A stretch of DNA of 64,000 nucleotides from contig NZ_AP024325.1 of assembly GCF_018408855.1 (NCBI RefSeq), positions 992,001 through 1,056,000 on the forward strand, given 5' to 3'. The first letter of the stretch is position 1, and each line of letters begins with the position of its first letter. The stretch comes from Caballeronia sp. NK8 (lineage in GTDB: Bacteria > Pseudomonadota > Gammaproteobacteria > Burkholderiales > Burkholderiaceae). A model generated the notes under the pieces. The model was not told the origin of the DNA. It did not search any database and saw only the letters and a list, made by a program, of their open reading frames with translations. Position numbers and translations under genes: made by a program. Positions 1 through 64,000 of the stretch are shown in pieces.

Positions 1-2
1 AG

Positions 3-509
3 TATGGCCTGACGTTCTGGCTGCCCACCATCATCCGCAGGACCGGTGTCGCGGACCCGCTGTGGGTCGGCATTCTCACCGCGATTCCGTATCTCTGCGC
101 CATCGTCGCACTGCCGCTGATCGGCGCGAGCGCCGACAAGCGCCGCGAACGCCGCCTGCATCTCGCCATTCCGATGCTCGTGTCCGCCGCCGGTTTCGCC
201 ACCTTGCCGATGCTCGGCAGCGTGGGCGCGTCGATCGTCTGCGTGAGCATCGCGGCGGCAGGGATTCTCGCGTCGTCGTCGCAATTCTGGTCACTGCCCA
301 CGGCGGTACTCGGCGGCATGTCGGCGGCGGCGGGCATCGCGGCGGTGAACTGCTTCGCCAATCTCGCGGGCTTCTTCTCGCCGGCGATCGTCGGCTGGCT
401 CAATGACTTCACGGGCAAATCGACCGCGGGCCTGATCTTCATCTCGGTGGCGGTCGTCATCGGCGCGGTGCTCGTGTTCTTCGTGCCCGCCAAGACCGTC
501 AATCGCTGA
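3..509 (+). CDS. MFS transporter, C-terminal part (gene truncated by window edge)
   Basis: The reading frame enters from the left edge and ends at a TGA, giving 168 residues. It shows at least four hydrophobic membrane segments separated by a short basic loop (Asp-Lys-Arg-Arg-Glu-Arg-Arg around residue 44), the usual pattern of the C-terminal half of a major facilitator protein. The sequence resembles the anion:cation symporter group that carries organic acids. It sits 27 bp before the split transketolase genes, so it probably imports or exports the sugar or acid substrate of that pathway. The N-terminal half and the start lie outside the window. The substrate is not readable from what remains. 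Confidence 0.85.
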   Translation, partial: YGLTFWLPTIIRRTGVADPLWVGILTAIPYLCAIVALPLIGASADKRRERRLHLAIPMLVSAAGFATLPMLGSVGASIVCVSIAAAGILASSSQFWSLPTAVLGGMSAAAGIAAVNCFANLAGFFSPAIVGWLNDFTGKSTAGLIFISVAVVIGAVLVFFVPAKTVNR

Positions 510-536
510 TTTCACATTCAATCAAGGAGACAACAC

Positions 537-1379
537 ATGAGCACTCCCGTCATCGAAGAGGTAACGCTCGCCGAGCGTGCCTATCGTATCCGCCGCAATG
601 CCCTGCTGATGGGCGAAGTGCAAGGCCAGGGATATATCGGTCAGGCGCTCGATATCGCCGATGTACTGGCCGTCGCGTACTTCGGCGCGATGAACTATCG
701 GCCCGAAGACCCCGAATGGGAAGGCCGCGACCGCTTCCTGCTGTCCAACGGTCACTATGCGATCGCGCTCTACGCCGCGCTGTTCGAAGCGGGCATCCTG
801 CCGCAAGAGGAACTCGAAACCTACGGCAGCGACGACAGCCGCCTGCCGATGTCCGGCATGGCCAGCTACACGCCCGGCATGGAGATGTCCGGCGGCTCGC
901 TCGGGCAGGGCCTGACGATCGCGGTGGGCCGTGGTCTCGGTCTGAAGCGCAAGGGTTCGAAGTCGTTCGTCTACACGCTCTTTTCCGATGGCGAACTCGA
1001 CGAAGGCTCGGTCTGGGAAGGCTTGATGTCGGCGGCGCACTGGAAACTCGACAACCTCATCGCGATGGTCGATGTGAACAACCAGCAGGCCGATGGCCCG
1101 TCGACGCAGATCATGGCGTTCGAGCCGCTCGTCGACAAGCTCGAGGCCTTCGGCTGGTATGTGCAGCGCGTGGACGGCAATGATATCGACGCCGTGAAGG
1201 CGGCATTCGACAACGCGCGCACGCTGAAGGAGGCGAAACCGCGCATCATCGTGTGCGATACGAAGATGGGCTGTGGCGTGCCCTTCCTCGAACAGCGCGA
1301 GAAAAACCATTTCATCCGCGTCGATGCCCATGAATGGCAACTGGCGCTCCAGGCACTCGAAGCAGGGAGACAAGCATGA
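537..1379 (+). CDS. Transketolase, N-terminal (thiamine diphosphate-binding) subunit
   Basis: This 280-residue protein is the first half of a transketolase split into two genes, a form common in sugar-acid and polyol catabolic operons. It carries the thiamine-diphosphate motif as SDGELDEGSVWE followed about 25 residues later by DVNNQQADG; the classical first Gly of GDG is Ser here. The start has a good GGAG ribosome site 8 bp upstream (AAGGAGACAACACATG). Its stop overlaps the start of the next gene as ATGA, indicating translational coupling to the C-terminal subunit. It should transfer two-carbon ketol units between sugar phosphates in the cytoplasm. Confidence 0.93.
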   Translation: MSTPVIEEVTLAERAYRIRRNALLMGEVQGQGYIGQALDIADVLAVAYFGAMNYRPEDPEWEGRDRFLLSNGHYAIALYAALFEAGILPQEELETYGSDDSRLPMSGMASYTPGMEMSGGSLGQGLTIAVGRGLGLKRKGSKSFVYTLFSDGELDEGSVWEGLMSAAHWKLDNLIAMVDVNNQQADGPSTQIMAFEPLVDKLEAFGWYVQRVDGNDIDAVKAAFDNARTLKEAKPRIIVCDTKMGCGVPFLEQREKNHFIRVDAHEWQLALQALEAGRQA

Positions 1380-2359
1380 GCACCCGTCTGAAAACATCCG
1401 CGATGATCGCGTCGATTGCAAGCGAAGGACAGATCACGCGCTCCGCGCCGTTCGGCCACGCGCTCGTGGAACTGGCGCGAGCGAAGGCGAACGTCATCGG
1501 CATGACAGCAGATCTCGGCAAATACACCGATCTGCATATCCTTGCGAAAGAATTTCCCGAGCGTTATTACCAGATGGGCATGGCCGAGCAATTGTTGATG
1601 GGCGCGGCCTCGGGTTTCGCGCATGAAGGCGCGCAGCCGTTCGTCACCACTTATGCGGTGTTCGCGACGCGCCGTGCGTATGACTTCATCCATCAGACAA
1701 TCGCGGAAGACAATCTCGATGTGAAGATCGTCGCTGCGCTGCCGGGGCTGACAACAGGTTACGGTCCGAGTCACCAGGCGGCGGAAGACCTCGCGCTGAT
1801 GCGCGCGATGCCGAACATGACCGTGATCGATCCGTGCGATGCGCTCGATATCGAGCAGATGGTGCCCGCGATCGCCGCGCACAAGGGTCCGGTCTATGCG
1901 CGACTGTTACGCGGCAACGTGCCCGCCGTCCTCGACGAATACGACTATTCGTTCGAACTCGGCCGTGCAAAGCTCGTGCGCGATGGCCGCGACGTGCTCA
2001 TCATCTCGTCGGGCATCATGACCATGCGCGCGCTGGAAACCGCCAAGGCACTGCAGGCCGATAGCGTCGACGTAGCGGTGTTGCATGTGCCGACCATCAA
2101 GCCGCTCGATACCGAGACGATCATCCGCGAGGCGAAGCGTTCGGGGCGGCTCGTGGTGGTGGCTGAAAACCATACGGTGATCGGCGGACTGGGCGAGGCG
2201 GTGGCGACCGCGCTGCTGACTGCGGGCGTGACGCCTACGTATCGTCAGATCGCGCTGCCTGACGCGTTCCTCGATGCTGGCGCGTTGCCTACGTTGCATG
2301 ATCGTTACGGCATTTCCACCAATGTGATGGCGGATACGATCAAGGGGTGGATTGCGTAA
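1376..2359 (+). CDS. Transketolase, C-terminal (pyrimidine-binding plus C-terminal domain) subunit
   Basis: This 327-residue partner has the order pyrimidine-binding domain then transketolase C-terminal domain. The motif YQMGMAEQ contains the Glu that activates thiamine diphosphate, and GYGPSHQAAED is typical of the family. The ATG at 1376 is chosen because it overlaps the upstream stop (ATGA) and gives the family start; an in-frame start at 1334 would run back into the N-terminal subunit gene. The two subunits should form one heteromeric enzyme. The preceding MFS gene suggests a dedicated uptake-and-catabolism operon whose 5' part is off the window. Confidence 0.92.
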   Translation: MSTRLKTSAMIASIASEGQITRSAPFGHALVELARAKANVIGMTADLGKYTDLHILAKEFPERYYQMGMAEQLLMGAASGFAHEGAQPFVTTYAVFATRRAYDFIHQTIAEDNLDVKIVAALPGLTTGYGPSHQAAEDLALMRAMPNMTVIDPCDALDIEQMVPAIAAHKGPVYARLLRGNVPAVLDEYDYSFELGRAKLVRDGRDVLIISSGIMTMRALETAKALQADSVDVAVLHVPTIKPLDTETIIREAKRSGRLVVVAENHTVIGGLGEAVATALLTAGVTPTYRQIALPDAFLDAGALPTLHDRYGISTNVMADTIKGWIA

Positions 2360-2406
2360 TGGTTGCTGCGATGCCGGCTCATACGTTCGTCATGCTGCCG
2401 GCAAAA

Positions 2407-2661
2407 TCACGCTGTAGGACCACCACCTGCGACGATCAGTGTCGCGCCGCAGGTGGTGCCGCTACCGTGATGCGCGACGCTGCGCCCGTCGATCGTACCG
2501 AGACCGCCGCCGGTGATGACGCCCGGACCGTGCAAGGGACATGTGACGGTGTCGCCGATGCGTGCGGCGGGACGGCCGTCGATTACCAGATTGGAACTGG
2601 CGGTGGTTACCATGCCGCCGTGGGTGGTAGGGGTGCCCAGGGTTGCGATTGGGGTTGTCAT
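2407..2661 (-). CDS. PAAR-domain type VI secretion spike tip protein
   Basis: The 84-residue protein is a single PAAR domain: it begins with a short Gly/Thr-rich segment and has DGRPAARIGDTVTCPLHGPG, GLGTIDGRSVAHHGSGTTCG and a Gly-rich end. Such proteins form the zinc-bound conical tip on a VgrG spike. The His and Cys positions needed for metal binding are present. It is the last gene on the strand shared with the VgrG-Rhs fusion, which has no PAAR domain of its own, so it is the natural tip for that spike. The immunity-like genes between them have lower GC, and this gene returns to genome-like GC. Confidence 0.92.
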   Translation of the reverse strand: MTTPIATLGTPTTHGGMVTTASSNLVIDGRPAARIGDTVTCPLHGPGVITGGGLGTIDGRSVAHHGSGTTCGATLIVAGGGPTA

Positions 2662-2772
2662 GGGAGGGCTATGAATGTTCTACGTGTCTTCGATGGCTCG
2701 TCGGTCGATGAGCGCTGATAGCGCATATCTGTGTGGTCACACTAAAGCAACGCCACCGTTTACATCCGAAAT

Positions 2773-3018
2773 TCAAGATTTCTTCTTAATCGACTCGTCC
2801 TCCGTCTCATAGTGGATTAACCCATATTTATCAGTCTTCACAAGTATTCCTTGCGTTGGAATTCCTTCGACTGATGAACCATCGGATGTGAACCAGTCTT
2901 CATACCCCGAGACGCATTGCTTGCTGTCGAAATCGCAGACGACAACCCCTTGAACACCCTTTTCAACAAAAACAGAATCGCCGATTTTTATGATTTTCCC
3001 GCTCTCAAAATATTTCAT
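2773..3018 (-). CDS. Small acidic protein of the Rhs islet, possible immunity protein
   Basis: This 81-residue protein has no signal peptide or membrane segment. It has a beta-rich pattern (IKIGDSVFV, GVQGVVVCDFD, TQGILVKTDKYGLIHY) and an acidic tail ending in three Lys and a Ser. From memory, short proteins of this build occur beside Rhs and other polymorphic toxins as probable immunity proteins, but I cannot name the family with certainty. The DNA is much AT-richer than the flanking PAAR gene, as expected for exchangeable toxin-immunity cargo. Its matching toxin may be absent, which would make it an orphan immunity gene. Confidence 0.55.
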   Translation of the reverse strand: MKYFESGKIIKIGDSVFVEKGVQGVVVCDFDSKQCVSGYEDWFTSDGSSVEGIPTQGILVKTDKYGLIHYETEDESIKKKS

Positions 3019-3162
3019 CCCCGCTATCGGCTGTTCGAAATTTCATTTCGTCAGGTTATCCATTCCCTGCTATCGATACGCTCTATCATCGAAACCGCGT
3101 ACGTTTCTCGCCGGTCAGTGGCGCGACGCGCATAACAAATTGTTCGCCTGAGATATGCTGAT

Positions 3163-3537
3163 TCACTCACGCATCAAGTCCACAATCTCGGTCAGCCCCC
3201 TTGCTCTCGCCATCTCCAAAGGTGTCTCTTCGAATTCGTTTCGAGCGAGCCGCGCGGCACCAGAATTTAATAATATTTTTACAATTTCGACATGGCCTTG
3301 CGCAATCGCCTCGTGCAGCGGCGTATTTCCAAGCTCACCAACGGCATTCACATTGACGCCACCGTTTAACAGCGCGACAACTTCGTCACAAATTCCTCGA
3401 ATGCAGGCAACATTTAGCGGGCTATTACCAAAATTCCCAATTTGATTTACGTCCGTAAGTTCCATCTCGCTGAATTCAGGCAAGCCTTCGTCCATATAAC
3501 GCTTCAAGATTTGCGCCGCAACAGCGTCTCTGTCCAT
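3163..3537 (-). CDS. Ankyrin-repeat protein, probable cytoplasmic immunity or accessory protein
   Basis: The 124-residue protein has two to three ankyrin repeats: NSPLNVACIRGICDEVVALL, then NTPLHEAIAQGHVEIVKILL, then a degenerate repeat with ETPLEMARARGLTEIV. The ATG at 3537 is preferred over the upstream GTG at 3570 because a clear GGGAGGA ribosome site lies about 10 bp before it. There is no signal peptide. Ankyrin proteins are known companions of polymorphic toxins, where they act as immunity or adaptor proteins. Position third after the Rhs toxin tip and low GC support that reading, but binding to the toxin is untested. Confidence 0.7.
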   Translation of the reverse strand: MDRDAVAAQILKRYMDEGLPEFSEMELTDVNQIGNFGNSPLNVACIRGICDEVVALLNGGVNVNAVGELGNTPLHEAIAQGHVEIVKILLNSGAARLARNEFEETPLEMARARGLTEIVDLMRE

Positions 3538-3593
3538 ATACAAGTTCCTCCCTAACGAGCTGTCAAACACTCATTTTTGCGCACACACCGCAG

Positions 3594-3989
3594 TCACGAA
3601 CGATCTCGAAAGATGATTCCCGCCGCAAAGCCGATAAGCACAGGCACAAGTGAGCAGAGAAAGTAAATTTGAAAGACGATCCATGCTCCTCGTGTTCCGG
3701 GAAAATCAACTTGCATCCCTGAAATACCCTTCACCTTTTCGATCGCCACGGCAAGAATCGGAATCAGTATTAGATAGGACAAACCTGGGAGCCCTATCCA
3801 ACTCATTGAGTGCCTGGAAGCGAGAAACGAGGAGAAGGCGGGCACCACCCACAGTACGAGTAATGCTAGATCAACATTTAACTTAATTCTCGCGAATTGA
3901 TAATCACCTATTTCCATCAATAAATTCGAAATAGAAAGAAACACGAAAATCATTATCAAGCCCATCAACCAAAACTTGAATGCACGCAT
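3594..3989 (-). CDS. Four-helix inner membrane protein directly after the Rhs toxin, immunity candidate
   Basis: The 131-residue protein has about four hydrophobic helices (around residues 4-24, 40-60, 68-85 and 100-125) and no recognised domain. The ATG at 3989 lies 2 bp after the Rhs stop, and its ribosome site GGAGAAG sits inside the last Rhs codons, so the two are translationally coupled. A TTG start at 4004 is possible but less likely. Tight coupling to the 3' toxin tip is the normal arrangement for a cognate immunity gene. An inner-membrane immunity protein would suit a toxin acting in the periplasm or on membranes. Function is inferred from position only. Confidence 0.6.
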   Translation of the reverse strand: MRAFKFWLMGLIMIFVFLSISNLLMEIGDYQFARIKLNVDLALLVLWVVPAFSSFLASRHSMSWIGLPGLSYLILIPILAVAIEKVKGISGMQVDFPGTRGAWIVFQIYFLCSLVPVLIGFAAGIIFRDRS

Positions 3990-3990
3990 G

Positions 3991-6900
3991 TCATTCTTCT
4001 CCAAGTTTTGAGTTGTAGACTGGATATGGTTTATACCCAGCCTCGTGTGGCTGTGGACCAGGATTAATTGGGAAGTTTGGCCATGCGGATCTCGGCAGAG
4101 TCACGCCACATTCTTTCATTGCTTGTTCGACGCAATGGCAGCAATTGAATTCTGTAAAACTGTAATCCTCTCCTTCACATTGCTGCATTGCCTTCTTGAT
4201 GCAATCGTCTTTATCGCTGTCCTTTTGGGTGGTACATACCGTTCCTCGTTTATTCGGAGCCGGGTCAGCATGAACGCCGTCAGGATCGAAGCTGGACGTC
4301 GAGCCGTCCGCGAAGCGAGCGTAGCAATGGCGCGCGTAGGGCAATGGCAGCTGCAAAGGTCGATAGCACATCTGCAACAATCCTAAGGGATCAATGCTGG
4401 TAATCGGGTTTGATTCAACGTAAATGTATCCATTGAATCCGCCCCGCAACCCAATCGGATCCTGATTGACATACCTCCCCGCCTGCGCATCGTAATACCT
4501 GAACCGGTTGTAACACAGCCCGCTCTCGACATCGTAATACTGGCCGGGAAGCCGTATCGGATTTTCCACCTCGCGCGCGAAGCAATGCCGCATCTTTCCG
4601 TACGCGCTGAACTCCGCCGCCCACACCACCTTGCGCTGGTCATCATAGAGTTCCTGTGGCGTGCCCAGATGATCCGTAACGTAGTGGAACACCACCCCGC
4701 CCTCGAGTTTCGCGAGCGGCCCCGCGTGATCGGGATGCGGCACATACACGATCTGACGATCATCACGCGCCGTATCGCCTGCGTGCACCTCCTGCATCAT
4801 CCAGTCGCCATCCCATACGAACAGCGTTGTCTTCTGCACGCCATCGGCCGATGCATGTTCCTTCGCGATACGTCGCCCCAGCGCATCGTACGTGTAGCGG
4901 CTGCGCGCGCCGTCGTCGTGATCGATGGCCGCAAGCTGGTGAGCGCCGTCGTAGCGGTAGCGCGTTACATGCGGCCGAGGAGTGTGCGTCGCCTTCGGCT
5001 GCACACCGGTGATCGTATCCATCACCCGGATGAAGCTGTCCTTCGCCGTCGGTTCCGGCGCGGGTGGCAACGGCACCGTGCGCGTGGTCCGGTTGCCGTG
5101 ACCATCGTGCTCATACAGCAGCGCCTGCGGCGCGGCCACCTCCGGCGTCACCAACGCCTGCAACCGGTCGCCTTCGGCCCGACCTATCCATCCCGCGTGA
5201 CCCACCGCGAGCAGATTGCCCGCCGCATCGTAGGCGAACGCCTCGTCCCCGGCGCGTCCGCCGCCCACGCTGATCAACCGCGCGAGCGGATCGTAGCGAT
5301 ACTGCTTCTCGCCGCGCCATGCATCGCGCAATGCCGTGATCTGGCCGCTCTCATCGTGGCTCCAGGTGCGCCACGCACGCGGTGACTCCAGCGCGCGGCC
5401 ACGCGCGTCCAGGTTCTGCCATTGATGTTGCGCGAGCTGTCCCGTCGGCCCGTAACCGTAGCGATGGGCCGCCGGTCCCTGCACACGCACCGTTTCACGG
5501 TGCAGCGCATCGCGCTCGAAGCTCGCGAGCGCCGCGCCATCGAGCAGCACGCCATGCACATGGCCCGAGCCGTAGCGCTGCCAGGCCAGCGCACCCACGC
5601 CGGGCATCCGGCTCGCCGTGCGATGGCCCAGCGCATCCAGCTCATGCGCAAGCCGCCACACGCGCCCGTGATGCGCCTGCACTTCCGCCGTGCGCCGCCC
5701 CGCGGCATCGTATTCGAACGTGATCTGGCTCGGCGTCTGTCCCGGCGATGACGCCTGCGCCTGCGTAAGCAACCCGCGCGCGTCGTAACGATAGCTCGCC
5801 TGGCTGCCATCGCCCGCGCGACGCTCGATCGGGCGGCCCAGCACGTCATACGTGATGTCGGTGACGATCTGGCCGTCGTCGCCGTGATCGGTGCGCCCGG
5901 TCATCTCGCCTGCCGCGTTGTAGCGGAACGACTGTCTGCGTCCGTCGAAGCCGGTCTGTTCGATCAGGCGATCGCGGCTATCGTAGGCGAAGGTCGTCGT
6001 GTCGCCGTTCGCGTTGTGCAATGCGGTCACACGGCCGATTGAATCGTACTCGAACCGCTGCGCGCCACCCGCCGGATCGACGACCGCGAGCCGCTGATCG
6101 TACGCATCCCACTCGGTGCGCATGATCCGCTTCAGCGGATCGCGCTGCGCAACCGCGCGCCCTGCCTCGTCGTAATCGATGCGCCACCAGCCCATGCCCG
6201 CCGGCTGGTAGCCCGTGAAGCGTCCTGCGCCACTCTTTGCGTAGAAGCTGGCGTGGCCGAGCGCATCGGTGGTCTGCGTGAGGTTGCCGAGCGTGTCGTA
6301 GTCGTATCGCGTCGTATGGCCCGAGCAATCGGTACGGGCGATCATCTGGCCCGCGCCATCCCATTGCATGCGCGTGACGTTGCCGAGCGCATCGGTGCGC
6401 GTAACCGGCATGCCGTCGCGATACGCATAGGACGTCGTGTTGCCCAGTGGATCGGTCTCGGTGACGAGATGCCCCGCATCGTCGTACGCGCGCTGCCAGA
6501 GCTGACCCGCCGGATCGGCGATCTGTATCGGCTGATTCAGCGCGTCGTAGCTCACGCGTGTGACGTTGCCCGCTGCGTCTATGATCGTCGTCGCGTTGCC
6601 GCGCGTGTCGTTGACAATGCGCGTCGCGCGGCCTAGTTCGTCGGTGTAGCCGCTTATGCTGCCGGTTTCGTCGAAGTGCGTCTGACGGATCGCACCATCG
6701 GGATACAGCACGCGGTCCACCGCCCACAGGCCGTTGTAGTGGTATTCGGTTGTGCGCCCCAGGCCATCGGTGACGCGCGTGGTGCTCGCGCCCGGCAGAT
6801 AGGTGAAGCGCGTGTCGCGGGTGATCGTGCGCCTGGCGTCGTCGTCGACATAGGCGAAGGTGCGAGTCACGCGCGCCTGTGGCGTATCGCCCTCCCACTC

Positions 6901-9780
6901 GCAGACGTGTATCGCGCCCGCTGGCGTGCGGTAGTGCGTGAGCAGATGATGTCGATAAGCGTAGCGCCACGTGAGTCCCGCGCGATCAGTCGCCTCGATC
7001 AGGTCGCCTTGCGCGTCGTAGGCGTAGCTCGCGAGACACATATCGCCCAGCAGCACCTGCGTGATGCGGCCCGCGTCATCGAGTATGCAATGCACCGCAT
7101 GGACGTTGTTGCGTACTTCCCGCAGATAACCCTTCGGCGTGTAGCCGAGCATCAGCGCGCGGCCATCGCGGTTCGTGACACGTTGAAGTTGCCAGCGCGC
7201 GTCGTCGATCGGATGCGGCGCATAGTGCTCCTCGACGCCGTTGCCAAAGCGCACGACGAACGTCGCGCTGTCCGCGCTGCGTGCGAGCGTGTACTTCTCG
7301 ATCGCATGAAAGTGCTCCTGCCCGGCCTCCAGCGCCGGAAACTGCAGTTGCCGGCCATCGGCATCGAAGTAGACGAGGCCCGTCGCGCTGCGTCGAATCT
7401 CGGTGGCGTACGGCAGCTTCCATGCGATGCCCAGACTACCCGCGCGCTGATCCGCGCTGCGATAGCTGCGCCCCCAGCGAATCGGTATCCGTCCCGGCAA
7501 CGTGAAGTCGTGCTGCACCAGCACCTTCTGACCGGTCGCGACATCGACGGGATGGCTGCTCGTCGTCTTCTTCGCGCACTCGGCGCAGTCCGCTTCGGTC
7601 ACCGGCGGAAGGCCGTCCGCGCCGCCGCCCGTCATGCTGATCACCGGCGACTTCAGGCGAATGCTGACGCCCTCGATCACGATGCCCGTTGCATCGATCG
7701 TCACCGTGCCGCCGGGCCCCACCAACTGCGCCTGCTTCGCGCCCGACAGATGCGCCTCGCCGCCATCGGTGATGCGCAACTGGTTCGACTCCGCGCTCGA
7801 CACCGGCGCGGGCAACTGCGCCACGAACGCCGGCGATGCATCGACGGGCCGGGCCAGATCCGCCTTGACCGCATCGCCCACCGCTTTGCCGCGCACGGTC
7901 ACGGCATACGTATGACCGACATCCGCCGTCCAGTCATGCGCCACGCGATCGGTACGGCTCATGCCCACCGTGCTCGCCAGCTGCAACGCGACGTTACGCA
8001 AGTACAGCCCGCCGACGTTCATGTTGTACGCCAGCCCGACGTTGAGCATCTGCCCGAGCCCGACGTTCTGCACGGCCGCCAGATCGATGGTCTCGAACTT
8101 GTAGCCACCCGTGTGCAACGTCCAGTTGCGCCCGATGCGGTCCGACTCGTCGTGACCGATGCGCTTCGTGCGGTCGTGACCCACCGTGTGCGTCTCGTCG
8201 TGCTCGATCTCGGTATCGAGGTTGCGCTCGGCCTGAATCCAGACCTGCTCAGCGCCGCGCTTGTCTTCGAAGCGGATCGCGTTGGCGTTCCCGTAGCCCG
8301 CGCCTTTCGATGAGCGCGTGAGCAGGCCGCTTTGCGTCGCGTTGGCCGGCAAATCCCACGGCGGCATCGTTTGCGCGTTGTAGACGCGGCCGATCACCAG
8401 CGGCCGATCCGGATCACCATTCTCGAAGTCGACGATGACTTCCGTGCCCACGCGCGGAATGTGGATGCCCCCGAAGTTGCTGCCCGCCCACGGGTACGAC
8501 ACCCGCACCCAGCACGACGAGCGATGATCCTTCGCGCCGTGGCGGTCCCAATGGAACGCCAGCTTCACGCGCCCGTACTGGTCCGTCCAGATTTCGCTAT
8601 TCGCCGCACCGGTCACCACGGCGGTCTGTGGCCCGGTGGTGCGCGGCTTCGGATAGCGTTCGCGCGACGGGCGGAACACGGTCGTGGCCAGCTGTGCATC
8701 GAACTCGACCCGGATGCGGAAGCGTTCACCGGTGCCGGTTGCATCGGCGAGTTCCTGCGCATCCAGCTTCGCGCGAAGCACCAGATACTCACGGTTCGCG
8801 CTCGGCTGAGGATGGCCCGTCAGCGTAAAGGTCGTGCCGCACACGACCGCGCGCAGATTGCCCTCACCGGCGGCACCTTCGCTCTGTGCGTGCAGTGCTT
8901 CCATGCGAAGCCGCGCAACCTGTTCGCCCTCGTCGCGTTCGGTGTAGTCGCCGGGCCACTCATAGCGTTCGAGCCGGTTGTGCGCGGTATCGCGTGGCAG
9001 TTCGCTGCTGGCTTCGAGTTGCGCTGCGGGTTTCTTGAAGTGGTAGTCGTCGGTCGCCCAGATGCCTGTCTGGATACGCTCGGTGAGCGTGAAGTGATCG
9101 ATATACTCGCGGTCGATCTTGTGATCAGGCGGGTAGTACCACAGCGTGTGATAGGCGGCGCTGTCGACCGGTTTGTGTGCGCCCACGTGATCGACCAGCA
9201 CCATCCGGTGAAAGCTGTTCGAGTGCTCGAAGAACCAGTAGATGCCGTGTTCGGCCATCAGGCGCTGGATGAAGCGGTAATCCGTCTCGCCGTATTGCAC
9301 CTGATAGTCGATTGCAGGATAGGTGCGGCTCAAGCGCAGATCGTACGAGTAGATGTAATTGCCCAACACCTCTTCGATGATCTCGACGACCGTTTTGCGC
9401 TGATAGATGCGGAAGTCGGAACGCAAGTCTGCGAGGGCGAGCCAGGGTTGCAGCACGACGCGGTAACGCGACACCCGGTTCGACTGATCCACGAATACCG
9501 CTTCGGTCACGATGCCGCTGATCTCGCGTGTGCCTTCGCCCATGCCGTCGAGCTGAATGGTTACCGTCAGCTCCTTGCCGATCAGGGTCTTCAGATCGAT
9601 CGATGCCGCCAGCGCCTCGGGCATATCCAGCGCCGTGGTCAGCAGCAACGCGTATCGGTAGAGGGTTGAGAGTTTCTCCTCGCCCTTAATGGCGCTCAAT
9701 CGAAGGGCTGACGCACCATCGGGCAGCGTGGGCAGCGCAGCGCCGCTGACGGACAGCGTGCGGGACGTGGGGCGGGTCAT
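3991..9780 (-). CDS. VgrG-Rhs fusion with variable C-terminal toxin-like tip (T6SS effector)
   Basis: This 1929-residue protein starts with a VgrG spike: gp27/gp5-like region to about residue 480 (GTEVIVDFENGDPDRPLVIG), then a DUF2345 beta-helix near 690. About residue 745 begins an Rhs cage (HPVDVATGQKVLVQHDFTLP) with dozens of YD-type repeats. The Rhs core ends near 1800 with GQYYDVESGLCYNRFRYYDAQ-type and DPIGLRGG...DPLGL motifs. The last 128 residues are variable, rich in cysteine (nine), and contain RHCYARF and FNCCHCVEQAM, which could be a His/Cys pair of a papain-like fold. The ATG at 9780 gives a normal VgrG start; a GTG at 9843 is an alternative. No PAAR is fused. The GC falls in the tip region. 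Confidence 0.93.
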   Translation of the reverse strand: MTRPTSRTLSVSGAALPTLPDGASALRLSAIKGEEKLSTLYRYALLLTTALDMPEALAASIDLKTLIGKELTVTIQLDGMGEGTREISGIVTEAVFVDQSNRVSRYRVVLQPWLALADLRSDFRIYQRKTVVEIIEEVLGNYIYSYDLRLSRTYPAIDYQVQYGETDYRFIQRLMAEHGIYWFFEHSNSFHRMVLVDHVGAHKPVDSAAYHTLWYYPPDHKIDREYIDHFTLTERIQTGIWATDDYHFKKPAAQLEASSELPRDTAHNRLERYEWPGDYTERDEGEQVARLRMEALHAQSEGAAGEGNLRAVVCGTTFTLTGHPQPSANREYLVLRAKLDAQELADATGTGERFRIRVEFDAQLATTVFRPSRERYPKPRTTGPQTAVVTGAANSEIWTDQYGRVKLAFHWDRHGAKDHRSSCWVRVSYPWAGSNFGGIHIPRVGTEVIVDFENGDPDRPLVIGRVYNAQTMPPWDLPANATQSGLLTRSSKGAGYGNANAIRFEDKRGAEQVWIQAERNLDTEIEHDETHTVGHDRTKRIGHDESDRIGRNWTLHTGGYKFETIDLAAVQNVGLGQMLNVGLAYNMNVGGLYLRNVALQLASTVGMSRTDRVAHDWTADVGHTYAVTVRGKAVGDAVKADLARPVDASPAFVAQLPAPVSSAESNQLRITDGGEAHLSGAKQAQLVGPGGTVTIDATGIVIEGVSIRLKSPVISMTGGGADGLPPVTEADCAECAKKTTSSHPVDVATGQKVLVQHDFTLPGRIPIRWGRSYRSADQRAGSLGIAWKLPYATEIRRSATGLVYFDADGRQLQFPALEAGQEHFHAIEKYTLARSADSATFVVRFGNGVEEHYAPHPIDDARWQLQRVTNRDGRALMLGYTPKGYLREVRNNVHAVHCILDDAGRITQVLLGDMCLASYAYDAQGDLIEATDRAGLTWRYAYRHHLLTHYRTPAGAIHVCEWEGDTPQARVTRTFAYVDDDARRTITRDTRFTYLPGASTTRVTDGLGRTTEYHYNGLWAVDRVLYPDGAIRQTHFDETGSISGYTDELGRATRIVNDTRGNATTIIDAAGNVTRVSYDALNQPIQIADPAGQLWQRAYDDAGHLVTETDPLGNTTSYAYRDGMPVTRTDALGNVTRMQWDGAGQMIARTDCSGHTTRYDYDTLGNLTQTTDALGHASFYAKSGAGRFTGYQPAGMGWWRIDYDEAGRAVAQRDPLKRIMRTEWDAYDQRLAVVDPAGGAQRFEYDSIGRVTALHNANGDTTTFAYDSRDRLIEQTGFDGRRQSFRYNAAGEMTGRTDHGDDGQIVTDITYDVLGRPIERRAGDGSQASYRYDARGLLTQAQASSPGQTPSQITFEYDAAGRRTAEVQAHHGRVWRLAHELDALGHRTASRMPGVGALAWQRYGSGHVHGVLLDGAALASFERDALHRETVRVQGPAAHRYGYGPTGQLAQHQWQNLDARGRALESPRAWRTWSHDESGQITALRDAWRGEKQYRYDPLARLISVGGGRAGDEAFAYDAAGNLLAVGHAGWIGRAEGDRLQALVTPEVAAPQALLYEHDGHGNRTTRTVPLPPAPEPTAKDSFIRVMDTITGVQPKATHTPRPHVTRYRYDGAHQLAAIDHDDGARSRYTYDALGRRIAKEHASADGVQKTTLFVWDGDWMMQEVHAGDTARDDRQIVYVPHPDHAGPLAKLEGGVVFHYVTDHLGTPQELYDDQRKVVWAAEFSAYGKMRHCFAREVENPIRLPGQYYDVESGLCYNRFRYYDAQAGRYVNQDPIGLRGGFNGYIYVESNPITSIDPLGLLQMCYRPLQLPLPYARHCYARFADGSTSSFDPDGVHADPAPNKRGTVCTTQKDSDKDDCIKKAMQQCEGEDYSFTEFNCCHCVEQAMKECGVTLPRSAWPNFPINPGPQPHEAGYKPYPVYNSKLGEE

Positions 9781-9916
9781 CGGGGTCCGGTGCGGGCGAA
9801 CGGTTCGTCCACTGTCCGCGATGACGTGGTCCGCGGTCCACACGAATAATCTTAAATATTAGATATCCGAATCAATGTGTTGATGAAAATCGATCTAGGA
9901 TGAATCACGCGGTGCC

Positions 9917-10492
9917 TCATCCCTTCTTCCTGCGCCCGCCCTTCTTCACACCCGCCGCTTCCTTCGCAACGTTCGCGACCGGACCGCTCATCGCTTCCAT
10001 CCACGAAAGCGCATCGATATACGCGAGAAAATGCTGGAGATACTCGGGCGATGTCTCGCGCATGAGCGACAGTGACCGATGCACGAGGCTGCTCGAATTG
10101 AGCGGTCCCGCATTCCTCGGCACTTGCGCGAGCGAATCTCGCAACTGCTTCTCCGCGCTGACCTTCGACCACACCGCGCGAAAGTAATCGAGCAATTCCG
10201 CGTGCGATATCGACGATGCATTCGCGAAGTCGTCGACGAGCATCGCAAGCGGTCCGGGCTTTTCCGCATCCTTGTCTTCCGCACGCGTCGCTGCGAAACC
10301 CTCGACATCGCGCCGATACGTATCCAGCAACTGCGCGAGCCGCTCGTCGAGCATGCGGCGCGCCTCGCCGTCATAGTTACACGCACGCCGCTCCAGCGCA
10401 TCGATGAGATGAAAGCGCACGGGATTCGCGCGATCGTCGCCGCGCGCGCGCCAGGCGTCGATCATCGCGCGCGCCGAAGCCACGTTATTCAC
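9917..10492 (-). CDS. DUF2894 family protein, last gene of the MotA/OmpA-like cluster
   Basis: The 191-residue protein is cytoplasmic by appearance, mostly helical, and ends in a strongly basic tail (KKGGRRKKG). It matches my memory of the DUF2894 family, which in Burkholderiaceae accompanies DUF3348, DUF802 and an OmpA protein. Its start overlaps the end of the OmpA gene by 8 bp, indicating coupled translation. No catalytic motif is visible. The basic tail could bind nucleic acid or membrane, but nothing in the sequence decides this. Confidence 0.72.
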   Translation of the reverse strand: MNNVASARAMIDAWRARGDDRANPVRFHLIDALERRACNYDGEARRMLDERLAQLLDTYRRDVEGFAATRAEDKDAEKPGPLAMLVDDFANASSISHAELLDYFRAVWSKVSAEKQLRDSLAQVPRNAGPLNSSSLVHRSLSLMRETSPEYLQHFLAYIDALSWMEAMSGPVANVAKEAAGVKKGGRRKKG

Positions 10493-11132
10493 GCGTCTTC
10501 ACCGCGCCATTCGATGGCCGCGGCACAGCGGAAATTTCCACGCGCCGGTTCTTCGCGCGCCCTTCTTCATCGGCGTTGGAACTGACAGGCTGCTGCGAAC
10601 CGAACGCCGCCGCGAACACCGACTCCGATGGCACGCCCGCATCGATCAGCGCGCGCATCACCGTCAACGCACGCTTGGCCGAAAGCTCCCAGTTATCCGC
10701 GAAACGACGGTTGCCTTCGTGCACCTGCTGATCGTCGGCGAAACCGCTCACCATTAGGATTTCCTCATGCGCGCGCAGATACGTGGAAAGCGGCCCGGCC
10801 AGGCTCTTGAGCACGTCGCGGCCCTGCGGCTGCAACTGATCGGAGTTGAGCGCGAACAGCACATTGCCGCTGATGCCGATGCGTCCGTTCACGAGCGTCA
10901 CGCGTCCCGATGCGAGCGGCCCCGCAAGCGCCTGCTCCAGCGTCTTGCGCCGCTGCGTTTCTTCCTGCCGATGCCTCACTTCTTCATCGAGCTTGTTCTC
11001 GAGCTGCAACTGCACGCCGATCACGCCGACGAGTATCAGCACGAACGCACCGAGCAGCACCGACATGAGATCGGCGAACGCGGCCCAGATCGGCGCGGCG
11101 TTTTCCGCGCCGCCGTCGATTTCCTCGTTCAT
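10485..11132 (-). CDS. MotB/OmpA-family stator-like protein
   Basis: The 215-residue protein has one N-terminal membrane helix beginning WAAFADLMSVLLGAFVLIL, in which Asp21 occupies the place of the proton-carrying Asp of MotB, then a helical linker rich in charged residues (about 45-75), and an OmpA peptidoglycan-binding domain (about 85-210) with VSGFADDQQV, NWELSAKRALTVMRAL and GRAKNRRVEI. It overlaps the MotA/TolQ-like gene by 4 bp. The pair should make a peptidoglycan-anchored proton channel in the inner membrane. The build is like ZorB of Zorya systems or MotB, but no flagellar genes are near. Confidence 0.85.
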   Translation of the reverse strand: MNEEIDGGAENAAPIWAAFADLMSVLLGAFVLILVGVIGVQLQLENKLDEEVRHRQEETQRRKTLEQALAGPLASGRVTLVNGRIGISGNVLFALNSDQLQPQGRDVLKSLAGPLSTYLRAHEEILMVSGFADDQQVHEGNRRFADNWELSAKRALTVMRALIDAGVPSESVFAAAFGSQQPVSSNADEEGRAKNRRVEISAVPRPSNGAVKTRE

Positions 11133-13375
11133 GCCGCGCGCGCTCCGGCCACGCGTTGCCCCGCGATATGCTGCAAGTCCTCGACGATCTGCTTCTGCGA
11201 CAACATGCTCAGGTCGATCACTTCCTTCGCCTGCGCGACGTAATACGCGAGCTGTTCGTCACTGCGCGCGAGCGACTTGCCGAGCGCGCCTTCGATGCGT
11301 TCGAGATGCGTTACGAGCGTGCTGTTCGATTCACCGAACGATTGAACCGCCGCGCCGAACGCATCGGCGAGACTCGCCATTTCGACGGCGCTCGTCGTCA
11401 CCTGCGCGGCCATCGCGCCGAGCTTGCCGGCTTCGGTTTGGACCGTGCCGGTGAACTGCGTGCCGACGCGTTCGAGCAGGCTTGCCGATGTCTCGACCAA
11501 TGCATCGATAGCGGCGCGTTGCTCGTTCGATGAGTGATTCACGGCATCGAGCAGCGTTTCGACGGTGGCGAGCAGACGGCTGCGCTCGTCGAGCATCGCG
11601 GTATCGCGGACCATCGAATCGGAGAGCTTTTGACGCATCTCAGCGACGACCTCGGCGGCGGCCTTCGGCGCTTCCGACGCAGCCTGCACGAGACGCTCGA
11701 TTTCCGCAATGGTCGCGCCCGCATGCGCCTGCGATTGCGCGGACATGTCGCGCGCGGTGAGCGCGAGCGCGTCGCAGATTTCCTTCTGCCGGTTCGCGGC
11801 GACTGCGCTCGTGTCCTGCCATTGCTCGCGCAACGCAGCGGCCATCGTATCGAGCGTGCCGCTCCATGCGGCGAGCCGCGCTTCGCCGCTTTCGGCGAGT
11901 TCGGCGCGCAAGTCCGCGTGCGATCGATCGACCGATTGCACAAGCAACGCCGCGTGCCGTTCGAAGCTCGCCGTCGCGTTCGTCAACGCGCTCTGATTCT
12001 GCGCGGCGGTCTGCTCGCTGGCGCGCGCGTGCTGCGCGAGCGCATCGTTCCATGTCTGCGACAGATTGCTCGTCACCGTCTCCAGCCGAGTGGATACATC
12101 GTCGATCAGACCGGATGAACGCGTATCGAAGGTCTGCGCGAAGCGCTCCATCGACGCATCCATGCGCGCGACGAGTGCATCGCTCGATTGCGCGTGCTTG
12201 GCCACCGACGATTCCAGTCCGCCCGACACACGATCCATTTGCGCGGACACGCCATCGACAAGCGTGGTCGCGCGCTGATCGAAGGCGAGCGCGAGGCGAT
12301 CCAGCGAAACGCCCATTTCACCGACGAACGCCGCATTCGATTGCGCGTGCTGCGAAAGCGACTGATGCCAGATCTCCGCGACCTTCGCGGACGATGCCTC
12401 GAAGCCGCTCGACAAGCCTTCCAGTTGACGCGCGACGGCCTGTTCGACGTTGCCGTGCAAGGCGGTGACTTCGCGCGCGATGCCGTCCATGGTCGCCTGC
12501 ATGACGGGCTGCAGCGCGGCGGTCGCGGCGCGCGCGCTATCGGCGACACTCTGTTTCAGCGAAAGCTCCACCGACGTCGCCAGCCGCCGATACGACGTCT
12601 CCGCTTTCGTATGAAACGCATCCTGACTCGCGATCTGACGCTCGCTCGCGGCAGCGCTCTGCTGCTCGATCGCGAGCGTCATCGACTGCAGTCGATCGAC
12701 GAGCTTCGGCATCATCTCGGTCTGAAGCTGCATCAGCCTGAACGTCTCGTCGCGTTGATGCGCTTGCGTGAACACGCGCAAGGTCGTCGCGATCTTCGTG
12801 TCGAGCGTCTGCGTGACGTGCAGACGCTCGCGGCGGCACAGCGCCGAAAGCAGGCCGAGCATCGCGGAGGTCGCGACACCCGCGATCGACGTGCCGAACG
12901 CGAAGCCGAGGCCCGTCACCGGCGCGGCGAGCGACGCGCGAATCGCCGTGAGATCGGAGGCGCTTTGCAAGGCCGTGCCGGTGCCGCGCAAGGTCGCGAC
13001 CATGCCGAGCAGCGTGCCGAGCATGCCGAGCAGCACCAGCAAACCGACGAGATACGGCGCGAGCACGGGACCGGGCAATGCCGCGCGCTCGCCTTCCACG
13101 CGCAGTCGCACGGCGTTGCGCAGGCTCGGATGCAGCGTGTCGAGCCACACCGCGAAGCTGCGCGGCGCGCTCACGAGTTGCGTGACCGCCTGTTCGAGCG
13201 AAGCGGTGATCTGCTGATAGCGCCGCAACTCGGCCGCGCCCGCGAGATAGCAACCGGCGATCACGACCGTCACGGCGAACGCGAGCGGATTCGAGACGAT
13301 ATACGCGATGCCGATTCCGCACACCGCGGCGAGGCCGATCGAAAAGACAGCAATGTTCAAAAGATTTCGGGGCAT
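11129..13375 (-). CDS. MotA/TolQ/ExbB-like membrane protein with long tail (DUF802 family)
   Basis: The 748-residue protein has two N-terminal helices (about 5-45), then two more at about 145-170 (YLVGLLVLLGMLGTLLGMVATL) and 195-220 (TSIAGVATSAMLGLLSAL), which match the MotA/TolQ/ExbB proton-channel core. The remaining 500 residues form a long helical tail with repeated segments of the type VSAQMDRVSGGLESSVAKHAQ, suited to a coiled coil in the cytoplasm. The ATG at 13375 is chosen because it follows the DUF3348 stop and gives a membrane-ready start. With the next gene it resembles a ZorA-ZorB pair. The cellular job of this Burkholderiaceae cluster is unknown to me. Confidence 0.82.
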   Translation of the reverse strand: MPRNLLNIAVFSIGLAAVCGIGIAYIVSNPLAFAVTVVIAGCYLAGAAELRRYQQITASLEQAVTQLVSAPRSFAVWLDTLHPSLRNAVRLRVEGERAALPGPVLAPYLVGLLVLLGMLGTLLGMVATLRGTGTALQSASDLTAIRASLAAPVTGLGFAFGTSIAGVATSAMLGLLSALCRRERLHVTQTLDTKIATTLRVFTQAHQRDETFRLMQLQTEMMPKLVDRLQSMTLAIEQQSAAASERQIASQDAFHTKAETSYRRLATSVELSLKQSVADSARAATAALQPVMQATMDGIAREVTALHGNVEQAVARQLEGLSSGFEASSAKVAEIWHQSLSQHAQSNAAFVGEMGVSLDRLALAFDQRATTLVDGVSAQMDRVSGGLESSVAKHAQSSDALVARMDASMERFAQTFDTRSSGLIDDVSTRLETVTSNLSQTWNDALAQHARASEQTAAQNQSALTNATASFERHAALLVQSVDRSHADLRAELAESGEARLAAWSGTLDTMAAALREQWQDTSAVAANRQKEICDALALTARDMSAQSQAHAGATIAEIERLVQAASEAPKAAAEVVAEMRQKLSDSMVRDTAMLDERSRLLATVETLLDAVNHSSNEQRAAIDALVETSASLLERVGTQFTGTVQTEAGKLGAMAAQVTTSAVEMASLADAFGAAVQSFGESNSTLVTHLERIEGALGKSLARSDEQLAYYVAQAKEVIDLSMLSQKQIVEDLQHIAGQRVAGARAA

Positions 13376-13385
13376 AGCGAGCCAG

Positions 13386-14081
13386 TTAGCGGATGCGAAG
13401 AGCCGCGAGCAAGCCTTCGATCGGTTGAAAACGAACATCCAGTTCGGCGAGCAATACGCTTTGCAGATCCTTGCGAAACGGATCGAGCCATGCGCCCGGC
13501 GCGGACGTTTCATCCGCGGCATGGGCGCGCTTCATACGCTCGAAATGCTTGCCGAGCAATGCGGGCACGTTGGCGAGCAGGCTGCGCTCGCGCGCGCTCA
13601 ATGCCTGTTCCATGACGGCATCGACGACGGCGAGGCGCGCCATCTCCGGCGATCTGGCCGCGAGCTTCGACCTCAGGCGCGTGCGCAGCGCTGCAATGTC
13701 GGTGTCCATCGCCTGCTGTAACGACAGATAGCGCTGACGAACGTCCGCATAGTCGACCGGCAAGTCTTCCTGCGACGCCTGAACCGGGGTCCGATGCCTG
13801 CGGCGCGCGGCCGCTTCCTCGCGCGCGAGTGCGCCGGCGAGCGACGTCCGCACGCGCGCGCAGTCCTCGTCGATGTCGCGCGGAACGGATCGCGAGCCAT
13901 GCGTGGTGAACGCGGCGGGCGGATCGGTCGCGAGCGCGGTCGACAGCGCGATCGCATCGGTCCAGCCGAGCCATTGGCTCAGACGGTCCGAGAGCGATTC
14001 CGCGGGTTCGTGAACATCGAGATCGGCAAAATGTGCCAGCAGCCGAACGAGCGCCGGGCCGCTGAATGCCGTGCGCTTCAT
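13386..14081 (-). CDS. DUF3348 family protein, first gene of the MotA/OmpA-like cluster
   Basis: This 231-residue protein begins with a compact helical segment (LVRLLAHFADLDVHEPAESLSDRLSQWLGW when read in two parts) that I recall as DUF3348, followed by a charged helical region. It has no signal peptide or membrane span. The ATG at 14081 is used; a GTG three codons upstream at 14090 is also possible and neither has a strong ribosome site. It ends 10 bp before the MotA/TolQ-like gene, so it is probably the first gene of that operon and may work as a cytoplasmic partner of the channel. Confidence 0.72.
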   Translation of the reverse strand: MKRTAFSGPALVRLLAHFADLDVHEPAESLSDRLSQWLGWTDAIALSTALATDPPAAFTTHGSRSVPRDIDEDCARVRTSLAGALAREEAAARRRHRTPVQASQEDLPVDYADVRQRYLSLQQAMDTDIAALRTRLRSKLAARSPEMARLAVVDAVMEQALSARERSLLANVPALLGKHFERMKRAHAADETSAPGAWLDPFRKDLQSVLLAELDVRFQPIEGLLAALRIR

Positions 14082-14156
14082 GCCTTGCACAGGATCACCG
14101 GGGGCAAAAGGACGCTATTTTACCTGCGCGGGCGAAATCGATGCCCCGTTTTGCGT

Positions 14157-15242
14157 TCAGGGCGCCTTCGCCGGCATGAACGCGAACGGCTGTGTCGCGA
14201 CGAAGCTGCCCGCGGTCTCCCCCGAAAAGACCTGTCCCGCATCGATCGTGAGCTTCATGACCGGCGCGCCGGGATTGAGGTTGAGCTTCTTCAGCGACAC
14301 CCAGAACGTATCGGGCCGCGTTGCCGAATCGAAGTAGTAGATCAGGTTCTGCTGATCCGACACGGACCGCCATATTGTCGATGACAGATTCGGCTGCTCC
14401 GGCGTGCTGATGCCGAGCGGCACGCTCACCGAACGCATCACGCTCATCACGCTCGCCACCGCCTGAAACGCATACGAGTTCTGCGGCACGCCGGCCATGT
14501 AGTTCGGATCGGCCTGCTTCGGAATCGCATCGAGCAGAAAGGACGCGCGCACGAAACGGTCCGCCGCGCGATTCGTGCCCGGCAGGAAGCCCATGCCGCC
14601 GACGCTCTTCCAGTAAGTATCGATGGCAAGCTGCTCTTCGTAGATCGGCGAGTTCGTCATCACCTTGTACTTCTTGCCCTGATGGATGATGAGCTTGCCG
14701 TTGATGTATTCGAAGATGGCCGAATCGCCGCGCGCGTCGGAAAGCGAAAGATGGATCGTGAGCGGCTTGCCGTTGGGCAGCGGCGGCGCGATGATCTGGA
14801 ACGGCTCGCGTGACATGACATAGACGGCCTGCCCGACCGTCGCGAAGTTATCGAGCGCATATTGCGCCCACAGGCTGATCGACATCGGATCGCGCTTCGG
14901 GTCGGGCTTGCCGTAGTCGGTCTCGGCGAGATACAGCGCGTTGGCCACCAGCCCGCGCTCGTTCATGCCGTCGACGGTGCCGATCTCATAGCCCGACACC
15001 ACCACGCTGCCGTACTTCGATTTCCATTTGATCGAACGCGGCCCTGCGTTGCCGTCGCGTTCGATACCCGCCGGCATCACCCAGAGATTCGAGCGCATGT
15101 CCTCGGACCAGTCCATCGAGCGGCCCGTTATCACGAGGCCTTTATCGCCGACGTACAGCGCGCGCGTGCAGGCGAGCGCAAGCGACGTGGAGAGCAATGC
15201 GAGCGCGACGAGGCACGCGATCTTTTGAGTCAGACGGGTCAT
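14157..15242 (-). CDS. Choloylglycine hydrolase / linear amide C-N hydrolase family (Ntn hydrolase)
   Basis: The 361-residue protein has a signal peptide (residues 1-24) ending just before Cys25 of ALACTRALYVG. In this family the mature N-terminal Cys is the catalytic nucleophile, so export and maturation coincide. SMDWSEDM and NERGLVANALYL fit the conserved family core. It should cleave linear amides such as bile-salt, penicillin V or acyl-homoserine-lactone-like substrates in the periplasm. An ATG at 15263 overlaps the upstream BatD stop (ATGA), but the ATG at 15242 has a better spaced AAAGGA site. It is last in the MoxR-Bat operon. Confidence 0.85.
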   Translation of the reverse strand: MTRLTQKIACLVALALLSTSLALACTRALYVGDKGLVITGRSMDWSEDMRSNLWVMPAGIERDGNAGPRSIKWKSKYGSVVVSGYEIGTVDGMNERGLVANALYLAETDYGKPDPKRDPMSISLWAQYALDNFATVGQAVYVMSREPFQIIAPPLPNGKPLTIHLSLSDARGDSAIFEYINGKLIIHQGKKYKVMTNSPIYEEQLAIDTYWKSVGGMGFLPGTNRAADRFVRASFLLDAIPKQADPNYMAGVPQNSYAFQAVASVMSVMRSVSVPLGISTPEQPNLSSTIWRSVSDQQNLIYYFDSATRPDTFWVSLKKLNLNPGAPVMKLTIDAGQVFSGETAGSFVATQPFAFMPAKAP

Positions 15243-15259
15243 GGCCTTGTTTTCCTTTC

Positions 15260-16573
15260 TCATCCTTCATTGAGCGGCGGCAGCGCCGGACCTCTCGTTC
15301 GGCGTGCGCGCTTCCATGGTTTCAACCGGTGCAACTTCACGCGCACGCCGTTTTCAGCAGACTGCGCGCTTTCATAATGCGATTCGACCGCCTGCGCGAG
15401 ATGTTTCAGTTCAGGCTCCGCGAGTTCGTCGAGCCGCGCGGGATGCGTGAAGCGCGGGCTCGCATCCATCCATCGATACAGCGCCGGAATCACGCGCCGC
15501 ATCGCGCCGGCATCGACGGCCTGCCGCAACGCGCGCCATGCGGCGAACTCGCCTTCCGCACGCTGCTTGCGTTGCGCGATCCACCAGCGCGAGAAGCGTC
15601 CGAGCCATGCGCGAACGCGCGGATAGCACCACACGGCCACGAAGATGCAAACGAGCACCACGCATGCAACGACGATGTCGCGCGCGTTCAGAAAGATCAC
15701 CGTGTGGCGCGCGGCGCCGGCGAGCGCATCGGCGGGAATGGCCCATAGCGGCTTCTCGTGCGCCGCGCGCGCCGTGAAGCTTACCGCAGGCAGATGAATC
15801 GCTTCGCGACGATGCGTCGCCGTGTTCCACCATTCGATGTCGATCGGCGGCAACGTGTAACGTCCGCGCCGGTTCACGACATACGTGACGGTATCGGTCC
15901 GCTCGCCCGCGACGAGCCCGGTCCGATCCTCGGAGATATTGCGTGTTTGCGGCGGCTTCTCATAGCGGCGCAAGCCTTCGACATCGCCGAACTGAACCGG
16001 CGCGATCAGCATCGACTCGGTCGCGTCGGCGCGTTGCGTGACGATGCGCGTGATCGTGCCGCCCACTTCGAGCGTGCCGCCATCGGGTTCGATGCGTTGC
16101 TTCGCGGTCAGACCGGGCGCGGGAAAGAATGTCGTCATGCCTTCGGCGCCTGGCGGCAGCGTCGCGGTGATATTCAGCGGCGGCGTCTCTAACGTGACGG
16201 GCGCGTCCATGCCGCCCGGATGCAAGGCGATGCCGATCGCGGGCACCGCGAACGCGCCCGCCGTGCGCGGCACGATGCGATACGCGCGGCTCACGCCGAA
16301 CCAGCGCACGCCGTCGATCGTCTCGTTGAAGTTCTGCGCATCTTCATCCGGCAGTGTGACGAACGCATCGTGGACGTCGAACATCGGCCAGTCGGGCGCG
16401 GCGGTGAACCAGGTCGTCGTGAGCGCATCGACGACGAGCCTGACCGCGCTGCCCGCGACCACCGGACCGGACGGTTCCAGATGCGCGCGCAGCATCGTGC
16501 GTGGCGCTTCGTCGGCGGCGGCGCATGTGCATACGAGCCACAGGCATAGCATCGAGACGAAGCGGCGCATCAT
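15260..16573 (-). CDS. BatD-like membrane-anchored protein of the MoxR-Bat operon
   Basis: The 437-residue protein has a signal peptide (MMRRFVSMLCLWLVCTCAAA), beta-rich extracytoplasmic domains with GPVVAGSAVRLVVDAL and a second repeat-like half, then one membrane helix near residues 315-335 (VVACVVLVCIFVAVWCY) and a basic cytoplasmic tail. This is the BatD/oxygen-tolerance architecture. It starts at the ATGATG overlapping the stop of the VWA-TPR gene. It probably forms a membrane complex with the two VWA proteins, driven by the MoxR ATPase. Confidence 0.78.
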   Translation of the reverse strand: MMRRFVSMLCLWLVCTCAAADEAPRTMLRAHLEPSGPVVAGSAVRLVVDALTTTWFTAAPDWPMFDVHDAFVTLPDEDAQNFNETIDGVRWFGVSRAYRIVPRTAGAFAVPAIGIALHPGGMDAPVTLETPPLNITATLPPGAEGMTTFFPAPGLTAKQRIEPDGGTLEVGGTITRIVTQRADATESMLIAPVQFGDVEGLRRYEKPPQTRNISEDRTGLVAGERTDTVTYVVNRRGRYTLPPIDIEWWNTATHRREAIHLPAVSFTARAAHEKPLWAIPADALAGAARHTVIFLNARDIVVACVVLVCIFVAVWCYPRVRAWLGRFSRWWIAQRKQRAEGEFAAWRALRQAVDAGAMRRVIPALYRWMDASPRFTHPARLDELAEPELKHLAQAVESHYESAQSAENGVRVKLHRLKPWKRARRTRGPALPPLNEG

Positions 16574-18150
16574 GGCTCGCCTCCGGCTTCCTGTGCGAAG
16601 CGCTGATGCAGAAACGCCGCCGGCGACGTATTCAGATTGCGCATCCACGTCTCTTCCGATGGCCGCTGGCCCTGAACGAGCACTTGCTTGCCTTCCTTGC
16701 CCTTCTTCTTTTGCTCGTCGATCTGGTCGGGCTTCACGGTCGTCGATTCGTCGCCTTCGTCCTTCTCGTCCTCGATGAGTTTCTGCACGAGTTCGCGGTT
16801 CGCGCGCGCCTCGGCGAAACCGGCGCGGCGCGCGAGCGCGTTATCGTAGGCCTTGAGCGCGCCCGGATAATCCTTCAGATGCGCGAGCGTATTGCCGATA
16901 TAAAAGTACGCCTCCGCCGTATTCATGCGCGAGAACGTTTCGAGCGCATCGGCGTAATCGCCTGCGAGGTATTGCGCGCGGCCCTTCCACATCGGATCGT
17001 CGAAGCGAAGCGCCGCGCGCGCGTAGTCGCCATGTTCAAAGCTCCAGCGGCCTTGCTGATCGTGCGTCGCGAAGAGATCCAACCAGTCGAACGACGCCGC
17101 ACGCGCATCGTTTGTCGCGCCGATAGTGGCAAGCGAAACCAGTACGAGAGGCAGCCACTTGACCGTCCAGCCGCGCCTGAACCCATACAGCGCGATGACG
17201 AGGATCGGCAGGATCAGCCAGTAACCCGACTCCTTCCAGCGCGGCACGATCTTCGATTCCTGCGCCGCTTCCAGATAGACTTGCGCGTGACGCTGAACCC
17301 ATTCGATATCGTCGTCATCCGGGCGCACACTCGCGAGCGGAATGGATGCGGCCTGCGTGATCTTGCGGATCGCCGTCGCGTCGAACGTGCCGGTGATCGG
17401 ATGGCCCGCGTCATCCATTGCCAGTTCGCCGTTCGATTTGCGTATCGGACCGCCATGCTCCGTGCCCACCGCGAGCCATAGCAACTGATGCTTCGATGCC
17501 TTCGCGAGACGCAGAAATTCATCGCTGCGGCCTTCGTCGAAACCGTCGCTGATGAAGACGATCGTACCCGCTGCTTGATCTTTCGCGAGCACATGCTCCG
17601 CGATCGCGAGTCCCGCCGCCGCGTTACTGCCGTCGCGTGGCATGAGTTCGGGTGCGAGTGCGGGCACGTAGAGTTCGAGCATGGTCGGGTCTTCCGTCGG
17701 CGGCACGACGAGATGCGCGCTCGAAGCGAACACGACGAGCCCTGTGCGCGCGCCTTTTCTCGCGGCGGCAAGATCGAGCACTTTTTGCTTCCCACGCTCG
17801 ATGCGCGTCGGTGCGATATCGGCCGCATCCATCGAACGCGCGAGTTCCAGCACGACGACGAGCGGCGCCCTGTCCTGATCGAACGGCGGACGTTCCTGCT
17901 CCCACGTCGGTCCCGCAACGGCGATCGCACCGAGCGCGATCAACGCGGAAAGCGCATGAACCGGCTGCACGCGAACCCGCCGCTTCTCGCCGACGATCAG
18001 ATGCTCCAGCAAATGCGGCGCGATGATATTGCGCCAGCGCGCGCGCATGTCGTTGCGCCGCAGCCAGACAAAAGGAAGCAGCACGGCGGGAATCAGCAGC
18101 AGAAGCCACAGCGGCCGCAGAAAATGAAACGCCGTGAGATCGATGGCCAT
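16570..18150 (-). CDS. VWA-TPR protein (BatB/BatC-type fusion)
   Basis: The 526-residue protein starts with a hydrophobic helix (LRPLWLLLLIPAVLLPFVWL), has another helix near 60-80, a von Willebrand A domain (about 95-290), two more helices near 325-370 and two or three TPR motifs (about 395-465), then a charged tail. The metal site that is normally DxSxS reads ELARS (VVVLELARSMDAA), so Asp and the first Ser are replaced; metal binding may be weakened or lost. The ATG at 18150 follows the upstream stop by 1 bp. It belongs to the MoxR-Bat complex. Confidence 0.82.
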   Translation of the reverse strand: MAIDLTAFHFLRPLWLLLLIPAVLLPFVWLRRNDMRARWRNIIAPHLLEHLIVGEKRRVRVQPVHALSALIALGAIAVAGPTWEQERPPFDQDRAPLVVVLELARSMDAADIAPTRIERGKQKVLDLAAARKGARTGLVVFASSAHLVVPPTEDPTMLELYVPALAPELMPRDGSNAAAGLAIAEHVLAKDQAAGTIVFISDGFDEGRSDEFLRLAKASKHQLLWLAVGTEHGGPIRKSNGELAMDDAGHPITGTFDATAIRKITQAASIPLASVRPDDDDIEWVQRHAQVYLEAAQESKIVPRWKESGYWLILPILVIALYGFRRGWTVKWLPLVLVSLATIGATNDARAASFDWLDLFATHDQQGRWSFEHGDYARAALRFDDPMWKGRAQYLAGDYADALETFSRMNTAEAYFYIGNTLAHLKDYPGALKAYDNALARRAGFAEARANRELVQKLIEDEKDEGDESTTVKPDQIDEQKKKGKEGKQVLVQGQRPSEETWMRNLNTSPAAFLHQRFAQEAGGEP

Positions 18151-18151
18151 C

Positions 18152-19171
18152 TCAGGCCTCCGCCTCTTCCATCGGCAGCGCACGGCGCGGGGCGCGCAGC
18201 AGCGCGATGAGATACGCGAGCACGTGATACAGCGTGAGTATCGACACGGCCAGCGCAAGCGGCACCCAATAGAACTCGCGCTGCGGGCGATACACCTCGC
18301 GCTTGATCTTCTCGGGCGTCAGCTTGTCGATCGCGGTATAGACCGCGGCCAGATCCTGCTCGCGGCCGAGCGCACGAAACGCGCTGCCGCCCGTCGTCTT
18401 CGCGATGCGCGCGAGCGCGTCGAGATCGACCTTGTCCTCGCCCTGCGTATCCGGATCGCCGATGCCGATCGTATGCACGACGATGCCGTGCCGCTTTGCA
18501 ATGCGCGCCGCCTGTTCGGGCGGAATCGCGCTCGCGGTGTCGTTGCCGTCGGTGAGCAGCACCAGCACTTTCTCCTGCGCGGGCGTGTTCTCCATCAGCT
18601 TCACGGACAACCCGATCGCATCGCCGATCGCCGTGCGCGGCCCCGCCATGCCGATGTGCATCGCGTCGAGCAGGATCAGCACGCTGTCGTGATCGAGCGT
18701 GAGCGGCGCCTGCGGATACGCAGCATCGCCGAACACGACGAGGCCGATGCGATCGCCCTTGCGCTTCGCGATGAAATCCGCGACCACGCGCTTCACCGCG
18801 CTCAGGCGATCCATGCGCGCGCCGCTGGCGGTGTCGATGAAATCGCGTTCACTCATCGACTGCGACAAATCGATCGCAAGCAGCAGATCACGCGCGGGCA
18901 TGTCACGCGTCACGGGCGCTTCGACGAACACGGGCCGCGCCGCCGCGATCAACAGCAGCGCCCAGAGCAGCGGCATCAGCACGCGTTGCAGGCCGTTGCG
19001 GCGCAGGCGCACGCCGCCCGGCGCGGGCTTTTCTCCGGCGGCTTCGGCCATTTCCTGAAAAAACGGCACGCGCACCGCGGACGCCGTCGTGCGGTACGCG
19101 GGCACGAGCCACCACACCAGCACCGGTAGCGGCAGAAGCACGAACATCCACGGAAACTCAAACTTCCACAT
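18152..19171 (-). CDS. VWA-domain membrane protein (BatA-type)
   Basis: This 339-residue protein has an N-terminal helix (WMFVLLPLPVLVWWLV), a second helix near 55-75, a von Willebrand A domain (about 85-285) with an intact metal site in LLLAIDLSQSMSERD, and a C-terminal membrane helix (WVPLALAVSILTLYHVLAYL). The ATG at 19171 overlaps the DUF4381 gene by 14 bp and is supported by the family start MWKFEFPW. Unlike its neighbour, the DxSxS motif is complete, so this is the subunit likely to bind a ligand through Mg2+. Confidence 0.85.
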   Translation of the reverse strand: MWKFEFPWMFVLLPLPVLVWWLVPAYRTTASAVRVPFFQEMAEAAGEKPAPGGVRLRRNGLQRVLMPLLWALLLIAAARPVFVEAPVTRDMPARDLLLAIDLSQSMSERDFIDTASGARMDRLSAVKRVVADFIAKRKGDRIGLVVFGDAAYPQAPLTLDHDSVLILLDAMHIGMAGPRTAIGDAIGLSVKLMENTPAQEKVLVLLTDGNDTASAIPPEQAARIAKRHGIVVHTIGIGDPDTQGEDKVDLDALARIAKTTGGSAFRALGREQDLAAVYTAIDKLTPEKIKREVYRPQREFYWVPLALAVSILTLYHVLAYLIALLRAPRRALPMEEAEA

Positions 19172-19658
19172 GATGATGGCCGATCCAGTCGCGCGCGGCC
19201 TCGACGAGACCTCGCGCCTGTTGCAGCGTGATGACGGCGAGTTGCTCGCGCGGCGCATAGCTTGCCGTGTAGAGCAGCGCGCCGTTCTGGTCGTCGAACG
19301 AGGCGTGCGTTGTCTTCAGATACGCGAGCCATGCGCTGCCGCTCAACGCGGCGACGTGCTCGCGCGGCGCGGCCGCGAGCGCCGTGCGCTTGATGAGCGG
19401 CGCGATCTCGGCGAGCGCCGATGCGCGCGTGGCCGCGTCGTCCAGCTTCGCTTCGATGCGCGCGAGTTCGATCAACGCCTCGCGCCGATAGCGCGACTTC
19501 TCGTGACGCCGCCACGCGAGCCATGTGACGACCAGCGCCAACGCAATCAACATCAACGCGATTAACACCCATCCGATGGTCTGCGGCGCATACGAAACCG
19601 GCGCGGGCAAGGGCAACTCACGCAAGGATTGCAGCGTGTCGTTCATAGCCTGCTTCAT
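19158..19658 (-). CDS. DUF4381 family membrane protein of the MoxR-Bat operon
   Basis: The 166-residue protein has one membrane helix (about 26-46, WVLIALMLIALALVVTWLAW) followed by a basic stretch and a cytoplasmic helical domain. This matches DUF4381, regularly found between the DUF58 and BatA genes. Both ends overlap neighbours (4 bp with DUF58, 14 bp with BatA), which shows tight coupling. No catalytic motif is visible; a structural role in the Bat complex is likely. Confidence 0.8.
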   Translation of the reverse strand: MKQAMNDTLQSLRELPLPAPVSYAPQTIGWVLIALMLIALALVVTWLAWRRHEKSRYRREALIELARIEAKLDDAATRASALAEIAPLIKRTALAAAPREHVAALSGSAWLAYLKTTHASFDDQNGALLYTASYAPREQLAVITLQQARGLVEAARDWIGHHHVEV

Positions 19659-20617
19659 AGTCCGCCTGCCAGCGCACGACGCGGCCGCTCGCCGAACAGT
19701 CTGCGCACCTGATCCACGACAGGCTCGGCCGTCGATATCGCCATCAACGGGACGCCGCTTGCGCGCAGCAAGTCGGCGATCCCGGCGGCGCGTCCCTTGA
19801 AGAGACTCGAGAGCGGCTCACGCACGCGTTCCTTCTCGATGCGCAATTCCACCTGCAAGCGCCCTTCGCTCACGACGAGCGCGCGATGCTCCGGCATGCG
19901 CTGCCACATCGGATCGAAGACGAGCGCGGCGATCACGTCGTTGTGCGCCGCGAGTTGCCGCAACAACTGACGCGTGCGTTCGTCGGCGCCCGCGAAGTCG
20001 CTCACGATGCACACGAGAAAATCATGCCCCGCGATCTGCAGCACGCCTTCGAGCGCGGCGTTCAGTTGCGCGTAGTTCGTGCGCGCGGGACTGTCGGCGG
20101 CGAGCGCGCGGTTCATGCGGGCCATCGCGCCGAACAGCATGTCGATGCGCGTGCGGCTGCGCAAGGGCCGCACGCGCACGACTTCATCGTCGCCGAAGAC
20201 GACGCCGCCGACGCGATCGCCCGCCGCGAAGCCCATCCATACGGCGAGCGCGGCGGCTTCGGCCGCGACGACCGATTTGAACGCGCGGCTCGATCCGAAG
20301 AACATGCTCATGCGCTGATCGACCATCACGAGCAAGGGACGATCGCGCTCTTCGGTGTACACGCGCACGTGCGGCTTGCCGGTTCGCAGGCTCACGCGCC
20401 AGTCGAGATGACGGATATCGTCGCCGGGCAGATAGCCGCGCAGTTCCTCGAAGTTCAGGCCGCGCCCGCGCATGCGCGATGCGTGACGGCCCGACAGAAT
20501 GCTCGACACCGGCGCGGGCGCAACAAAGCTCAGGCCGCGCGCACGGAATTCGAGCCGCGCGAGATGCGCGGCATCGACATACACGCTTCCGATCGGATCC
20601 TCTGCGCTTGCCGTCAT
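19655..20617 (-). CDS. DUF58 domain-containing protein of the MoxR-Bat operon
   Basis: The 320-residue protein carries the DUF58 signature: GRGLNFEELRGYLPGDDIRHLDWRVSLRTGKPHVR with the highly conserved Pro-Gly-Asp-Asp and Asp-Trp, followed by a VWA-like fold with MVDQRMSMFFGSS. It has no signal peptide. It lies 18 bp after the MoxR gene. Known MoxR-DUF58 pairs act together in assembly or chaperone-like maturation of other proteins or complexes, and the same is expected here. Confidence 0.88.
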   Translation of the reverse strand: MTASAEDPIGSVYVDAAHLARLEFRARGLSFVAPAPVSSILSGRHASRMRGRGLNFEELRGYLPGDDIRHLDWRVSLRTGKPHVRVYTEERDRPLLVMVDQRMSMFFGSSRAFKSVVAAEAAALAVWMGFAAGDRVGGVVFGDDEVVRVRPLRSRTRIDMLFGAMARMNRALAADSPARTNYAQLNAALEGVLQIAGHDFLVCIVSDFAGADERTRQLLRQLAAHNDVIAALVFDPMWQRMPEHRALVVSEGRLQVELRIEKERVREPLSSLFKGRAAGIADLLRASGVPLMAISTAEPVVDQVRRLFGERPRRALAGGL

Positions 20618-20635
20618 CGAAACGTTCCTTTGCGA

Positions 20636-21595
20636 TCAAGCCGGCACGGCCACCTTTTCCACGAGTCGGTCGATCACCTTGTCCGCACTGATGTCGTCGG
20701 CGCTGGCGTCGTAGGACAGCAGCAGGCGATGACGCAGCACCGGATGAATCACCGCGCGCACATCATCGGGCGTGACGAACGCGCGCTCGTCGAGCCACGC
20801 GTGCACGCGGCTCGCGCGATCCAGCCCGATCGCGCCGCGCGGGCTCGCGCCCACTTCGATCCATCTGGCGAGATCGGCATCGATGGACGCGCCATGGCGC
20901 GTCGCATTCACGAGCGACACGATGTATTCGTCGATGGCGGCAGCCACGCTCACGCGCCGCGCCGCCTCGCGCGCTGCGAAGATGTCCTGCTGCGAGAGCG
21001 TGTCGAAGTGCGTCTGTTCGCCTTCGGTCTCGCGCCGCAAGAGACGCAGCATCTCGCACTCGCTTTGCGGCGACGGATAGGTGATCAGCACCTTCAACAG
21101 AAAGCGGTCCATCTGCGCTTCGGGCAACGGATACGTCCCTTCCTGTTCGATGGGATTCTGCGTCGCCATCACGAGAAAGAGATCGGGCATCGCATGCGTC
21201 TTGCCCGCGACCGAAATCTGCCGCTCTTCCATTGCTTCGAGCAAGGCCGATTGCACTTTGGCGGGCGCGCGATTGATTTCATCGGCGAGTATCAGATTGC
21301 CGAAGATCGGTCCGGGCTGAAACGTGAGCGTGCGCTCGGTGCCGGATTGCAGCAGCGTTTCGCCGCCGGTGATATCGGACGGCAATAGATCGGGCGTGAA
21401 CTGGATGCGCTTCATGGTCGCGGCGAGACGCGCGGCGATAGCCTTCACGGTGCGCGTCTTCGCGAGCCCCGGCAGGCTTTCGAGCAGTACGTGGCCATCG
21501 GCGAGCAGTGCGATCAGGATCTGCCGCACGACGGCTTCCTGCCCCACGACCGCCTGCCCGATGCTCGCTTCGAAACGCCGGATGGTATCGCGCAT
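20636..21595 (-). CDS. MoxR-family AAA+ ATPase
   Basis: The 319-residue ATPase has Walker A LESLPGLAKT (the GLAKT form of MoxR proteins), Walker B LILADEINRAP, sensor MATQNPIEQEGTYPLPEAQMDRF and the MoxR C-terminal lid. The ATG at 21595 is preferred because GGGGAAAAG lies 7 bp upstream; an ATG at 21619 would add eight residues with no better site. It is first in a seven-gene operon and should drive maturation of a VWA-containing complex at the inner membrane. The region before it is shared with the divergent formylglycine-generating enzyme gene. Confidence 0.92.
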   Translation of the reverse strand: MRDTIRRFEASIGQAVVGQEAVVRQILIALLADGHVLLESLPGLAKTRTVKAIAARLAATMKRIQFTPDLLPSDITGGETLLQSGTERTLTFQPGPIFGNLILADEINRAPAKVQSALLEAMEERQISVAGKTHAMPDLFLVMATQNPIEQEGTYPLPEAQMDRFLLKVLITYPSPQSECEMLRLLRRETEGEQTHFDTLSQQDIFAAREAARRVSVAAAIDEYIVSLVNATRHGASIDADLARWIEVGASPRGAIGLDRASRVHAWLDERAFVTPDDVRAVIHPVLRHRLLLSYDASADDISADKVIDRLVEKVAVPA

Positions 21596-21664
21596 GACTA
21601 GCTTTTCCCCATGGTGCATCCATCTCGTTGGCGGCGCGCAAGGCTGCCTGCGCGCGTGAGGCAC

Positions 21665-21693
21665 AAGTTACTGGAGCCGCGCGCTTTCGTCAA
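21665..21693 (-). promoter_or_regulatory. Possible sigma-70 promoter of the moxR-bat operon
   Basis: On the minus strand TTGACG and TAACTT are separated by 17 bp, about 70 bp before the moxR start. The -35 matches five of six consensus bases; the -10 is weaker. The rest of the 247-bp divergent interval shows no gene. Confidence 0.35.
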
Positions 21694-21761
21694 AGCATCG
21701 CATTGCTTCGTTTTCTGCAATTTCACGCGCACCGCAATGCAGTTTTTCTCGCGAAAAAAGA

Positions 21762-21790
21762 TTGAATTCGCCCATGCCTTCGTATATTGG
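21762..21790 (+). promoter_or_regulatory. Possible sigma-70 promoter of the sulfatase-maturation operon
   Basis: TTGAAT and TATTGG are 17 bp apart on the plus strand, ending about 50 bp before the formylglycine-generating enzyme start; TATATT two bases earlier is an alternative -10. The stretch is more AT-rich than the neighbouring genes. Start-site mapping would be needed to settle it. Confidence 0.35.
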
Positions 21791-21842
21791 TGAGACCGAA
21801 TCGCGTCCGGGCAATCGTCGCAGCGCAAGCGGAGCAACGCAT

Positions 21843-23042
21843 ATGGCGGAGCCATCCACGAAGGGCAAGCAGGGCATCGTCCCGCGCGGATCGCGTGCGC
21901 GTCGCATCGCGCTCTGGACCGTGCTGCTGCTCCTGTGCCCCGCGCTCGTCGGCTATGCCATGAGCTGGGCGATGACGGAACACGCAAAGCCGCAAGTCCG
22001 CATCGTGCTGGGCGACGGCGTGCAGGGGCCGCAAGGCATGGCATGGGTGCCAGGCGGCGAATTCCTGATGGGCAGCGACAGCAAGCTCGCGCAGGCGAAC
22101 GAGCGTCCCGCGCACAAGGCGCGCATTCGCGGCTTCTGGATGGATGAGCATCACGTGACGAATGCGGAGTTCCGCAAATTCGTCGATGCGACGGGTTACG
22201 TCACCACGGCCGAGAAAAAGCCCGACTGGGAGACGCTGAAGGTGCAACTGCCGCCCGGCACGCCGCGCCCGCCCGACAGCGCGCTCGTCCCTGGCGCGAT
22301 GGTGTTCGTCGGCACGCCGCAACAGGTGCCCTTGCAGGACTTTTCGCGCTGGTGGCGCTTCGTGCCCGGCGCGGACTGGCGGCATCCGACCGGACCGGCG
22401 AGCAACATCGACGGCAAGGACGATCATCCCGTCGTGCAGGTGTCGTATGAGGATGCCGAGGCCTATGCGAAGTGGGCCGGCAAGCGTCTGCCCACCGAAG
22501 CCGAATGGGAGTTCGCCGCGCGTGGCGGTTTCGATCAGGCCACCTATGCGTGGGGCAACCAGTTCACGCCCGACGGCAAGCAGATGGCGAACGTGTGGCA
22601 AGGCCAGCAGCCGCAGCCCTTCCCCGTGGTCAACGCGAAGGCCGGCGGCGCGGCGGGCACGAGTCCGGTCGGCAGCTTTCCGGCCAACGGCTACGGCCTG
22701 TCCGACATGACCGGCAACGCATGGCAATGGACCGCCGACTGGTATCGCGCGGATCAGTTTCGTCGCGAGGCGTCGGTGGGCGGCGTCGTCGACGAACCCA
22801 AAGGCCCGTCCGATTCGTGGGACCCCGCCGATCCCGGCGTGCCGGTGCAGGCGCCCAAGCGCGTCACGCGCGGCGGCTCGTTTCTGTGCAACGAAGCCTA
22901 TTGCCTGAGCTACCGCCCGAGCGCGCGACGCGGCACGGACCCTTATAACAGCATGTCGCATCTGGGATTCCGGCTCGTGATGGACAAGGACGTGTGGGAT
23001 CGCACTCATGGCCACGCACCGATCGATACGGCAGCGCGCTGA
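21843..23042 (+). CDS. Formylglycine-generating enzyme (sulfatase-modifying factor) family
   Basis: The 399-residue protein has an N-terminal membrane helix (about 22-43) and then a complete FGE-sulfatase domain. WVPGGEFLMGS, FRKFVDATGYVT, RLPTEAEWEFAARGG and SDMTGNAWQWTADWY are family hallmarks. GGSFLCNEAYCLSYRPSARRG holds Cys349 and Cys354, equivalent to the two catalytic cysteines of human FGE, so it should oxidise a sulfatase Cys to formylglycine. The ATG at 21843 is chosen to start at MAEPSTKGK. The matching Cys-type sulfatase is two genes downstream. Confidence 0.92.
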   Translation: MAEPSTKGKQGIVPRGSRARRIALWTVLLLLCPALVGYAMSWAMTEHAKPQVRIVLGDGVQGPQGMAWVPGGEFLMGSDSKLAQANERPAHKARIRGFWMDEHHVTNAEFRKFVDATGYVTTAEKKPDWETLKVQLPPGTPRPPDSALVPGAMVFVGTPQQVPLQDFSRWWRFVPGADWRHPTGPASNIDGKDDHPVVQVSYEDAEAYAKWAGKRLPTEAEWEFAARGGFDQATYAWGNQFTPDGKQMANVWQGQQPQPFPVVNAKAGGAAGTSPVGSFPANGYGLSDMTGNAWQWTADWYRADQFRREASVGGVVDEPKGPSDSWDPADPGVPVQAPKRVTRGGSFLCNEAYCLSYRPSARRGTDPYNSMSHLGFRLVMDKDVWDRTHGHAPIDTAAR

Positions 23043-24084
23043 GCGCCTTCTCGCGCTCGCGACGTCGCTGCTCGCCGCGTGCGTCATCGCGGGATGCGCG
23101 AGCCCCGGCGACACTGCGGGCGTAGCGAGCACGCAAAGCGCGCAGACCCGTCCCGCCGCGCTCGCGGTGCTGCCGTCGTGGCGCGAAGGTCCCGCGCGCG
23201 AAGCCATCATCAAGTTCGTCGACGAAGTCACGCGCGAAGGCTCGCCCACCTACGTGCCGCCCGCCGAGCGCATCGCGGTGTTCGACAACGACGGCACGTT
23301 ATGGAGCGAGCAGCCGCTCTATTTCCAGTTCGTGTTCCTGCTCGATGAAGTGAAGGCCGCCGCGCCGAAGCATCCCGAATGGCGCAACAATCCGGCGTTT
23401 CAGGCGCTCGCCGCGCACGATCAGGCGGCGCTCGCGACACAGCAGAAGGAATTGATCAAGCTCGTCGCGGTTGCGAACAGCGGCATGACCGTCGACGAAT
23501 ACGATCGCGCGATCCGCGCATGGCTCGCAACGGCGAAGCATCCGAAGCTTCAGCGGCCCTACACCGAGCTGGTCTATCAACCGCAACTGGAGCTCCTTGC
23601 CTACCTGCGCACGAACGGCTTCAAGACCTTCATCGTGTCGGGCGGAACGATCGAATTCATGCGCGTGTTCGCGGAGCGCGTCTATGGCATTCCGCCGGAA
23701 CAGGTGATCGGTTCCAGCCAGGTCGTGAAGTTCGAAACGCGCGACGGCAAGCCCGTGCTCGTGCGCGAGCCGAAGCTCGATTTCGTCGATGACGGTCCGG
23801 GCAAACCCGTCGGCATCTATCGCAACATCGGGCGTCGGCCGCTACTCGCGTTCGGCAACTCGGACGGCGACCTGGAGATGCTGCAGTACACGGCGGCGCA
23901 GGCGGGACCGCATCTCGCGCTCATCGTGCATCACGACGACGCGGCGCGCGAGTTCGCTTACGACCGGCAATCGAAGATCGGCAAGCTCGATCGCGCGTGG
24001 GACGAAGCGCGCGCGAAAGGCTGGATCGTGGTGAGCATGAAGGACGACTGGAACGTGATCTATCCGCCGGGCGCGGGGCAGTAG
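23008..24084 (+). CDS. HAD-superfamily phosphatase-like lipoprotein
   Basis: The 358-residue protein has a lipoprotein signal (LAACVIAGC, lipobox Cys30) and a haloacid-dehalogenase core: motif I AVFDNDGTLW with the nucleophile Asp and +2 Asp, motif II FIVSGGTIEF, and motif IV AFGNSDGDLEML. It is close to the phosphoserine-phosphatase-like group. It overlaps the end of the FGE gene by 35 bp and precedes the sulfatase by 21 bp, so all three are likely co-transcribed. A periplasmic phosphatase acting with a sulfatase would suit recovery of P and S from esters; the substrate is unknown. Confidence 0.85.
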   Translation: MATHRSIRQRAERLLALATSLLAACVIAGCASPGDTAGVASTQSAQTRPAALAVLPSWREGPAREAIIKFVDEVTREGSPTYVPPAERIAVFDNDGTLWSEQPLYFQFVFLLDEVKAAAPKHPEWRNNPAFQALAAHDQAALATQQKELIKLVAVANSGMTVDEYDRAIRAWLATAKHPKLQRPYTELVYQPQLELLAYLRTNGFKTFIVSGGTIEFMRVFAERVYGIPPEQVIGSSQVVKFETRDGKPVLVREPKLDFVDDGPGKPVGIYRNIGRRPLLAFGNSDGDLEMLQYTAAQAGPHLALIVHHDDAAREFAYDRQSKIGKLDRAWDEARAKGWIVVSMKDDWNVIYPPGAGQ

Positions 24085-24105
24085 CGGTACCTCTGGAGAG
24101 CGATA

Positions 24106-25773
24106 ATGACAAAGCCGAATCTTCGACGCATGCGCTATATCACGGGGGCACTCGCCGCAATCGCGGCGATCTGCGTGCTGATCGTTCCGCCGATCGTCTC
24201 GACCGCGCAGACGCAGAACAACCCGAAGCCCGCGGCGCCCGCGAAGCAGGCCGCGCCCGCCGCGCAGAACAATCAGAACAACCAGAGTTCGAAGAAGCCG
24301 AACATCCTGGTGATCTTCGGCGACGACATCGGGCAGACCAACATCAGCGCGTACAGCAAAGGCGTGGTGGGTTACGAGACGCCGAACATCGACCGCATTG
24401 CCAACGAAGGCATGCTGTTCACCGATTACTACGCGGAAAACAGCTGCACGGCGGGCCGCTCGACCTTCATCACTGGCGAGGTGACGCTGCGCACGGGGCT
24501 TTCGAAGGTCGGCATTCCGGGCGCGAAAGTCGGTTTGCAGGCGCAGAACATCACGATTGCCGAAGCGCTTAAGCCGCTCGGTTACGCGACCGGCCAGTTC
24601 GGCAAGAACCACCTCGGCGATCGCGACGAATATCTGCCCACCAAACACGGCTTCGATGAATTCTTCGGCAACCTGTATCACCTGAACGCCGAGGAAGAGC
24701 CGGAGCGCCCTTACTATCCGAAGGATGACAAGGCCTGGGTGAAAGCCAATGCGCCGCGCGGCGTGATCCATTCGTTCGCGGACGGCAAGATTCAGGACAC
24801 CGGGCCGCTCAACACCAAGCGCATGGAAACGATCGACGATGAAACCACGCAGGCCGCGATCGACTTCATGCAGAAGCAGGCGAAGGCGGACAAGCCGTTC
24901 TTCGTGTGGATGAACACCACGCGCATGCACCTCTTCACGCACGTGCGGCCTTCGATGCAGGGACAAAGCGGCATGCCGGGCAACGAGTACGCGGATGGCA
25001 TGATCGAGCATGATGGCGACGTCGGCAAACTGCTCAAGGCCCTCGACGATCTCAAGCTGACGGACAACACGATCGTCGTCTACACGACCGACAACGGGCC
25101 GAACCAGTTCTCGTGGCCCGACGCCGCGACCACGCCGTTCAGAAGCGAGAAGGACACCAACTGGGAGGGCGCGTTCCGCGTGCCCGCGATGATCCGCTGG
25201 CCGGGCCATATCAAGCCCAATTCCGTTTCGCGGCAGATGATGTCCGGCCTCGACTGGTTTCCGACCCTGCTCGCCGCCGCCGGCGACAACAACATCTCCG
25301 ATCGGCTGCTCAAGGGCGCGGCGATCGGCGGCAAGACCTTCAAGGTGCATCTCGACGGCTACAACTTCCTGCCCTATCTGACAGGACAGTCGAAGGACGC
25401 GCCACGTCACGAGTTCTACTATTTCAACGATGACGGCATGCTGGTCGCGATGCGCTTCAACGACTGGAAGTTCGTGTTCTGCGAACAGCGCGAACCGGGC
25501 GGCTTCATGGTCTGGGCGAACCCGTTCACCTGCCTGCGCGTGCCGAAGATGTTCAATCTGCGCATGGATCCGTACGAGCGCGCCGATATAGTCTCGGATC
25601 AGTACTACGACTGGAGCACCAAGAACGTCTATATGTCGCAATATGCGGTGAGCAAGGTGGCGCCGTTCCTCGCGACCTTCAAGCAATATCCGCCGAGCCA
25701 GCGTCCATCGAGCTTCAGCATCGACCAGATGACCGAAGCGCTGACCAAGAGTATCGAGACCACCGGCAAGTAA
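24106..25773 (+). CDS. Arylsulfatase-type sulfatase (Cys-type, formylglycine-dependent)
   Basis: The 555-residue enzyme has an N-terminal helix/signal (about 12-35), a Gln/Pro/Ala-rich linker and a sulfatase domain. NILVIFGDDIGQTN provides metal-binding Asp residues, and NSCTAGRSTFITGE gives the CxAxR motif with Cys114 as the formylglycine precursor. VYTTDNGPNQFSWPD is the conserved second metal motif. The Cys form needs FGE, which is encoded two genes upstream. A GGAGAG site precedes the ATG. A Rho-independent terminator follows the gene. It should hydrolyse sulfate esters in the periplasm. Confidence 0.93.
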   Translation: MTKPNLRRMRYITGALAAIAAICVLIVPPIVSTAQTQNNPKPAAPAKQAAPAAQNNQNNQSSKKPNILVIFGDDIGQTNISAYSKGVVGYETPNIDRIANEGMLFTDYYAENSCTAGRSTFITGEVTLRTGLSKVGIPGAKVGLQAQNITIAEALKPLGYATGQFGKNHLGDRDEYLPTKHGFDEFFGNLYHLNAEEEPERPYYPKDDKAWVKANAPRGVIHSFADGKIQDTGPLNTKRMETIDDETTQAAIDFMQKQAKADKPFFVWMNTTRMHLFTHVRPSMQGQSGMPGNEYADGMIEHDGDVGKLLKALDDLKLTDNTIVVYTTDNGPNQFSWPDAATTPFRSEKDTNWEGAFRVPAMIRWPGHIKPNSVSRQMMSGLDWFPTLLAAAGDNNISDRLLKGAAIGGKTFKVHLDGYNFLPYLTGQSKDAPRHEFYYFNDDGMLVAMRFNDWKFVFCEQREPGGFMVWANPFTCLRVPKMFNLRMDPYERADIVSDQYYDWSTKNVYMSQYAVSKVAPFLATFKQYPPSQRPSSFSIDQMTEALTKSIETTGK

Positions 25774-25798
25774 GCCGCGCAATCGTTCGATGAAAACG

Positions 25799-25830
25799 CC
25801 CGCTGCATCGCAAGACGCAGCGGGTTTTCT
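25799..25830 (+). terminator. Rho-independent terminator after the sulfatase gene
   Basis: CCCGCTGC and GCAGCGGG form a perfect 8-bp stem around a 10-base loop and are followed by TTTTCTCG. It lies 25 bp after the sulfatase stop and 24 bp before the spermidine-synthase-like gene, so it should reduce read-through between them. Confidence 0.8.
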
Positions 25831-25854
25831 CGCAATAAGGAGCCGATTTCCACG

Positions 25855-28470
25855 ATGAGCCATCTCAGCGCCGACCATCCGAAATCGACCCGTCGCAGAG
25901 CGGCGCGCAAGACGCATCGCGCGCACGCGCAAGACACGCCGGTCGCGCGAAGAAGCGCCGTGCCTGCGTTGCTGCTGTTCGCCTCGGGCATGGCCGCGCT
26001 CATCTATCAGGTGTTGTGGGTGAAGCAGCTCACGCTCGTCGTGGGCATCGAGGTGCAGGCGGTCACGATCGCGATCAGCGCATTCTTCGCGGGACTCGCG
26101 ATCGGCGGATGGTGCTTCGGCAGGCTTGCCGATCGCATCGCGCAGCCGTTCCTGCTGTACGCGGCGCTGGAGATCGCGGCGCTGGCGCTCGGCATCGGCG
26201 CGACGCAGGCGCTCGCGCACAGCGCCGCATCGTTCGCGATGTTGCAGGCCAGCGTCGGGCCGCTCGCGTGGGCGCTGCCGTTTGCGCTCGTCGGCCTGCC
26301 CGCCATCGCGATGGGCGGTACGGTGCCCGTGCTCACGCGCGCCCTCGCGACATCGCGGCAGGACATCGGCGGTGCGGGCGGGCGGCTCTACGCCGCCAAC
26401 ACTGCCGGCGCGATCACCGGCGCGCTGCTGCCCGCCTTCGTGCTGATTCCGTGGCTCGGCGTGCAAGGCAGCGCGCTCGCCGCCGCCGTGTTGAACGCCG
26501 TCGCAGCGTTGGGCGCGGTGGCGGTCTCACGTCATGCGCGGCCGGCTTTCGCAGCCGACATCGCCACCGCCGCGCCGCGTGCGCCAGGCTCGTCCGATGC
26601 CGCGCAGGCGCGCATCGCGGTTGCGCTGTATGCGGTCGCGGGCGGCGTCGCGCTCGGTTATGAAGTCGTGTGGTCGCAAGCGATCGCGCAATTCATCAGC
26701 ACGCGCAGCTTCGCGTTTTCCATCGTGCTCGCGACGTATCTCGCCGGGCTCGCGCTCGGCAGCGCCATCGCCGCGCGTGTCGTGAACCGCGTGCGCGATC
26801 CGTGGAGCGCGTTCGGCGTTCTGATCGGCGCGGCGGGTCTCGCGGCGCTCGGCGGCGTCGCGGGCGCGGGCGGCTGGCTCGCGGCCGCGCAACATCATGC
26901 GGCGGAACTCGCGCTCGCCGCGACCGGCAATCTGCTCACGTCGATGTGCGCGAGCTTCGCGGTTGCCGCCTGCGCCATCGTGCTCGTGCCGACGCTGCTG
27001 CTCGGCGCCGCCTTCCCCTTCGCGCTGCGCATGGCTGCGAACGGCGACGCGCAGCAGGCAAAGTCCGGCATCGGCGCGGATGTGGGGCGCGTGCTCGCGC
27101 TGAACACGGCAGGCGGCATCGCGGGCGTGCTGTTCGCGGGCTTCGCGCTCGTGCCGTCGCTCGGGCTGATCCGCTCGCTCGGCGTGCTCGCGGTGGCGGC
27201 GGGTCTGATCGGTCTGTCGGCGGCGTTGAGCGGCGGCGGCGCGCGGCGCGCAGGTCTCGTCGCGTGCGTGGCGATTGCGGCGTTGTCCGTGATCGTCGCG
27301 ATCGTCACGCCGGCGGACCGGCTCGGCGCGTTGCTCGCGCAGGCGCGCGGCGGCGCGCTCGCGTACTACGAGGAAGGCGCGGGCGGCACGGTCGCCGTGC
27401 TCGAACAAGGCAACGGCGAGGGTGACGGCGCGCAGCGCTTTCGCCGTCTCTACATTCAGGGCGTCTCGAACTCGGGCGATGCGATGACTTCGCGCCGCTA
27501 CATGCGCCTGCAAGCGCTCGCGCCGTTGATGATTCATGCGGGCACGCCGCGCTCCGCGCTCGTGATCGGCCTCGGCACGGGCATCACCGGCGGCGCGCTG
27601 CTCACGTGGCCGACACTCGACAAACGCGTGGTCGCGGAGCTGTTGCCCGCAGTCGTGCGCGCGTCGTCGCGCTTCGACGGCAATTACGGCGTGAGCGCCG
27701 ATCCGCGCATCGATCTGCGCGTCGCCGATGGCCGTCGCGAGCTGCTATCGCGCACCGAGCGCTACGATCTCGTCACGCTGGAGCCGCCGCCGCCATCGGC
27801 TGCCGGCGTCGTCAATCTGTACTCAACGGACTTCTACCGGCTCGCGGCCGCGCGTCTGAACGAAGGCGGCATCGTCGCCCAATGGCTGCCGCTTTCGACG
27901 CAAAACGAGGATCAGACGCGCTCGCTGATCCAGAGCTTCCTGCGCGTGTTTCCGCACGCGGCGCTCTGGACGACGGAGTTTCACGAAATGATGCTGGTCG
28001 GTTCGATGCAGCCGATGCCGCTCGACGTCCCGCGTATCCGTGCGCGCTTCGCGCAACCGGAGGTCGCGCGCGCGTTGCGCGAAGTCGGCATTGCGTCGCC
28101 GGAAGCGTTCGCCGCGACGTGGGTGGCGGATCGCTCCGCGCTCGCCTACTACGCGGAAGACGCGCCGCCCGTCACCGACGACGACCCGCGCATCGAATAC
28201 GCGCCGTGGGTGCGTCGCGGCGATTTTGCGGCGACGCTCGCGCACATGCTCGCGCTGCAAAGCGAGCCGCCATTGACCCACGCGGACTCGGCGTTCGCCG
28301 ACACGCTCGCCGCCGAACGCCGCACGCTGCACGCGTTCTATCGCGCGGGGCTGGATGCGTATCGCGGCGATCGCGATGCATGGACGCGAGACATCGGCGC
28401 GGTGCTGCGGGCCGATCGCGCGAATCCGTACTACCGCTGGGTGATGGGCGGCACTGGAAGCGCCAACTGA
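25855..28470 (+). CDS. Membrane-bound spermidine-synthase-like (fused MFS-aminopropyltransferase) protein
   Basis: The 871-residue protein has about twelve or more hydrophobic helices (residues 40-490) arranged like a transporter, then a SAM-dependent spermidine/spermine-synthase-like domain (about 500-790) with ALVIGLGTGITGGALLTWP, DLRVADGRREL and YDLVTLEPPPPSAAGVVNLYS. Fusions of this build are widespread but their substrates are not known. It follows the sulfatase terminator by 24 bp, so it may have its own weak promoter or use read-through. A polyamine role is only suggested by homology. Confidence 0.82.
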   Translation: MSHLSADHPKSTRRRAARKTHRAHAQDTPVARRSAVPALLLFASGMAALIYQVLWVKQLTLVVGIEVQAVTIAISAFFAGLAIGGWCFGRLADRIAQPFLLYAALEIAALALGIGATQALAHSAASFAMLQASVGPLAWALPFALVGLPAIAMGGTVPVLTRALATSRQDIGGAGGRLYAANTAGAITGALLPAFVLIPWLGVQGSALAAAVLNAVAALGAVAVSRHARPAFAADIATAAPRAPGSSDAAQARIAVALYAVAGGVALGYEVVWSQAIAQFISTRSFAFSIVLATYLAGLALGSAIAARVVNRVRDPWSAFGVLIGAAGLAALGGVAGAGGWLAAAQHHAAELALAATGNLLTSMCASFAVAACAIVLVPTLLLGAAFPFALRMAANGDAQQAKSGIGADVGRVLALNTAGGIAGVLFAGFALVPSLGLIRSLGVLAVAAGLIGLSAALSGGGARRAGLVACVAIAALSVIVAIVTPADRLGALLAQARGGALAYYEEGAGGTVAVLEQGNGEGDGAQRFRRLYIQGVSNSGDAMTSRRYMRLQALAPLMIHAGTPRSALVIGLGTGITGGALLTWPTLDKRVVAELLPAVVRASSRFDGNYGVSADPRIDLRVADGRRELLSRTERYDLVTLEPPPPSAAGVVNLYSTDFYRLAAARLNEGGIVAQWLPLSTQNEDQTRSLIQSFLRVFPHAALWTTEFHEMMLVGSMQPMPLDVPRIRARFAQPEVARALREVGIASPEAFAATWVADRSALAYYAEDAPPVTDDDPRIEYAPWVRRGDFAATLAHMLALQSEPPLTHADSAFADTLAAERRTLHAFYRAGLDAYRGDRDAWTRDIGAVLRADRANPYYRWVMGGTGSAN

Positions 28471-28472
28471 AA

Positions 28473-29456
28473 TCAGAACACCAGCGTAGCCGTCGCCATG
28501 AAGGTCTTTGTGCTCTTGAGCCGGTTGGTGCTCGTGACCGAAGGCACCCAGCGCAGGCTCGCGGACAGTGGCGCCTTGCCGCCGAGCTTGGTGTCGTACG
28601 TGACGATCGGGCCGACCGTGAAGTCGTGTCCGACGAAGCCGTCGAGCCGATCAGCGGTCGGGCCGGTGTCGTGGCCCAGCTGCTGCACCGTGCCCATCAC
28701 GATGCCCATGCCGAAGCCGTTCGCGAACTTCTTCAGGCCCATCACATCGAGCGTGAACAGCGGCGCGTTCTGATAGTTCGTCGCGGTGTTCTTCGTGTAG
28801 AACTGCAAGCCCATCACCGCATCGAATTCGAGGCCGTATCTAGGCACGAGCTTCGTGTAGGCGATCTGCGGCACGAAGGTCCAGTTGTTGAGACTCGGAT
28901 TCGCCAGCGCGCCCGCTTCATAGTTGCCGGTCGGCGCCCAGATGTTGAAGGACAGCGCGATGTGATCAGTCTCCGAGAAATGGTAGCCGGCCTCGATCGG
29001 CGTGAAGAGCATGTCGTAGAGATTCGACGCGCGATCGCTCGTCGTGCGGTTGAGCTGGCCGACGGCGAAAGTGCCCGACACCTTCTCCCACACGTAGGGC
29101 AGCGTAATGCCCGACGCGAACGCCCAGCCGCCGTAACTGCCCCACACCTTCAGCAGGCTCGCGAGCGTGAGCGACAGTTCTCCTTCCAGACCGAGCGAGC
29201 GCTGGCCCGCGATCGGCACTTGCCGGTTGCTGCTGATCGAGCCATCGAGGTAGACCGTCTGCAAGTTCGCGATCCACACCGGATCGCTCGGCACGATGCC
29301 CACGCCGGACAGCACGCTCGTTCCCGCTACGGGCCGCCCGAGCGCGCCTTCCGTCGCCGACGCGCTGCCCGCACCGAGCAGCGCGGCCGCCGCCACGACC
29401 AGGGTTCGCAGGCGTCCATGCCGCCTGCGCTGTCGTGGGCTCAACTGACGTCTCAT
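28473..29456 (-). CDS. SphA / MetA-pathway phenol-degradation type outer-membrane protein
   Basis: The 327-residue protein has a signal peptide (to about residue 35, AGSASATEG) and repeated amphipathic beta strands ending in an aromatic C-terminus (TFMATATLVF), as in outer-membrane barrels. The pattern fits the MetA-pathway/SphA family associated with uptake of hydrophobic compounds. It converges on the spermidine-synthase-like gene with only 2 bp between the stops. The 143-bp region upstream holds an AGGTGAAG-type ribosome site and a GCATGC-rich repeat described separately. Confidence 0.75.
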   Translation of the reverse strand: MRRQLSPRQRRRHGRLRTLVVAAAALLGAGSASATEGALGRPVAGTSVLSGVGIVPSDPVWIANLQTVYLDGSISSNRQVPIAGQRSLGLEGELSLTLASLLKVWGSYGGWAFASGITLPYVWEKVSGTFAVGQLNRTTSDRASNLYDMLFTPIEAGYHFSETDHIALSFNIWAPTGNYEAGALANPSLNNWTFVPQIAYTKLVPRYGLEFDAVMGLQFYTKNTATNYQNAPLFTLDVMGLKKFANGFGMGIVMGTVQQLGHDTGPTADRLDGFVGHDFTVGPIVTYDTKLGGKAPLSASLRWVPSVTSTNRLKSTKTFMATATLVF

Positions 29457-29599
29457 ACTTCACCTCCCCCGAGCTTGCCTCCAGCAATAAGGGAATTCAG
29501 CGCCTCTGTAAAGACGCATGCGGCACGCCGCAGGCCGGTCGATGATGGACGTCGTCACTTGTTTGTTGCATGCGTTATGCAGAATGCCGTCGCATAGCG

Positions 29600-31069
29600 T
29601 CATTCGGAGGGAAATCCGAGCGCCATCGCCTTGGTGCGCAAATCTGCAAAACGACCGCCCGGCGTCGGCGTCTGCGATGCGCCCTCCGCTGCTTTCGCCG
29701 TCCGCGAATTGTCGACAGTGCCGATTCCCGATCCGGTCGCGGGCGTGTTGGAGCATGCGAGGCCGAACGGTCCTTGCGCCACCGTGAGCGCTGGCGCATC
29801 GGTGCGCGGCGCGTCGCTCAGGTCGAGCGCGTAGGCCATGTTGAACGTCGTCGGATCGCTCGCGCGCACGCCCAGCGGATCGAGCCCGAAGCGCCACGCG
29901 ATCAGTTGATGAATCGAGCTCGGATCGAACGGATAGCGCGCCACGTTGTTCGCGCGCACGCGCGGCCCGAGCAGCATGCAGGGCACGCGAAAGCCGAGGC
30001 GGCCATCGTTGCCGAGCTGCTGTTCCGCCGCCGACAGCGACTTGACCGGCGGCGCGACGTGCTCGAAGAAGCCGCCCCACTCGTCGTAGACGATGATCAT
30101 GAGCGTCGTGCTCCAGTTCGGGCTGGTGCGCAGCGCTTCGTAGATTTGCCCGAGCAGCGCCTGACCATTGCGCACGTCGGCATGCGGATGGTCGTCGTTG
30201 GAGGTGCCGTTCGCCTCGCCGCCAAAACTCGGATCGACCATGCAGAACGACGGCAGATTGCCTGCCGCCGCATCGGACAGGAACTCGGCGAAAAGTTTCG
30301 AGCGCCCGACATAGCGCGTGCCGTAGAGCGCCGTGAACGGAACGTCGTGGAAGTAGTACTTCGACGACACGTTCTTCGCGTCGAGACGATCCCAGATCGT
30401 CGATAGCGACGATGTGTCGAGCGTGTCTTTCAGGCGGTCCGTCTCGCCACTATGCAGATAGACGCGGTTCGGAAACGTATCGGAGAGAATGCCGCTCATG
30501 TAGTAATCGCAGACGGTGTATTGCGTCACCGCCTGGCGATAGAAATCGAGGTCGTTGCCCGTGAAGTAACCGATCGGCAGCAGATCGCCGCGCGTCTTGT
30601 TCGTGTCGGGCGTGAGCAGAAAGCCGTTCATCGCGCCGTTCGCGAGATGCGTGCGGCCGGCGTCGTATTCGTGATCGGGGTCCGCGAACTGACAGCTCTG
30701 AAAGCCGAAGGCCGGATTGGCGGACAGCGCGAATGTCGGTTGCGTTGCACCGAATGCGTCGGTGAACTGCCTGCCCGCCTGCACGCCTTCCACGCCGGGA
30801 ACCCAGCCGAGCATGTGATCGAAGGAGCGGTTCTCCATCGTGACGAGCACGATGTGATCGATGCCCGAGGTCGCCGGCGCGGGTAACGCAGGACGCGGCA
30901 AATTCGCGCGATCGGGGGGAATGTCGCCGATGGTGCTCGTCGGCGTCTCAGTGCCGGAGTCGTCGTCGCTGCCACCGCCGCCGCACGCAGACAGCATGGC
31001 CGAGCTGGCGAGCGCGGCAAGCAGGCGGCGGCGTACCGCGTCGGGTCCGTGTGGGGGTTTCTGAGCCAT
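29600..31069 (-). CDS. Phosphoesterase / acid phosphatase-phospholipase C family lipoprotein
   Basis: The 489-residue protein has a lipoprotein-type signal (LLAALASSAMLSAC, Cys29) followed by a Gly/Asp-rich linker. IDHIVLVTMENRSFDHMLGW is the hallmark of the phosphoesterase family that includes phospholipase C and AcpA-type acid phosphatases, and IVYDEWGGFFEHVAPP is the second active-site segment. It should hydrolyse phosphate esters outside the inner membrane. A very strong 18-bp inverted repeat lies just upstream, between this gene and the GFA gene. Confidence 0.88.
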   Translation of the reverse strand: MAQKPPHGPDAVRRRLLAALASSAMLSACGGGGSDDDSGTETPTSTIGDIPPDRANLPRPALPAPATSGIDHIVLVTMENRSFDHMLGWVPGVEGVQAGRQFTDAFGATQPTFALSANPAFGFQSCQFADPDHEYDAGRTHLANGAMNGFLLTPDTNKTRGDLLPIGYFTGNDLDFYRQAVTQYTVCDYYMSGILSDTFPNRVYLHSGETDRLKDTLDTSSLSTIWDRLDAKNVSSKYYFHDVPFTALYGTRYVGRSKLFAEFLSDAAAGNLPSFCMVDPSFGGEANGTSNDDHPHADVRNGQALLGQIYEALRTSPNWSTTLMIIVYDEWGGFFEHVAPPVKSLSAAEQQLGNDGRLGFRVPCMLLGPRVRANNVARYPFDPSSIHQLIAWRFGLDPLGVRASDPTTFNMAYALDLSDAPRTDAPALTVAQGPFGLACSNTPATGSGIGTVDNSRTAKAAEGASQTPTPGGRFADLRTKAMALGFPSE

Positions 31070-31082
31070 TCCGGCGCACCAT

Positions 31083-31135
31083 GTGAGTGAGGGTGCCGGG
31101 GTTTAGCACATGTCGTTCCCGGCACCCTCACTCAC
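31083..31135. repeat. Perfect 18-bp inverted repeat between the GFA and phosphoesterase genes
   Basis: Bases 31083-31100 and 31118-31135 are exact reverse complements around a 17-base loop. Core: GTGAGTGAGGGTGCCGGG. It is GC-rich and would fold strongly in RNA. No U-run follows on either strand, so it is either a terminator-like 3' barrier for the GFA gene or a structured leader of the phosphoesterase gene. Confidence 0.8.
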
Positions 31136-31146
31136 GAGGTGCGCCG

Positions 31147-31518
31147 CTATGGCTTTCCGACGACGGAGTGGCTCGCGCCGTCCGCGACGGGCGCGTCGAG
31201 CGAATACGCGTCGACGCCGTCGATGCAGCCGAGGTTCACGCGCCACATGTCCGGATTCGATCGCGTCTGATGGAATGTGTAAATTCCACAGCGTTTGCAG
31301 AAGAAATGCTTCGCGACCTGCGTGTTGAACTCGTACAACGCGAGTTCATGCTCGCCTGAAAGAATGCGCAGCCGGTCCCTGGTGAACGGCGGCGACATCA
31401 CCGCGCCGCGCCGCCTGCACAGGCTGCAATTGCAGCGCACGGCAGGCTCGGGCGGCGTATCGGCTTCGAAGGTGACCGCGCCGCAATGGCATGCGCCTTT
31501 CAGGATGGTCGGGTTCAT
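31147..31518 (-). CDS. GFA-family (glutathione-dependent formaldehyde-activating-like) zinc protein
   Basis: The 123-residue protein has the zinc motifs GACHCGAVTFEAD and CNCSLCRRRGAV, a third Cys pair in FFCKRCGIYTFH, and the GFA fold length. The ATG at 31518 gives the typical start of the family. Members bind zinc and were named for glutathione-formaldehyde chemistry, though most have no proven enzyme activity. It follows the tautomerase gene by 28 bp. Confidence 0.9.
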   Translation of the reverse strand: MNPTILKGACHCGAVTFEADTPPEPAVRCNCSLCRRRGAVMSPPFTRDRLRILSGEHELALYEFNTQVAKHFFCKRCGIYTFHQTRSNPDMWRVNLGCIDGVDAYSLDAPVADGASHSVVGKP

Positions 31519-31546
31519 CGTCGGTGTGTATCCCTTGGTGTCGGGT

Positions 31547-31939
31547 TCAGGCTGCGTCCTCCACATACTGCGCGAGTCCGCGTCCGAACGACCAGTCTTC
31601 GCGGCGATTCGGCGCGAGCACGATCAGCACGTCTTCAGGCCGCAGGCCGGGCGATGCCGCGAGCTTCGCGGCCAGCGTTTTGTAGAACGCCTTTTTGGTT
31701 GCAAGGTCACGCCAGTCGCTCGCGGTGATGTGGATGAACACGAGATCGTCGCTTCGTTCCACGCCCAGATAGCCCGGATCGTAAATGAAATCTTCGCGGT
31801 CGTGCTGCTGGATCAACTGGAAGCGGTCGTCGGCGGGGACCTTAAAGGCTTCGACGAGTGCCTCGTGGACGCTGTTTGAAATCGCGTGGATGTGGTCGCG
31901 TGGCTTGCCTTTTACTAGCGATATTCTGACGAGTGGCAT
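31547..31939 (-). CDS. Tautomerase-superfamily protein
   Basis: The 130-residue protein begins MPLVRISLVKG, so Pro2 becomes the N-terminal catalytic base after Met removal, the defining feature of the superfamily. The length and DLVFIHITASDWRDLATKKAFY fit the longer malonate-semialdehyde-decarboxylase-like group. An AAGGAGC ribosome site lies just before the ATG. The substrate is not readable. An 8-bp inverted repeat (31958-31965 with 31992-31999) lies upstream. Confidence 0.88.
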   Translation of the reverse strand: MPLVRISLVKGKPRDHIHAISNSVHEALVEAFKVPADDRFQLIQQHDREDFIYDPGYLGVERSDDLVFIHITASDWRDLATKKAFYKTLAAKLAASPGLRPEDVLIVLAPNRREDWSFGRGLAQYVEDAA

Positions 31940-32040
31940 TTTGATGCTCCTTCGAAGCGGGATCGGTGCATCCCACTCTACGCCGCGCTATCGATCCCGA
32001 AAATTGAATAGTTCAGCATCAACCGTTCGACGAAATCGAA

Positions 32041-33207
32041 TCATCGCGCCCGCAACGCCTCGACGATATTCATTCTGGAAGCCCGCAACGCCGGCAGAAA
32101 CCCGCCGATCAATCCCATCACGAGCGAGAACCCAAGCGTCTGCGCCACCACCGAAGGGGTCAGAATGAACCGGAACGACAGATCCGCAAACGTCTGAAAA
32201 TTGGTCGTCGAAAACGAAGCGAACTGCATGAGCGCGGCGCAACACAGCCCGGCCACCCCGCCGACGAGCCCGAGCAGCAACGCTTCAAGCAGGAACGCGC
32301 CGAGCACGTCGAAGCGCTTGAAGCCGAGCGCCCGCAATGTCCCGATTTCAGCAACGCGATTCGCCACCGACGCGTACATCGTGATCATCGCGCCGATCAT
32401 CGCCGCAATCGAGAAGATGCTCGACAACGTAATGCCGAGAATATTGATGAAGGTCGACAGCGCTTTCGACTGATCGCCGTAGAAGACCTGCTCGCGCTTG
32501 GCTTCGTCGGCGAGACGAGGGTCCACGTCGATATCGGCTTTGAAGCGCTCGAACGCGTCGCTGCGCGCGAGCCGCACGACCATCGACGAATAGCTCGTGC
32601 GACGGAACGACTGCATCAACTGATCGACGTCGCCCCATATTTCCGAATCGAAGCCGCTGCCGCCCGCATCGAAGTGGCCGACCACCGTCCAGTCGCGCTG
32701 CGCGAAGCGCAGATGATCGCCGATGCGCGTGCCGCCGAAACCCTTCGCGATGCTGCTGCCCACGATGATTTCCGACGATCCGCGCCTGAACATGCGCCCC
32801 GCCGTGAGCTTCACCTGCGGACGCAGTTCGACGCCCATCGGCGAGACACCGCGAATCACCACGTTTGCGGGCGTGTTCGTGCCGAGCTTGGTGAGCGAGA
32901 TCAGCACCACGGTTTCCTTCGATGCGAGCGGTGCGCCGTCGCCGTTCATCGCGACCGAAGGATGCATCTCCATCACGTTCGCCTGATTGCGGTCGATCGC
33001 GCTCTGAATCTCCGTTTCCGCGCCCTTGCGGATCACGACCACGTTGTCGCGTTCGCCCGTGGAAACGAGCGTCTTCTTGAGGCCCGCATCGAGCATCAGC
33101 ACGGTCGCGAACACGAACACGACGAGCGCGAGGCCGCCGGCGGTCAGCATCGTCGTGAGACGGCGTGCCCAGAGATTGCGTGCGACATAGGAAACGGGGA
33201 TGGCCAT
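32041..33207 (-). CDS. MacB/FtsX-type ABC transporter permease
   Basis: The 388-residue protein has one N-terminal helix (about 18-40), a large extracytoplasmic domain, and three C-terminal helices, the FtsX/MacB permease plan. LFSIAAMIGAMITMYASVANRVAEIGTLRALG contains the typical cytoplasmic motif. It is the last gene of a four-gene exporter operon (membrane fusion protein, ATPase, two permeases) and lies 9 bp after the other permease. Confidence 0.9.
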   Translation of the reverse strand: MAIPVSYVARNLWARRLTTMLTAGGLALVVFVFATVLMLDAGLKKTLVSTGERDNVVVIRKGAETEIQSAIDRNQANVMEMHPSVAMNGDGAPLASKETVVLISLTKLGTNTPANVVIRGVSPMGVELRPQVKLTAGRMFRRGSSEIIVGSSIAKGFGGTRIGDHLRFAQRDWTVVGHFDAGGSGFDSEIWGDVDQLMQSFRRTSYSSMVVRLARSDAFERFKADIDVDPRLADEAKREQVFYGDQSKALSTFINILGITLSSIFSIAAMIGAMITMYASVANRVAEIGTLRALGFKRFDVLGAFLLEALLLGLVGGVAGLCCAALMQFASFSTTNFQTFADLSFRFILTPSVVAQTLGFSLVMGLIGGFLPALRASRMNIVEALRAR

Positions 33208-33216
33208 TGCGCGTCC

Positions 33217-34371
33217 TCAGCCGATCGCCCGCAGGCCTTCGACGATACGCACGCGGCTCGCCTGCACCGCCGGCACGATCGCCGCCGCCATCGCGACGAC
33301 GAAGGCGCACGCAGCCTGCAGGAGCATGGTCTCGTGCGACACCATGAAGACCGGGAACACGCCGCCCGTTGCGTGCTTGAATACTTCGGCCATCGGCGGC
33401 GTGGCCAGAATGCCGATGCCGCCGCCGATCGCGCAGATCGCCATCGATTCGCCGAATACGAGCATCGAGAGGAAGCCCGGACCGAAGCCGAGTGCCTTGA
33501 GCGTCGCGTATTCGGTGGTGCGCTCGCGCGCGCTCATGGCCATCGCGTTTGCCATCACGGCCATGATGATCAGGATCACTACATAGGACACGACGCGTAT
33601 CGCCGCGATGATCTGATTCGACATCGCGACGAAGCCGAGTTGAAACGCCTGCTCCGTTTCGGTGAGCGTTTCGGCGAGCGAGTTCTTGAAGACGTTGTCG
33701 ATGTTGCGCGACACGGCCGCGGCTTCGTCCGGGTCCTTGATGCCGACCACGTACACGCCGACCTGATCGACGGTGCGTTTGGTCGTCTTGCGGATCGTCT
33801 CGTTCAGATAGTCGTAGTGAAAGATGAGTTGCCGCGTGATGGTCGATTCGTCGCGCCCTTCCATGATGCCGCGCACGACGAAGTCCCACGTTCCCGGATA
33901 GATCGTGCCCTTGAGCGGAATGACGTCACCGACCTTGAAGCCGTATTGATCCGCGAGCTGCCGGCCGATGAGCGCGCCCTTGCGATCGCGCCGGTAGTCC
34001 GCGCGCGCCTGCTCGGAGAGGATGAACTCGGGATACAGATCGAGGTAGTTGTCCGACACGGCGAACTGCGCGAAGAAGTTCTTCGGATCGCGATAGATGC
34101 CGCCGAACCAGTTCGAGCGCGCGACGAGCGTCACGCCGTCGACGCCGCGGATGCGATTCTCGTACGCGAGCGGCAGCGGAAACACGAGCGAGATCGCGTT
34201 GCGCGTGACGAGCCGCGCGTTCGATGCCGCCGATGCGCCCGCATACCACGCATCCACGACCGTATGCAGCAGGCCATAGGCGAGCACGGCGATGGTGAGG
34301 CCGAGCACCGTCAGCGTGGTGCGCAGCTTGTGACGCAGCGCGTTGCGCAGGATCAGCTTGAGCACGAACAT
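33217..34371 (-). CDS. FtsX-type ABC transporter permease
   Basis: The 384-residue permease has the same four-helix arrangement, with RNALRHKLRTTLTVLGLTIAV at the N-terminus and ERTTEYATLKALGFGPGFLSMLVFGES near the C-terminal helices. It starts 6 bp after the ATPase gene. The two different permeases probably form a heterodimer. The operon is MacAB/DevBCA-like and is expected to export a substrate or move envelope molecules. Confidence 0.9.
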   Translation of the reverse strand: MFVLKLILRNALRHKLRTTLTVLGLTIAVLAYGLLHTVVDAWYAGASAASNARLVTRNAISLVFPLPLAYENRIRGVDGVTLVARSNWFGGIYRDPKNFFAQFAVSDNYLDLYPEFILSEQARADYRRDRKGALIGRQLADQYGFKVGDVIPLKGTIYPGTWDFVVRGIMEGRDESTITRQLIFHYDYLNETIRKTTKRTVDQVGVYVVGIKDPDEAAAVSRNIDNVFKNSLAETLTETEQAFQLGFVAMSNQIIAAIRVVSYVVILIIMAVMANAMAMSARERTTEYATLKALGFGPGFLSMLVFGESMAICAIGGGIGILATPPMAEVFKHATGGVFPVFMVSHETMLLQAACAFVVAMAAAIVPAVQASRVRIVEGLRAIG

Positions 34372-34377
34372 GGCGGC

Positions 34378-35070
34378 TTATGGCCTGGTGCCATCGATCA
34401 ACTCTCCCTTCTCCAGATGCACCAGCGCCTTCGCCGCACCGGCCGCGTGCGCGTCGTGCGTCACCATGATGATGGTCTTGCCGAGCTTGTCGTTCAGACG
34501 TTGCAGCATCGCGAGAACATCGGCGGCGGAGTTGCGGTCGAGATCGCCGGTCGGTTCGTCGGCGACGATCAGCGTCGGATCGGTGATCAGCGCCCGCGCG
34601 ATCGCGACGCGCTGCTGCTGCCCGCCCGACAGCTCCGACGGATAATGGCTCATGCGGTCGGCCATGTTGACCATGTCGAGCACCATCGCGACACGCTCGC
34701 GCCGTTCGTGGCGCGACAGACGCGTGAGCATCAGCGGCAATTCGACGTTCTCGAACGCGGACAGCACCGGCATCAGGTTATAGAACTGGAAGATGAAGCC
34801 GACGTTCGCCGCGCGCCAGTCCGCGAGCGCGGCTTCGGGCAGGCGCGTGATATCGAGGCCGCCTACGCGCAGCTCGCCGCTGTCGGGCCGGTCGATGCCC
34901 GCGATCAGATTGAGCAGCGTGCTCTTGCCGGAACCGGACGGGCCCATCAGCGCGACGAAATTCCCTCGCGCGATGGACAGCGTGATGTCGGTCAGCACCG
35001 GTACCGTCTGCGCGCCACGCCGATACGACTTCGCAACGTGGCTGATCTCCACCAGAGTCGGCGCGCTCAC
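34378..35070 (-). CDS. MacB/LolD-type ABC transporter ATP-binding protein
   Basis: The 230-residue ATPase has Walker A GPSGSGKST, signature LSGGQQQRVAIARAL and Walker B LIVADEPTGDLD. This is the class used with FtsX-type permeases. It starts 1 bp after the membrane-fusion-protein stop, so the genes are tightly coupled. It should power the exporter encoded by the next two genes. Confidence 0.93.
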   Translation of the reverse strand: MSAPTLVEISHVAKSYRRGAQTVPVLTDITLSIARGNFVALMGPSGSGKSTLLNLIAGIDRPDSGELRVGGLDITRLPEAALADWRAANVGFIFQFYNLMPVLSAFENVELPLMLTRLSRHERRERVAMVLDMVNMADRMSHYPSELSGGQQQRVAIARALITDPTLIVADEPTGDLDRNSAADVLAMLQRLNDKLGKTIIMVTHDAHAAGAAKALVHLEKGELIDGTRP

Positions 35071-35071
35071 G

Positions 35072-36280
35072 CTATTTCTTCGCCAAGGTGACCTTGGCGC
35101 CGTCCTTGATCTTGTCGCCGGGCGACAGCACGAGCACGTCGCCGGGTTTCACGCCCTGCACGGCGAGAAGATCGCCGATGCGCTCGCCCGTCGTCACCGG
35201 CACTTGGCGCGCGGTGTCGTGCTCGATCACGTAGACCACCTTTTTGCCATCACGAGTTACGACCGCGCTGGGCTGCACCGCGACGACCGCCTTCTTCTCC
35301 TCGGGCGGCACGGGCTTCGAGAGAAACGCGACCTTCGCGGACATCTCGGGCAGCACGCGCGCGTCGCGCTCGACGAAGCGTATCTTCACGAGCACGGTGG
35401 CCTTGGAACGATCGACCGTCGGCACGATGCGCGACACGCGGCCCGCGAAACGCACGTCGGGCAGCGCGTCGAGCTGGATTTCGCACGGCTGCTCGACGGC
35501 GATGCGCGAAATGTTCGATTCGGCGACATCGGCTTCGACTTCGAGCGTTTTCATATCCGCGATGGTGACGACCGCGCCCTTGCTGTCCGACGCCGACGAG
35601 AACGGCGTGATGTTGTCGCCGACGTTCGCGTGTTTTTCCAGCACGACGCCGTCGAAGGGCGCGCGGATCACCGTCTGATCGACGGCCACTTGCGCGGCCT
35701 GCGCATTGGCGAGCGCGGCGACGATCGCGGCCTGATCGCTGTTGATCGACGCCTGGGCCTTGTCGAAGCGGGCGAGCGCGGCGTCGTACTGCGTCGCGGG
35801 AATCGCGCCCTGCGGGGCGAGAATCTTGAAGCGCCGCAGATCAACTTCGGCGTTTTTCATCTCGGCGCGCTGCAGTTCCAGGTTGGCCCGCGCGACCTTC
35901 ACCTGCGCCAGCGCCTGCGCAAGCGACGCGGCGACGTCATTACTCTCCAGCCGCGCGATGATCTGGCCTTCCTTCACCACCGTGCCTTCGAGCACGCCGA
36001 GCCATTCGACGCGGCCCTGCCCCTTCGACGCGACCGCCGCCTTGCGCTGCGGCACGACATAACCGGTGGCGTTGAGCAGCGTATAACTCTGCGAAGGATA
36101 GACGGAAGTGACGGTGGCGGTCTCCACCGCTTGCGGGCCGGTGAGACGAAGCGCCACGGCAGCGAGCGCGAGCAGAATCGCGGCGATGATGACGTAACGA
36201 AGCCAGTTGCGCCCGCGTCGCGGCATGGCGGCGGACGGTCCCCGGTCGATTTTGAGTTTTTCTAGGTCGTGTTCAGCCAA
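35072..36280 (-). CDS. HlyD/MacA-type membrane fusion protein (TTG start)
   Basis: The 402-residue protein has one N-terminal helix (LRYVIIAAILLALAAVAL), a biotinyl-lipoyl-like hairpin domain with long coiled coil (about 90-200) and beta-barrel domains, ending VLVLSPGDKIKDGAKVTLAKK. No ATG gives the usual cytoplasmic lead; the TTG at 36280 yields AEHDLEKLKIDRG, which matches the family N-terminus, while the ATG at 36226 would remove it. It links the ABC permeases to the outer membrane or periplasm. Confidence 0.85.
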   Translation of the reverse strand: MAEHDLEKLKIDRGPSAAMPRRGRNWLRYVIIAAILLALAAVALRLTGPQAVETATVTSVYPSQSYTLLNATGYVVPQRKAAVASKGQGRVEWLGVLEGTVVKEGQIIARLESNDVAASLAQALAQVKVARANLELQRAEMKNAEVDLRRFKILAPQGAIPATQYDAALARFDKAQASINSDQAAIVAALANAQAAQVAVDQTVIRAPFDGVVLEKHANVGDNITPFSSASDSKGAVVTIADMKTLEVEADVAESNISRIAVEQPCEIQLDALPDVRFAGRVSRIVPTVDRSKATVLVKIRFVERDARVLPEMSAKVAFLSKPVPPEEKKAVVAVQPSAVVTRDGKKVVYVIEHDTARQVPVTTGERIGDLLAVQGVKPGDVLVLSPGDKIKDGAKVTLAKK

Positions 36281-36499
36281 TTTGTGGACGTGCGCGGCGG
36301 GAGGCTTCGCGGATCGGGGTTGAGTGAATGGAAGGTCAGTATAGCGCCGCGATCCTTGCGCGCGACGATCCCCACCCGTCGCCCACTTGTGAAAATAAGT
36401 TAAAGATGCTTTGAGTTCGACGCCGGTTTCAACGCCGGAAGTTGGGTAAAGTGGCCTCACGCTGAAGAGCGCCCGACACATCGAAGACGGAGACGAGAC

Positions 36500-37585
36500 A
36501 TGAAGACGTATCGCATCGCTACCATTCCCGGCGACGGCATCGGCAAGGAAGTCGTGCCCGCGGGCCAGCAAGTCCTCGAAGCGCTGGCACGCAGCACGCA
36601 AAATTTTGCATTCGATTTCGAGAATTTCGACTGGGGTGCCGACTACTACCGCCAGCACGGCGTGATGATGCCCGACAATGGTCTGGACGCGATCCGCGAT
36701 AAAGACGCGATCCTATTCGGCTCCGCCGGCGATCCGGACGTGCCCGATCACATCACGCTGTGGGGCCTGCGCCTGAAGATCTGCCAGGGCCTCGACCAGT
36801 ACGCCAACGTGCGCCCGACGCGCATCCTGCCTGGCATCGACGGGCCGCTCAAGCGCTGCGAACGCGAAGACCTGAACTGGGTGATCGTGCGCGAAAACTC
36901 GGAAGGCGAATATTCGGGCGTCGGCGGCCGCGTGCATCAGGGTCATCCGATCGAAGCCGCGACCGATGTGTCGATCCTCACGCGCGCCGGTGTCGAACGC
37001 ATTATGCGTTTTGCATTCAAACTCGCGCAGTCGCGTCCCCGCAAGCTGCTGACCGTCATCACGAAGAGCAACGCGCAGCGCCACGCGATGGTCATGTGGG
37101 ACGAGATCGCGCTGGAGATCTCGAAGGAATTTCCGGACGTGAAGTGGGACAAGGAACTCGTCGATGCCGCCACCGCGCGCATGGTCAATCGTCCGGCGAC
37201 GCTCGACACCATCGTCGCGACCAACCTGCATGCGGACATCCTGAGCGATCTGGCCGCGGCGCTCGCGGGCAGCCTCGGCATCGCGCCGACGGGCAATATC
37301 GATCCGGAACGCCGCTATCCGTCGATGTTCGAACCGATTCACGGTTCGGCGTTCGACATCATGGGCAAGGGTCTCGCCAATCCGATCGGCACGTTCTGGT
37401 CGCTCGTGATGCTGCTCGAACACCTCGGTGAATTCGAGGCCGCGAAGCGCGTGATGGCCGCGGTGGAGGCGGTGACCGCTGATCCGTCGTTGCATACCGG
37501 CGATCTCGGCGGCAAGGCGACGACCGCGCAAGTGACGGCGGCGGTGTGCGCGTCCGTCGAGCGTGTGGAGGCCGCTGCGGCTTGA
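36500..37585 (+). CDS. ttuC: Tartrate dehydrogenase / decarboxylase
   Basis: The 361-residue enzyme belongs to the isocitrate/isopropylmalate dehydrogenase superfamily: TIPGDGIGKEVVPAG at the N-terminus, WVIVRENSEGEYSGVGGR and GNIDPERRYPSMFEPIHGSA for substrate and NAD binding. The length and sequence fit tartrate dehydrogenase TtuC, which oxidises or decarboxylates tartrate and D-malate. It is divergent from the exporter operon across 219 bp that hold no other gene. No tartrate transporter or regulator is adjacent. Confidence 0.9.
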   Translation: MKTYRIATIPGDGIGKEVVPAGQQVLEALARSTQNFAFDFENFDWGADYYRQHGVMMPDNGLDAIRDKDAILFGSAGDPDVPDHITLWGLRLKICQGLDQYANVRPTRILPGIDGPLKRCEREDLNWVIVRENSEGEYSGVGGRVHQGHPIEAATDVSILTRAGVERIMRFAFKLAQSRPRKLLTVITKSNAQRHAMVMWDEIALEISKEFPDVKWDKELVDAATARMVNRPATLDTIVATNLHADILSDLAAALAGSLGIAPTGNIDPERRYPSMFEPIHGSAFDIMGKGLANPIGTFWSLVMLLEHLGEFEAAKRVMAAVEAVTADPSLHTGDLGGKATTAQVTAAVCASVERVEAAAA

Positions 37586-37676
37586 TGGGGTTGGGATTCC
37601 GGCCGCGGCGCGCGGCTGGAAGTGGTCCGCGTTGCCTTGCACATTGCGGGCACCTGGTGTTGATGGTGGCGCGCTA

Positions 37677-38240
37677 TTACTCTTTCGAGTAGATGCCTTC
37701 ATAACTCAGAAGGCCAATGGAAGACGTACCGTTGAATCCATCGATAAGGCCTTCGCTAATTCCCTTGATTCGGACCAGAGCTTTTGCAGAGTATGTAGCG
37801 AGCCGGACGAATGCCGGGTGGAAGGCAGCCGATGAAAGCACGGCAGGCGGGATGCCAACGAGCATATACGTGAATGATTTCGCGATGAGTACGCCTCCAC
37901 CAAACTCGGCGATGAGCGCACCACCAGCAAAATCATCTATTCCCAAATCGCCCCCATGAAACGAACGATTCATAAACACGCTGCCCTGCGCCCAAAAATC
38001 CGTTGTCGCCCCTGAAGGACTTGCGCCTTGACTACGTGGCAAGGGAACATCGGGCAGCCGTAGAGATTTAGGCAATCGCATTCCGAGCCCCATGCCAAGG
38101 CTTCCGAATCGAAATTTGTGGTGCGCGCCCGATGGATCATCAAAAACCAGTACGCCACCGGCAGCGACAAGCGAGCCGATCGAAACTGCCAAACTTGCAC
38201 CCGTGTTGTACTCCCATTTACTTTGTCTCGGATATGTCAT
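37677..38240 (-). CDS. Unknown protein downstream of Hcp, possible T6SS cargo or immunity
   Basis: The 187-residue protein starts at the ATG at 38240 inside the end of the DUF3592 gene (23-bp overlap). It has Gly/Ala/Ser-rich hydrophobic stretches (LAVSIGSLVAAGGVLVF, and about 105-130 GGALIAEFGGGVLIAKSFTYMLVG) that could insert in membranes, but no signal peptide or catalytic motif. The DNA is AT-richer than the flanks. Third place in an operon led by Hcp suggests a type VI effector or its partner. I do not recognise the family. Confidence 0.55.
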   Translation of the reverse strand: MTYPRQSKWEYNTGASLAVSIGSLVAAGGVLVFDDPSGAHHKFRFGSLGMGLGMRLPKSLRLPDVPLPRSQGASPSGATTDFWAQGSVFMNRSFHGGDLGIDDFAGGALIAEFGGGVLIAKSFTYMLVGIPPAVLSSAAFHPAFVRLATYSAKALVRIKGISEGLIDGFNGTSSIGLLSYEGIYSKE

Positions 38241-38664
38241 CTCGCGGCTTGAAGCGAAAGAGGGATACACCCAATAGGCCAGCAATCATAAAAGCAATGC
38301 CGATCACAGCGGGTAGAAAGTCGAACAGATTAGGCATTTGATTCACCACTGGGCCGATATGCGGATCGCTTCGTAAGTAGCGAACTTCGAGGCGATCGCC
38401 GACCTGCACCGGGTATTCACTACTGCCAGCAAAGGACAGGCGCTCCCCCTTGTCAGTCATGAACTCAACTCGAGGATGAAATCTGCCAGCATTAAGTTCC
38501 ATTACCTCACCGAGTGTCACGGTAGAACGCGCGTAGAATTTGAGGTTGTACCACTCCGATTCAACAGCAAATGAGAGAACCACGGCACCAATGAAAATTG
38601 AAAACCAATTGATGCGCCTTTTGGGTTTGTGTCGTATCTCACGCATTCCGGGAGAGCCGATCAT
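38218..38664 (-). CDS. DUF3592-type membrane protein downstream of Hcp
   Basis: The 148-residue protein has one helix near residues 20-38 and one near 112-132, with a beta-rich domain between them (VTLGEVMELNAGRFHPRVEF, YPVQVGDRLEVRYLRSDP), the layout of DUF3592 proteins. The ATG at 38664 overlaps the Hcp stop as TGATG; a TTG one codon earlier is possible. Two-helix proteins next to secreted effectors are often immunity proteins, but nothing here proves that role. Confidence 0.65.
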   Translation of the reverse strand: MIGSPGMREIRHKPKRRINWFSIFIGAVVLSFAVESEWYNLKFYARSTVTLGEVMELNAGRFHPRVEFMTDKGERLSFAGSSEYPVQVGDRLEVRYLRSDPHIGPVVNQMPNLFDFLPAVIGIAFMIAGLLGVSLFRFKPRDDISETK

Positions 38665-39122
38665 CAACTCAAGTCTATAACAGTGGTTATGGTCCCGCCC
38701 TTGCCGCCGAGCGCATTCTGCTCGACAAATTCAATTTTCATGCGGACAAACCGAATCGATACCTCTTCTATCGTCCCTCCAATCCCTCCGATTGGCTGGC
38801 ACTTGGTAATCATGGCGCCCTGCATCGTATAAAGAAGATATTCGTGAGGCACTCCGCCCGCCTTACGGCATATGAGCTTTATTTCGGAAATGTATTGTCC
38901 CTTCCAGCAATAGGCAGCCAGGTTCGGACTGGCTCTATCGACCGCATGGGTGAATACCAGATCACTTACCGCGCCCCTTTGCCCTCTTCCGTCCGGGGTA
39001 CATAGGGCGCCAGGCGATTGCTGGACTTTCCAGTGCCATGCATGCGCTTCGATGGCTCCGGGATGGAAGGCGTCAAGCGAATCGCCTTTGATGCCGGCGA
39101 TCGTCACCAGGATATCGGACAT
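38664..39122 (-). CDS. hcp: Hcp-family type VI secretion tube protein
   Basis: The 152-residue protein has the Hcp pattern: MSDILVTIAGIKGDS, a middle HWKVQQSPGAL, FTHAVDRASPNLAAYCWKG and KLICRKAGGVPHEYLLYTM, and a beta-rich end with IEEVSIRFVRMKIEF. The ATG at 39122 has GAGAAAGAA just upstream, so longer starts are rejected. Hcp forms hexameric rings of the secretion tube and carries small effectors. No T6SS sheath or baseplate genes are in the window, so this is an orphan Hcp islet. Confidence 0.88.
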   Translation of the reverse strand: MSDILVTIAGIKGDSLDAFHPGAIEAHAWHWKVQQSPGALCTPDGRGQRGAVSDLVFTHAVDRASPNLAAYCWKGQYISEIKLICRKAGGVPHEYLLYTMQGAMITKCQPIGGIGGTIEEVSIRFVRMKIEFVEQNALGGKGGTITTVIDLS

Positions 39123-39275
39123 TTCTTTCTCGTTCGTTGTTAGGGAGCGTCGCAGAATAGTCACTGCTTCGACGCTGCCCCTACCATACGAGATTTCCCA
39201 ATTCATAATCACGCATACAAGATGCCGATCCACGCGCTTCGCTTTAAGATAGCCACTTCATCGTGACCCGGCTTC

Positions 39276-40115
39276 ATGCGCCAGGAGTGGCAGGTGTATT
39301 CATCTCAACATCGAAGCAGCGCCGCGCTATGTCTGACCTTCATGTTGTTATGCGGGTCGGTGCCCGCATTCGCGGCTGCGGCGTCCGCGAGCCATGCAGC
39401 GAGCGGTGCATCGACGCCTGCGATCATGTCCGTCGACGCTCTTCCGCCGAACTTCACCGGCGACGATCCCGAACACGTCCGCGATGCGCTCGCCGGTCAT
39501 CCCGCGCCGAGCCAGCCCTCGTCGATCACGAGCCGTGTGCGCTCATTCCTCGCGCATCCATTGCGCAAATCGGAGCAAACCGCGTCCGCGCCGTTGGGTG
39601 CGAGCCAACCCCGCGCGCAGACCGACCGCACGTTCACCTTCGTCATTCCGGTTTCATACGGCGTGCGCTATCTGTCGAAGAAGAAAGTGCTTACCGTGAA
39701 TGTCTCGCTGGCGGCACCTGAAAGTCCCGATGCGATTCTGCTCAAGCAGACGGTGAAAGGACAAAGCGGCCGCAAGCTCGTCGTCGCGCCCGAGGCGAAG
39801 GCGAAGGGATTTCTTCAGACCGTCGACGTCATTCAGTTGAAGCCGGAAGGCGGTAACAAGACCACAGTTCAAGGCCGCGTGCTATTGCCGCATTTCGATC
39901 ACGAACACGGCAGCGGCGACTTCGCCATCGTGCTGATCTGCACGCTTGCGCCGCCCTATCTGATGGACGACATCGAACACAGCGCGCCCACCGACGAGGA
40001 ACCCACCGACATCACGCGCAGAACATCGACGCTCAATGGACGTGTCGATGCCGCGTGGCTGATCGATCGCAAGGAAGGCACGATCGTCACGAAGCGGCTG
40101 CGCCTCGTGAAATAG
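39276..40115 (+). CDS. Secreted protein of unknown function
   Basis: The 279-residue protein has a signal peptide (about 1-34, ALCLTFMLLCGSVPAFAAAA), a Ser/Ala/Pro-rich linker with a basic segment, and a beta-rich C-terminal domain from about residue 120 (FTFVIPVSYGVRYLSKKKVLTV). I do not recognise the family. It is divergent from the Hcp islet across about 150 bp and converges on the M81 gene. No membrane span follows the signal, so it is probably periplasmic. Confidence 0.65.
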   Translation: MRQEWQVYSSQHRSSAALCLTFMLLCGSVPAFAAAASASHAASGASTPAIMSVDALPPNFTGDDPEHVRDALAGHPAPSQPSSITSRVRSFLAHPLRKSEQTASAPLGASQPRAQTDRTFTFVIPVSYGVRYLSKKKVLTVNVSLAAPESPDAILLKQTVKGQSGRKLVVAPEAKAKGFLQTVDVIQLKPEGGNKTTVQGRVLLPHFDHEHGSGDFAIVLICTLAPPYLMDDIEHSAPTDEEPTDITRRTSTLNGRVDAAWLIDRKEGTIVTKRLRLVK

Positions 40116-40139
40116 CAGGCGCGCCGCGTCATCGTTCGA

Positions 40140-41621
40140 TCAATACTCGATGTTCGAATCCAGCGGATACACAGGCCGCCCGAGGTTATCGAACGAAAAG
40201 AGTCCGTAGTCGGAACTCGTGACGCCGCGGCTGTCGCACTCGACGAGCCCGCCCGCGATCGGCACGAACACGGGACGGCAATACATGCGCGACTTGAGGA
40301 TCAGGAAACGCGCGCCACGCGGATCGATACCTACGCTCTCGAACACGCCCAGATCCCACGGCTCGTGCGTGCGTTCCGTCACGAGGATGCGCGCCGCCGC
40401 CGTTTCGAGCACGGCCGCGCGCCCCATGTACGCACGCTGTCCCGTGTAGGTCGGCCCGCTGATGATGTACTCGCCATCGGTCAGCGCGCGCACGACGCCC
40501 GTCACGTCGAGCGGCGGCTTGCCGCGCGAGGCCACGCTCGCGAGCTTGTTGCCGATGCCGACCGTGACCGTCGCGCCCTCGCCTGCTTCGAAGAGCGTCG
40601 CCACCGCTTCGGGATCGCATAAAGGCCCGACGACGATGCCGTCGAGTCCTTGCCTCAACGCCTCTTCGAACGCATCAGTGGTATCGCACGTTCCGCCCGA
40701 CATGCAGTTGTCGCCGTGATCGAGGAGCAACACGGGCTTGTCGGTTTCGCGCGCGAGCGCCGCGCCTTCCCTGATCGACTGAGCGAGCGGCGCGCTGCGG
40801 TATACGAACTCGTCACGCTCGGCCCAGATCTGCCGCGCGATGCGGTCCGCGACCTCCTGCGCCTTCGCGCGTTCGCCATTCGCGACCACGACGACGCTGA
40901 TGCAAGGCGAGGCGATATCGGCAAGCGAGAAGCCCGACAGCACCGACACGGCCAGCACGCCATCCTCGTCTTCAGCAGCGCGAGCAGCATCGACGGCGCG
41001 CTTCATTGCGCCCTCGGCAGTCGAACTTCTGAGCGTATGCGTAAGCAACGGGGGCTGCGCCCATGCGATCACGGGCTTCGCATCGCCATGAATGAGATCG
41101 AGCAGCAGCCGCGCGGCATGCTCGCCGCTCTCGTACATATCGACGTGCGGATATGTCTTGAAGCTCGTTATCACATCCGCGTTGTCGATGATCTTCTGCG
41201 TGACGTTCGCATGCAGATCGAGCGATACGGCGATCGGCGCATGCGGCAGCGCGCGTCGCACGCGTTCGAGCAGATCGCCTTCACCGTCGGGGGAATTCTC
41301 CGCGACCATCGCGCCATGCAGATCGAGCAATACCGCATCGCAACCTTGTGCAGCGTCGACGATCGACTGGCAGATCGCGTCGTAAGCGGCCGCAGCCACA
41401 CGCCCGCTCGGATTCGCCGATGCCGATATCGGCGTGACGATCTCCGCGTGTTCGCGCTTCGCCGCATCGATGAACGCGGACATCGCGGTACGCATGCCGG
41501 CGTTCTCGCGATACGCATCGTCGCCATAACAGGGGCCGTCGCGTCCGAACGCTTCGAGCGGCGTTGCGACAGGCGAGAAGGTGTTGGTTTCGTGATTCAT
41601 CCGCGCGATGAGAAACTTCAT
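40140..41621 (-). CDS. M81-family (MlrC-like) metallopeptidase
   Basis: The 493-residue protein starts with FLIARMNHETNTFSPVATPL and has DLHGAMVAENSPDGEGDLL, VSLDLHANVT and LLDHGDNCMSGGTCDT, the metal-site pattern of MlrC/M81 enzymes. Members hydrolyse amide bonds in small peptides or related compounds. It is the last gene of a seven-gene operon with an M20 hydrolase and a Liv-type ABC importer, whose stop overlaps its start by 4 bp, so the imported substrate is probably an amide, peptide or N-acyl compound. Confidence 0.88.
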   Translation of the reverse strand: MKFLIARMNHETNTFSPVATPLEAFGRDGPCYGDDAYRENAGMRTAMSAFIDAAKREHAEIVTPISASANPSGRVAAAAYDAICQSIVDAAQGCDAVLLDLHGAMVAENSPDGEGDLLERVRRALPHAPIAVSLDLHANVTQKIIDNADVITSFKTYPHVDMYESGEHAARLLLDLIHGDAKPVIAWAQPPLLTHTLRSSTAEGAMKRAVDAARAAEDEDGVLAVSVLSGFSLADIASPCISVVVVANGERAKAQEVADRIARQIWAERDEFVYRSAPLAQSIREGAALARETDKPVLLLDHGDNCMSGGTCDTTDAFEEALRQGLDGIVVGPLCDPEAVATLFEAGEGATVTVGIGNKLASVASRGKPPLDVTGVVRALTDGEYIISGPTYTGQRAYMGRAAVLETAAARILVTERTHEPWDLGVFESVGIDPRGARFLILKSRMYCRPVFVPIAGGLVECDSRGVTSSDYGLFSFDNLGRPVYPLDSNIEY

Positions 41622-42865
41622 GCCGCTTCTCCCGCCGCGCGCAACATCACTTGCAGCAGCACGTTACAGCCCGCTTCCAGATGATCGGCGCGCGCATCCT
41701 CGATTTCGTTGTGACTGATGCCATCCTTGCAAGGCACGAAGATCATCGCGGCCGGCGCCACGCGCGCAAGATACACCGCGTCGTGTCCCGCGCCGCTCAC
41801 GACATCCATCGACGTGAAGCCGAGTGCGCCGGCACTCTCGCGTACCGAAGCGACCAGCGATGGCTCGAAGGGTTGCGGCGCGAAGTAGACAACTTCGTCT
41901 ACCGTGACCGGCAAGCCCGCCTGGGCACATGCCTCGCGCAACGCGCGGTCCATCTCGAGCAGCGTCGCATCGTCGGCGGCGCGCAAGTCGACGGTCAGCT
42001 TCACGCGCCCCGGAATCACGTTGCGCGAGTTCGGATGCACGTTCATCCAGCCTACCGTGCCGCGTCCATGCGGCGCGTGATCGAGCGCGATGCGATTGAC
42101 CGTGCGGATCAGGTCAGCGGCGACGAGCAGTGCGTCGCGCCGCAGTTCCATTGGTGTCGGGCCCGCGTGCGCTTCCATGCCATCGATGGTCACGTCGTAC
42201 CAGCGCTGGCCGAGCGCGCCCTGCACGACGCCGATCACCTTGTCGTTCGCTTCGAGCACCGGTCCCTGTTCGATGTGCGCCTCGAAATACGCGCCCACGT
42301 CGTGTGCGGCGACGCGCTCGCCCGCATAGCCGATCGCCGCGAGCGCATCGCGCACGGACACGCCCTCGCGATCCGCCTGCTCGAGCGCGTGATCGAGCGT
42401 GAACGCGCCCGCGAACACGCCAGAGCCCATCATCACCGGTACGAAGCGCGAGCCTTCCTCATTGGTCCAGACCGCGACTTCGAGCGGCGCAGCGGTGCGC
42501 ACGTTGTTGTCGTTCAGCGTGCGCAATACTTCGAGCCCCGCCAGTACGCCATAGTTGCCGTCGAACTTGCCGCCGGTCGGCTGCGTGTCGATGTGACTGC
42601 CGGTCACGACAGGCGGCAGATCGTCGCGCGTGCCGGCGCGACGCGCAAAGATATTGCCGATCGCATCGACGCGCACCGTGCAGCCGATGTCCTTCGCCCA
42701 CGCGACGAAAAGATCGCGGCCCTGCCTGTCGAGTTCCGTGAGCGCGAGACGGCACACGCCGCCCTTCTCCGTCGCGCCGATGCGCGCGAGTTCCATCAGG
42801 CTGTTCCAGAGACGCGCACCATCGACGCGCAATCCGGCCTGCGCCGGCATATCATGAGCTTGCAT
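41618..42865 (-). CDS. M20-family amidohydrolase (N-carbamoyl-amino-acid hydrolase / allantoate amidohydrolase type)
   Basis: The 415-residue enzyme has GSHIDTQPTGGKFDGNYGVLAGLEVL with metal-binding His and Asp, NEEGSRF as the bridging Glu region and GAGHDAVYLA near the C-terminus. This is the HyuC/AllC group that removes carbamoyl or ureido groups from amino acids or allantoate. It couples to the M81 gene by an ATGA overlap and follows the LivF gene by 36 bp. Together the two hydrolases suggest catabolism of a ureido- or acyl-amino compound. Confidence 0.9.
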   Translation of the reverse strand: MQAHDMPAQAGLRVDGARLWNSLMELARIGATEKGGVCRLALTELDRQGRDLFVAWAKDIGCTVRVDAIGNIFARRAGTRDDLPPVVTGSHIDTQPTGGKFDGNYGVLAGLEVLRTLNDNNVRTAAPLEVAVWTNEEGSRFVPVMMGSGVFAGAFTLDHALEQADREGVSVRDALAAIGYAGERVAAHDVGAYFEAHIEQGPVLEANDKVIGVVQGALGQRWYDVTIDGMEAHAGPTPMELRRDALLVAADLIRTVNRIALDHAPHGRGTVGWMNVHPNSRNVIPGRVKLTVDLRAADDATLLEMDRALREACAQAGLPVTVDEVVYFAPQPFEPSLVASVRESAGALGFTSMDVVSGAGHDAVYLARVAPAAMIFVPCKDGISHNEIEDARADHLEAGCNVLLQVMLRAAGEAA

Positions 42866-42901
42866 TCGAGGTTCCTGAGCTTGAGTGTTGCTGATCGATG
42901 T

Positions 42902-43603
42902 TCAGACGACGCCGACACCGAGATAACGATCCTTGATCGACTCATCGGCGATGAACGCATCATTCGCGCCTTCATACACGATGCGTCCCTGCTCGATGAT
43001 GTAATGGCGATCCGCAAGCTGCGTGCACACTTCGAGATTCTGTTCGACGAGCAGAATCGCCACGCCCGCTTTGCGGATCAGCTTCAACTGCGCGACGATC
43101 TCCTCGACGATCACCGGCGCGAGTCCTTCCACCGGCTCATCGAGCATCAGAAGGCGCGGATGATTCATCAGGGCGCGGCCGATCGCGAGCATCTGTTGTT
43201 CGCCGCCGGAAAGCTGACCGCCGCCGTTCGTGCGCCGCTCTTTCAAACGCGGAAAGATGCGATAGATGTCCGCGAGTTGCCACGGCGAATCCTTGCGCGC
43301 GCCGAGCCGCAAGTTCTCTTCGACCGAAAGCAGCTTGAAGATGCCGCGATGCTCAGGCACGAAACACACGCCGCGCGCAGCGATCTTGTGAGGCGGCAGC
43401 TTCGCAAGCTCCGCGCCCTTGAACTTCACGCTGCCGCGTTGCGGCGTCACGACGCCCGCGATGCTTTTGAGCGTGGTCGATTTCCCCGCGCCGTTGCGCC
43501 CGAGCAGCGTGACGGTTTCGCCTTCGCCAATTTCGAGCGACACGCCCTGGAGAATATGGCTCTTGCCGTAATAGCCGTGAATGTCGTGGACGGCGAGCAT
43601 CAT
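42902..43603 (-). CDS. livF: Branched-chain amino-acid-type ABC transporter ATP-binding protein LivF
   Basis: The 233-residue ATPase has Walker A LLGRNGAGKST, signature QLSGGEQQMLAIGRAL and Walker B LLMLDEPVEGLAP, in the LivF length class. It starts at the ATGATG that overlaps the LivG stop. It powers a Liv-type importer for amino acids, amides or urea-like compounds, consistent with the two downstream hydrolases. Confidence 0.92.
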   Translation of the reverse strand: MMLAVHDIHGYYGKSHILQGVSLEIGEGETVTLLGRNGAGKSTTLKSIAGVVTPQRGSVKFKGAELAKLPPHKIAARGVCFVPEHRGIFKLLSVEENLRLGARKDSPWQLADIYRIFPRLKERRTNGGGQLSGGEQQMLAIGRALMNHPRLLMLDEPVEGLAPVIVEEIVAQLKLIRKAGVAILLVEQNLEVCTQLADRHYIIEQGRIVYEGANDAFIADESIKDRYLGVGVV

Positions 43604-44367
43604 GCGCGGCCTCCGGTGATCATGTTGCCGAGATAGGCGCTGCGCACGCGCTCGTCGCCGCGAATATCGGCCGGCTTGCCTTCGACCAGCACGCGGCCTT
43701 GCTGCATGACGGTGATCGTGTCGGAGATGTCCATCACGATATCCATGTTGTGCTCGATCAGCACGACCGTGTAGTCGTCGCGCAGGCTGCGGATCAGATG
43801 TTTCATGCTGTCGAGATCGTCGATGCCCATGCCCGATGTCGGTTCGTCGAGAAAGATGGCTTTGGGCCGCGCGGCGAGCGCCATGCCCACTTCGAGACGC
43901 CGCTGCTGACCATGCGACAACGCGCTCGCCTGCGTCGATGCAAAGCGTTGCAGCGCGAGACGTTCGAGAATGCCATCGACCGTATCGCGATGTTCGAGCA
44001 CGCCATGCGGCGGGCTCCACGCATTGAGCGCGCGCTTCGAATCGACACCTTGCGCGGCGAGACGCAGATTCTCGCGCACGGAGAGGTTCGCGAACAGGCT
44101 CGTCACCTGAAACGAGCGCGCGATGCCGCGCTTCACACGACGATGATCAGGCTCATGCGTCACATCGTGACCATCGAACACGATGTTGCCCGCCGTGATC
44201 GGCACCGTGCCCGTCAGCACGTGAAACAGCGTGGTCTTTCCCGCGCCGTTCGGTCCGATCACGGAATGCACCGTGTTCTTCGCGATGCGCAGGTTCACAT
44301 CCGTCAGCGCCGCGAACTTGCCATAGCGTTTCGCGACGCCCTTCGCTTCCAGTATCGATGCGCTCAT
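43600..44367 (-). CDS. livG: Branched-chain amino-acid-type ABC transporter ATP-binding protein LivG
   Basis: The 255-residue ATPase has Walker A VIGPNGAGKTTLFHVLTG, signature LSHGQQRRLEVGMALAARP and Walker B AIFLDEPTSGMG, characteristic of LivG. The ATG at 44367 overlaps the end of LivM (4 bp) and is the family start. It pairs with LivF as a heterodimer under the LivHM membrane subunits. Confidence 0.92.
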   Translation of the reverse strand: MSASILEAKGVAKRYGKFAALTDVNLRIAKNTVHSVIGPNGAGKTTLFHVLTGTVPITAGNIVFDGHDVTHEPDHRRVKRGIARSFQVTSLFANLSVRENLRLAAQGVDSKRALNAWSPPHGVLEHRDTVDGILERLALQRFASTQASALSHGQQRRLEVGMALAARPKAIFLDEPTSGMGIDDLDSMKHLIRSLRDDYTVVLIEHNMDIVMDISDTITVMQQGRVLVEGKPADIRGDERVRSAYLGNMITGGRA

Positions 44368-45386
44368 GCCGGCTCTCCCCGATCGCGCCTGAGCGCGCGC
44401 CAGATGCGTTCTCCCAGTCCCCACAGACCGCGCTGCATGAAGAGACTCACTGCAATCAAGACGAGCCCGAGCAACAGCAGCCAGCGCGGCCACAGCGTCG
44501 ACAGCCAGTCGGCAAACAGCACGTAGAACGCCGCGCCGAGCACGGAGGAAAAGAGATTGCCCGTGCCGCCGATGACCGTCATCACGAGAATCATCTCGCT
44601 CGTGTGATAGTCGATGTTCGACAGCGGTGCGATGCCGGTCATCATCGCGTGCAGCGCGCCGGCCAGTCCCGTCACCGCGCCCGATACGATGAAGGCGGCA
44701 AGCTTGAAGCGTCTGACGTCATAGCCCACGGCGGCCGCGCGCGCTTCGTTGTCGCGGATCGCGAGCAGCGTGCGGCCGAAGACCGAGTGCGATACGCGCA
44801 GCATCAGCCAGAACGCGATCAGGAACAGCACGGCGACGAACGCGTAGTATTGCCACGGCGATGCAATCGACACGAGCGGTTGCCCGAAGATCGACAGTGC
44901 GGGACGCGGGATATCGAGCAGGCCGTTGTCGCCGCCGGTGAGATCGGGCGTCGTGTAGGCGAGAAAGTAGAACATCTGCCCGAAGGCCAGCGTGAGCATC
45001 ACGAAGTACGCGCCGCGCTGACGAATGGAGAACCATCCGACGAGCGCCGCGGCCACCGCGCCCACCACGATTGCACCGAGCAACGCGGCAGGCACCTGAA
45101 GCCCTGACTTCGTGAGTATCAGGCCCGCGCTATAACTTCCGAGGCCGAAGAAAATGCCTTGCCCGAAGGACAGCAAGCCGGTATGACCGAGCAACAGATT
45201 GCAGCCCAGCGCGGCGAGCGCATAGACGAGCACTTCGGTTGCGAGCGATCCGGAACGCATCGTCATCGGCAGAATGCACACGACGACGGCCGCGAGCAAC
45301 AGAAAACGATAGCGATGCAGCGAATGCCTGAGCGAGCGTCGTGGCACGCTCACGTCCAGTGTTTTCGAATCGAGTTTGGCGTTCAC
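44364..45386 (-). CDS. livM: Branched-chain amino-acid-type ABC transporter permease LivM (GTG start)
   Basis: The 340-residue permease has about nine hydrophobic helices and the LivM core with GAYFVMLTLAFGQMFYFLAY and GGTGNLFSSVLGAAFYVL. The GTG at 45386 overlaps the LivH stop (GTGA), giving a short basic cytoplasmic lead before the first helix; no ATG nearby does so. It forms the membrane pore with LivH. Confidence 0.9.
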   Translation of the reverse strand: MNAKLDSKTLDVSVPRRSLRHSLHRYRFLLLAAVVVCILPMTMRSGSLATEVLVYALAALGCNLLLGHTGLLSFGQGIFFGLGSYSAGLILTKSGLQVPAALLGAIVVGAVAAALVGWFSIRQRGAYFVMLTLAFGQMFYFLAYTTPDLTGGDNGLLDIPRPALSIFGQPLVSIASPWQYYAFVAVLFLIAFWLMLRVSHSVFGRTLLAIRDNEARAAAVGYDVRRFKLAAFIVSGAVTGLAGALHAMMTGIAPLSNIDYHTSEMILVMTVIGGTGNLFSSVLGAAFYVLFADWLSTLWPRWLLLLGLVLIAVSLFMQRGLWGLGERIWRALRRDRGEPA

Positions 45387-46243
45387 GCGGTCCTCCCGAG
45401 CAATCCATTCGGACGCAGCAGCAACACCGCAGCCATTGCGACGTAAATCATGAGACGCGCGCCTTCGGGCCACAACGTGCTCATCACGCTTTGCACGATG
45501 CCCACCAGCAACCCGCCGACGAGTGCGCCGAGAAAGTTACCCATCCCGCCCACCACCACCACGACGAAAGCGACGCCGAGCGCTTCGATGCCCATGAAGG
45601 GATCGACACCGCGTATCGGGGCGGCGAGCACGCCTGCGAGCGCCGCCGTGCCCGCGCCGAGCGCGAAGACGAGACTGAAAATACGCGTCACGTTGATGCC
45701 GAGCAGCGACACCATCTCGCTCGATTCGCTGCCCGCGCGCACCGCGCTGCCCAGACGCGTGCCTTCGAGCACCCACCACAGAATGCCCGCCAGCACGGCC
45801 GTGAAGGCAATCACGAAGAGCCGGTATTTCGGGTAGATGAAGCTGCCCCACATCACGACGCCGTTCAGGATGTCGGGGACCGGAACGTTATCTCCGAGCG
45901 GTCCCCACGCGATGATCGCGCATTCCTGTATCACGAGCGCGAGCCCGACCGTCGCGAGAATATGGAACTCGTGCTGCTGCGCGTAGACGTGCCGCAGCAC
46001 GGCTTTCTCGACGATCCACGCGCACGCACCCACCACGACGGGCACGACGACGAGCGCGGCCCAGAAGTTCAGCGACCACTGCATCGCCTGATAGCAGAAG
46101 TACGCGCCAAGCAGATAGAAAGCGCCGTGCGCGAAGTTCACGAAGCGCAGCAGCCCGAACACGATCGACAACCCGACCGCGAGCAAGAAATACAGCATGC
46201 CCACGCCGATGCCGTTCACGACCTGCAACAGATAAACGTTCAT
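45383..46243 (-). CDS. livH: Branched-chain amino-acid-type ABC transporter permease LivH
   Basis: The 286-residue permease begins NVYLLQVVNGIGVGMLYFLL, has about eight helices and the LivH motif FVVVVVGGMGNFLGALVGGLLVGIVQSV. It is 84 bp after the substrate-binding-protein gene. It couples to LivM by an overlap of 4 bp. Confidence 0.92.
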   Translation of the reverse strand: MNVYLLQVVNGIGVGMLYFLLAVGLSIVFGLLRFVNFAHGAFYLLGAYFCYQAMQWSLNFWAALVVVPVVVGACAWIVEKAVLRHVYAQQHEFHILATVGLALVIQECAIIAWGPLGDNVPVPDILNGVVMWGSFIYPKYRLFVIAFTAVLAGILWWVLEGTRLGSAVRAGSESSEMVSLLGINVTRIFSLVFALGAGTAALAGVLAAPIRGVDPFMGIEALGVAFVVVVVGGMGNFLGALVGGLLVGIVQSVMSTLWPEGARLMIYVAMAAVLLLRPNGLLGRTA

Positions 46244-46327
46244 GGCCTTGCATCAGAAGAGTGGCGGCGCGAATGCAAGCCTTGCCTGCATTCGCATGAA
46301 AACAGCGCGCATCAGAACATCAAGACA

Positions 46328-47536
46328 TCAAGCCAGCTTGCATTGCGTCTTGTCGAGCGGCAGGAACGATTGGCCAGAACTGACGATGTCGGCGTAGTCG
46401 TCCTTGTCCTTCATCTTGCTCTTGGGCTTGCCCTTCAACAGGTAGTAGTTCTTCAGCACCTGATGATCGCCCGCGCGAATCTCTTCCGGACCGGTCAATC
46501 CCGCGTACTTCATGCCTTCGAGCGCCGCGACGACTTTCTTCGGATCGGCGGTGCCCGCCTTGACGATGCCGTCGAGCAGAATCTTCGTGCAGATATACGA
46601 GCCCGCGAGACTGTAGTTCGGGTTCGACTTGTAAGTTGCGTTGACGCGCTTGACGAGATCGTGATTGAGCGGCGTGTCGATCGCATGCCAGTACTGCGCG
46701 CCGAAGTACACGCCTTCGCAAATGTCTGGGCCGAGCGCTTCGAATTGCTCCAGCCCCGACGCCCATGCCATCAGGATGGTGCAGTTGTTCTTCATGCCGA
46801 AGCTCACAGCCTGACGCAATGTGTCCGACGATTGCGAACCGAAGTTCAGGATCAGAAGGACATCCGGCTTTGCGGCGACCGCATTGGTCAGATAACCGCT
46901 GAACTCCTTTTCATTGAGCGAGTGATAACTGTTGCCCACGTGCTCGATGCCCTTCTCCTTGAAGATGTTTTTCGCCGCGGAAAGGAGACCGTCACCGAAC
47001 ACGTATTGCGGCGTGATGGTGTACCAGCGCTTCGCGTTGGGCATCGACTGGATCAACGGACGCACCGTCTGCTCAATCGCGCCGAAAGTCGGCACCGACC
47101 AGCGGAAGGTCGCGCTGTTGCAATCCTTGCCGGTGAGTTCGTCCGCGCCCGCTGTCGTGATGAAGATGCCGTCGGCTTTCTGGGCTTCCTTGCCCATTGC
47201 GAGCGCTTCAGAAGAAAGAATGCCGCCCGCGAAATAACGCGCGTTCTTCTGCTGCGCGATTTCCTGCACACGGCGCACCGCCGTTGCGGGTTTTCCCTCG
47301 GTATCGAGCGTCGTATAGGCGAGCGGCTGGCCGAGCACCTTGCCGTATTGATCGATCGCGAGCTTCATGCCGAGATCGGCGTACTTGCCGTTGGCCGCGA
47401 ACGGACCGGACATCGGCACCGGGCAGGCGAACTGGATCGGCGAGCCCTGCGCAAAGGCGCTTCTTGCCACGAGCGCTTCGATCGATCCTGGAATGGCCGA
47501 CAGCGCGGCCAGTTTCAACATGTTTCGGCGATTCAA
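46328..47536 (-). CDS. Liv-type ABC transporter substrate-binding protein
   Basis: The 402-residue protein has a signal with a twin-arginine-like start (MNRRNMLKLAALSAIP) and a cleavage site near AFAQG, so it may use the Tat route. The mature part is a Peripla_BP_6 protein (PVPMSGPFAANGKYADLGMK, TTAGADELTG). It supplies the substrate to LivHMGF. Its promoter region faces the GntR gene and contains a 36-bp palindrome that is the likely operator. Confidence 0.92.
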   Translation of the reverse strand: MNRRNMLKLAALSAIPGSIEALVARSAFAQGSPIQFACPVPMSGPFAANGKYADLGMKLAIDQYGKVLGQPLAYTTLDTEGKPATAVRRVQEIAQQKNARYFAGGILSSEALAMGKEAQKADGIFITTAGADELTGKDCNSATFRWSVPTFGAIEQTVRPLIQSMPNAKRWYTITPQYVFGDGLLSAAKNIFKEKGIEHVGNSYHSLNEKEFSGYLTNAVAAKPDVLLILNFGSQSSDTLRQAVSFGMKNNCTILMAWASGLEQFEALGPDICEGVYFGAQYWHAIDTPLNHDLVKRVNATYKSNPNYSLAGSYICTKILLDGIVKAGTADPKKVVAALEGMKYAGLTGPEEIRAGDHQVLKNYYLLKGKPKSKMKDKDDYADIVSSGQSFLPLDKTQCKLA

Positions 47537-47611
47537 AATTGACGCTCCTTGAAGAAGATGACCCGCGCAGCCGCCCCGTATTATTTTCGTGGTACGTTCG
47601 AGCCTCGGCGG

Positions 47612-47647
47612 GGTTCATCCTATTTATCATGATAAATAGAATGAACC
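47612..47647. promoter_or_regulatory. 36-bp palindromic operator between the Liv operon and the GntR gene
   Basis: The two 18-base arms are reverse complements with one mismatch and no spacer. The inner 18 bases TATTTATCATGATAAATA are perfect. The site lies 76 bp before the substrate-binding-protein start and 103 bp before the GntR start. It is AT-rich in a GC-rich region, as expected for an operator of the adjacent regulator. Confidence 0.8.
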
Positions 47648-47749
47648 TGATGCTAGGAACAATAAATTCGCGTGTCAATAAGGCAAAATTCCAGTCTGCG
47701 TAGCCGCCATGCGTACGCGTATAAAGCAGAAACGACAGGGAGCATCGAC

Positions 47750-48586
47750 ATGGTGATGGAGCGTGCAAAACGCGCGGGCGCTGCAATCGAGATCGCGCAA
47801 CAGTCGATCAAGCAGCCCAAGCGCGCCGACCTCGTCGCGGAAGAGATCAAGCGGCTGATCACGGAAAAGAACCTCAAGCCCGGCGACAAGCTGCCGCGCG
47901 AAGTCGAGTTGCAGCAGCTCTTCTCCGTGAGCAAGAGCACGATACGCGAGGCGCTCAAGTCGCTCGAAGTGCAAGGGCTCATCAAGGTGACGACGGGTCC
48001 GTCGGGCGGCGGCACGATCGTCGAAGTGCCGCTCGATCGCACGTTGCAGCTCTTGCAGAACTATCTGTTCTTCAAGGACGTGACCATCGACGATATCTAT
48101 ACCGTGCGTCAGTTGCTCGAACCCGAACTGGCGGCGGGCGCGGTGCCTCATCTCACCGACGAGGATTTCGCGGCGCTGGAAACGAACATCGCGTGTTGCG
48201 ACGAGCCCGCCGCGGCGCATGCGGATCGCGACATCGTCAGGCAACGTCAGGAAGACGTGAACTTTCACGACATTCTCGCCGCCGCCAATCCCAATCCGTT
48301 TCTGCGCTTCACGTGCGAACTCATCAACGAGATGATCAGGCAGCTCATCGAGTTCAGGAACGATACGCCGCAGGCCGAGCACGAGCGCTTCGGCCGCGCG
48401 AACGTGAAGATCCACAAGGCGATCACGGAAGCCGCGCGCGCACGCAACGCGGACAAGGTCCGTGAGCTGATGGTGATTCACATGACCGAAGCGCCGCGTT
48501 ACGTGAAGCGCATGAAGGGCAAGCTGCGCGGGCGGCTCATTCTCGACTCGGAAATCCGCAAGCGCATGGGCGTACGCGGTAGCTGA
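47750..48586 (+). CDS. GntR-family (FadR/FCD-type) transcriptional regulator
   Basis: The 278-residue protein has a winged-helix domain (about 25-95) with DKLPREVELQQLFSVSKSTIREALKSLEVQGLI and an FCD ligand domain (about 110-250) with DDIYTVRQLLEPELA, NFHDILAAA and HKAITEAA. The ATG at 47750 has AGGGAG 8 bp upstream. It is divergent from the Liv operon, and the palindrome between them is its probable binding site. It likely represses the importer until the substrate or a breakdown product binds. Confidence 0.9.
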   Translation: MVMERAKRAGAAIEIAQQSIKQPKRADLVAEEIKRLITEKNLKPGDKLPREVELQQLFSVSKSTIREALKSLEVQGLIKVTTGPSGGGTIVEVPLDRTLQLLQNYLFFKDVTIDDIYTVRQLLEPELAAGAVPHLTDEDFAALETNIACCDEPAAAHADRDIVRQRQEDVNFHDILAAANPNPFLRFTCELINEMIRQLIEFRNDTPQAEHERFGRANVKIHKAITEAARARNADKVRELMVIHMTEAPRYVKRMKGKLRGRLILDSEIRKRMGVRGS

Positions 48587-48731
48587 TTCGCGGACGCCCG
48601 TGCTGAAACGAAGCGGTGCGACCGACTACAATCGACCCATGAATCACGGAGTTTTCGACGCAATGCGAGGTGGCGTCGCACAGCGATGGCGTGCCCGGTC
48701 ATGCGGGGATGGCGTCATGCGGAGAACCTGA

Positions 48732-50312
48732 ATGCCCGCCAGTTTGAAGGCCGTTCGCAAGACCGGACGCGTGATGAGTCGCCGGCTGATGCGACGCAAC
48801 AACTCTGCCGCGATGCGCTTCGCCGAAGCGTTCTCGCGCTTTCCGGTGCTCGCCGGACTGATCGGCACCGCCATCGCCATTTCCATGGCCGTGCTGTCGT
48901 TCGCCGCGCTCTGGCAGGGACGCGCGCAGGCGCTGCAGAACGCGCATCAGGCGTCGGCCAATCTCGTCGCGACCCTGAGCGCGGATATCGCCCGCAACGC
49001 CGAAGCGATCGACCTGTCGCTGCGCACCATCGTGAGCGGCGCGCAAAACCCCGCCGTGATGGCGCTTCCTCCCGATCTGCGCAAGCTCGTTCTGTTCGAT
49101 GGCGCCACCGGAATGACCTATGTCGGCGGCGCGTTCGTCATGGATCGCGAAGGACGCATCGTGATCGAACGCGATCCTTCGCAGCATGCCGATCTGCTTT
49201 TCAACGATCGCGACTACTTCAAGGATCATGCCGAACACGCCGACGCGGGCCTCTTCATTTCCGGACCCTATGCGTCGCGACTGCGCAAGGGCGTGGCCTC
49301 GCTCGCGATGAGCCGCCGCATCAACGCGCCGGACGGATCGTTCGCGGGGGTCGCGGTCATCGCGCTGAACGTCGCCTACTTCAGGAACCTGTTGTCGCGC
49401 GTGAACGTCGGCCGCTCGGGGTCGGCGTTCATCGTGCAGGAGGACGGCGTGATGATCGCGCGCAAGCCCGCGTTGCCTTCGGATGAAACGGGATACGTCG
49501 CGAAATCGCCCACTTTCTCCGCGATGAAGGACGCGCCCTCCGGCTCCTATATCTCCCGCTCGACGATCGACGGTGTACGGCGGCTCTATACCTTCCAGCA
49601 CGTGCCGGGCACGCATCTGATCGCGGCGGTCGCGCCTGCGGAGGATGACGTGCTCAGCGCATGGCGTGAACGCAGCGTCGTCATCGGTGGCCTGACGCTG
49701 ATGTTCGGCGGCGGCTTCATCGTCATCTCCTGGCTGCTGGCCATCTCGTTGCGTTCGCGTGCGATCGCGCACGAGAAACTGCAACGGCTCGCGGGCACGG
49801 ACGCGCTGACCGGACTCTCCAATCGCCGCGCGCTCGACCGCCGGCTCGACGAGGAATGGCGGCGTGCGCGGCGCGCCGATCAACCGCTCTCCGCGCTGTT
49901 CGTCGACGTCGATTACTTCAAGCTCTACAACGACACCTACGGTCACGCGATGGGTGACGATGCGCTCATCGCGGTGGCCGATTGCATACAGAATTCCGCG
50001 AAGCGGCCCGGCGATATCGTTGCGCGCTACGGCGGCGAGGAGTTCGTGATCGTGTTGCCAGGCGCGGCCTCGAGCGGCGCGTTCACGTTCGCGGAACGCC
50101 TGCGCGTGAAAGTGGAGGAGCTGGCGATTCCGAACAGCGCCGTGCCCAAGGGGGTGCTGACCATCAGCATCGGCTGCGCCACGGCCTCGCCGCGCCATGC
50201 CGACGACGCGCTCAAGCTGCTCAACAGCGCCGACTCAGCGCTTTACCTCGCGAAACGCGCCGGACGCAACCGCGCGATTCATGAAGACAGCGTCGCGAGC
50301 GACGGCGCCTGA
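48732..50312 (+). CDS. Membrane-anchored diguanylate cyclase with periplasmic CACHE sensor
   Basis: The 526-residue protein has a helix near 37-62, an extracytoplasmic double-CACHE-like sensor (about 65-310; FNDRDYFKDHAEHAD, FIVQEDGVMIARKPAL), a second helix near 317-340 and a GGDEF domain. The active site reads ARYGGEEFVIVLPG with GGEEF at 434-438, a functional variant, and DYFKLYNDTYGHAMGDDAL is intact. There is no RxxD inhibitory site visible directly before the GGEEF. It should make cyclic di-GMP in response to a small periplasmic ligand. Confidence 0.92.
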   Translation: MPASLKAVRKTGRVMSRRLMRRNNSAAMRFAEAFSRFPVLAGLIGTAIAISMAVLSFAALWQGRAQALQNAHQASANLVATLSADIARNAEAIDLSLRTIVSGAQNPAVMALPPDLRKLVLFDGATGMTYVGGAFVMDREGRIVIERDPSQHADLLFNDRDYFKDHAEHADAGLFISGPYASRLRKGVASLAMSRRINAPDGSFAGVAVIALNVAYFRNLLSRVNVGRSGSAFIVQEDGVMIARKPALPSDETGYVAKSPTFSAMKDAPSGSYISRSTIDGVRRLYTFQHVPGTHLIAAVAPAEDDVLSAWRERSVVIGGLTLMFGGGFIVISWLLAISLRSRAIAHEKLQRLAGTDALTGLSNRRALDRRLDEEWRRARRADQPLSALFVDVDYFKLYNDTYGHAMGDDALIAVADCIQNSAKRPGDIVARYGGEEFVIVLPGAASSGAFTFAERLRVKVEELAIPNSAVPKGVLTISIGCATASPRHADDALKLLNSADSALYLAKRAGRNRAIHEDSVASDGA

Positions 50313-50348
50313 AGCATTGCGGGACGTCGGGCGTATCATGCATGTTGA

Positions 50349-50393
50349 ATGCAATCGTGCGTTTTGCATGCCGCATTCCACATGCAATCGTGC
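50349..50393. promoter_or_regulatory. Direct repeat pair upstream of the LysE gene
   Basis: ATGCAATCGTGC occurs at 50349-50360 and again at 50382-50393, exactly 33 bp apart, or about three helical turns. Between them lies TTTTGCATGCCGCATTCC. The pair ends 20 bp before the LysE start, so it probably binds a regulator on one DNA face. Confidence 0.55.
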
Positions 50394-50413
50394 AAACAGA
50401 GGAGGACCATCCG

Positions 50414-51058
50414 ATGACCGCATCGAACGCCGTACTCGCGATTCTGTTCTCGCTGCTGCTCGGCGCGATGATCCCCGGACCGAGCTTCGTGGTCGTGGCG
50501 CGCAACGCCATAGGCATATCGCGCGCCGATGGTCTCGCGACCGCGCTCGGCATGGGTGTGGGCGGCATCTTCTTCGGCGGCATCGCGCTCGCGGGACTCT
50601 ATACCCTGCTGGTCGCCGTGGAGTGGCTCTACATCGCGCTGAAGGTCGCGGGCGGCCTCTATCTGATCCACATTGCGTGGAAGATCTGGCGCGGCGCCGC
50701 GCAGCCGATGCATATGCCGACTCGCGACGATGCGCCCGCGCTGACGAGAAGCGCACGCAAATCCTTCTGGCTCGGACTCACCACGCAACTGAGCAATCCG
50801 AAGACCGCCATCTGGTACGGCAGCATCTTCGCGGCGCTTCTGCCGCAGCATCCGCCGCTGTGGTGCTATTTCGTGCTGCCGCCCATGGTCTTCGCGATCG
50901 AGACGGGCTGGTACACCGTCGTCGCGCTGGGATTTTCCAGCCAGCGGCCGCGCGATATGTATCTGCGCGCGAAGAAGTGGATCGATCGCATTGCGTCGAG
51001 CGTCATCGCGGCGCTCGGCTTGCGCCTCGTGCTCACGGCCGGCAGAACTGGTTTGTAG
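50414..51058 (+). CDS. LysE/RhtB-family amino-acid exporter
   Basis: The 214-residue protein has about six hydrophobic helices and the family motif GAMIPGPSFVVVARNAIGISRADGLATALGMGVGG. The ATG at 50414 has GGAGGA 8 bp upstream. Members export amino acids or homoserine-like compounds through the inner membrane. A conserved downstream segment LTTQLSNPKTAIWYGSIFAAL fits the family. The upstream direct repeats suggest ligand-controlled expression. Confidence 0.9.
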   Translation: MTASNAVLAILFSLLLGAMIPGPSFVVVARNAIGISRADGLATALGMGVGGIFFGGIALAGLYTLLVAVEWLYIALKVAGGLYLIHIAWKIWRGAAQPMHMPTRDDAPALTRSARKSFWLGLTTQLSNPKTAIWYGSIFAALLPQHPPLWCYFVLPPMVFAIETGWYTVVALGFSSQRPRDMYLRAKKWIDRIASSVIAALGLRLVLTAGRTGL

Positions 51059-51103
51059 TTCGGCATTCAGAACACAAAAGTCAAAACGCCATCAGGCATT
51101 CCG

Positions 51104-51145
51104 AATGCAAAAAACCGGGACGCACGCCCTAACGCACGTCCCGGT
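51104..51145 (-). terminator. Terminator between the LysE gene and the Gly-Gly small-protein gene
   Basis: ACCGGGACG (51114-51122) and CGTCCCGGT (51137-51145) are perfect 9-base arms around a 14-base loop. On the minus strand the stem is followed by TTTTTT, giving a Rho-independent terminator for the small-protein gene. On the plus strand the following CTCCTCTC makes a weaker signal for LysE. Confidence 0.8.
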
Positions 51146-51177
51146 CTCCTCTCACAGGCGGCTTCCGAAGCCACGCG

Positions 51178-51372
51178 TCACAGCGGATGCAGCTTGCCGT
51201 CGAGGTCCATCGTCCATTGCGAGCCGTCCTTGAACGTCAGCACGCCGCTATTGGCGTCGATATGAATCGGCCTGCCGGCCGGCTCCTTCTTGTCGCCTCC
51301 AAAGATGCGGGACATCTCGGAAGAGGACAGATCCTCGGCATGTTCCAGATCGTCGAGCTTCAGGTTCGCCAT
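51178..51372 (-). CDS. 64-aa protein with Gly-Gly leader-like N-terminus, predicted sigma-54 controlled
   Basis: The protein begins MANLKLDDLEHAEDLSSSEM and reaches Gly25-Gly26 after RIF, the layout of a double-glycine leader, followed by 38 polar residues (DKKEPAGRPIHIDANSG, FKDGSQWTMDLDGKLHPL). The start has AAGGAGA upstream. It has its own -24/-12 element and a strong terminator, and is divergent from the sigma-54 activator gene. No peptidase-transporter or RiPP enzyme other than PqqD is in the window. It could be an exported small protein or a modified peptide precursor; the family is not recognised. Confidence 0.7.
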   Translation of the reverse strand: MANLKLDDLEHAEDLSSSEMSRIFGGDKKEPAGRPIHIDANSGVLTFKDGSQWTMDLDGKLHPL

Positions 51373-51444
51373 GGGGTTTCTCCTTGTGATGCGTGAGCAA
51401 GCGTTTGCTTGAATCGAGCGTATGGTGCGCTCGCCATGGTTCTT

Positions 51445-51460
51445 TGCATCGTGCATGCCA
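51445..51460 (-). promoter_or_regulatory. Predicted sigma-54 promoter of the Gly-Gly small-protein gene
   Basis: On the minus strand TGGCATG-CACG-ATGCA places GG and GC exactly 12 bases apart, as in the -24/-12 consensus. It lies about 75 bp before the small-protein ATG. The -12 half is ATGC rather than TTGC, so it is the weakest of the four sites in this region. Confidence 0.6.
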
Positions 51461-51632
51461 ATGATCGCTACGTCGGCTGCGAGCCTTATGCAGCGGTCCG
51501 TCGATGCAAACGCACGCGGTCTTTCGAACTGGCAAGTCGCACGCGGGCCAACACAACACACGCGATGCTGTCGCCACCGCGACGACACCGGCATCCTTTC
51601 GATTGACTGACACACACGATCGCGCCGCTCTT

Positions 51633-51648
51633 TGGCGCAGGACTTGCT
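51633..51648 (+). promoter_or_regulatory. Predicted sigma-54 promoter of the activator gene
   Basis: TGGCGCA-GGAC-TTGCT, followed by TTTTT, has GG at 51634-51635 and GC at 51646-51647 with correct 12-base spacing. It lies 58 bp before the activator start at 51706, suggesting that the activator controls itself. The interval 51373-51705 (333 bp) holds this site, the divergent site and no gene. Confidence 0.7.
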
Positions 51649-51705
51649 TTTTATCCGCGCTCACACATCCGGCGATACGACCGGCACTTGCACATGGAGG
51701 AGAGG

Positions 51706-53661
51706 ATGCAAGACGATATCCGCGAGATCGCGGTTACTCACGAAGAACCTCACGAAGAACGAGAGAGCGGCTGGCTCATTCCGTCGATCCGCAAGGCGCA
51801 CGAGCGTTCCGAAACCTTCGGACTGAACGCGTCGACACGGCCCGACTACGACGTTCTTACCGAAGGCGATCTGCTGCTCAAGCTCGATCAGAACCGCGTG
51901 CTGTGCGCGCACGCGACGCCGGTGATGGAAACGCTGCGCGAACAAATCGTCAACACGCAAAGCATGATCGTGCTGACTGACGCTCAAGGTCTGATTCTCC
52001 ATTCGACCGGCGACGACGATTTTCTCGCGCGCGCCGAGAAGGTCGCGCTGCGCGCCGGCGCGAACTGGGCGGAGGAACGGCAAGGGACCAATGCGATCGG
52101 CACGGCGATCGCGGAACGTTGTCCGACCGTCGTGCACGGCGCCCAGCACTATCTCGCCGCCAATCGCTTTCTCACCTGCTCCAGCGTGCCGATCCTCGAT
52201 CCATACGGCGATCTCATCGGCGTGCTCGACGTCACCGGCGATCATCGCAGCTATCATCGGCACACCATGGCGCTTGCGCGCATGTCGGTGCAGATGATCG
52301 AGAACCACCTTTTTTCCAGCACGTTTCAGGGCATGCTGCAGATCGCGTTTCACAGCCGCCCCGAGTTTCTCGGCACGCTGATGGAAGGCATCATGGCCTT
52401 CACGTGCGACGGACGCTTTCTCTCGGCCAACCGCAGCGCGCAGTTTCAGTTCGGCTTGCCGCTTTCCTCGCTGCGCGCGCATACGCTGTCGTCGCTGTTC
52501 GGGCTCACGAGCGCGCAACTGATCGATCGTTCGCATGCGAGCCGCGCGCCGCATCTGCCCCTCGACCTCAACAACGGCACACGCGTGTGCGCACGCGTGC
52601 GCCTGAACCGCGCGCCGCTCGCCGAGATGGCTGCCACGCACGTCGCGGCCAGACCCGCGCCGCGCGCATCGACTGCGCTCGATGCCTCATCGAAGCTCGC
52701 CTCGCTCGACACCGGCGATACCAGGGTGTCGGCCGTCATCGGCAAAGTGCGCAAGGTCATCGGCAAGGACATTCCGATCCTCATCACGGGCGAAACCGGC
52801 ACGGGCAAGGAACTGCTCGCCCAGGCTATTCACAGCGATTCGCCGCGCCGCGCGGGGCCATTCGTCGCGGTGAACTGCGCATCGATTCCGGAAAACCTGA
52901 TCGAGTCGGAACTCTTCGGCTATGAGGAAGGCGCGTTCACGGGCGCGCGACGCAAGGGCGCGGCCGGCAAGCTCTTGCAGGCGAACGGCGGCACGCTCTT
53001 TCTCGACGAAATCGGCGACATGCCGTATCCGCTGCAAGTGCGCCTGCTGCGCGTGCTGCAGGAACGCGTCGTCGATCCGCTCGGTTCGAGCAAATCGATA
53101 CCGGTCGATGTCGCCATCATCTGCGCGACGCACCGCAATCTGCGCGAGATGATCGAACAGAACCGCTTTCGCGAGGACCTCTATTACCGCCTGAACGGAC
53201 TCGTCGTGAAGCTGCCGCCGTTGCGCGAACGTACCGACCTCGCGACCGTGATCACGAAGATGCTGCACGCCGTGAGCGCCGATGAAGCGTGCGGCATGCC
53301 CCTGTCGATCGACGATGAAGTCATGGCGCTCTTCGAGCGCTACGCGTGGCCCGGCAACTTCAGGCAACTGTGCAACCTGCTGCGCACGGCGGCCGCGATG
53401 GTGGATGACGACGGCTGCATCCGTCGGGAACATCTTCCGGAAGATTTCTTCGAGGAAACCCGCGTCGGCGCGCAAGGCCCGTCTGAAGCATGCGTTCCAT
53501 CGGCGCTTGCGTCAGGGCGTCTCCAGGAAGTCACGGCATCCGTGATCGCTGCGGCGCTCGCGCGGCATCGTGGCAATGTATCGGCCGCTGCACGCGCGCT
53601 GGGGGTTTCGCGCAACACGATTTATCGCAAGATGCCCGCCTGTTCAACGATGGAGCAATGA
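51706..53661 (+). CDS. Sigma-54-dependent transcriptional activator, AcoR-like (GAF-AAA+-Fis)
   Basis: The 651-residue protein has a GAF-like sensor (about 60-210; GANWAEERQGTNAIGTAIAE is the typical AcoR-family segment), a middle region, and an AAA+ domain with Walker A GETGTGKE near 359 and GAFTGA near 409, the loop that contacts sigma-54. The C-terminus is a Fis-type helix-turn-helix (RHRGNVSAAARALGVSRNTIYRKM). The ATG at 51706 has GGAGG 5 bp upstream; ATG 51694 is an alternative. Sites with -24/-12 spacing before itself, pqqA, the dehydrogenase and the small-protein gene make these its likely targets. Confidence 0.9.
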   Translation: MQDDIREIAVTHEEPHEERESGWLIPSIRKAHERSETFGLNASTRPDYDVLTEGDLLLKLDQNRVLCAHATPVMETLREQIVNTQSMIVLTDAQGLILHSTGDDDFLARAEKVALRAGANWAEERQGTNAIGTAIAERCPTVVHGAQHYLAANRFLTCSSVPILDPYGDLIGVLDVTGDHRSYHRHTMALARMSVQMIENHLFSSTFQGMLQIAFHSRPEFLGTLMEGIMAFTCDGRFLSANRSAQFQFGLPLSSLRAHTLSSLFGLTSAQLIDRSHASRAPHLPLDLNNGTRVCARVRLNRAPLAEMAATHVAARPAPRASTALDASSKLASLDTGDTRVSAVIGKVRKVIGKDIPILITGETGTGKELLAQAIHSDSPRRAGPFVAVNCASIPENLIESELFGYEEGAFTGARRKGAAGKLLQANGGTLFLDEIGDMPYPLQVRLLRVLQERVVDPLGSSKSIPVDVAIICATHRNLREMIEQNRFREDLYYRLNGLVVKLPPLRERTDLATVITKMLHAVSADEACGMPLSIDDEVMALFERYAWPGNFRQLCNLLRTAAAMVDDDGCIRREHLPEDFFEETRVGAQGPSEACVPSALASGRLQEVTASVIAAALARHRGNVSAAARALGVSRNTIYRKMPACSTMEQ

Positions 53662-53778
53662 GGTGTTCCACTTCGCTACACCCGTGTCCCGAAGAAGCAC
53701 AACGAGGTCACGACACTGACGAATCATCGAAACCGGACTGAAAGCCAACAGCGTGCACATGCACGGTCAATTCATCGA

Positions 53779-53794
53779 AGGCATGGAGCTTGCA
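53779..53794 (+). promoter_or_regulatory. Predicted sigma-54 promoter of pqqA
   Basis: GGCATG-GAGC-TTGCA has GG at 53780-53781 and GC at 53792-53793, the exact -24/-12 spacing, followed by TTTT. The predicted start of transcription is near 53805, about 50 bp before the pqqA ATG. It lies 118 bp after the end of the sigma-54 activator gene. Confidence 0.72.
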
Positions 53795-53856
53795 TTTTCG
53801 AGGTCCGGTTGCGAAACGGTTCGCGATCTCACTCGAACATCATCCAGGAGATGAAC

Positions 53857-53931
53857 ATGCAATGGACGACACCGGCATTCACCGATCTGCGCTTCGGCTT
53901 CGAAATCACGATGTATATCGCGACACGCTGA
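53857..53931 (+). CDS. pqqA: PqqA, precursor peptide of pyrroloquinoline quinone
   Basis: The 24-residue peptide reads [20 protein letters not shown] followed by IATR. Glu16 and Tyr20 in the Glu-Ile-Thr-Met-Tyr segment are the residues joined by PqqE and rearranged into PQQ. The ATG at 53857 is preferred because AGGAG sits 6-7 bp upstream; an in-frame ATG at 53851 is directly next to that site and adds Met-Asn. It is too short for usual gene callers. It follows a sigma-54-like promoter and precedes a strong hairpin and pqqD. No pqqB, pqqC or pqqE is present in the window. Confidence 0.93.
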
Positions 53932-53948
53932 TGCTGCGATGAAAGCGC

Positions 53949-53971
53949 GCCCGGGTCGATCGAACCCGGGC
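53949..53971 (+). terminator. Strong stem-loop between pqqA and pqqD
   Basis: GCCCGGGT and ACCCGGGC form a perfect 8-bp stem around CGATCGA. The downstream ACGTCCCCTTCTCTTT has few consecutive T residues, so partial termination or 3'-end protection of the pqqA mRNA is more likely than full termination. It lies 17 bp after the pqqA stop and 25 bp before pqqD. Confidence 0.7.
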
Positions 53972-53996
53972 ACGTCCCCTTCTCTTTCCGCTCCTC

Positions 53997-54266
53997 ATGA
54001 ACACCACGACTGCGCCCGCGCGGCCACGCTTGCGTGCGCCACTGAAGCTGCACTGGCATGCGGACATGAGCACATGCGAGATCGTGCATCCGCGCGGCAG
54101 CGTCGAACTCAACCGCAGTGCGGGCGAAATAATCGCGCGCTGCGATGGCACGCGCGAACTCGACGACATCATCGGCGAAATCGAAACGCGCTTCGGCACG
54201 TCGGGACTCGCCGCGGATGTGTATCGCTTCATCGATGAAGCCCGCCGCCTCGGCTGGCTCGACTGA
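53997..54266 (+). CDS. pqqD: PqqD, PqqA-binding peptide chaperone (RiPP recognition element)
   Basis: The 89-residue protein has the PqqD winged-helix pattern: LKLHWHADMSTCEIVHPRG, VELNRSAGEIIARCDGTREL and DDIIGEIETRFG, ending YRFIDEARRLGWLD. PqqD binds PqqA and presents it to the radical-SAM enzyme PqqE. In the canonical cluster PqqB and PqqC stand between pqqA and pqqD; here they are missing and only 65 bp separate the two. PqqE must come from elsewhere in the genome if this pair takes part in PQQ synthesis. Confidence 0.9.
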   Translation: MNTTTAPARPRLRAPLKLHWHADMSTCEIVHPRGSVELNRSAGEIIARCDGTRELDDIIGEIETRFGTSGLAADVYRFIDEARRLGWLD

Positions 54267-54413
54267 ACCCGCACTGTCACATCGGGCAACACGCCGGACG
54301 TCTCACTGCTCCACGATGCAACACACGAACATCAACGCCACGTGGCGGGCCTCTGCATGACATCGTCCAAGAGAACCACATGCAGCAAGGCACGCACGCA
54401 CATGCATCGTCAA

Positions 54414-54429
54414 TGGCACATGACTTGCC
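54414..54429 (+). promoter_or_regulatory. Predicted sigma-54 promoter of the PQQ alcohol dehydrogenase gene
   Basis: TGGCACA-TGAC-TTGCC has GG at 54415-54416 and GC at 54427-54428, the exact -24/-12 spacing, and a perfect TGGCAC core. It lies 78 bp before the dehydrogenase ATG, giving this gene its own promoter in addition to read-through from pqqA-pqqD. The 241-bp gap before the gene holds no credible coding sequence. Confidence 0.75.
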
Positions 54430-54507
54430 TTGATGACGTCGCAACCGTTTCGGATGGCTATCGAGATTCAAAGAAGACGTCGCACCGATAATACCCAGGA
54501 GACAACG

Positions 54508-56247
54508 ATGAAGATCCGCTTCAGTCCGGCAATGCGCATCGCGGCCCTTGCTGCAGGCGTCGCTGCCACATTCACACTCGTTCAGCAGCATGCCATCGCG
54601 GCGGGCAGCACGCCTGCGCAGTATCCGGAAGTCAGCTATGAACGTCTCACGAGCGCTCAGGATGATCCGGGCTGGCTGACCTACTACCGCACGTATAACG
54701 GTCATGGACACTCGCCGCTCAAGCAGATCGACACGACGAATGTGAAGGGCTTGAAGCAGGCATGGAGCTACAAGTTTCCCAAGGACTTGCAGCAGGGCTT
54801 CGAAGCGACGCCCATCGTCAACGGACGCTTTCTCTTCGTGACGACGCCCAAGGACAACGTTTATGCCTTCGATGCCGCAACCGGCAAACAGCTCTGGAAA
54901 TACGAGCCGAATCTCGATGCAAGATCGTTCAAGACCGCATGTTGCGATGTGATCAATCGCGGTGTCGCCTTGTACGGCAAGAACGTCTACGTCGCGATGC
55001 TGAACGGCGAAGTGGCCGCGCTCGATGCGCAAACGGGCGCGCTCGTATGGAAGAAGGCGATGTTCGATCCGGGCACCGGCTATGCGTTCTCGCTTGCGCC
55101 GCTCGCGCTGGATGGCGCGCTCGTCGTGGGCAGTGCGGGTGGCGAGTATGGCGCGCGCGGCTTCATCGCGGCACTCGATCCAAACGATGGCAAGGTGCTG
55201 TGGAAGCGCTTTACCGTGCCCGGCGCGAAGGAGCCCGGCGGCGACACCTGGCCCGATGGCATGCAGGAACACGGCGGCGCGCCCGCATGGCTCACCGGCA
55301 CCTATGACGCCGCGAGCAAGACGCTCTATTGGGGCGTGGGCAATCCGGGACCGTGGCTCGCGGATCTTCGTCCCGGCGACAACCTCTATTCCGATTCGCT
55401 CCTCGCGCTCGATCCGAAAACCGGCGACCTCAAGTGGCACTATCAATACACGACGCATGACACGTGGGACTATGACGGCGTGAACACGCCCGTGCTCGCG
55501 AACATCAAGTATCAGGGTAAGGATTACGACGCGATCATTCACGCGGACCGCAACGGCTTCTTTCATGCAATCGATCGCAGCAACGGCAAGCTGATCTACG
55601 CGCGGCCCTTCGTCACCGCGACATCGGTCACGGGTTACACGGACGATGGCAAGCCGATTCAGGATGCATCGAAGTACCCGAAGACGGGCACGACCATCGA
55701 AACATGTCCGAGCTTTCTCGGCGGCAAGAACTGGTGGTCCGTTTCATACGATCCGCAAACGCATCTCGCGATCGTACCCGCCTTGCATGCGTGCATGTCC
55801 CTGTCGGGCAAGTCGGTGACTTACATGGAAGGTCTGCCCTATCTCGGCGAAGGCTTCGAGATCAAGCCCGAGCCCGGCAGCAAGGGCTACGGCGAGTTGC
55901 AGGCTATCGATGTCGATACCGGCAAGAAAGTCTGGAGCCACTGGAGCAAGCTGCCGTGGAACGGCGGCGTCGCGACGACGGCGGGCGGTCTCGCATTCAG
56001 CGGCTCGCTCGACGGCCATCTCTATGCGTTCGACGAAAAGACCGGCAAGGTCCTGTGGCAAAGCCCCAAGCTCGCGAGCGGCATAATCGCGCAGCCTTCG
56101 GTGTACGAGATCGACGGCAAGGAATACGTCGCGATCCTCGCGGGCTACGGCGGTGCGAATCCGATCTGGGGCGGCCCGATGGCGAAGGCCGCCGACAAGG
56201 TCCCGCGCGGCGGCACGCTCTATGTGTTCGCGCTCGATCGCACCTGA
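54508..56247 (+). CDS. PQQ-dependent alcohol dehydrogenase with lanthanide-type active site
   Basis: The 579-residue protein has a signal peptide (to about Ala32) and an eight-bladed quinoprotein propeller. Cys145-Cys146 (KTACCDVINRG) is the adjacent disulfide that packs on PQQ. Glu213 in GGEYGARG, Asn279 in WGVGNPGPW and Asp321 in HDTWDYDGVN are the metal and catalytic positions. Asp323, two after the catalytic Asp, is the residue that marks lanthanide-dependent enzymes (XoxF, ExaF/PedH); calcium enzymes have a small residue there. It should oxidise primary alcohols in the periplasm. An AGGAGA site lies before the ATG at 54508. Electrons probably pass to the fused cytochrome protein downstream. 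Confidence 0.92.
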   Translation: MKIRFSPAMRIAALAAGVAATFTLVQQHAIAAGSTPAQYPEVSYERLTSAQDDPGWLTYYRTYNGHGHSPLKQIDTTNVKGLKQAWSYKFPKDLQQGFEATPIVNGRFLFVTTPKDNVYAFDAATGKQLWKYEPNLDARSFKTACCDVINRGVALYGKNVYVAMLNGEVAALDAQTGALVWKKAMFDPGTGYAFSLAPLALDGALVVGSAGGEYGARGFIAALDPNDGKVLWKRFTVPGAKEPGGDTWPDGMQEHGGAPAWLTGTYDAASKTLYWGVGNPGPWLADLRPGDNLYSDSLLALDPKTGDLKWHYQYTTHDTWDYDGVNTPVLANIKYQGKDYDAIIHADRNGFFHAIDRSNGKLIYARPFVTATSVTGYTDDGKPIQDASKYPKTGTTIETCPSFLGGKNWWSVSYDPQTHLAIVPALHACMSLSGKSVTYMEGLPYLGEGFEIKPEPGSKGYGELQAIDVDTGKKVWSHWSKLPWNGGVATTAGGLAFSGSLDGHLYAFDEKTGKVLWQSPKLASGIIAQPSVYEIDGKEYVAILAGYGGANPIWGGPMAKAADKVPRGGTLYVFALDRT

Positions 56248-56321
56248 CCCTTCCTGATCGAACCGCGAGCGCGCATCGTCGTGCGCTCGCGGTGTTCATC
56301 GACCTCATCGGACGCTTCGAC

Positions 56322-57539
56322 ATGAATCAATCCCTCAACTTCATGCGTGCCGTGTGCATGCTGGCCGCATGCATCGCCCTCACGCCGTCGGCATCCGATG
56401 CCGCCGTGAAGATCTGCACGTTTCCCGGCAGTCCGTCAGCTGCGCTGGATCGCAGCGTCGCGCAAGCGGTCTTCGCACGCGCCAACATCCCCGCGACCTT
56501 CGTCTCCAACGGAATAGGCGAAGGCGACGACGATGGCGTGTCGATCAAGGAACTCGACAAGACGCTCGCACGCGCATGCGATGTGATCGCCGGCTTCCCG
56601 CGCTCCGCCGTCGCCGATGCATCCGGCGGCAAGATGCAGTTTTCGCACGGCTATTTGCGTGCTGGCTATGTGAGCATCGAAGCTCCCGGCGCGGAACTGA
56701 AGGACGCCGCGAAGCGTACGGTCGCCGCGACCTACGCAAGCCCCGCGCAACTGATCGCCGTGCAACAGCCGGACGTGACGCTCGATCTCGAGAACACATC
56801 GGCATCGACGGTCGAAGCGGTGGCCAACGGTCGCGCGCAACGTGCGATCGTCTGGTATCCCGCGGTCGTTGCTTATCGCATCGCGCATCCGGAGCGCAGC
56901 TTCACCGTTGCGAACGCGGACTCACCGTATGCGGACTGGCATCTGGCGTTCGCATTCAGCGATAGAAGCGCCCCGTTGCGTGGACGCATCGACGATGCGC
57001 TCAAGGCAATGACCAACGACGGCCGCTTGCAGGCGCTGACGAAGCAATGGAGCTTGCCCGCGCAGACCGCTTCGGCTGCGCGCTATCTCGACACGCCGTC
57101 GACGGCATCGTTCCAGCATGGCGGCATCATGCTCGCGGATGCCAGCACAGCGCGCGCGGGACGCTTCATCAAGGTCGCGAACGAAGGCGCCGTCGAGCCG
57201 CCCACCTTCGAGCAGGCGCAAACGACGCACGGCAAGACCCTCTATTCGAGTTCGTGCGCGAAGTGTCACGGCGCGCAACTCCAGGGCATGACCGCGCCCG
57301 CGTTGCAGGGACCGTCGTTCGCACCGGCATCGAACTCGCATCTCACGGTAGGCGGCATCTTCAACTACATGGCGACCAACATGCCCGCGGATCGTCCCGG
57401 CAAGATGAAGGATCAGGACTATGCTGACATCATGGCGTTCCTGCTGATGTCGAATGGCTACAAGCCGGGTGGATCGAAGATGACCGCCGACAGCGCGCGC
57501 GCGTCGAAGCTGCCGCTCAACGCGGGACCCGCCCATTGA
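56322..57539 (+). CDS. Fusion of XoxJ-like periplasmic binding domain and cytochrome c domain
   Basis: The 405-residue protein has a signal peptide (1-28, ending SDAAVK), a solute-binding-type domain (about 29-245) resembling XoxJ/MxaJ (FPGSPSAALDRSVAQAVFAR, ACDVIAGFPRSAV, SPYADWHLAFAF), a linker, and a class I cytochrome c domain with CAKCH at 312-316 and a likely axial Met in ATNMPADRPG. XoxJ and the electron-accepting cytochrome XoxG are normally separate proteins beside XoxF. Here they are one chain, 74 bp after the dehydrogenase. It probably helps activate and drains electrons from the dehydrogenase. Confidence 0.88.
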   Translation: MNQSLNFMRAVCMLAACIALTPSASDAAVKICTFPGSPSAALDRSVAQAVFARANIPATFVSNGIGEGDDDGVSIKELDKTLARACDVIAGFPRSAVADASGGKMQFSHGYLRAGYVSIEAPGAELKDAAKRTVAATYASPAQLIAVQQPDVTLDLENTSASTVEAVANGRAQRAIVWYPAVVAYRIAHPERSFTVANADSPYADWHLAFAFSDRSAPLRGRIDDALKAMTNDGRLQALTKQWSLPAQTASAARYLDTPSTASFQHGGIMLADASTARAGRFIKVANEGAVEPPTFEQAQTTHGKTLYSSSCAKCHGAQLQGMTAPALQGPSFAPASNSHLTVGGIFNYMATNMPADRPGKMKDQDYADIMAFLLMSNGYKPGGSKMTADSARASKLPLNAGPAH

Positions 57540-57550
57540 AATCGTCGACT

Positions 57551-57581
57551 TGATTACATCACGACGTGACATATAATCAAA
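57551..57581. repeat. Inverted repeat after the XoxJ-cytochrome gene
   Basis: TTGATTA (57551-57557) and TAATCAA (57575-57581) are perfect 7-base arms around 17 bases. The stretch is AT-rich and lies between the cytochrome fusion gene and the small membrane-protein gene. It may be an operator for the latter. Confidence 0.5.
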
Positions 57582-57665
57582 ATGTCGCGCGGGGCGGATC
57601 GACATCGGCCGCGGCGTGATGCAATGCGCAATTCGGCCGGCTCGAGCCGGCGGGAGGCCAGCGTC

Positions 57666-57851
57666 GTGCTGATCAACAATGATTTCGAAATCGGCTATCT
57701 TGTCGTGGTTTTCGCTTTGCTCGGCGTCATCCTGATCGGCGCGCTACTCACGGCGCTGCATCTGGATCGCTGGCATCCGAAGCTCATCAGCGCAGCCATC
57801 GGGGCGCTACTCGGGCTTGCGCTGATCGAAGCGGTCCCGATGCTCACCTGA
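57666..57851 (+). CDS. Small two-helix membrane protein (GTG start)
   Basis: The 61-residue protein begins with GTG at 57666, 8 bp after GGGAGG; an ATG at 57624 lacks a good site. It has two hydrophobic helices (about 10-30 YLVVVFALLGVILIGALLTA and 38-58) joined by a short charged loop with HLDRWHPK. I do not recognise a family. It lies 126 bp after the XoxJ-cytochrome gene and before a strong hairpin, so it may be the last gene of the PQQ unit. Confidence 0.6.
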   Translation: MLINNDFEIGYLVVVFALLGVILIGALLTALHLDRWHPKLISAAIGALLGLALIEAVPMLT

Positions 57852-57896
57852 CGACACACCCTGACGTTTCGTCGAGACTTCGGTTCGTCGCGATAC

Positions 57897-57944
57897 CGGG
57901 GCGGCACGCATGTTCAGCAAGAAAAGAACATGCGTTCCGCCTCG
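57897..57944 (+). terminator. Large hairpin closing the PQQ gene unit
   Basis: Two 19-base arms (57897-57915 and 57926-57944) pair with two mismatches around a 10-base loop, followed by TTCCTGTTTT. It lies 45 bp after the small membrane-protein gene and about 120 bp before the FUSC gene. Confidence 0.78.
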
Positions 57945-58067
57945 TTCCTGTTTTCCCTGAACATCCTCTTTCGACTCGCGCGCCGTGCTGCATTGGCATA
58001 ATGCAGCACCGGGCGCGCGCATGCGCGTCTTCATCGTCTGATCCGTTTCATCACCGACCCGGACCGC

Positions 58068-59117
58068 ATGACCGCGATCACCCGCACCCGACGCAAATTA
58101 CGCACGTTTTTCGGCGCGCCCGAAGCAAGACGGCTTCTGCGCACCCTCATGAGCTGCGCGATCAGCTATGCCGCCGCGCGGCTCGCCACGCTGCCCGAAG
58201 GATACTGGGCGCTCATCACGACGCTCGTGATCGTCACGCAGCCGAGCCTCACGCAAGCCGTCGATACCGCGCGCGATCAGATCATCGGCGCATTCATCGG
58301 CGCGGTGGCGGGCGTGCTCGGCATCGTCGCGATGGAGCGTGGCGCGCCGCCGCTCGCCGTCTTTTCGGTCGCGCTCGTGCCGCTCGCCGCGTTGAGCGCC
58401 AAGCGCCCCGCGTTCAGGCTCGCATGCGTGACGCTCGTGATCGTCGTGCTGATTCCGGCAGGCCCGGGATCGCCCTTCGAGCGGCCGATGCATCGCGTGC
58501 TGGAGATATTGATCGGCGCGGCATCGTCGTTCGTCGTGTCGGCGCTCTGGCCGAATCGCGCGCTCGAAGCCGCGCATCGCAGCGTCGCGGATACCTTGAA
58601 GAGTCTCGGTCAGCTGATCGGCCTGTATCTGTCCGGCGCACCGGACGAAGCCCGCGCGATGCGCCTCGAAACCCACAGCACGGACGCTCAGAAAGCACTC
58701 GACGATGCGTTGAAGGAAGCCGAACGCGAGCACATCATCGTGCTGGTGCAGAACCGGCGCTCCGACGCCATCGACAAGGCCGCGCCCTTCCTGCGGCGCC
58801 TGCATGGCGACACGGCCTTTCTTGCAAAGGCCGTATCGCGCCTCGATCGCGAGCTATGCGCGGCCCGCCTCGGCGATACGGGCCGCAAGCTACAGGCTTT
58901 GTTCGAGACACTCGCGAGCGTGCTCGCGTCGAATCATCAGGAAGAAGCGCGGCTCGAACCCGTACGCGCGGCCGTCAGTGAACTCAAGGACATGCTTGCA
59001 GCGCAGGAGTCGGCGCATGGCGCGCAGGAAGTGGCGCAGTTCGTCGTCGGGCTGATCGTCGCGGATCTCGATGCGCTGATCGCGACGATCTATCCGCCGA
59101 AGGAATCATCGGCCTAA
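58068..59117 (+). CDS. FUSC/aromatic-acid exporter family membrane protein
   Basis: The 349-residue protein has N-terminal helices in the fusaric-acid-resistance/aromatic-acid-exporter pattern (YWALITTLVIVTQPSLTQAVDTARDQIIGAFIGAVAGV) and four or five more hydrophobic segments to about 170, then a long cytoplasmic helical domain. Proteins of this group export aromatic or organic acids. Its stop overlaps the stop of the PLP enzyme gene by 4 bp on the opposite strand. Confidence 0.8.
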   Translation: MTAITRTRRKLRTFFGAPEARRLLRTLMSCAISYAAARLATLPEGYWALITTLVIVTQPSLTQAVDTARDQIIGAFIGAVAGVLGIVAMERGAPPLAVFSVALVPLAALSAKRPAFRLACVTLVIVVLIPAGPGSPFERPMHRVLEILIGAASSFVVSALWPNRALEAAHRSVADTLKSLGQLIGLYLSGAPDEARAMRLETHSTDAQKALDDALKEAEREHIIVLVQNRRSDAIDKAAPFLRRLHGDTAFLAKAVSRLDRELCAARLGDTGRKLQALFETLASVLASNHQEEARLEPVRAAVSELKDMLAAQESAHGAQEVAQFVVGLIVADLDALIATIYPPKESSA

Positions 59118-60262
59118 CGCGAGAGGCCGCGCGCATCGATCGGCCAGATGTCCGTCACGCGCTCGCTGCGGTAGCACACGTATTCGTCGTAGAGATTCAC
59201 GGTCGGATCGCAGTGTCCCGGCGGCAACCGAAGCCGCTCGCCGACGAGACCCGCGAAATCGGCGTCGGCATCATGTTGCGCCTGCAACATGCCGTGCTCG
59301 TCGTTCGCGGCGACGTAGCTCAACGCGGGCGCGCCGCTCGCGTCGAGCCAATGCACGCTGCGCGGCAAGCCCGAATCCACCGCGAGCCCTTTCAGGCCGA
59401 CGTCGCACACGGCCATGCCGGGCCGCGTCGCGCTCATGATCGTCGATAGCACGAAAAGACTGTGACGCCAGCGCAATTCACCGCTCCAGCCGATGCCGCC
59501 GTAGTCGCCATCCATGAAGAGGTACGAGCCCGGTTGCAGTTCGGTGAAGACGCCGCTCGCGGCATCGAACTCGACCGTGCCCGTGCCGCCGCCCGTCACG
59601 ACGCCGCAACGCACGCCGCGTGCATCGAGCGCGCGCACATAGCGTGCGGCGGTGTCCGCGGCGCGATTCGCTTCGCTCTTGCGTGCGCTCCAGTCCGCGA
59701 CGTGCTGTATGCCGCCGTGATACGCCTGAATGCCCGCGAAGCGCAAGGCGCGTTGTTCCGCAATGCCGTCGACGAGCGCGAGCAGCGCATCCTCGCTCGT
59801 CACGCCGCAGCGATGCTGGCCAGCATCGATTTCGGGCAGCACGTCGATCGTCACGCCCGCACGCGCCGCCGCATCGCCGAGCGCGCGCACTTGCGGCAAC
59901 GCATCCACGCACACCGAAAGCCGCACATGCGATGCGAGTTCGACAGCCATCGCCAGCTTGTCCGCGCCGACGAACTCGTTGCTCACATGAATGCTGCCGA
60001 TGCCCGCGCGCGCGAACGGATACGCCTCCGACAGCTTCTGGCAGCACACGCCGACCGCGCCCGCTTCGACCTGGCGCTTTGCGATCTCGCTGGACTTGTG
60101 CGCCTTCGCATGCGGACGCAATGCAACGCCATGCCGCACAGCGAACGCGGACATCGCGGCGAGATTCGCGTCGAAGGCGTCGAGATCGATCGTCAGGGAC
60201 GGCGTGGCGACGGTTGCAAGCATGTCGCCCACGCGGGCGGCACAAGGAGGGATGAGCGTCAT
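59114..60262 (-). CDS. DSD1-family PLP-dependent enzyme (D-threonine aldolase / D-serine dehydratase-like)
   Basis: The 382-residue enzyme has an alanine-racemase-like barrel beginning SLTIDLDAFDANL, PLP-binding Lys in LRPHAKAHKS and a C-terminal DSD1 domain with GHCDPTVNLYDEY giving His and Cys for metal binding. The ATG at 60262 is the family start; the long upstream extension is noise. Members cleave or deaminate beta-hydroxy D-amino acids. It is the last gene of a minus-strand group with CoA-transferase and hydratase genes. Confidence 0.88.
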   Translation of the reverse strand: MTLIPPCAARVGDMLATVATPSLTIDLDAFDANLAAMSAFAVRHGVALRPHAKAHKSSEIAKRQVEAGAVGVCCQKLSEAYPFARAGIGSIHVSNEFVGADKLAMAVELASHVRLSVCVDALPQVRALGDAAARAGVTIDVLPEIDAGQHRCGVTSEDALLALVDGIAEQRALRFAGIQAYHGGIQHVADWSARKSEANRAADTAARYVRALDARGVRCGVVTGGGTGTVEFDAASGVFTELQPGSYLFMDGDYGGIGWSGELRWRHSLFVLSTIMSATRPGMAVCDVGLKGLAVDSGLPRSVHWLDASGAPALSYVAANDEHGMLQAQHDADADFAGLVGERLRLPPGHCDPTVNLYDEYVCYRSERVTDIWPIDARGLSR

Positions 60263-60291
60263 GGCGGATCGTGGCGATGGAGTTGAATCAG

Positions 60292-60311
60292 GCATTCTGC
60301 ATGATGAATGC
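60292..60311. repeat. Palindromic GCATTC motif before the PLP enzyme gene
   Basis: GCATTC-TGCATGAT-GAATGC is a perfect 6-base inverted repeat around eight bases. It lies 30 bp upstream of the PLP enzyme start, in the promoter interval after the CoA-transferase stop. Related sequence occurs near 29566 and 62378. Confidence 0.55.
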
Positions 60312-60338
60312 ATAAAACCGTTTGCACATTTGTCGACA

Positions 60339-61577
60339 TCATGCCGGAACTTCCGTTTCGAGAATCGCGCCTTCGTCCTTGAGCGCCCGAATGCGCGCGT
60401 CGTCGAACCCGTATTCACCGAGCACTTCGCCGGTGTGCTGTCCGAGCAGCGGCGCGGGCCGCGAGGCCTGCGTGCGCCCCTCGGAGAAGTGAATCGGCAA
60501 GCCGATGCCGCGCATCGGGCCCGCGAGCGGATGGTCCGTCTCCACGATCATCCCGCGCGCGACGGCCTGCTCGTGCGACGACGCTTCCGGCACGCCGAGC
60601 ACCGCGCCGCTCGGCAGGCCGATCTCGTCGAAACTTGCGAGCCATGCATCGGTGGTGCGCTCGACGAGACGCGCGCCCAGAATTTCGACAAGCGCCTCGC
60701 GATGTTTCAGACGGCCTGCATTGGTCTGGAAACGTTCGTCTTCGGCGAGTCCGGGGATGTTCAACACGCCGACCAGACGCTCGTAGTTGCTTTGATTCGC
60801 CGCGCCGATGTTGACCCAGCCGTCGCGCGTGCGGAACGCCTGGTACGGCGCACTGGTCGGATTCGCCGAGCCGGCCTTGGGCAACACCGTGCCGTCCGCG
60901 AAGTAGTTGGCGAACGCCCAGTACATCTGCTGCAGACCAGCTTCGAAGAGCGACGTATCGACCATCTGTCCGAGGCCGGTCGCCTGCTTTCGCGCATACG
61001 CCGCGCTGATGCCGAGCGCGGCCAGAATGCCCGCGTTGATATCGGTGACGGGCGAGCCTGCCTTGATGGGCGCCTGCCCCGGCTCGCCGGTCATGCTCAT
61101 CAGACCGCTCAGGCCTTGTGCGATGAGATCGAAGCCGCCCTTGTCGGCCATCGGCCCGCTGCGGCCATAGCCCGATATCGCGCAATAGATGAGGCCGGGA
61201 TTCATCGCCTTGAGCGTGTCGTAGCCCATGCCGAGCTTTTCCATCGTGCCGCGTCGATAGTTCTCCGTCACCACGTCCGCGCTCGCGAGCATCCTTGCGA
61301 GCACTTCCTTGCCACCTGCTGTCTTCAGATTGAGGGCGATGCCGCGCTTGTTGCGGTTCACGATCATGAACGATGCCGATTCGCCGCTCGGGAGGATCGG
61401 CGCGAACCGTCTGCAATCGTCGCCGCCGGGGATCTTCTCGACCTTGATGACGTCGGCGCCCATGTCCGCGAGCATCATCCCGCAGATCGGCCCCGACATG
61501 ATGTGCGCAAGCTCGATCACGCGCATGCCTGCAAGCGGTCCCGCGCCGGGCGCGGCCGCTGGTTTCGTGTCTGCCAT
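60339..61577 (-). CDS. CaiB/BaiF (family III) CoA transferase
   Basis: The 412-residue enzyme starts with GMRVIELAHIMSGPICGMML and has GADVIKVEKIPGGDD, FMIVNRNKRGIALNL and GQMVDTSLFEAGLQ, where the Asp is in the position of the catalytic residue of family III CoA transferases. The ATG at 61577 gives the family N-terminus. It follows the enoyl-CoA hydratase by 1 bp. It should move CoA between carboxylic acids in a catabolic route with the hydratase. Confidence 0.93.
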   Translation of the reverse strand: MADTKPAAAPGAGPLAGMRVIELAHIMSGPICGMMLADMGADVIKVEKIPGGDDCRRFAPILPSGESASFMIVNRNKRGIALNLKTAGGKEVLARMLASADVVTENYRRGTMEKLGMGYDTLKAMNPGLIYCAISGYGRSGPMADKGGFDLIAQGLSGLMSMTGEPGQAPIKAGSPVTDINAGILAALGISAAYARKQATGLGQMVDTSLFEAGLQQMYWAFANYFADGTVLPKAGSANPTSAPYQAFRTRDGWVNIGAANQSNYERLVGVLNIPGLAEDERFQTNAGRLKHREALVEILGARLVERTTDAWLASFDEIGLPSGAVLGVPEASSHEQAVARGMIVETDHPLAGPMRGIGLPIHFSEGRTQASRPAPLLGQHTGEVLGEYGFDDARIRALKDEGAILETEVPA

Positions 61578-61578
61578 G

Positions 61579-62361
61579 TCAACGTCCCTTGAATTGCGGC
61601 TTGAGCTTGTCGAGGAAGGCCTGGTAGCCGGTGCGGAAATCCTCGGTGCCGAAGCAGGCGAAGCCTTCGTCGCGTTCATCGTCGGTGAGCGGCGCGGGGT
61701 CCATCACGCGGCGCACGAACTGCTTGTGCCAGCGCGCGACGAGCGGCGCGCCGTCCGCGATGCGTCTTGCGGTTTCGTACGCGTGCGCGTTGACTTCCGC
61801 GTCCGCGACCACGCGCGTGACGAGCCCTTTCGCCAGCGCTTCCTTTGCATCGAAGATGCGCCCTTCGAGCAGGATCTCGAGCGCTGCCGCCGGACCCGCG
61901 AGACGCACGAGGCCTTCCATTTCCGCGTGCGCCATCACGAGCCCGAGGTTCTTGATGGGCACGCCGAAGCGGCTCGACTCGCCACAGATGCGCAGATCGC
62001 ACATCGCCGCGATCTCCAGCCCACCGCCGACGCAGATGCCATGAATCATCGCGACGATCGGATGCCGGCACTCGCGCAATGCATTCAAAGTGCGATGCAT
62101 GATTGCGCCGTAAGCCCTCGCCTGCTCGACGTTCGCGCGATCGGTCCGGAACTCCCCAATGTCGTTGCCAGGCGAGAACGCCTTCTCGCCCGCGCCGCGC
62201 AGCACGATGCAACGCAGGGTGTCATCGCGGGAAAGCGTCTCGATGGTCTCGCCGAGCGCGCGCCACAGATGCTTCGTCATCGCGTTGAGCTTTTCGGGCC
62301 GGTCGATCACGACTGTCACGATATCGCCGTCGCGCTCGGTCAGGATGGATGGTTCCGCCAC
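61579..62361 (-). CDS. Enoyl-CoA hydratase/isomerase family protein
   Basis: The 260-residue enzyme has the crotonase pattern: GAGEKAFSPGNDIGEF and HGICVGGGLEIAAMCDLRIC form the oxyanion hole, and FGVPIKNLGLVMAHAEME is the next conserved segment. It precedes the CoA transferase by 1 bp, so the two act in one pathway, probably for side-chain or branched-acid breakdown. The substrate is unknown. Confidence 0.92.
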   Translation of the reverse strand: MAEPSILTERDGDIVTVVIDRPEKLNAMTKHLWRALGETIETLSRDDTLRCIVLRGAGEKAFSPGNDIGEFRTDRANVEQARAYGAIMHRTLNALRECRHPIVAMIHGICVGGGLEIAAMCDLRICGESSRFGVPIKNLGLVMAHAEMEGLVRLAGPAAALEILLEGRIFDAKEALAKGLVTRVVADAEVNAHAYETARRIADGAPLVARWHKQFVRRVMDPAPLTDDERDEGFACFGTEDFRTGYQAFLDKLKPQFKGR

Positions 62362-62377
62362 ATCGCCTCCTTAAAAT

Positions 62378-62397
62378 GAATGCTGCATGCGTTATTC
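62378..62397. repeat. TGCATGC-centred palindrome upstream of the enoyl-CoA hydratase gene
   Basis: GAATGCTGCATGCGTTATTC is an imperfect palindrome centred on TGCATGC, 17 bp before the hydratase start and next to a second stronger inverted repeat. Confidence 0.5.
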
Positions 62398-62402
62398 AAT
62401 GG

Positions 62403-62431
62403 GGTTCAATGCATGCAAAATGCATTGAACC
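62403..62431. promoter_or_regulatory. Perfect 12-bp inverted repeat between the MFS and hydratase genes
   Basis: GGTTCAATGCAT (62403-62414) and ATGCATTGAACC (62420-62431) are exact reverse complements around GCAAA. It lies 16 bp after the MFS stop and 42 bp upstream of the hydratase start, and has no U-run, so an operator is more likely than a terminator. Confidence 0.7.
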
Positions 62432-62446
62432 GCTGCGCCAGTCGGA

Positions 62447-63736
62447 TCACACGAACTTGCGCGCGTCCGCTGCGTCCTTGTTCTCGTCCTCCACTTCGAG
62501 CGCGTGGTCCGGGCGCATCGTGAACGAGAGAACGATGCCCGCGCCCATCAGGATCATCGACACGGTGAACGGCAGGTTCCAGTTGCCGGTGCGGTCGATC
62601 AGCCAGCCGCCCACCACCGGGCTGATGATGGCCGCCAGCGCAGATCCGGAATTCATGATGCCGGATGCGGTACCCGAGTGCTTCGGCGCGATATCCATCG
62701 GCACGGACCACATCGGGCCGATCGTCATCTCATTGAAGAAGAAGCCGGCCGAAAGACACACTGCCGCGAGCGTGATCGAAATATCGGAGACGAGCATGAT
62801 CGGCGCGAGCGACAGCAGCGTCAGGAACATGCACACGCCGACCATCACGTTGCGCGCGAGGCGCACATTGCCGCTCTTTCTCAGGATGCGGTCGGTCAGC
62901 GAGCCGCCGAACCAGTCGCCGAGCACGCCCGCGAAGAACACGCCCGACGCGAAGAGCGCCGACTTGCCCAGTTGCATGTGATAGCTGTGCAGGAAGTATT
63001 GCGGAATCCAGCCGAGGAAGAGCCACAACACCCATCCATAGCAGAAGTACACGGCGGTGACGGGCGCCATGCGGCCGAGCAGCTTGCGCCACGGCACCGG
63101 CGTGCGTTGCTTCACGCCCGAGTAATTCGCGAGCGTCGCGCACTCGGTTTCGGTGATGCGCGGATGATCGCGCGGATTGTCGCGGAAGTAGAAGACCCAC
63201 GCCACGGCCCACACAAAACTGATGATCCCGGTGATGATGAACGCGCCGCGCCAGCTCGTCGCGACCATCAGCCAGACGATGAGCGGCGGCGCCACCGCAT
63301 TGCCGATGCGCGAAGCTGCATGCGTAATGCCTTGTGCAAAACCGCGCTGGTCGGCGGGCATCCAGTTGGACATCGCGCGCGTCGCGGTCGGGAAGGTCGC
63401 GCCTTCGCCGAGACCGAGCAGCACGCGCGCCACGATCAGCGAGAAAAAGCCGCCCGCCAGACCCGTCAGCACGGTCGCGCCCGCCCAGATGATCGCGCAA
63501 AGCGTGAGCGTGCGCCGCGGCCCGAAGCGGTCGCCCACCCATCCACCGATGATCTGAAACACCAGATACGGATACGCGAACGCGGAAAACACGAAACCGA
63601 CTTGCGTGTGCGACAGGCCCAGCTCAGCGCCGAACTGGCTCGCCGCGGTGCTGACATTGACCCGGTCGATATAGGTGATGAAATACATCGCGCATAGCAG
63701 TAACAAAACGCGCGTCGTGGCTCGACGGAACATCAT
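62447..63736 (-). CDS. MFS transporter, anion:cation symporter (ACS)-like
   Basis: The 429-residue protein has twelve predicted helices and opens with LLLLCAMYFITYIDRVNVSTAA, the ACS-family N-terminus, with GWVGDRFGPRRTL as the conserved loop motif. The ATG at 63736 gives the family start. It is first in a minus-strand group with enoyl-CoA hydratase, CoA transferase and PLP enzyme genes, so it probably imports the organic acid that these process. A mini-ORF precedes it. Confidence 0.92.
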   Translation of the reverse strand: MMFRRATTRVLLLLCAMYFITYIDRVNVSTAASQFGAELGLSHTQVGFVFSAFAYPYLVFQIIGGWVGDRFGPRRTLTLCAIIWAGATVLTGLAGGFFSLIVARVLLGLGEGATFPTATRAMSNWMPADQRGFAQGITHAASRIGNAVAPPLIVWLMVATSWRGAFIITGIISFVWAVAWVFYFRDNPRDHPRITETECATLANYSGVKQRTPVPWRKLLGRMAPVTAVYFCYGWVLWLFLGWIPQYFLHSYHMQLGKSALFASGVFFAGVLGDWFGGSLTDRILRKSGNVRLARNVMVGVCMFLTLLSLAPIMLVSDISITLAAVCLSAGFFFNEMTIGPMWSVPMDIAPKHSGTASGIMNSGSALAAIISPVVGGWLIDRTGNWNLPFTVSMILMGAGIVLSFTMRPDHALEVEDENKDAADARKFV

Positions 63737-63861
63737 CGTCTCCTTGTGTAACCGCGTGCGTGTACGCACGCCCTCGAATAATCGAGTGGCGCCGGATGTC
63801 ACGGCATGCGGAACTTCCCGTGGGTACGTCGGATGAGGATTGCGGCTCGATCTGCGTCGGC

Positions 63862-63915
63862 TTACTGCATTCTGCGGCGCAGCTTGCGAATGCGTGGTTT
63901 GCGCGGTGATGTCAT
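63862..63915 (-). CDS. Arg-rich 17-aa mini-ORF upstream of the MFS gene, possible leader peptide
   Basis: The codons read MTSPRKPRIRKLRRRMQ and then TAA. AGGAGA lies 7 bp before the ATG, a clear ribosome site. Nine of the 17 residues are Arg or Lys. It ends 125 bp before the MFS start in a 264-bp interval with no other gene. A leader peptide that controls the MFS operon, or a small basic protein, would both fit. Confidence 0.5.
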   Translation of the reverse strand: MTSPRKPRIRKLRRRMQ

Positions 63916-64000
63916 GAGCTTGTCTCCTGGTCGCGGCTCGTCACTGTCCGCTGTTTATGTTTCAGTGAATGAAAATGTGGTGTCGCCGCCGTCAATCCTC

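Follow-up and report, generated by a model that had tools for sequence, protein, structure and literature searches.

What governs the synthesis of a lanthanide-type PQQ alcohol dehydrogenase when its gene lies in one strand-compact unit with a sigma-54 activator and two genes for PQQ supply? As described in the available portions of the literature, lanthanide enzymes are controlled by two-component systems that act as a metal switch. The window analyzed here, a 64-kb stretch of DNA from Caballeronia sp. NK8, contains such a unit, for which an earlier note had proposed direct control by a sigma-54 activator. From its genes and promoters, the unit is likely to be a regulon under sigma-54 control, driven by its own enhancer-binding protein (EBP) and serving the oxidation of alcohols in the periplasm by a predicted lanthanide-type PQQ dehydrogenase. 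If true, a large group of bacteria from soil and plants would control a lanthanide enzyme by a one-component activator reading the carbon substrate, and induction of just the PQQ precursor and its chaperone would link the supply of cofactor to the synthesis of the enzyme. Two questions would thereby be made testable: namely, what the signal for lanthanide enzymes is outside methylotrophs, and whether the supply of PqqA and PqqD limits PQQ.

Gene content and conservation of the unit

The previously proposed core was confirmed: genes for a sigma-54 activator, a PQQ alcohol dehydrogenase (ADH) carrying the lanthanide signature, and a cytochrome fusion are found together with pqqA and pqqD. The natural unit extends from 51633 to 57539, rather than over the 51178..57944 first assigned to it, and comprises the EBP gene, pqqA, a diverged pqqD, the ADH gene, and the cytochrome fusion gene. 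The EBP (51706..53661, + strand; 651 aa) combines a GAF sensor, a GAFTGA-bearing sigma-54 AAA+ domain (Sigma54_activat, 232 bits), and a Fis-type HTH. It was assigned merely to the EatR/AcoR type because no curated equivalog cut-off was reached: 25 of 28 NCBIfam families appear among the matches listed (DhaR, PrdR, NorR, and others), all below their cut-offs. The closest paralog in the same genome, 62-64% identical, is located beside the ethanolamine ammonia-lyase gene eutB, which makes EatR a better model than the AcoR to which the activator had initially been likened. The recognition helices of the EBP and its paralog are alike (GISRTTLYRK versus GVSRNTIYRK).

The pqqA gene (53857..53931, + strand) encodes a 24-aa PQQ precursor peptide with the conserved Glu and Tyr in an E-x3-Y core (TIGR02107, 46.4 bits against a cut-off of 20). 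It is followed by pqqD (53997..54266, + strand), encoding an 89-aa diverged PqqA chaperone that belongs to the PqqD family by TIGR03859 (63 bits, cut-off 46), with NF002535 not reached (56.6 of 101). No pqqB, pqqC, or pqqE gene is present in the window; genome-wide, there are two pqqD genes and a single pqqE over cut-off, the latter on another contig. In P. solitsugae, a full pqqBCDE set is found beside the EBP gene. Compact loci probably descend from a pqqABCDE operon that has lost pqqBC and pqqE, and what is left is an inducible pair of genes for the precursor and its chaperone.

The comparison of gene order across relatives, suggested in the earlier note, was based on 84 loci (the best 80 of 235 found, three further loci, and the window) that are related by descent, so that the counts given below are not independent events. 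In all 64 loci where both genes were found, pqqA is located downstream of the EBP gene on the same strand; in one locus (L096), both are absent from the fetched stretch. Paraburkholderia xenovorans LB400 is among the strains carrying the module (L076). The arrangement, initially described as not known, is not confined to one genome, and the legend of Fig. 1, an mxa/xox gene map, in the available part of a published source (PMC11845868) already names a sigma-54 regulator modulated by a GAF domain. Regulator class and enzyme class are both known already, and the wiring between them is the new part; no description of this wiring was found in the open-access literature searched.

Sigma-54 promoters and a shared upstream site

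Promoters were scored against the -24/-12 consensus known from the literature. Elements matching 10 of 12 consensus positions precede the EBP gene (TGGCGCAGGACTTGCT, 51633..51648, + strand), pqqA (AGGCATGGAGCTTGCA, 53779..53794, + strand), the ADH gene (TGGCACATGACTTGCC, 54414..54429, + strand), and a divergent gene for a 64-aa protein (51445-51460, - strand). The four elements reported earlier are thus real, accounting for four of the six sites at this level on both strands of the 64 kb. Sites matching at least 9 positions recur before the EBP gene in 64/66 loci, before pqqA in 66/71, before the ADH gene in 84/84, and before the 64-aa gene in 9/9, as compared to just 2/84 for the cytochrome gene, which served as an internal control. 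One sigma-70-like site was found (at 57550, before the next ORF) versus 1.7 expected, and there was no Rfam match at gathering scores between 50900 and 58100.

A palindromic upstream site occurs before pqqA and, independently, before the ADH gene, which is a new observation here; the presumed targets of the EBP thus carry both upstream sites and -24/-12 promoters. The main candidate activator site for pqqA (GTGTTCCACTTCGCTACAC, 53663..53681; score 21.0) is the sole exact match to the searched consensus genome-wide. It is flanked by a site overlapping the 3' end of the EBP gene (53640..53658; score 12.4) and, 21 bp away, by a weak further site (53684..53702; score 6.3). Two candidate sites for the ADH gene are located 32 bp apart, at 54274..54292 (score 10.3) and 54306..54324 (CTGCTCCACGATGCAACAC, score 15.6). 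The weight matrix was trained on pqqA only, which makes the count for pqqA circular, whereas the ADH gene carries a site scoring at least 10 in 74/84 loci against 1.0 expected from shuffles. Pairs of sites are frequent and helix-phased, with a spacing of mostly 21 bp at pqqA and 31-32 bp at the ADH gene.

The site is rare elsewhere in the loci, being found before the EBP gene in 4/66, pqqD in 1/54, the cytochrome gene in 2/84, and the 64-aa gene in 0/9, and 56 kb from other parts of the window held none scoring at least 10. A consensus scan of the genome allowing up to two mismatches was uninformative, with 415 matches versus 338 for the reversed pattern. The proposed control stands as a conserved, EBP-linked sigma-54 unit for a lanthanide-type PQQ dehydrogenase with its own pqqA and pqqD, except that the shared site is confined to the pqqA and ADH promoters and is absent from the EBP and 64-aa promoters of the window. 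In a locus from another family of the order (L159), a -24/-12 element and the site precede both pqqA and the ADH gene (42% identical); unlike in the window, the site also adjoins the -24/-12 element of the EBP gene, and exaC in that genome has no site.

The exaC link and the EatR-like paralog

The only ExaC gene over cut-off in the genome, ~145 kb away, has a -24/-12 element and upstream sites scoring 17.4 and 14.3, and both features precede exaC in 10/10 genomes with the module. However, exaC retains site and element in 6/9 control genomes scored as lacking the module, which weakens the reading preferred here: an EatR-like paralog probably recognizes the motif as well, and some of these promoters could be under its control. 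It might even be that the sigma-54 promoters are driven mainly by the paralog, or by cross-talk of both regulators, with the local EBP a redundant copy. This is unlikely: the persistence of the exaC site, the 62-64% identity, and the similar recognition helices speak for it, but two genomes (G010 and G011) with no ~60-65% identical paralog among the matches listed have kept the site before pqqA, ADH, and exaC, no site scoring at least 10 occurs in the 13-kb stretch with the paralog (L161), and pqqA invariably follows the EBP gene where both are found.

In the preferred reading, the local EBP would bind the palindromic sites and contact RNA polymerase-sigma54 by looping. It would turn on PqqA and PqqD, providing more PQQ precursor for PqqC and PqqE made elsewhere in the genome, as well as the lanthanide enzyme and its cytochrome; induction of ExaC would then serve to remove the aldehyde.

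Inducing signal and metal dependence

By analogy, the EBP most likely responds to a short alcohol or to the aldehyde produced, rather than to a metal, since the nearest paralog is EatR-like and P. aeruginosa EatR senses acetaldehyde. Taken singly, the aldehyde product has somewhat less than an even chance of being the signal, and a short alcohol is a weaker candidate. Tentatively, lanthanide alcohol oxidation in the Burkholderia group may be metal-blind and induced by substrate or product through an EatR-derived EBP acting on ADH, pqqA-pqqD, and exaC, with a second, AcoR-like activator doing the same in the methylotrophy/CBB cluster for xoxF and for a second pqqA located there. A -24/-12-like element is conserved in 14/14 cases before this second pqqA; that of xoxF matches 9 of 12 consensus positions and is identical in 20/20.

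Alternatively, the main control of expression could lie with the metal or a two-component system, as in ped/exa and mxa/xox, with sigma-54 just tuning it. The regulation described in the available part of one source is by the two-component systems MxbDM, MxcQE, and PedR2/S2 (PMC11845868), and histidine kinases or response regulators are encoded near related ADHs in Aquabacterium and Azospirillum. Against this stand the lack of any kinase or response regulator within the module itself and the D-x-D motif in all three soluble methanol/ethanol-type dehydrogenases of the genome that were compared (weaker matches lay outside the comparison), which leaves no calcium partner to switch with among them; such control is judged improbable here. 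Counting against the preferred reading, three ADH relatives outside the Burkholderiaceae (in Aquabacterium, Variovorax, and Azospirillum; 40-42% identical) have no EBP relative within 8 kb.

The 579-aa ADH (54508..56247, + strand) is PedH/ExaF-like and belongs to the PQQ methanol/ethanol dehydrogenase family (TIGR03075, 576 bits against a cut-off of 480). As pointed out before, it carries the lanthanide Asp, in a WDYDG motif at 320, along with a vicinal Cys pair (CC) at 145. Its best PDB match is 6zcw, which we take to be PedH. It is therefore predicted to be a lanthanide-type PQQ alcohol dehydrogenase. A calcium-dependent or metal-promiscuous enzyme despite this signature is a doubtful alternative: no report on the testing of an enzyme from this clade of Burkholderiaceae was found in the open-access literature searched, which leaves room for it, yet the Asp is present in 87/87 extracted dehydrogenases, the closest structural relative is 6zcw, and the extra Asp is termed a signature of REE-dependent proteins in the available part of the source (PMC11845868).

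Comparison with known systems

The comparisons below follow the accessible parts of the cited sources. The P. putida ped cluster (pedE/pedH, pedF, pedG, pedI, and pqqD-II) likewise has a lanthanide-type PQQ ethanol dehydrogenase, a c-type cytochrome, a binding protein, an aldehyde dehydrogenase, and an extra pqqD (PMC12997753). There, PedS2/PedR2, AgmR, and a YiaY/hybrid-kinase module act (PMC6115532, PMC12997753), whereas the present unit has a sigma-54 activator of the one-component kind that comes with an upstream site of its own, a local pqqA, and a binding-protein-like domain and cytochrome in one polypeptide. The P. aeruginosa EatR/RpoN ethanolamine circuit also combines a sigma-54 enhancer-binding protein, a -24/-12 promoter, and acetaldehyde metabolism (PMC5821096); the targets here are instead pqqA/pqqD, the lanthanide dehydrogenase, and its cytochrome, and EatR is likened to the EBP via its description and the eutB-side paralog, not by sequence. 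In Azospirillum brasilense, the PQQ alcohol dehydrogenase gene for ExaA is sigma-54-dependent as well (PMC6115532), but the partner is a LuxR-type response regulator. Thauera butanivorans BmoR is by description a similar, alcohol-regulated sigma-54 activator (PMC6366067), but drives an alkane monooxygenase.

Neighboring gene, cytochrome fusion, and hairpins

The divergent 64-aa ORF (51178-51372, - strand), formerly counted into the module, is separate from it: G009 and G013 have the gene with no module beside it, and its -24/-12 element is retained both in a genome that has lost the module and in one that carries the module at another place. That its product is a module part, e.g., a lanthanide-binding or RiPP-like accessory, is highly improbable, given that these two layouts contradict membership and that the gene lacks the shared upstream site and is found in 8/80 loci (the best 80 of 235), despite its conserved divergent -24/-12 element and a weak TIGR04149 match (GG-leader RiPP family; 20.1 bits, under the cut-off of 25).

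The cytochrome fusion gene (56322..57539, + strand) encodes a 405-aa protein in which a domain resembling periplasmic binding proteins is joined to a c-type cytochrome with one CXXCH, at 312. The XoxJ label once given to it was rejected as unproven: TIGR03871 reaches 19 of the 212 bits required, the hhalign probability is 9% (E 0.0036), and there is no BLASTP match to the XoxJ of the same genome (E 0.26). A remote XoxJ link is possible because PF00497 was detected in 2/120 listed relatives of the fusion.

Hairpins had been placed at the unit ends. Behind the 64-aa gene there is indeed a terminator-like hairpin with a T run (z -5.1), and a strong one is located downstream of 57848 (z -3.75), but the sequences following pqqD (z -0.3) and the cytochrome gene (z -0.6) show no remarkable fold. 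Intrinsic terminators at every unit end are unsupported, with the scan finding 7 versus 5.2 +/- 2.1 expected, not above chance. A weak hairpin between pqqA and pqqD (53945..53975, + strand; z -1.9) and a strong one between the ADH and cytochrome genes (56262..56293, + strand; z -4.3) both lack a T run, and resemble elements for processing or attenuation more than they do unit ends.

Gene content and promoters of the module

The gene arrangement that the earlier note described at 51178-57944, a predicted sigma-54-controlled lanthanide PQQ module, holds up and has firmer support than a reading of the sequence alone could give; its natural unit is 51633-57539. The window (G000:C4:992001-1056000) belongs to a 9.2-Mb genome whose nearest named relatives at the locus are Caballeronia species, the C. 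pedi dehydrogenase being 98% identical to the one encoded here. The first gene encodes a 651-aa activator (EBP; 51706-53661) made up of GAF, sigma-54 AAA+ (GAFTGA-containing), and Fis-type helix-turn-helix domains; it is followed by pqqA (24 aa) and pqqD (89 aa), both exceeding their NCBIfam cut-offs, and by a 579-aa PQQ alcohol dehydrogenase (ADH) matching TIGR03075 above cut-off. The top PDB match of ADH is 6zcw, a quinoprotein ethanol dehydrogenase by its PDB name, which we take to be the lanthanide enzyme PedH. The motif W-D-[YF]-D-G is present in ADH and in 87/87 related dehydrogenases extracted, 80 from named loci plus 7 more; D-x-D is also carried by two more soluble methanol/ethanol-type dehydrogenases (XoxF-like; L053), the stronger matches in this genome. 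Passages in PMC11845868 and PMC11996626 give this aspartate as a mark of lanthanide enzymes.

The last gene encodes a 405-aa protein with a C-terminal one-haem cytochrome c, its N-terminal 250 residues resembling a periplasmic binding protein. The label "XoxJ" was set aside as unproven, since the TIGR03871 match (E 8e-4), like that to SBP_bac_3 (E 0.0085), stays below cut-off. Residues 25-250 as query matched 285 protein clusters; among the 120 listed, all but six have a cytochrome Pfam domain and two have PF00497. Together, these matches make "binding-protein-like domain fused to cytochrome c" a fair label.

Candidate promoters were scored against the -24/-12 consensus, TGGCACGNNNNTTGCW, at 12 positions on both strands, with GG and GC obligatory. 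Only six sites in the entire 64 kb reach at least 10/12, and they include all four elements originally claimed. Across 84 loci (80 named, 3 others, and the window; genes with <150 upstream bases omitted), which are relatives and therefore give dependent counts, sites of at least 9/12 were found within 400 bases 5′ of ADH in 84/84, EBP in 64/66, pqqA in 66/71 (position differs in L098), the divergent 64-aa gene in 9/9, and the cytochrome gene in only 2/84. Random 400-base windows from the same loci, true sites included, had such a site in 10-14% of cases. GG and GC are constant across loci, and spacer bases vary.

Conservation of gene order

Named genomes were scanned for ADH relatives, and the best 80 of 235 were kept, from Caballeronia, Paraburkholderia, Burkholderia, and one MAG binned as Ralstonia. 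These 80 loci contain the cytochrome fusion in 80 cases (split or cut in L071 and L128), EBP in 72, pqqA in 67, and pqqD in 52. Sixteen lack EBP or pqqA, nine of which end at a contig or extracted-stretch edge (L091, L099, L101, L103, L104, L105, L107, L108, and L128); the extracted stretch of L096 has neither gene, L106, L114, and L115 have EBP and no pqqA by pattern search, and L071, L098, and L129 have pqqA without EBP. Wherever both occur, pqqA lies downstream of EBP on the same strand (64/64). The distance from pqqA to pqqD is <700 bases in 34/51 loci and >1200 bases in 17/51. In P. solitsugae, pqqB and pqqC fill this gap and pqqE comes next, all above cut-off, suggesting that the ancestor was likely a pqqABCDE operon under the same activator, from which the pqqA-pqqD doublet would have arisen by reduction. 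Public annotation agrees in part: sigma-54 regulator, pqqA, PQQ dehydrogenase, cytochrome, and aldehyde dehydrogenase in Caballeronia sp. M1242 (pqqD not listed), and regulator, pqqD, and dehydrogenase in P. largidicola. A TonB-dependent receptor near the P. solitsugae module (L075:2645-4930), with below-cut-off matches including PqqU, is a candidate importer of PQQ or lanthanide.

In L159, from another family of Burkholderiales, pqqA is grouped with genes for an EBP (56% identical) and a dehydrogenase (42% identical), with -24/-12 elements and upstream sites (candidate activator sites, below) 5′ of ADH and pqqA, a further site adjoining the EBP -24/-12 element, and two more weak sites elsewhere in 18 kb. 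Locus L160 has a 12/12 element 5′ of its dehydrogenase, near an EBP 48% identical, and no upstream site of at least 10 with that element. Three named ADH relatives outside Burkholderiaceae, from Aquabacterium, Variovorax, and Azospirillum, have no EBP relative within 8 kb, so the wiring is a trait of some Burkholderiales rather than of lanthanide dehydrogenases generally.

A shared upstream site and its probable reader

Dyad enrichment 5′ of pqqA gave GTGT-N11-ACAC / TGTT-N9-AACA, and a symmetric weight matrix was built from 57 such sites in 46 loci. Sites scoring at least 10 precede ADH, a gene outside the training set, in 74/84 loci (shuffles, mean 1.0/84); the 69/71 at pqqA is circular, as pqqA was the training set. 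Such sites precede pqqD in 1/54 loci and the cytochrome gene in 2/84; none occurs in the other 56 kb of the window, and 0.6% of random 300-base windows of module-free sequence have one. The commonest spacing of paired sites is 21 bp at pqqA and 31-32 bp at ADH, corresponding to roughly two and three turns of the helix. The top-scoring site is a median 107 bp (pqqA) or 99 bp (ADH) 5′ of the -24 element. Judged by sequence, this is what sigma-54 activator binding sites should look like. The common predicted site links pqqA with ADH under a single regulator; no such link is seen here for EBP (4/66) or the 64-aa gene (0/9). Elsewhere in the genome, two identical perfect palindromes, GTGTCCCAAGTCGGGACAC, lie 148 bases apart (G000:C3:844803 and 844951; L205) and are perhaps sites for another activator of the EBP type.

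An ExaC-type acetaldehyde dehydrogenase gene occurs within the extracted stretch in 17/86 loci, with a -24/-12 element in 16/17 and an upstream site in 11/17. The window locus has none; the only NK8 ExaC above cut-off is encoded on that contig at a distance of ~145 kb, and its gene has two upstream sites as well as a -24/-12 element. Among 25 genomes searched, 19 have ExaC above cut-off, and exaC carries both elements in 16/19: 10/10 genomes with the module and 6/9 scored as module-less. The latter weakens a simple one-reader account: a second protein probably recognizes the motif as well, the likeliest being an EatR-like EBP paralog (62-64% identical) found by eutB in NK8 and by exaC in G002, G008, and G012. 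In G010 and G011, no such paralog is among the matches listed and the sites at pqqA, ADH, and exaC are kept, which favors the local EBP as reader. According to PMC5821096, the signal sensed by the P. aeruginosa EBP EatR, which acts with a -24/-12 promoter, is acetaldehyde and not ethanolamine, suggesting by analogy that the module signal may be an aldehyde or alcohol. The likely mechanism is that a sigma-54 activator would co-induce PQQ precursor supply, the lanthanide enzyme, and aldehyde removal.

Both the enzyme class and the regulator class are already known. Passages of PMC6115532 describe control of PedH by PedS2/PedR2 and a sigma-54-dependent A. brasilense exaA with a LuxR-type regulator. 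Sections of a rare-earth biology review (PMC11845868) describe two-component control; its Fig. 1 legend places a GAF-modulated sigma-54 regulator among genes in mxa/xox maps, so co-location has already been drawn, and its section 6 claims no role for that regulator. The sections seen of PMC6028718 and PMC12826043 do not mention the wiring, nor was it described in an open-access literature search, which is weak evidence of novelty since most subscription journals lie outside that scope.

The 64-aa gene and a natural deletion

The earlier note had included the divergent 64-aa gene (51178-51372, minus strand) in the module; it proved to be a neighbor only. It has a good -24/-12 element and a terminator-like hairpin. 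In G009, the equivalent of 51801-57311 is missing and the gene and both flanks are retained; in G013, the gene and the module are on different contigs. Its -24/-12 element was read by eye in both. The protein has ten matches among 5.8 billion proteins, itself included, all from Caballeronia where species are named; its N-terminus is GG-leader-like (TIGR04149, below cut-off). G009 is a natural knock-out of the module, and its junction (L145:6053-6054) still carries short pieces of the activator and cytochrome genes, the outermost two of the module. Downstream, a small membrane-protein-like ORF (57582-57851), in a region retained in G009, is followed by a strong hairpin (about 57897-57944).

Proposed cofactor supply and further candidate promoters

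The window has no pqqB, pqqC, or pqqE, so the module cannot make PQQ alone. The genome has one PqqE above cut-off, on contig C2 with pqqC and a typical pqqD, and totals two pqqD and three pqqA genes. The module pqqA and pqqD would raise precursor and chaperone supply for PQQ-synthesis enzymes encoded elsewhere in the genome. P. putida is similar in that a second pqqD is listed beside PQQ dehydrogenases in part of PMC12997753.

A second pqqA (G000:C2:1338773; L051:11683-11698) adjoins the cbbLS (RuBisCO) genes. Its own -24/-12 element is strong (at least 10/12 in 14/14 genomes), and the conserved block upstream of it, which starts GGGACACTTTG or GGAACACTTTG-like, differs from that of the module; a gene ~12 kb away encodes an AcoR-like activator that shares 44% identity with the module EBP. 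Upstream of xoxF (L148:7202; L176-L195), a palindromic block, TTGACACAGTATGTGTCG, is conserved with few changes, and ~90-115 bases beyond it CGGCATGGAATATGCA, scoring 9/12 for -24/-12, is identical in 20/20; by its sequence, the XoxF gene here may be a sigma-54 gene.
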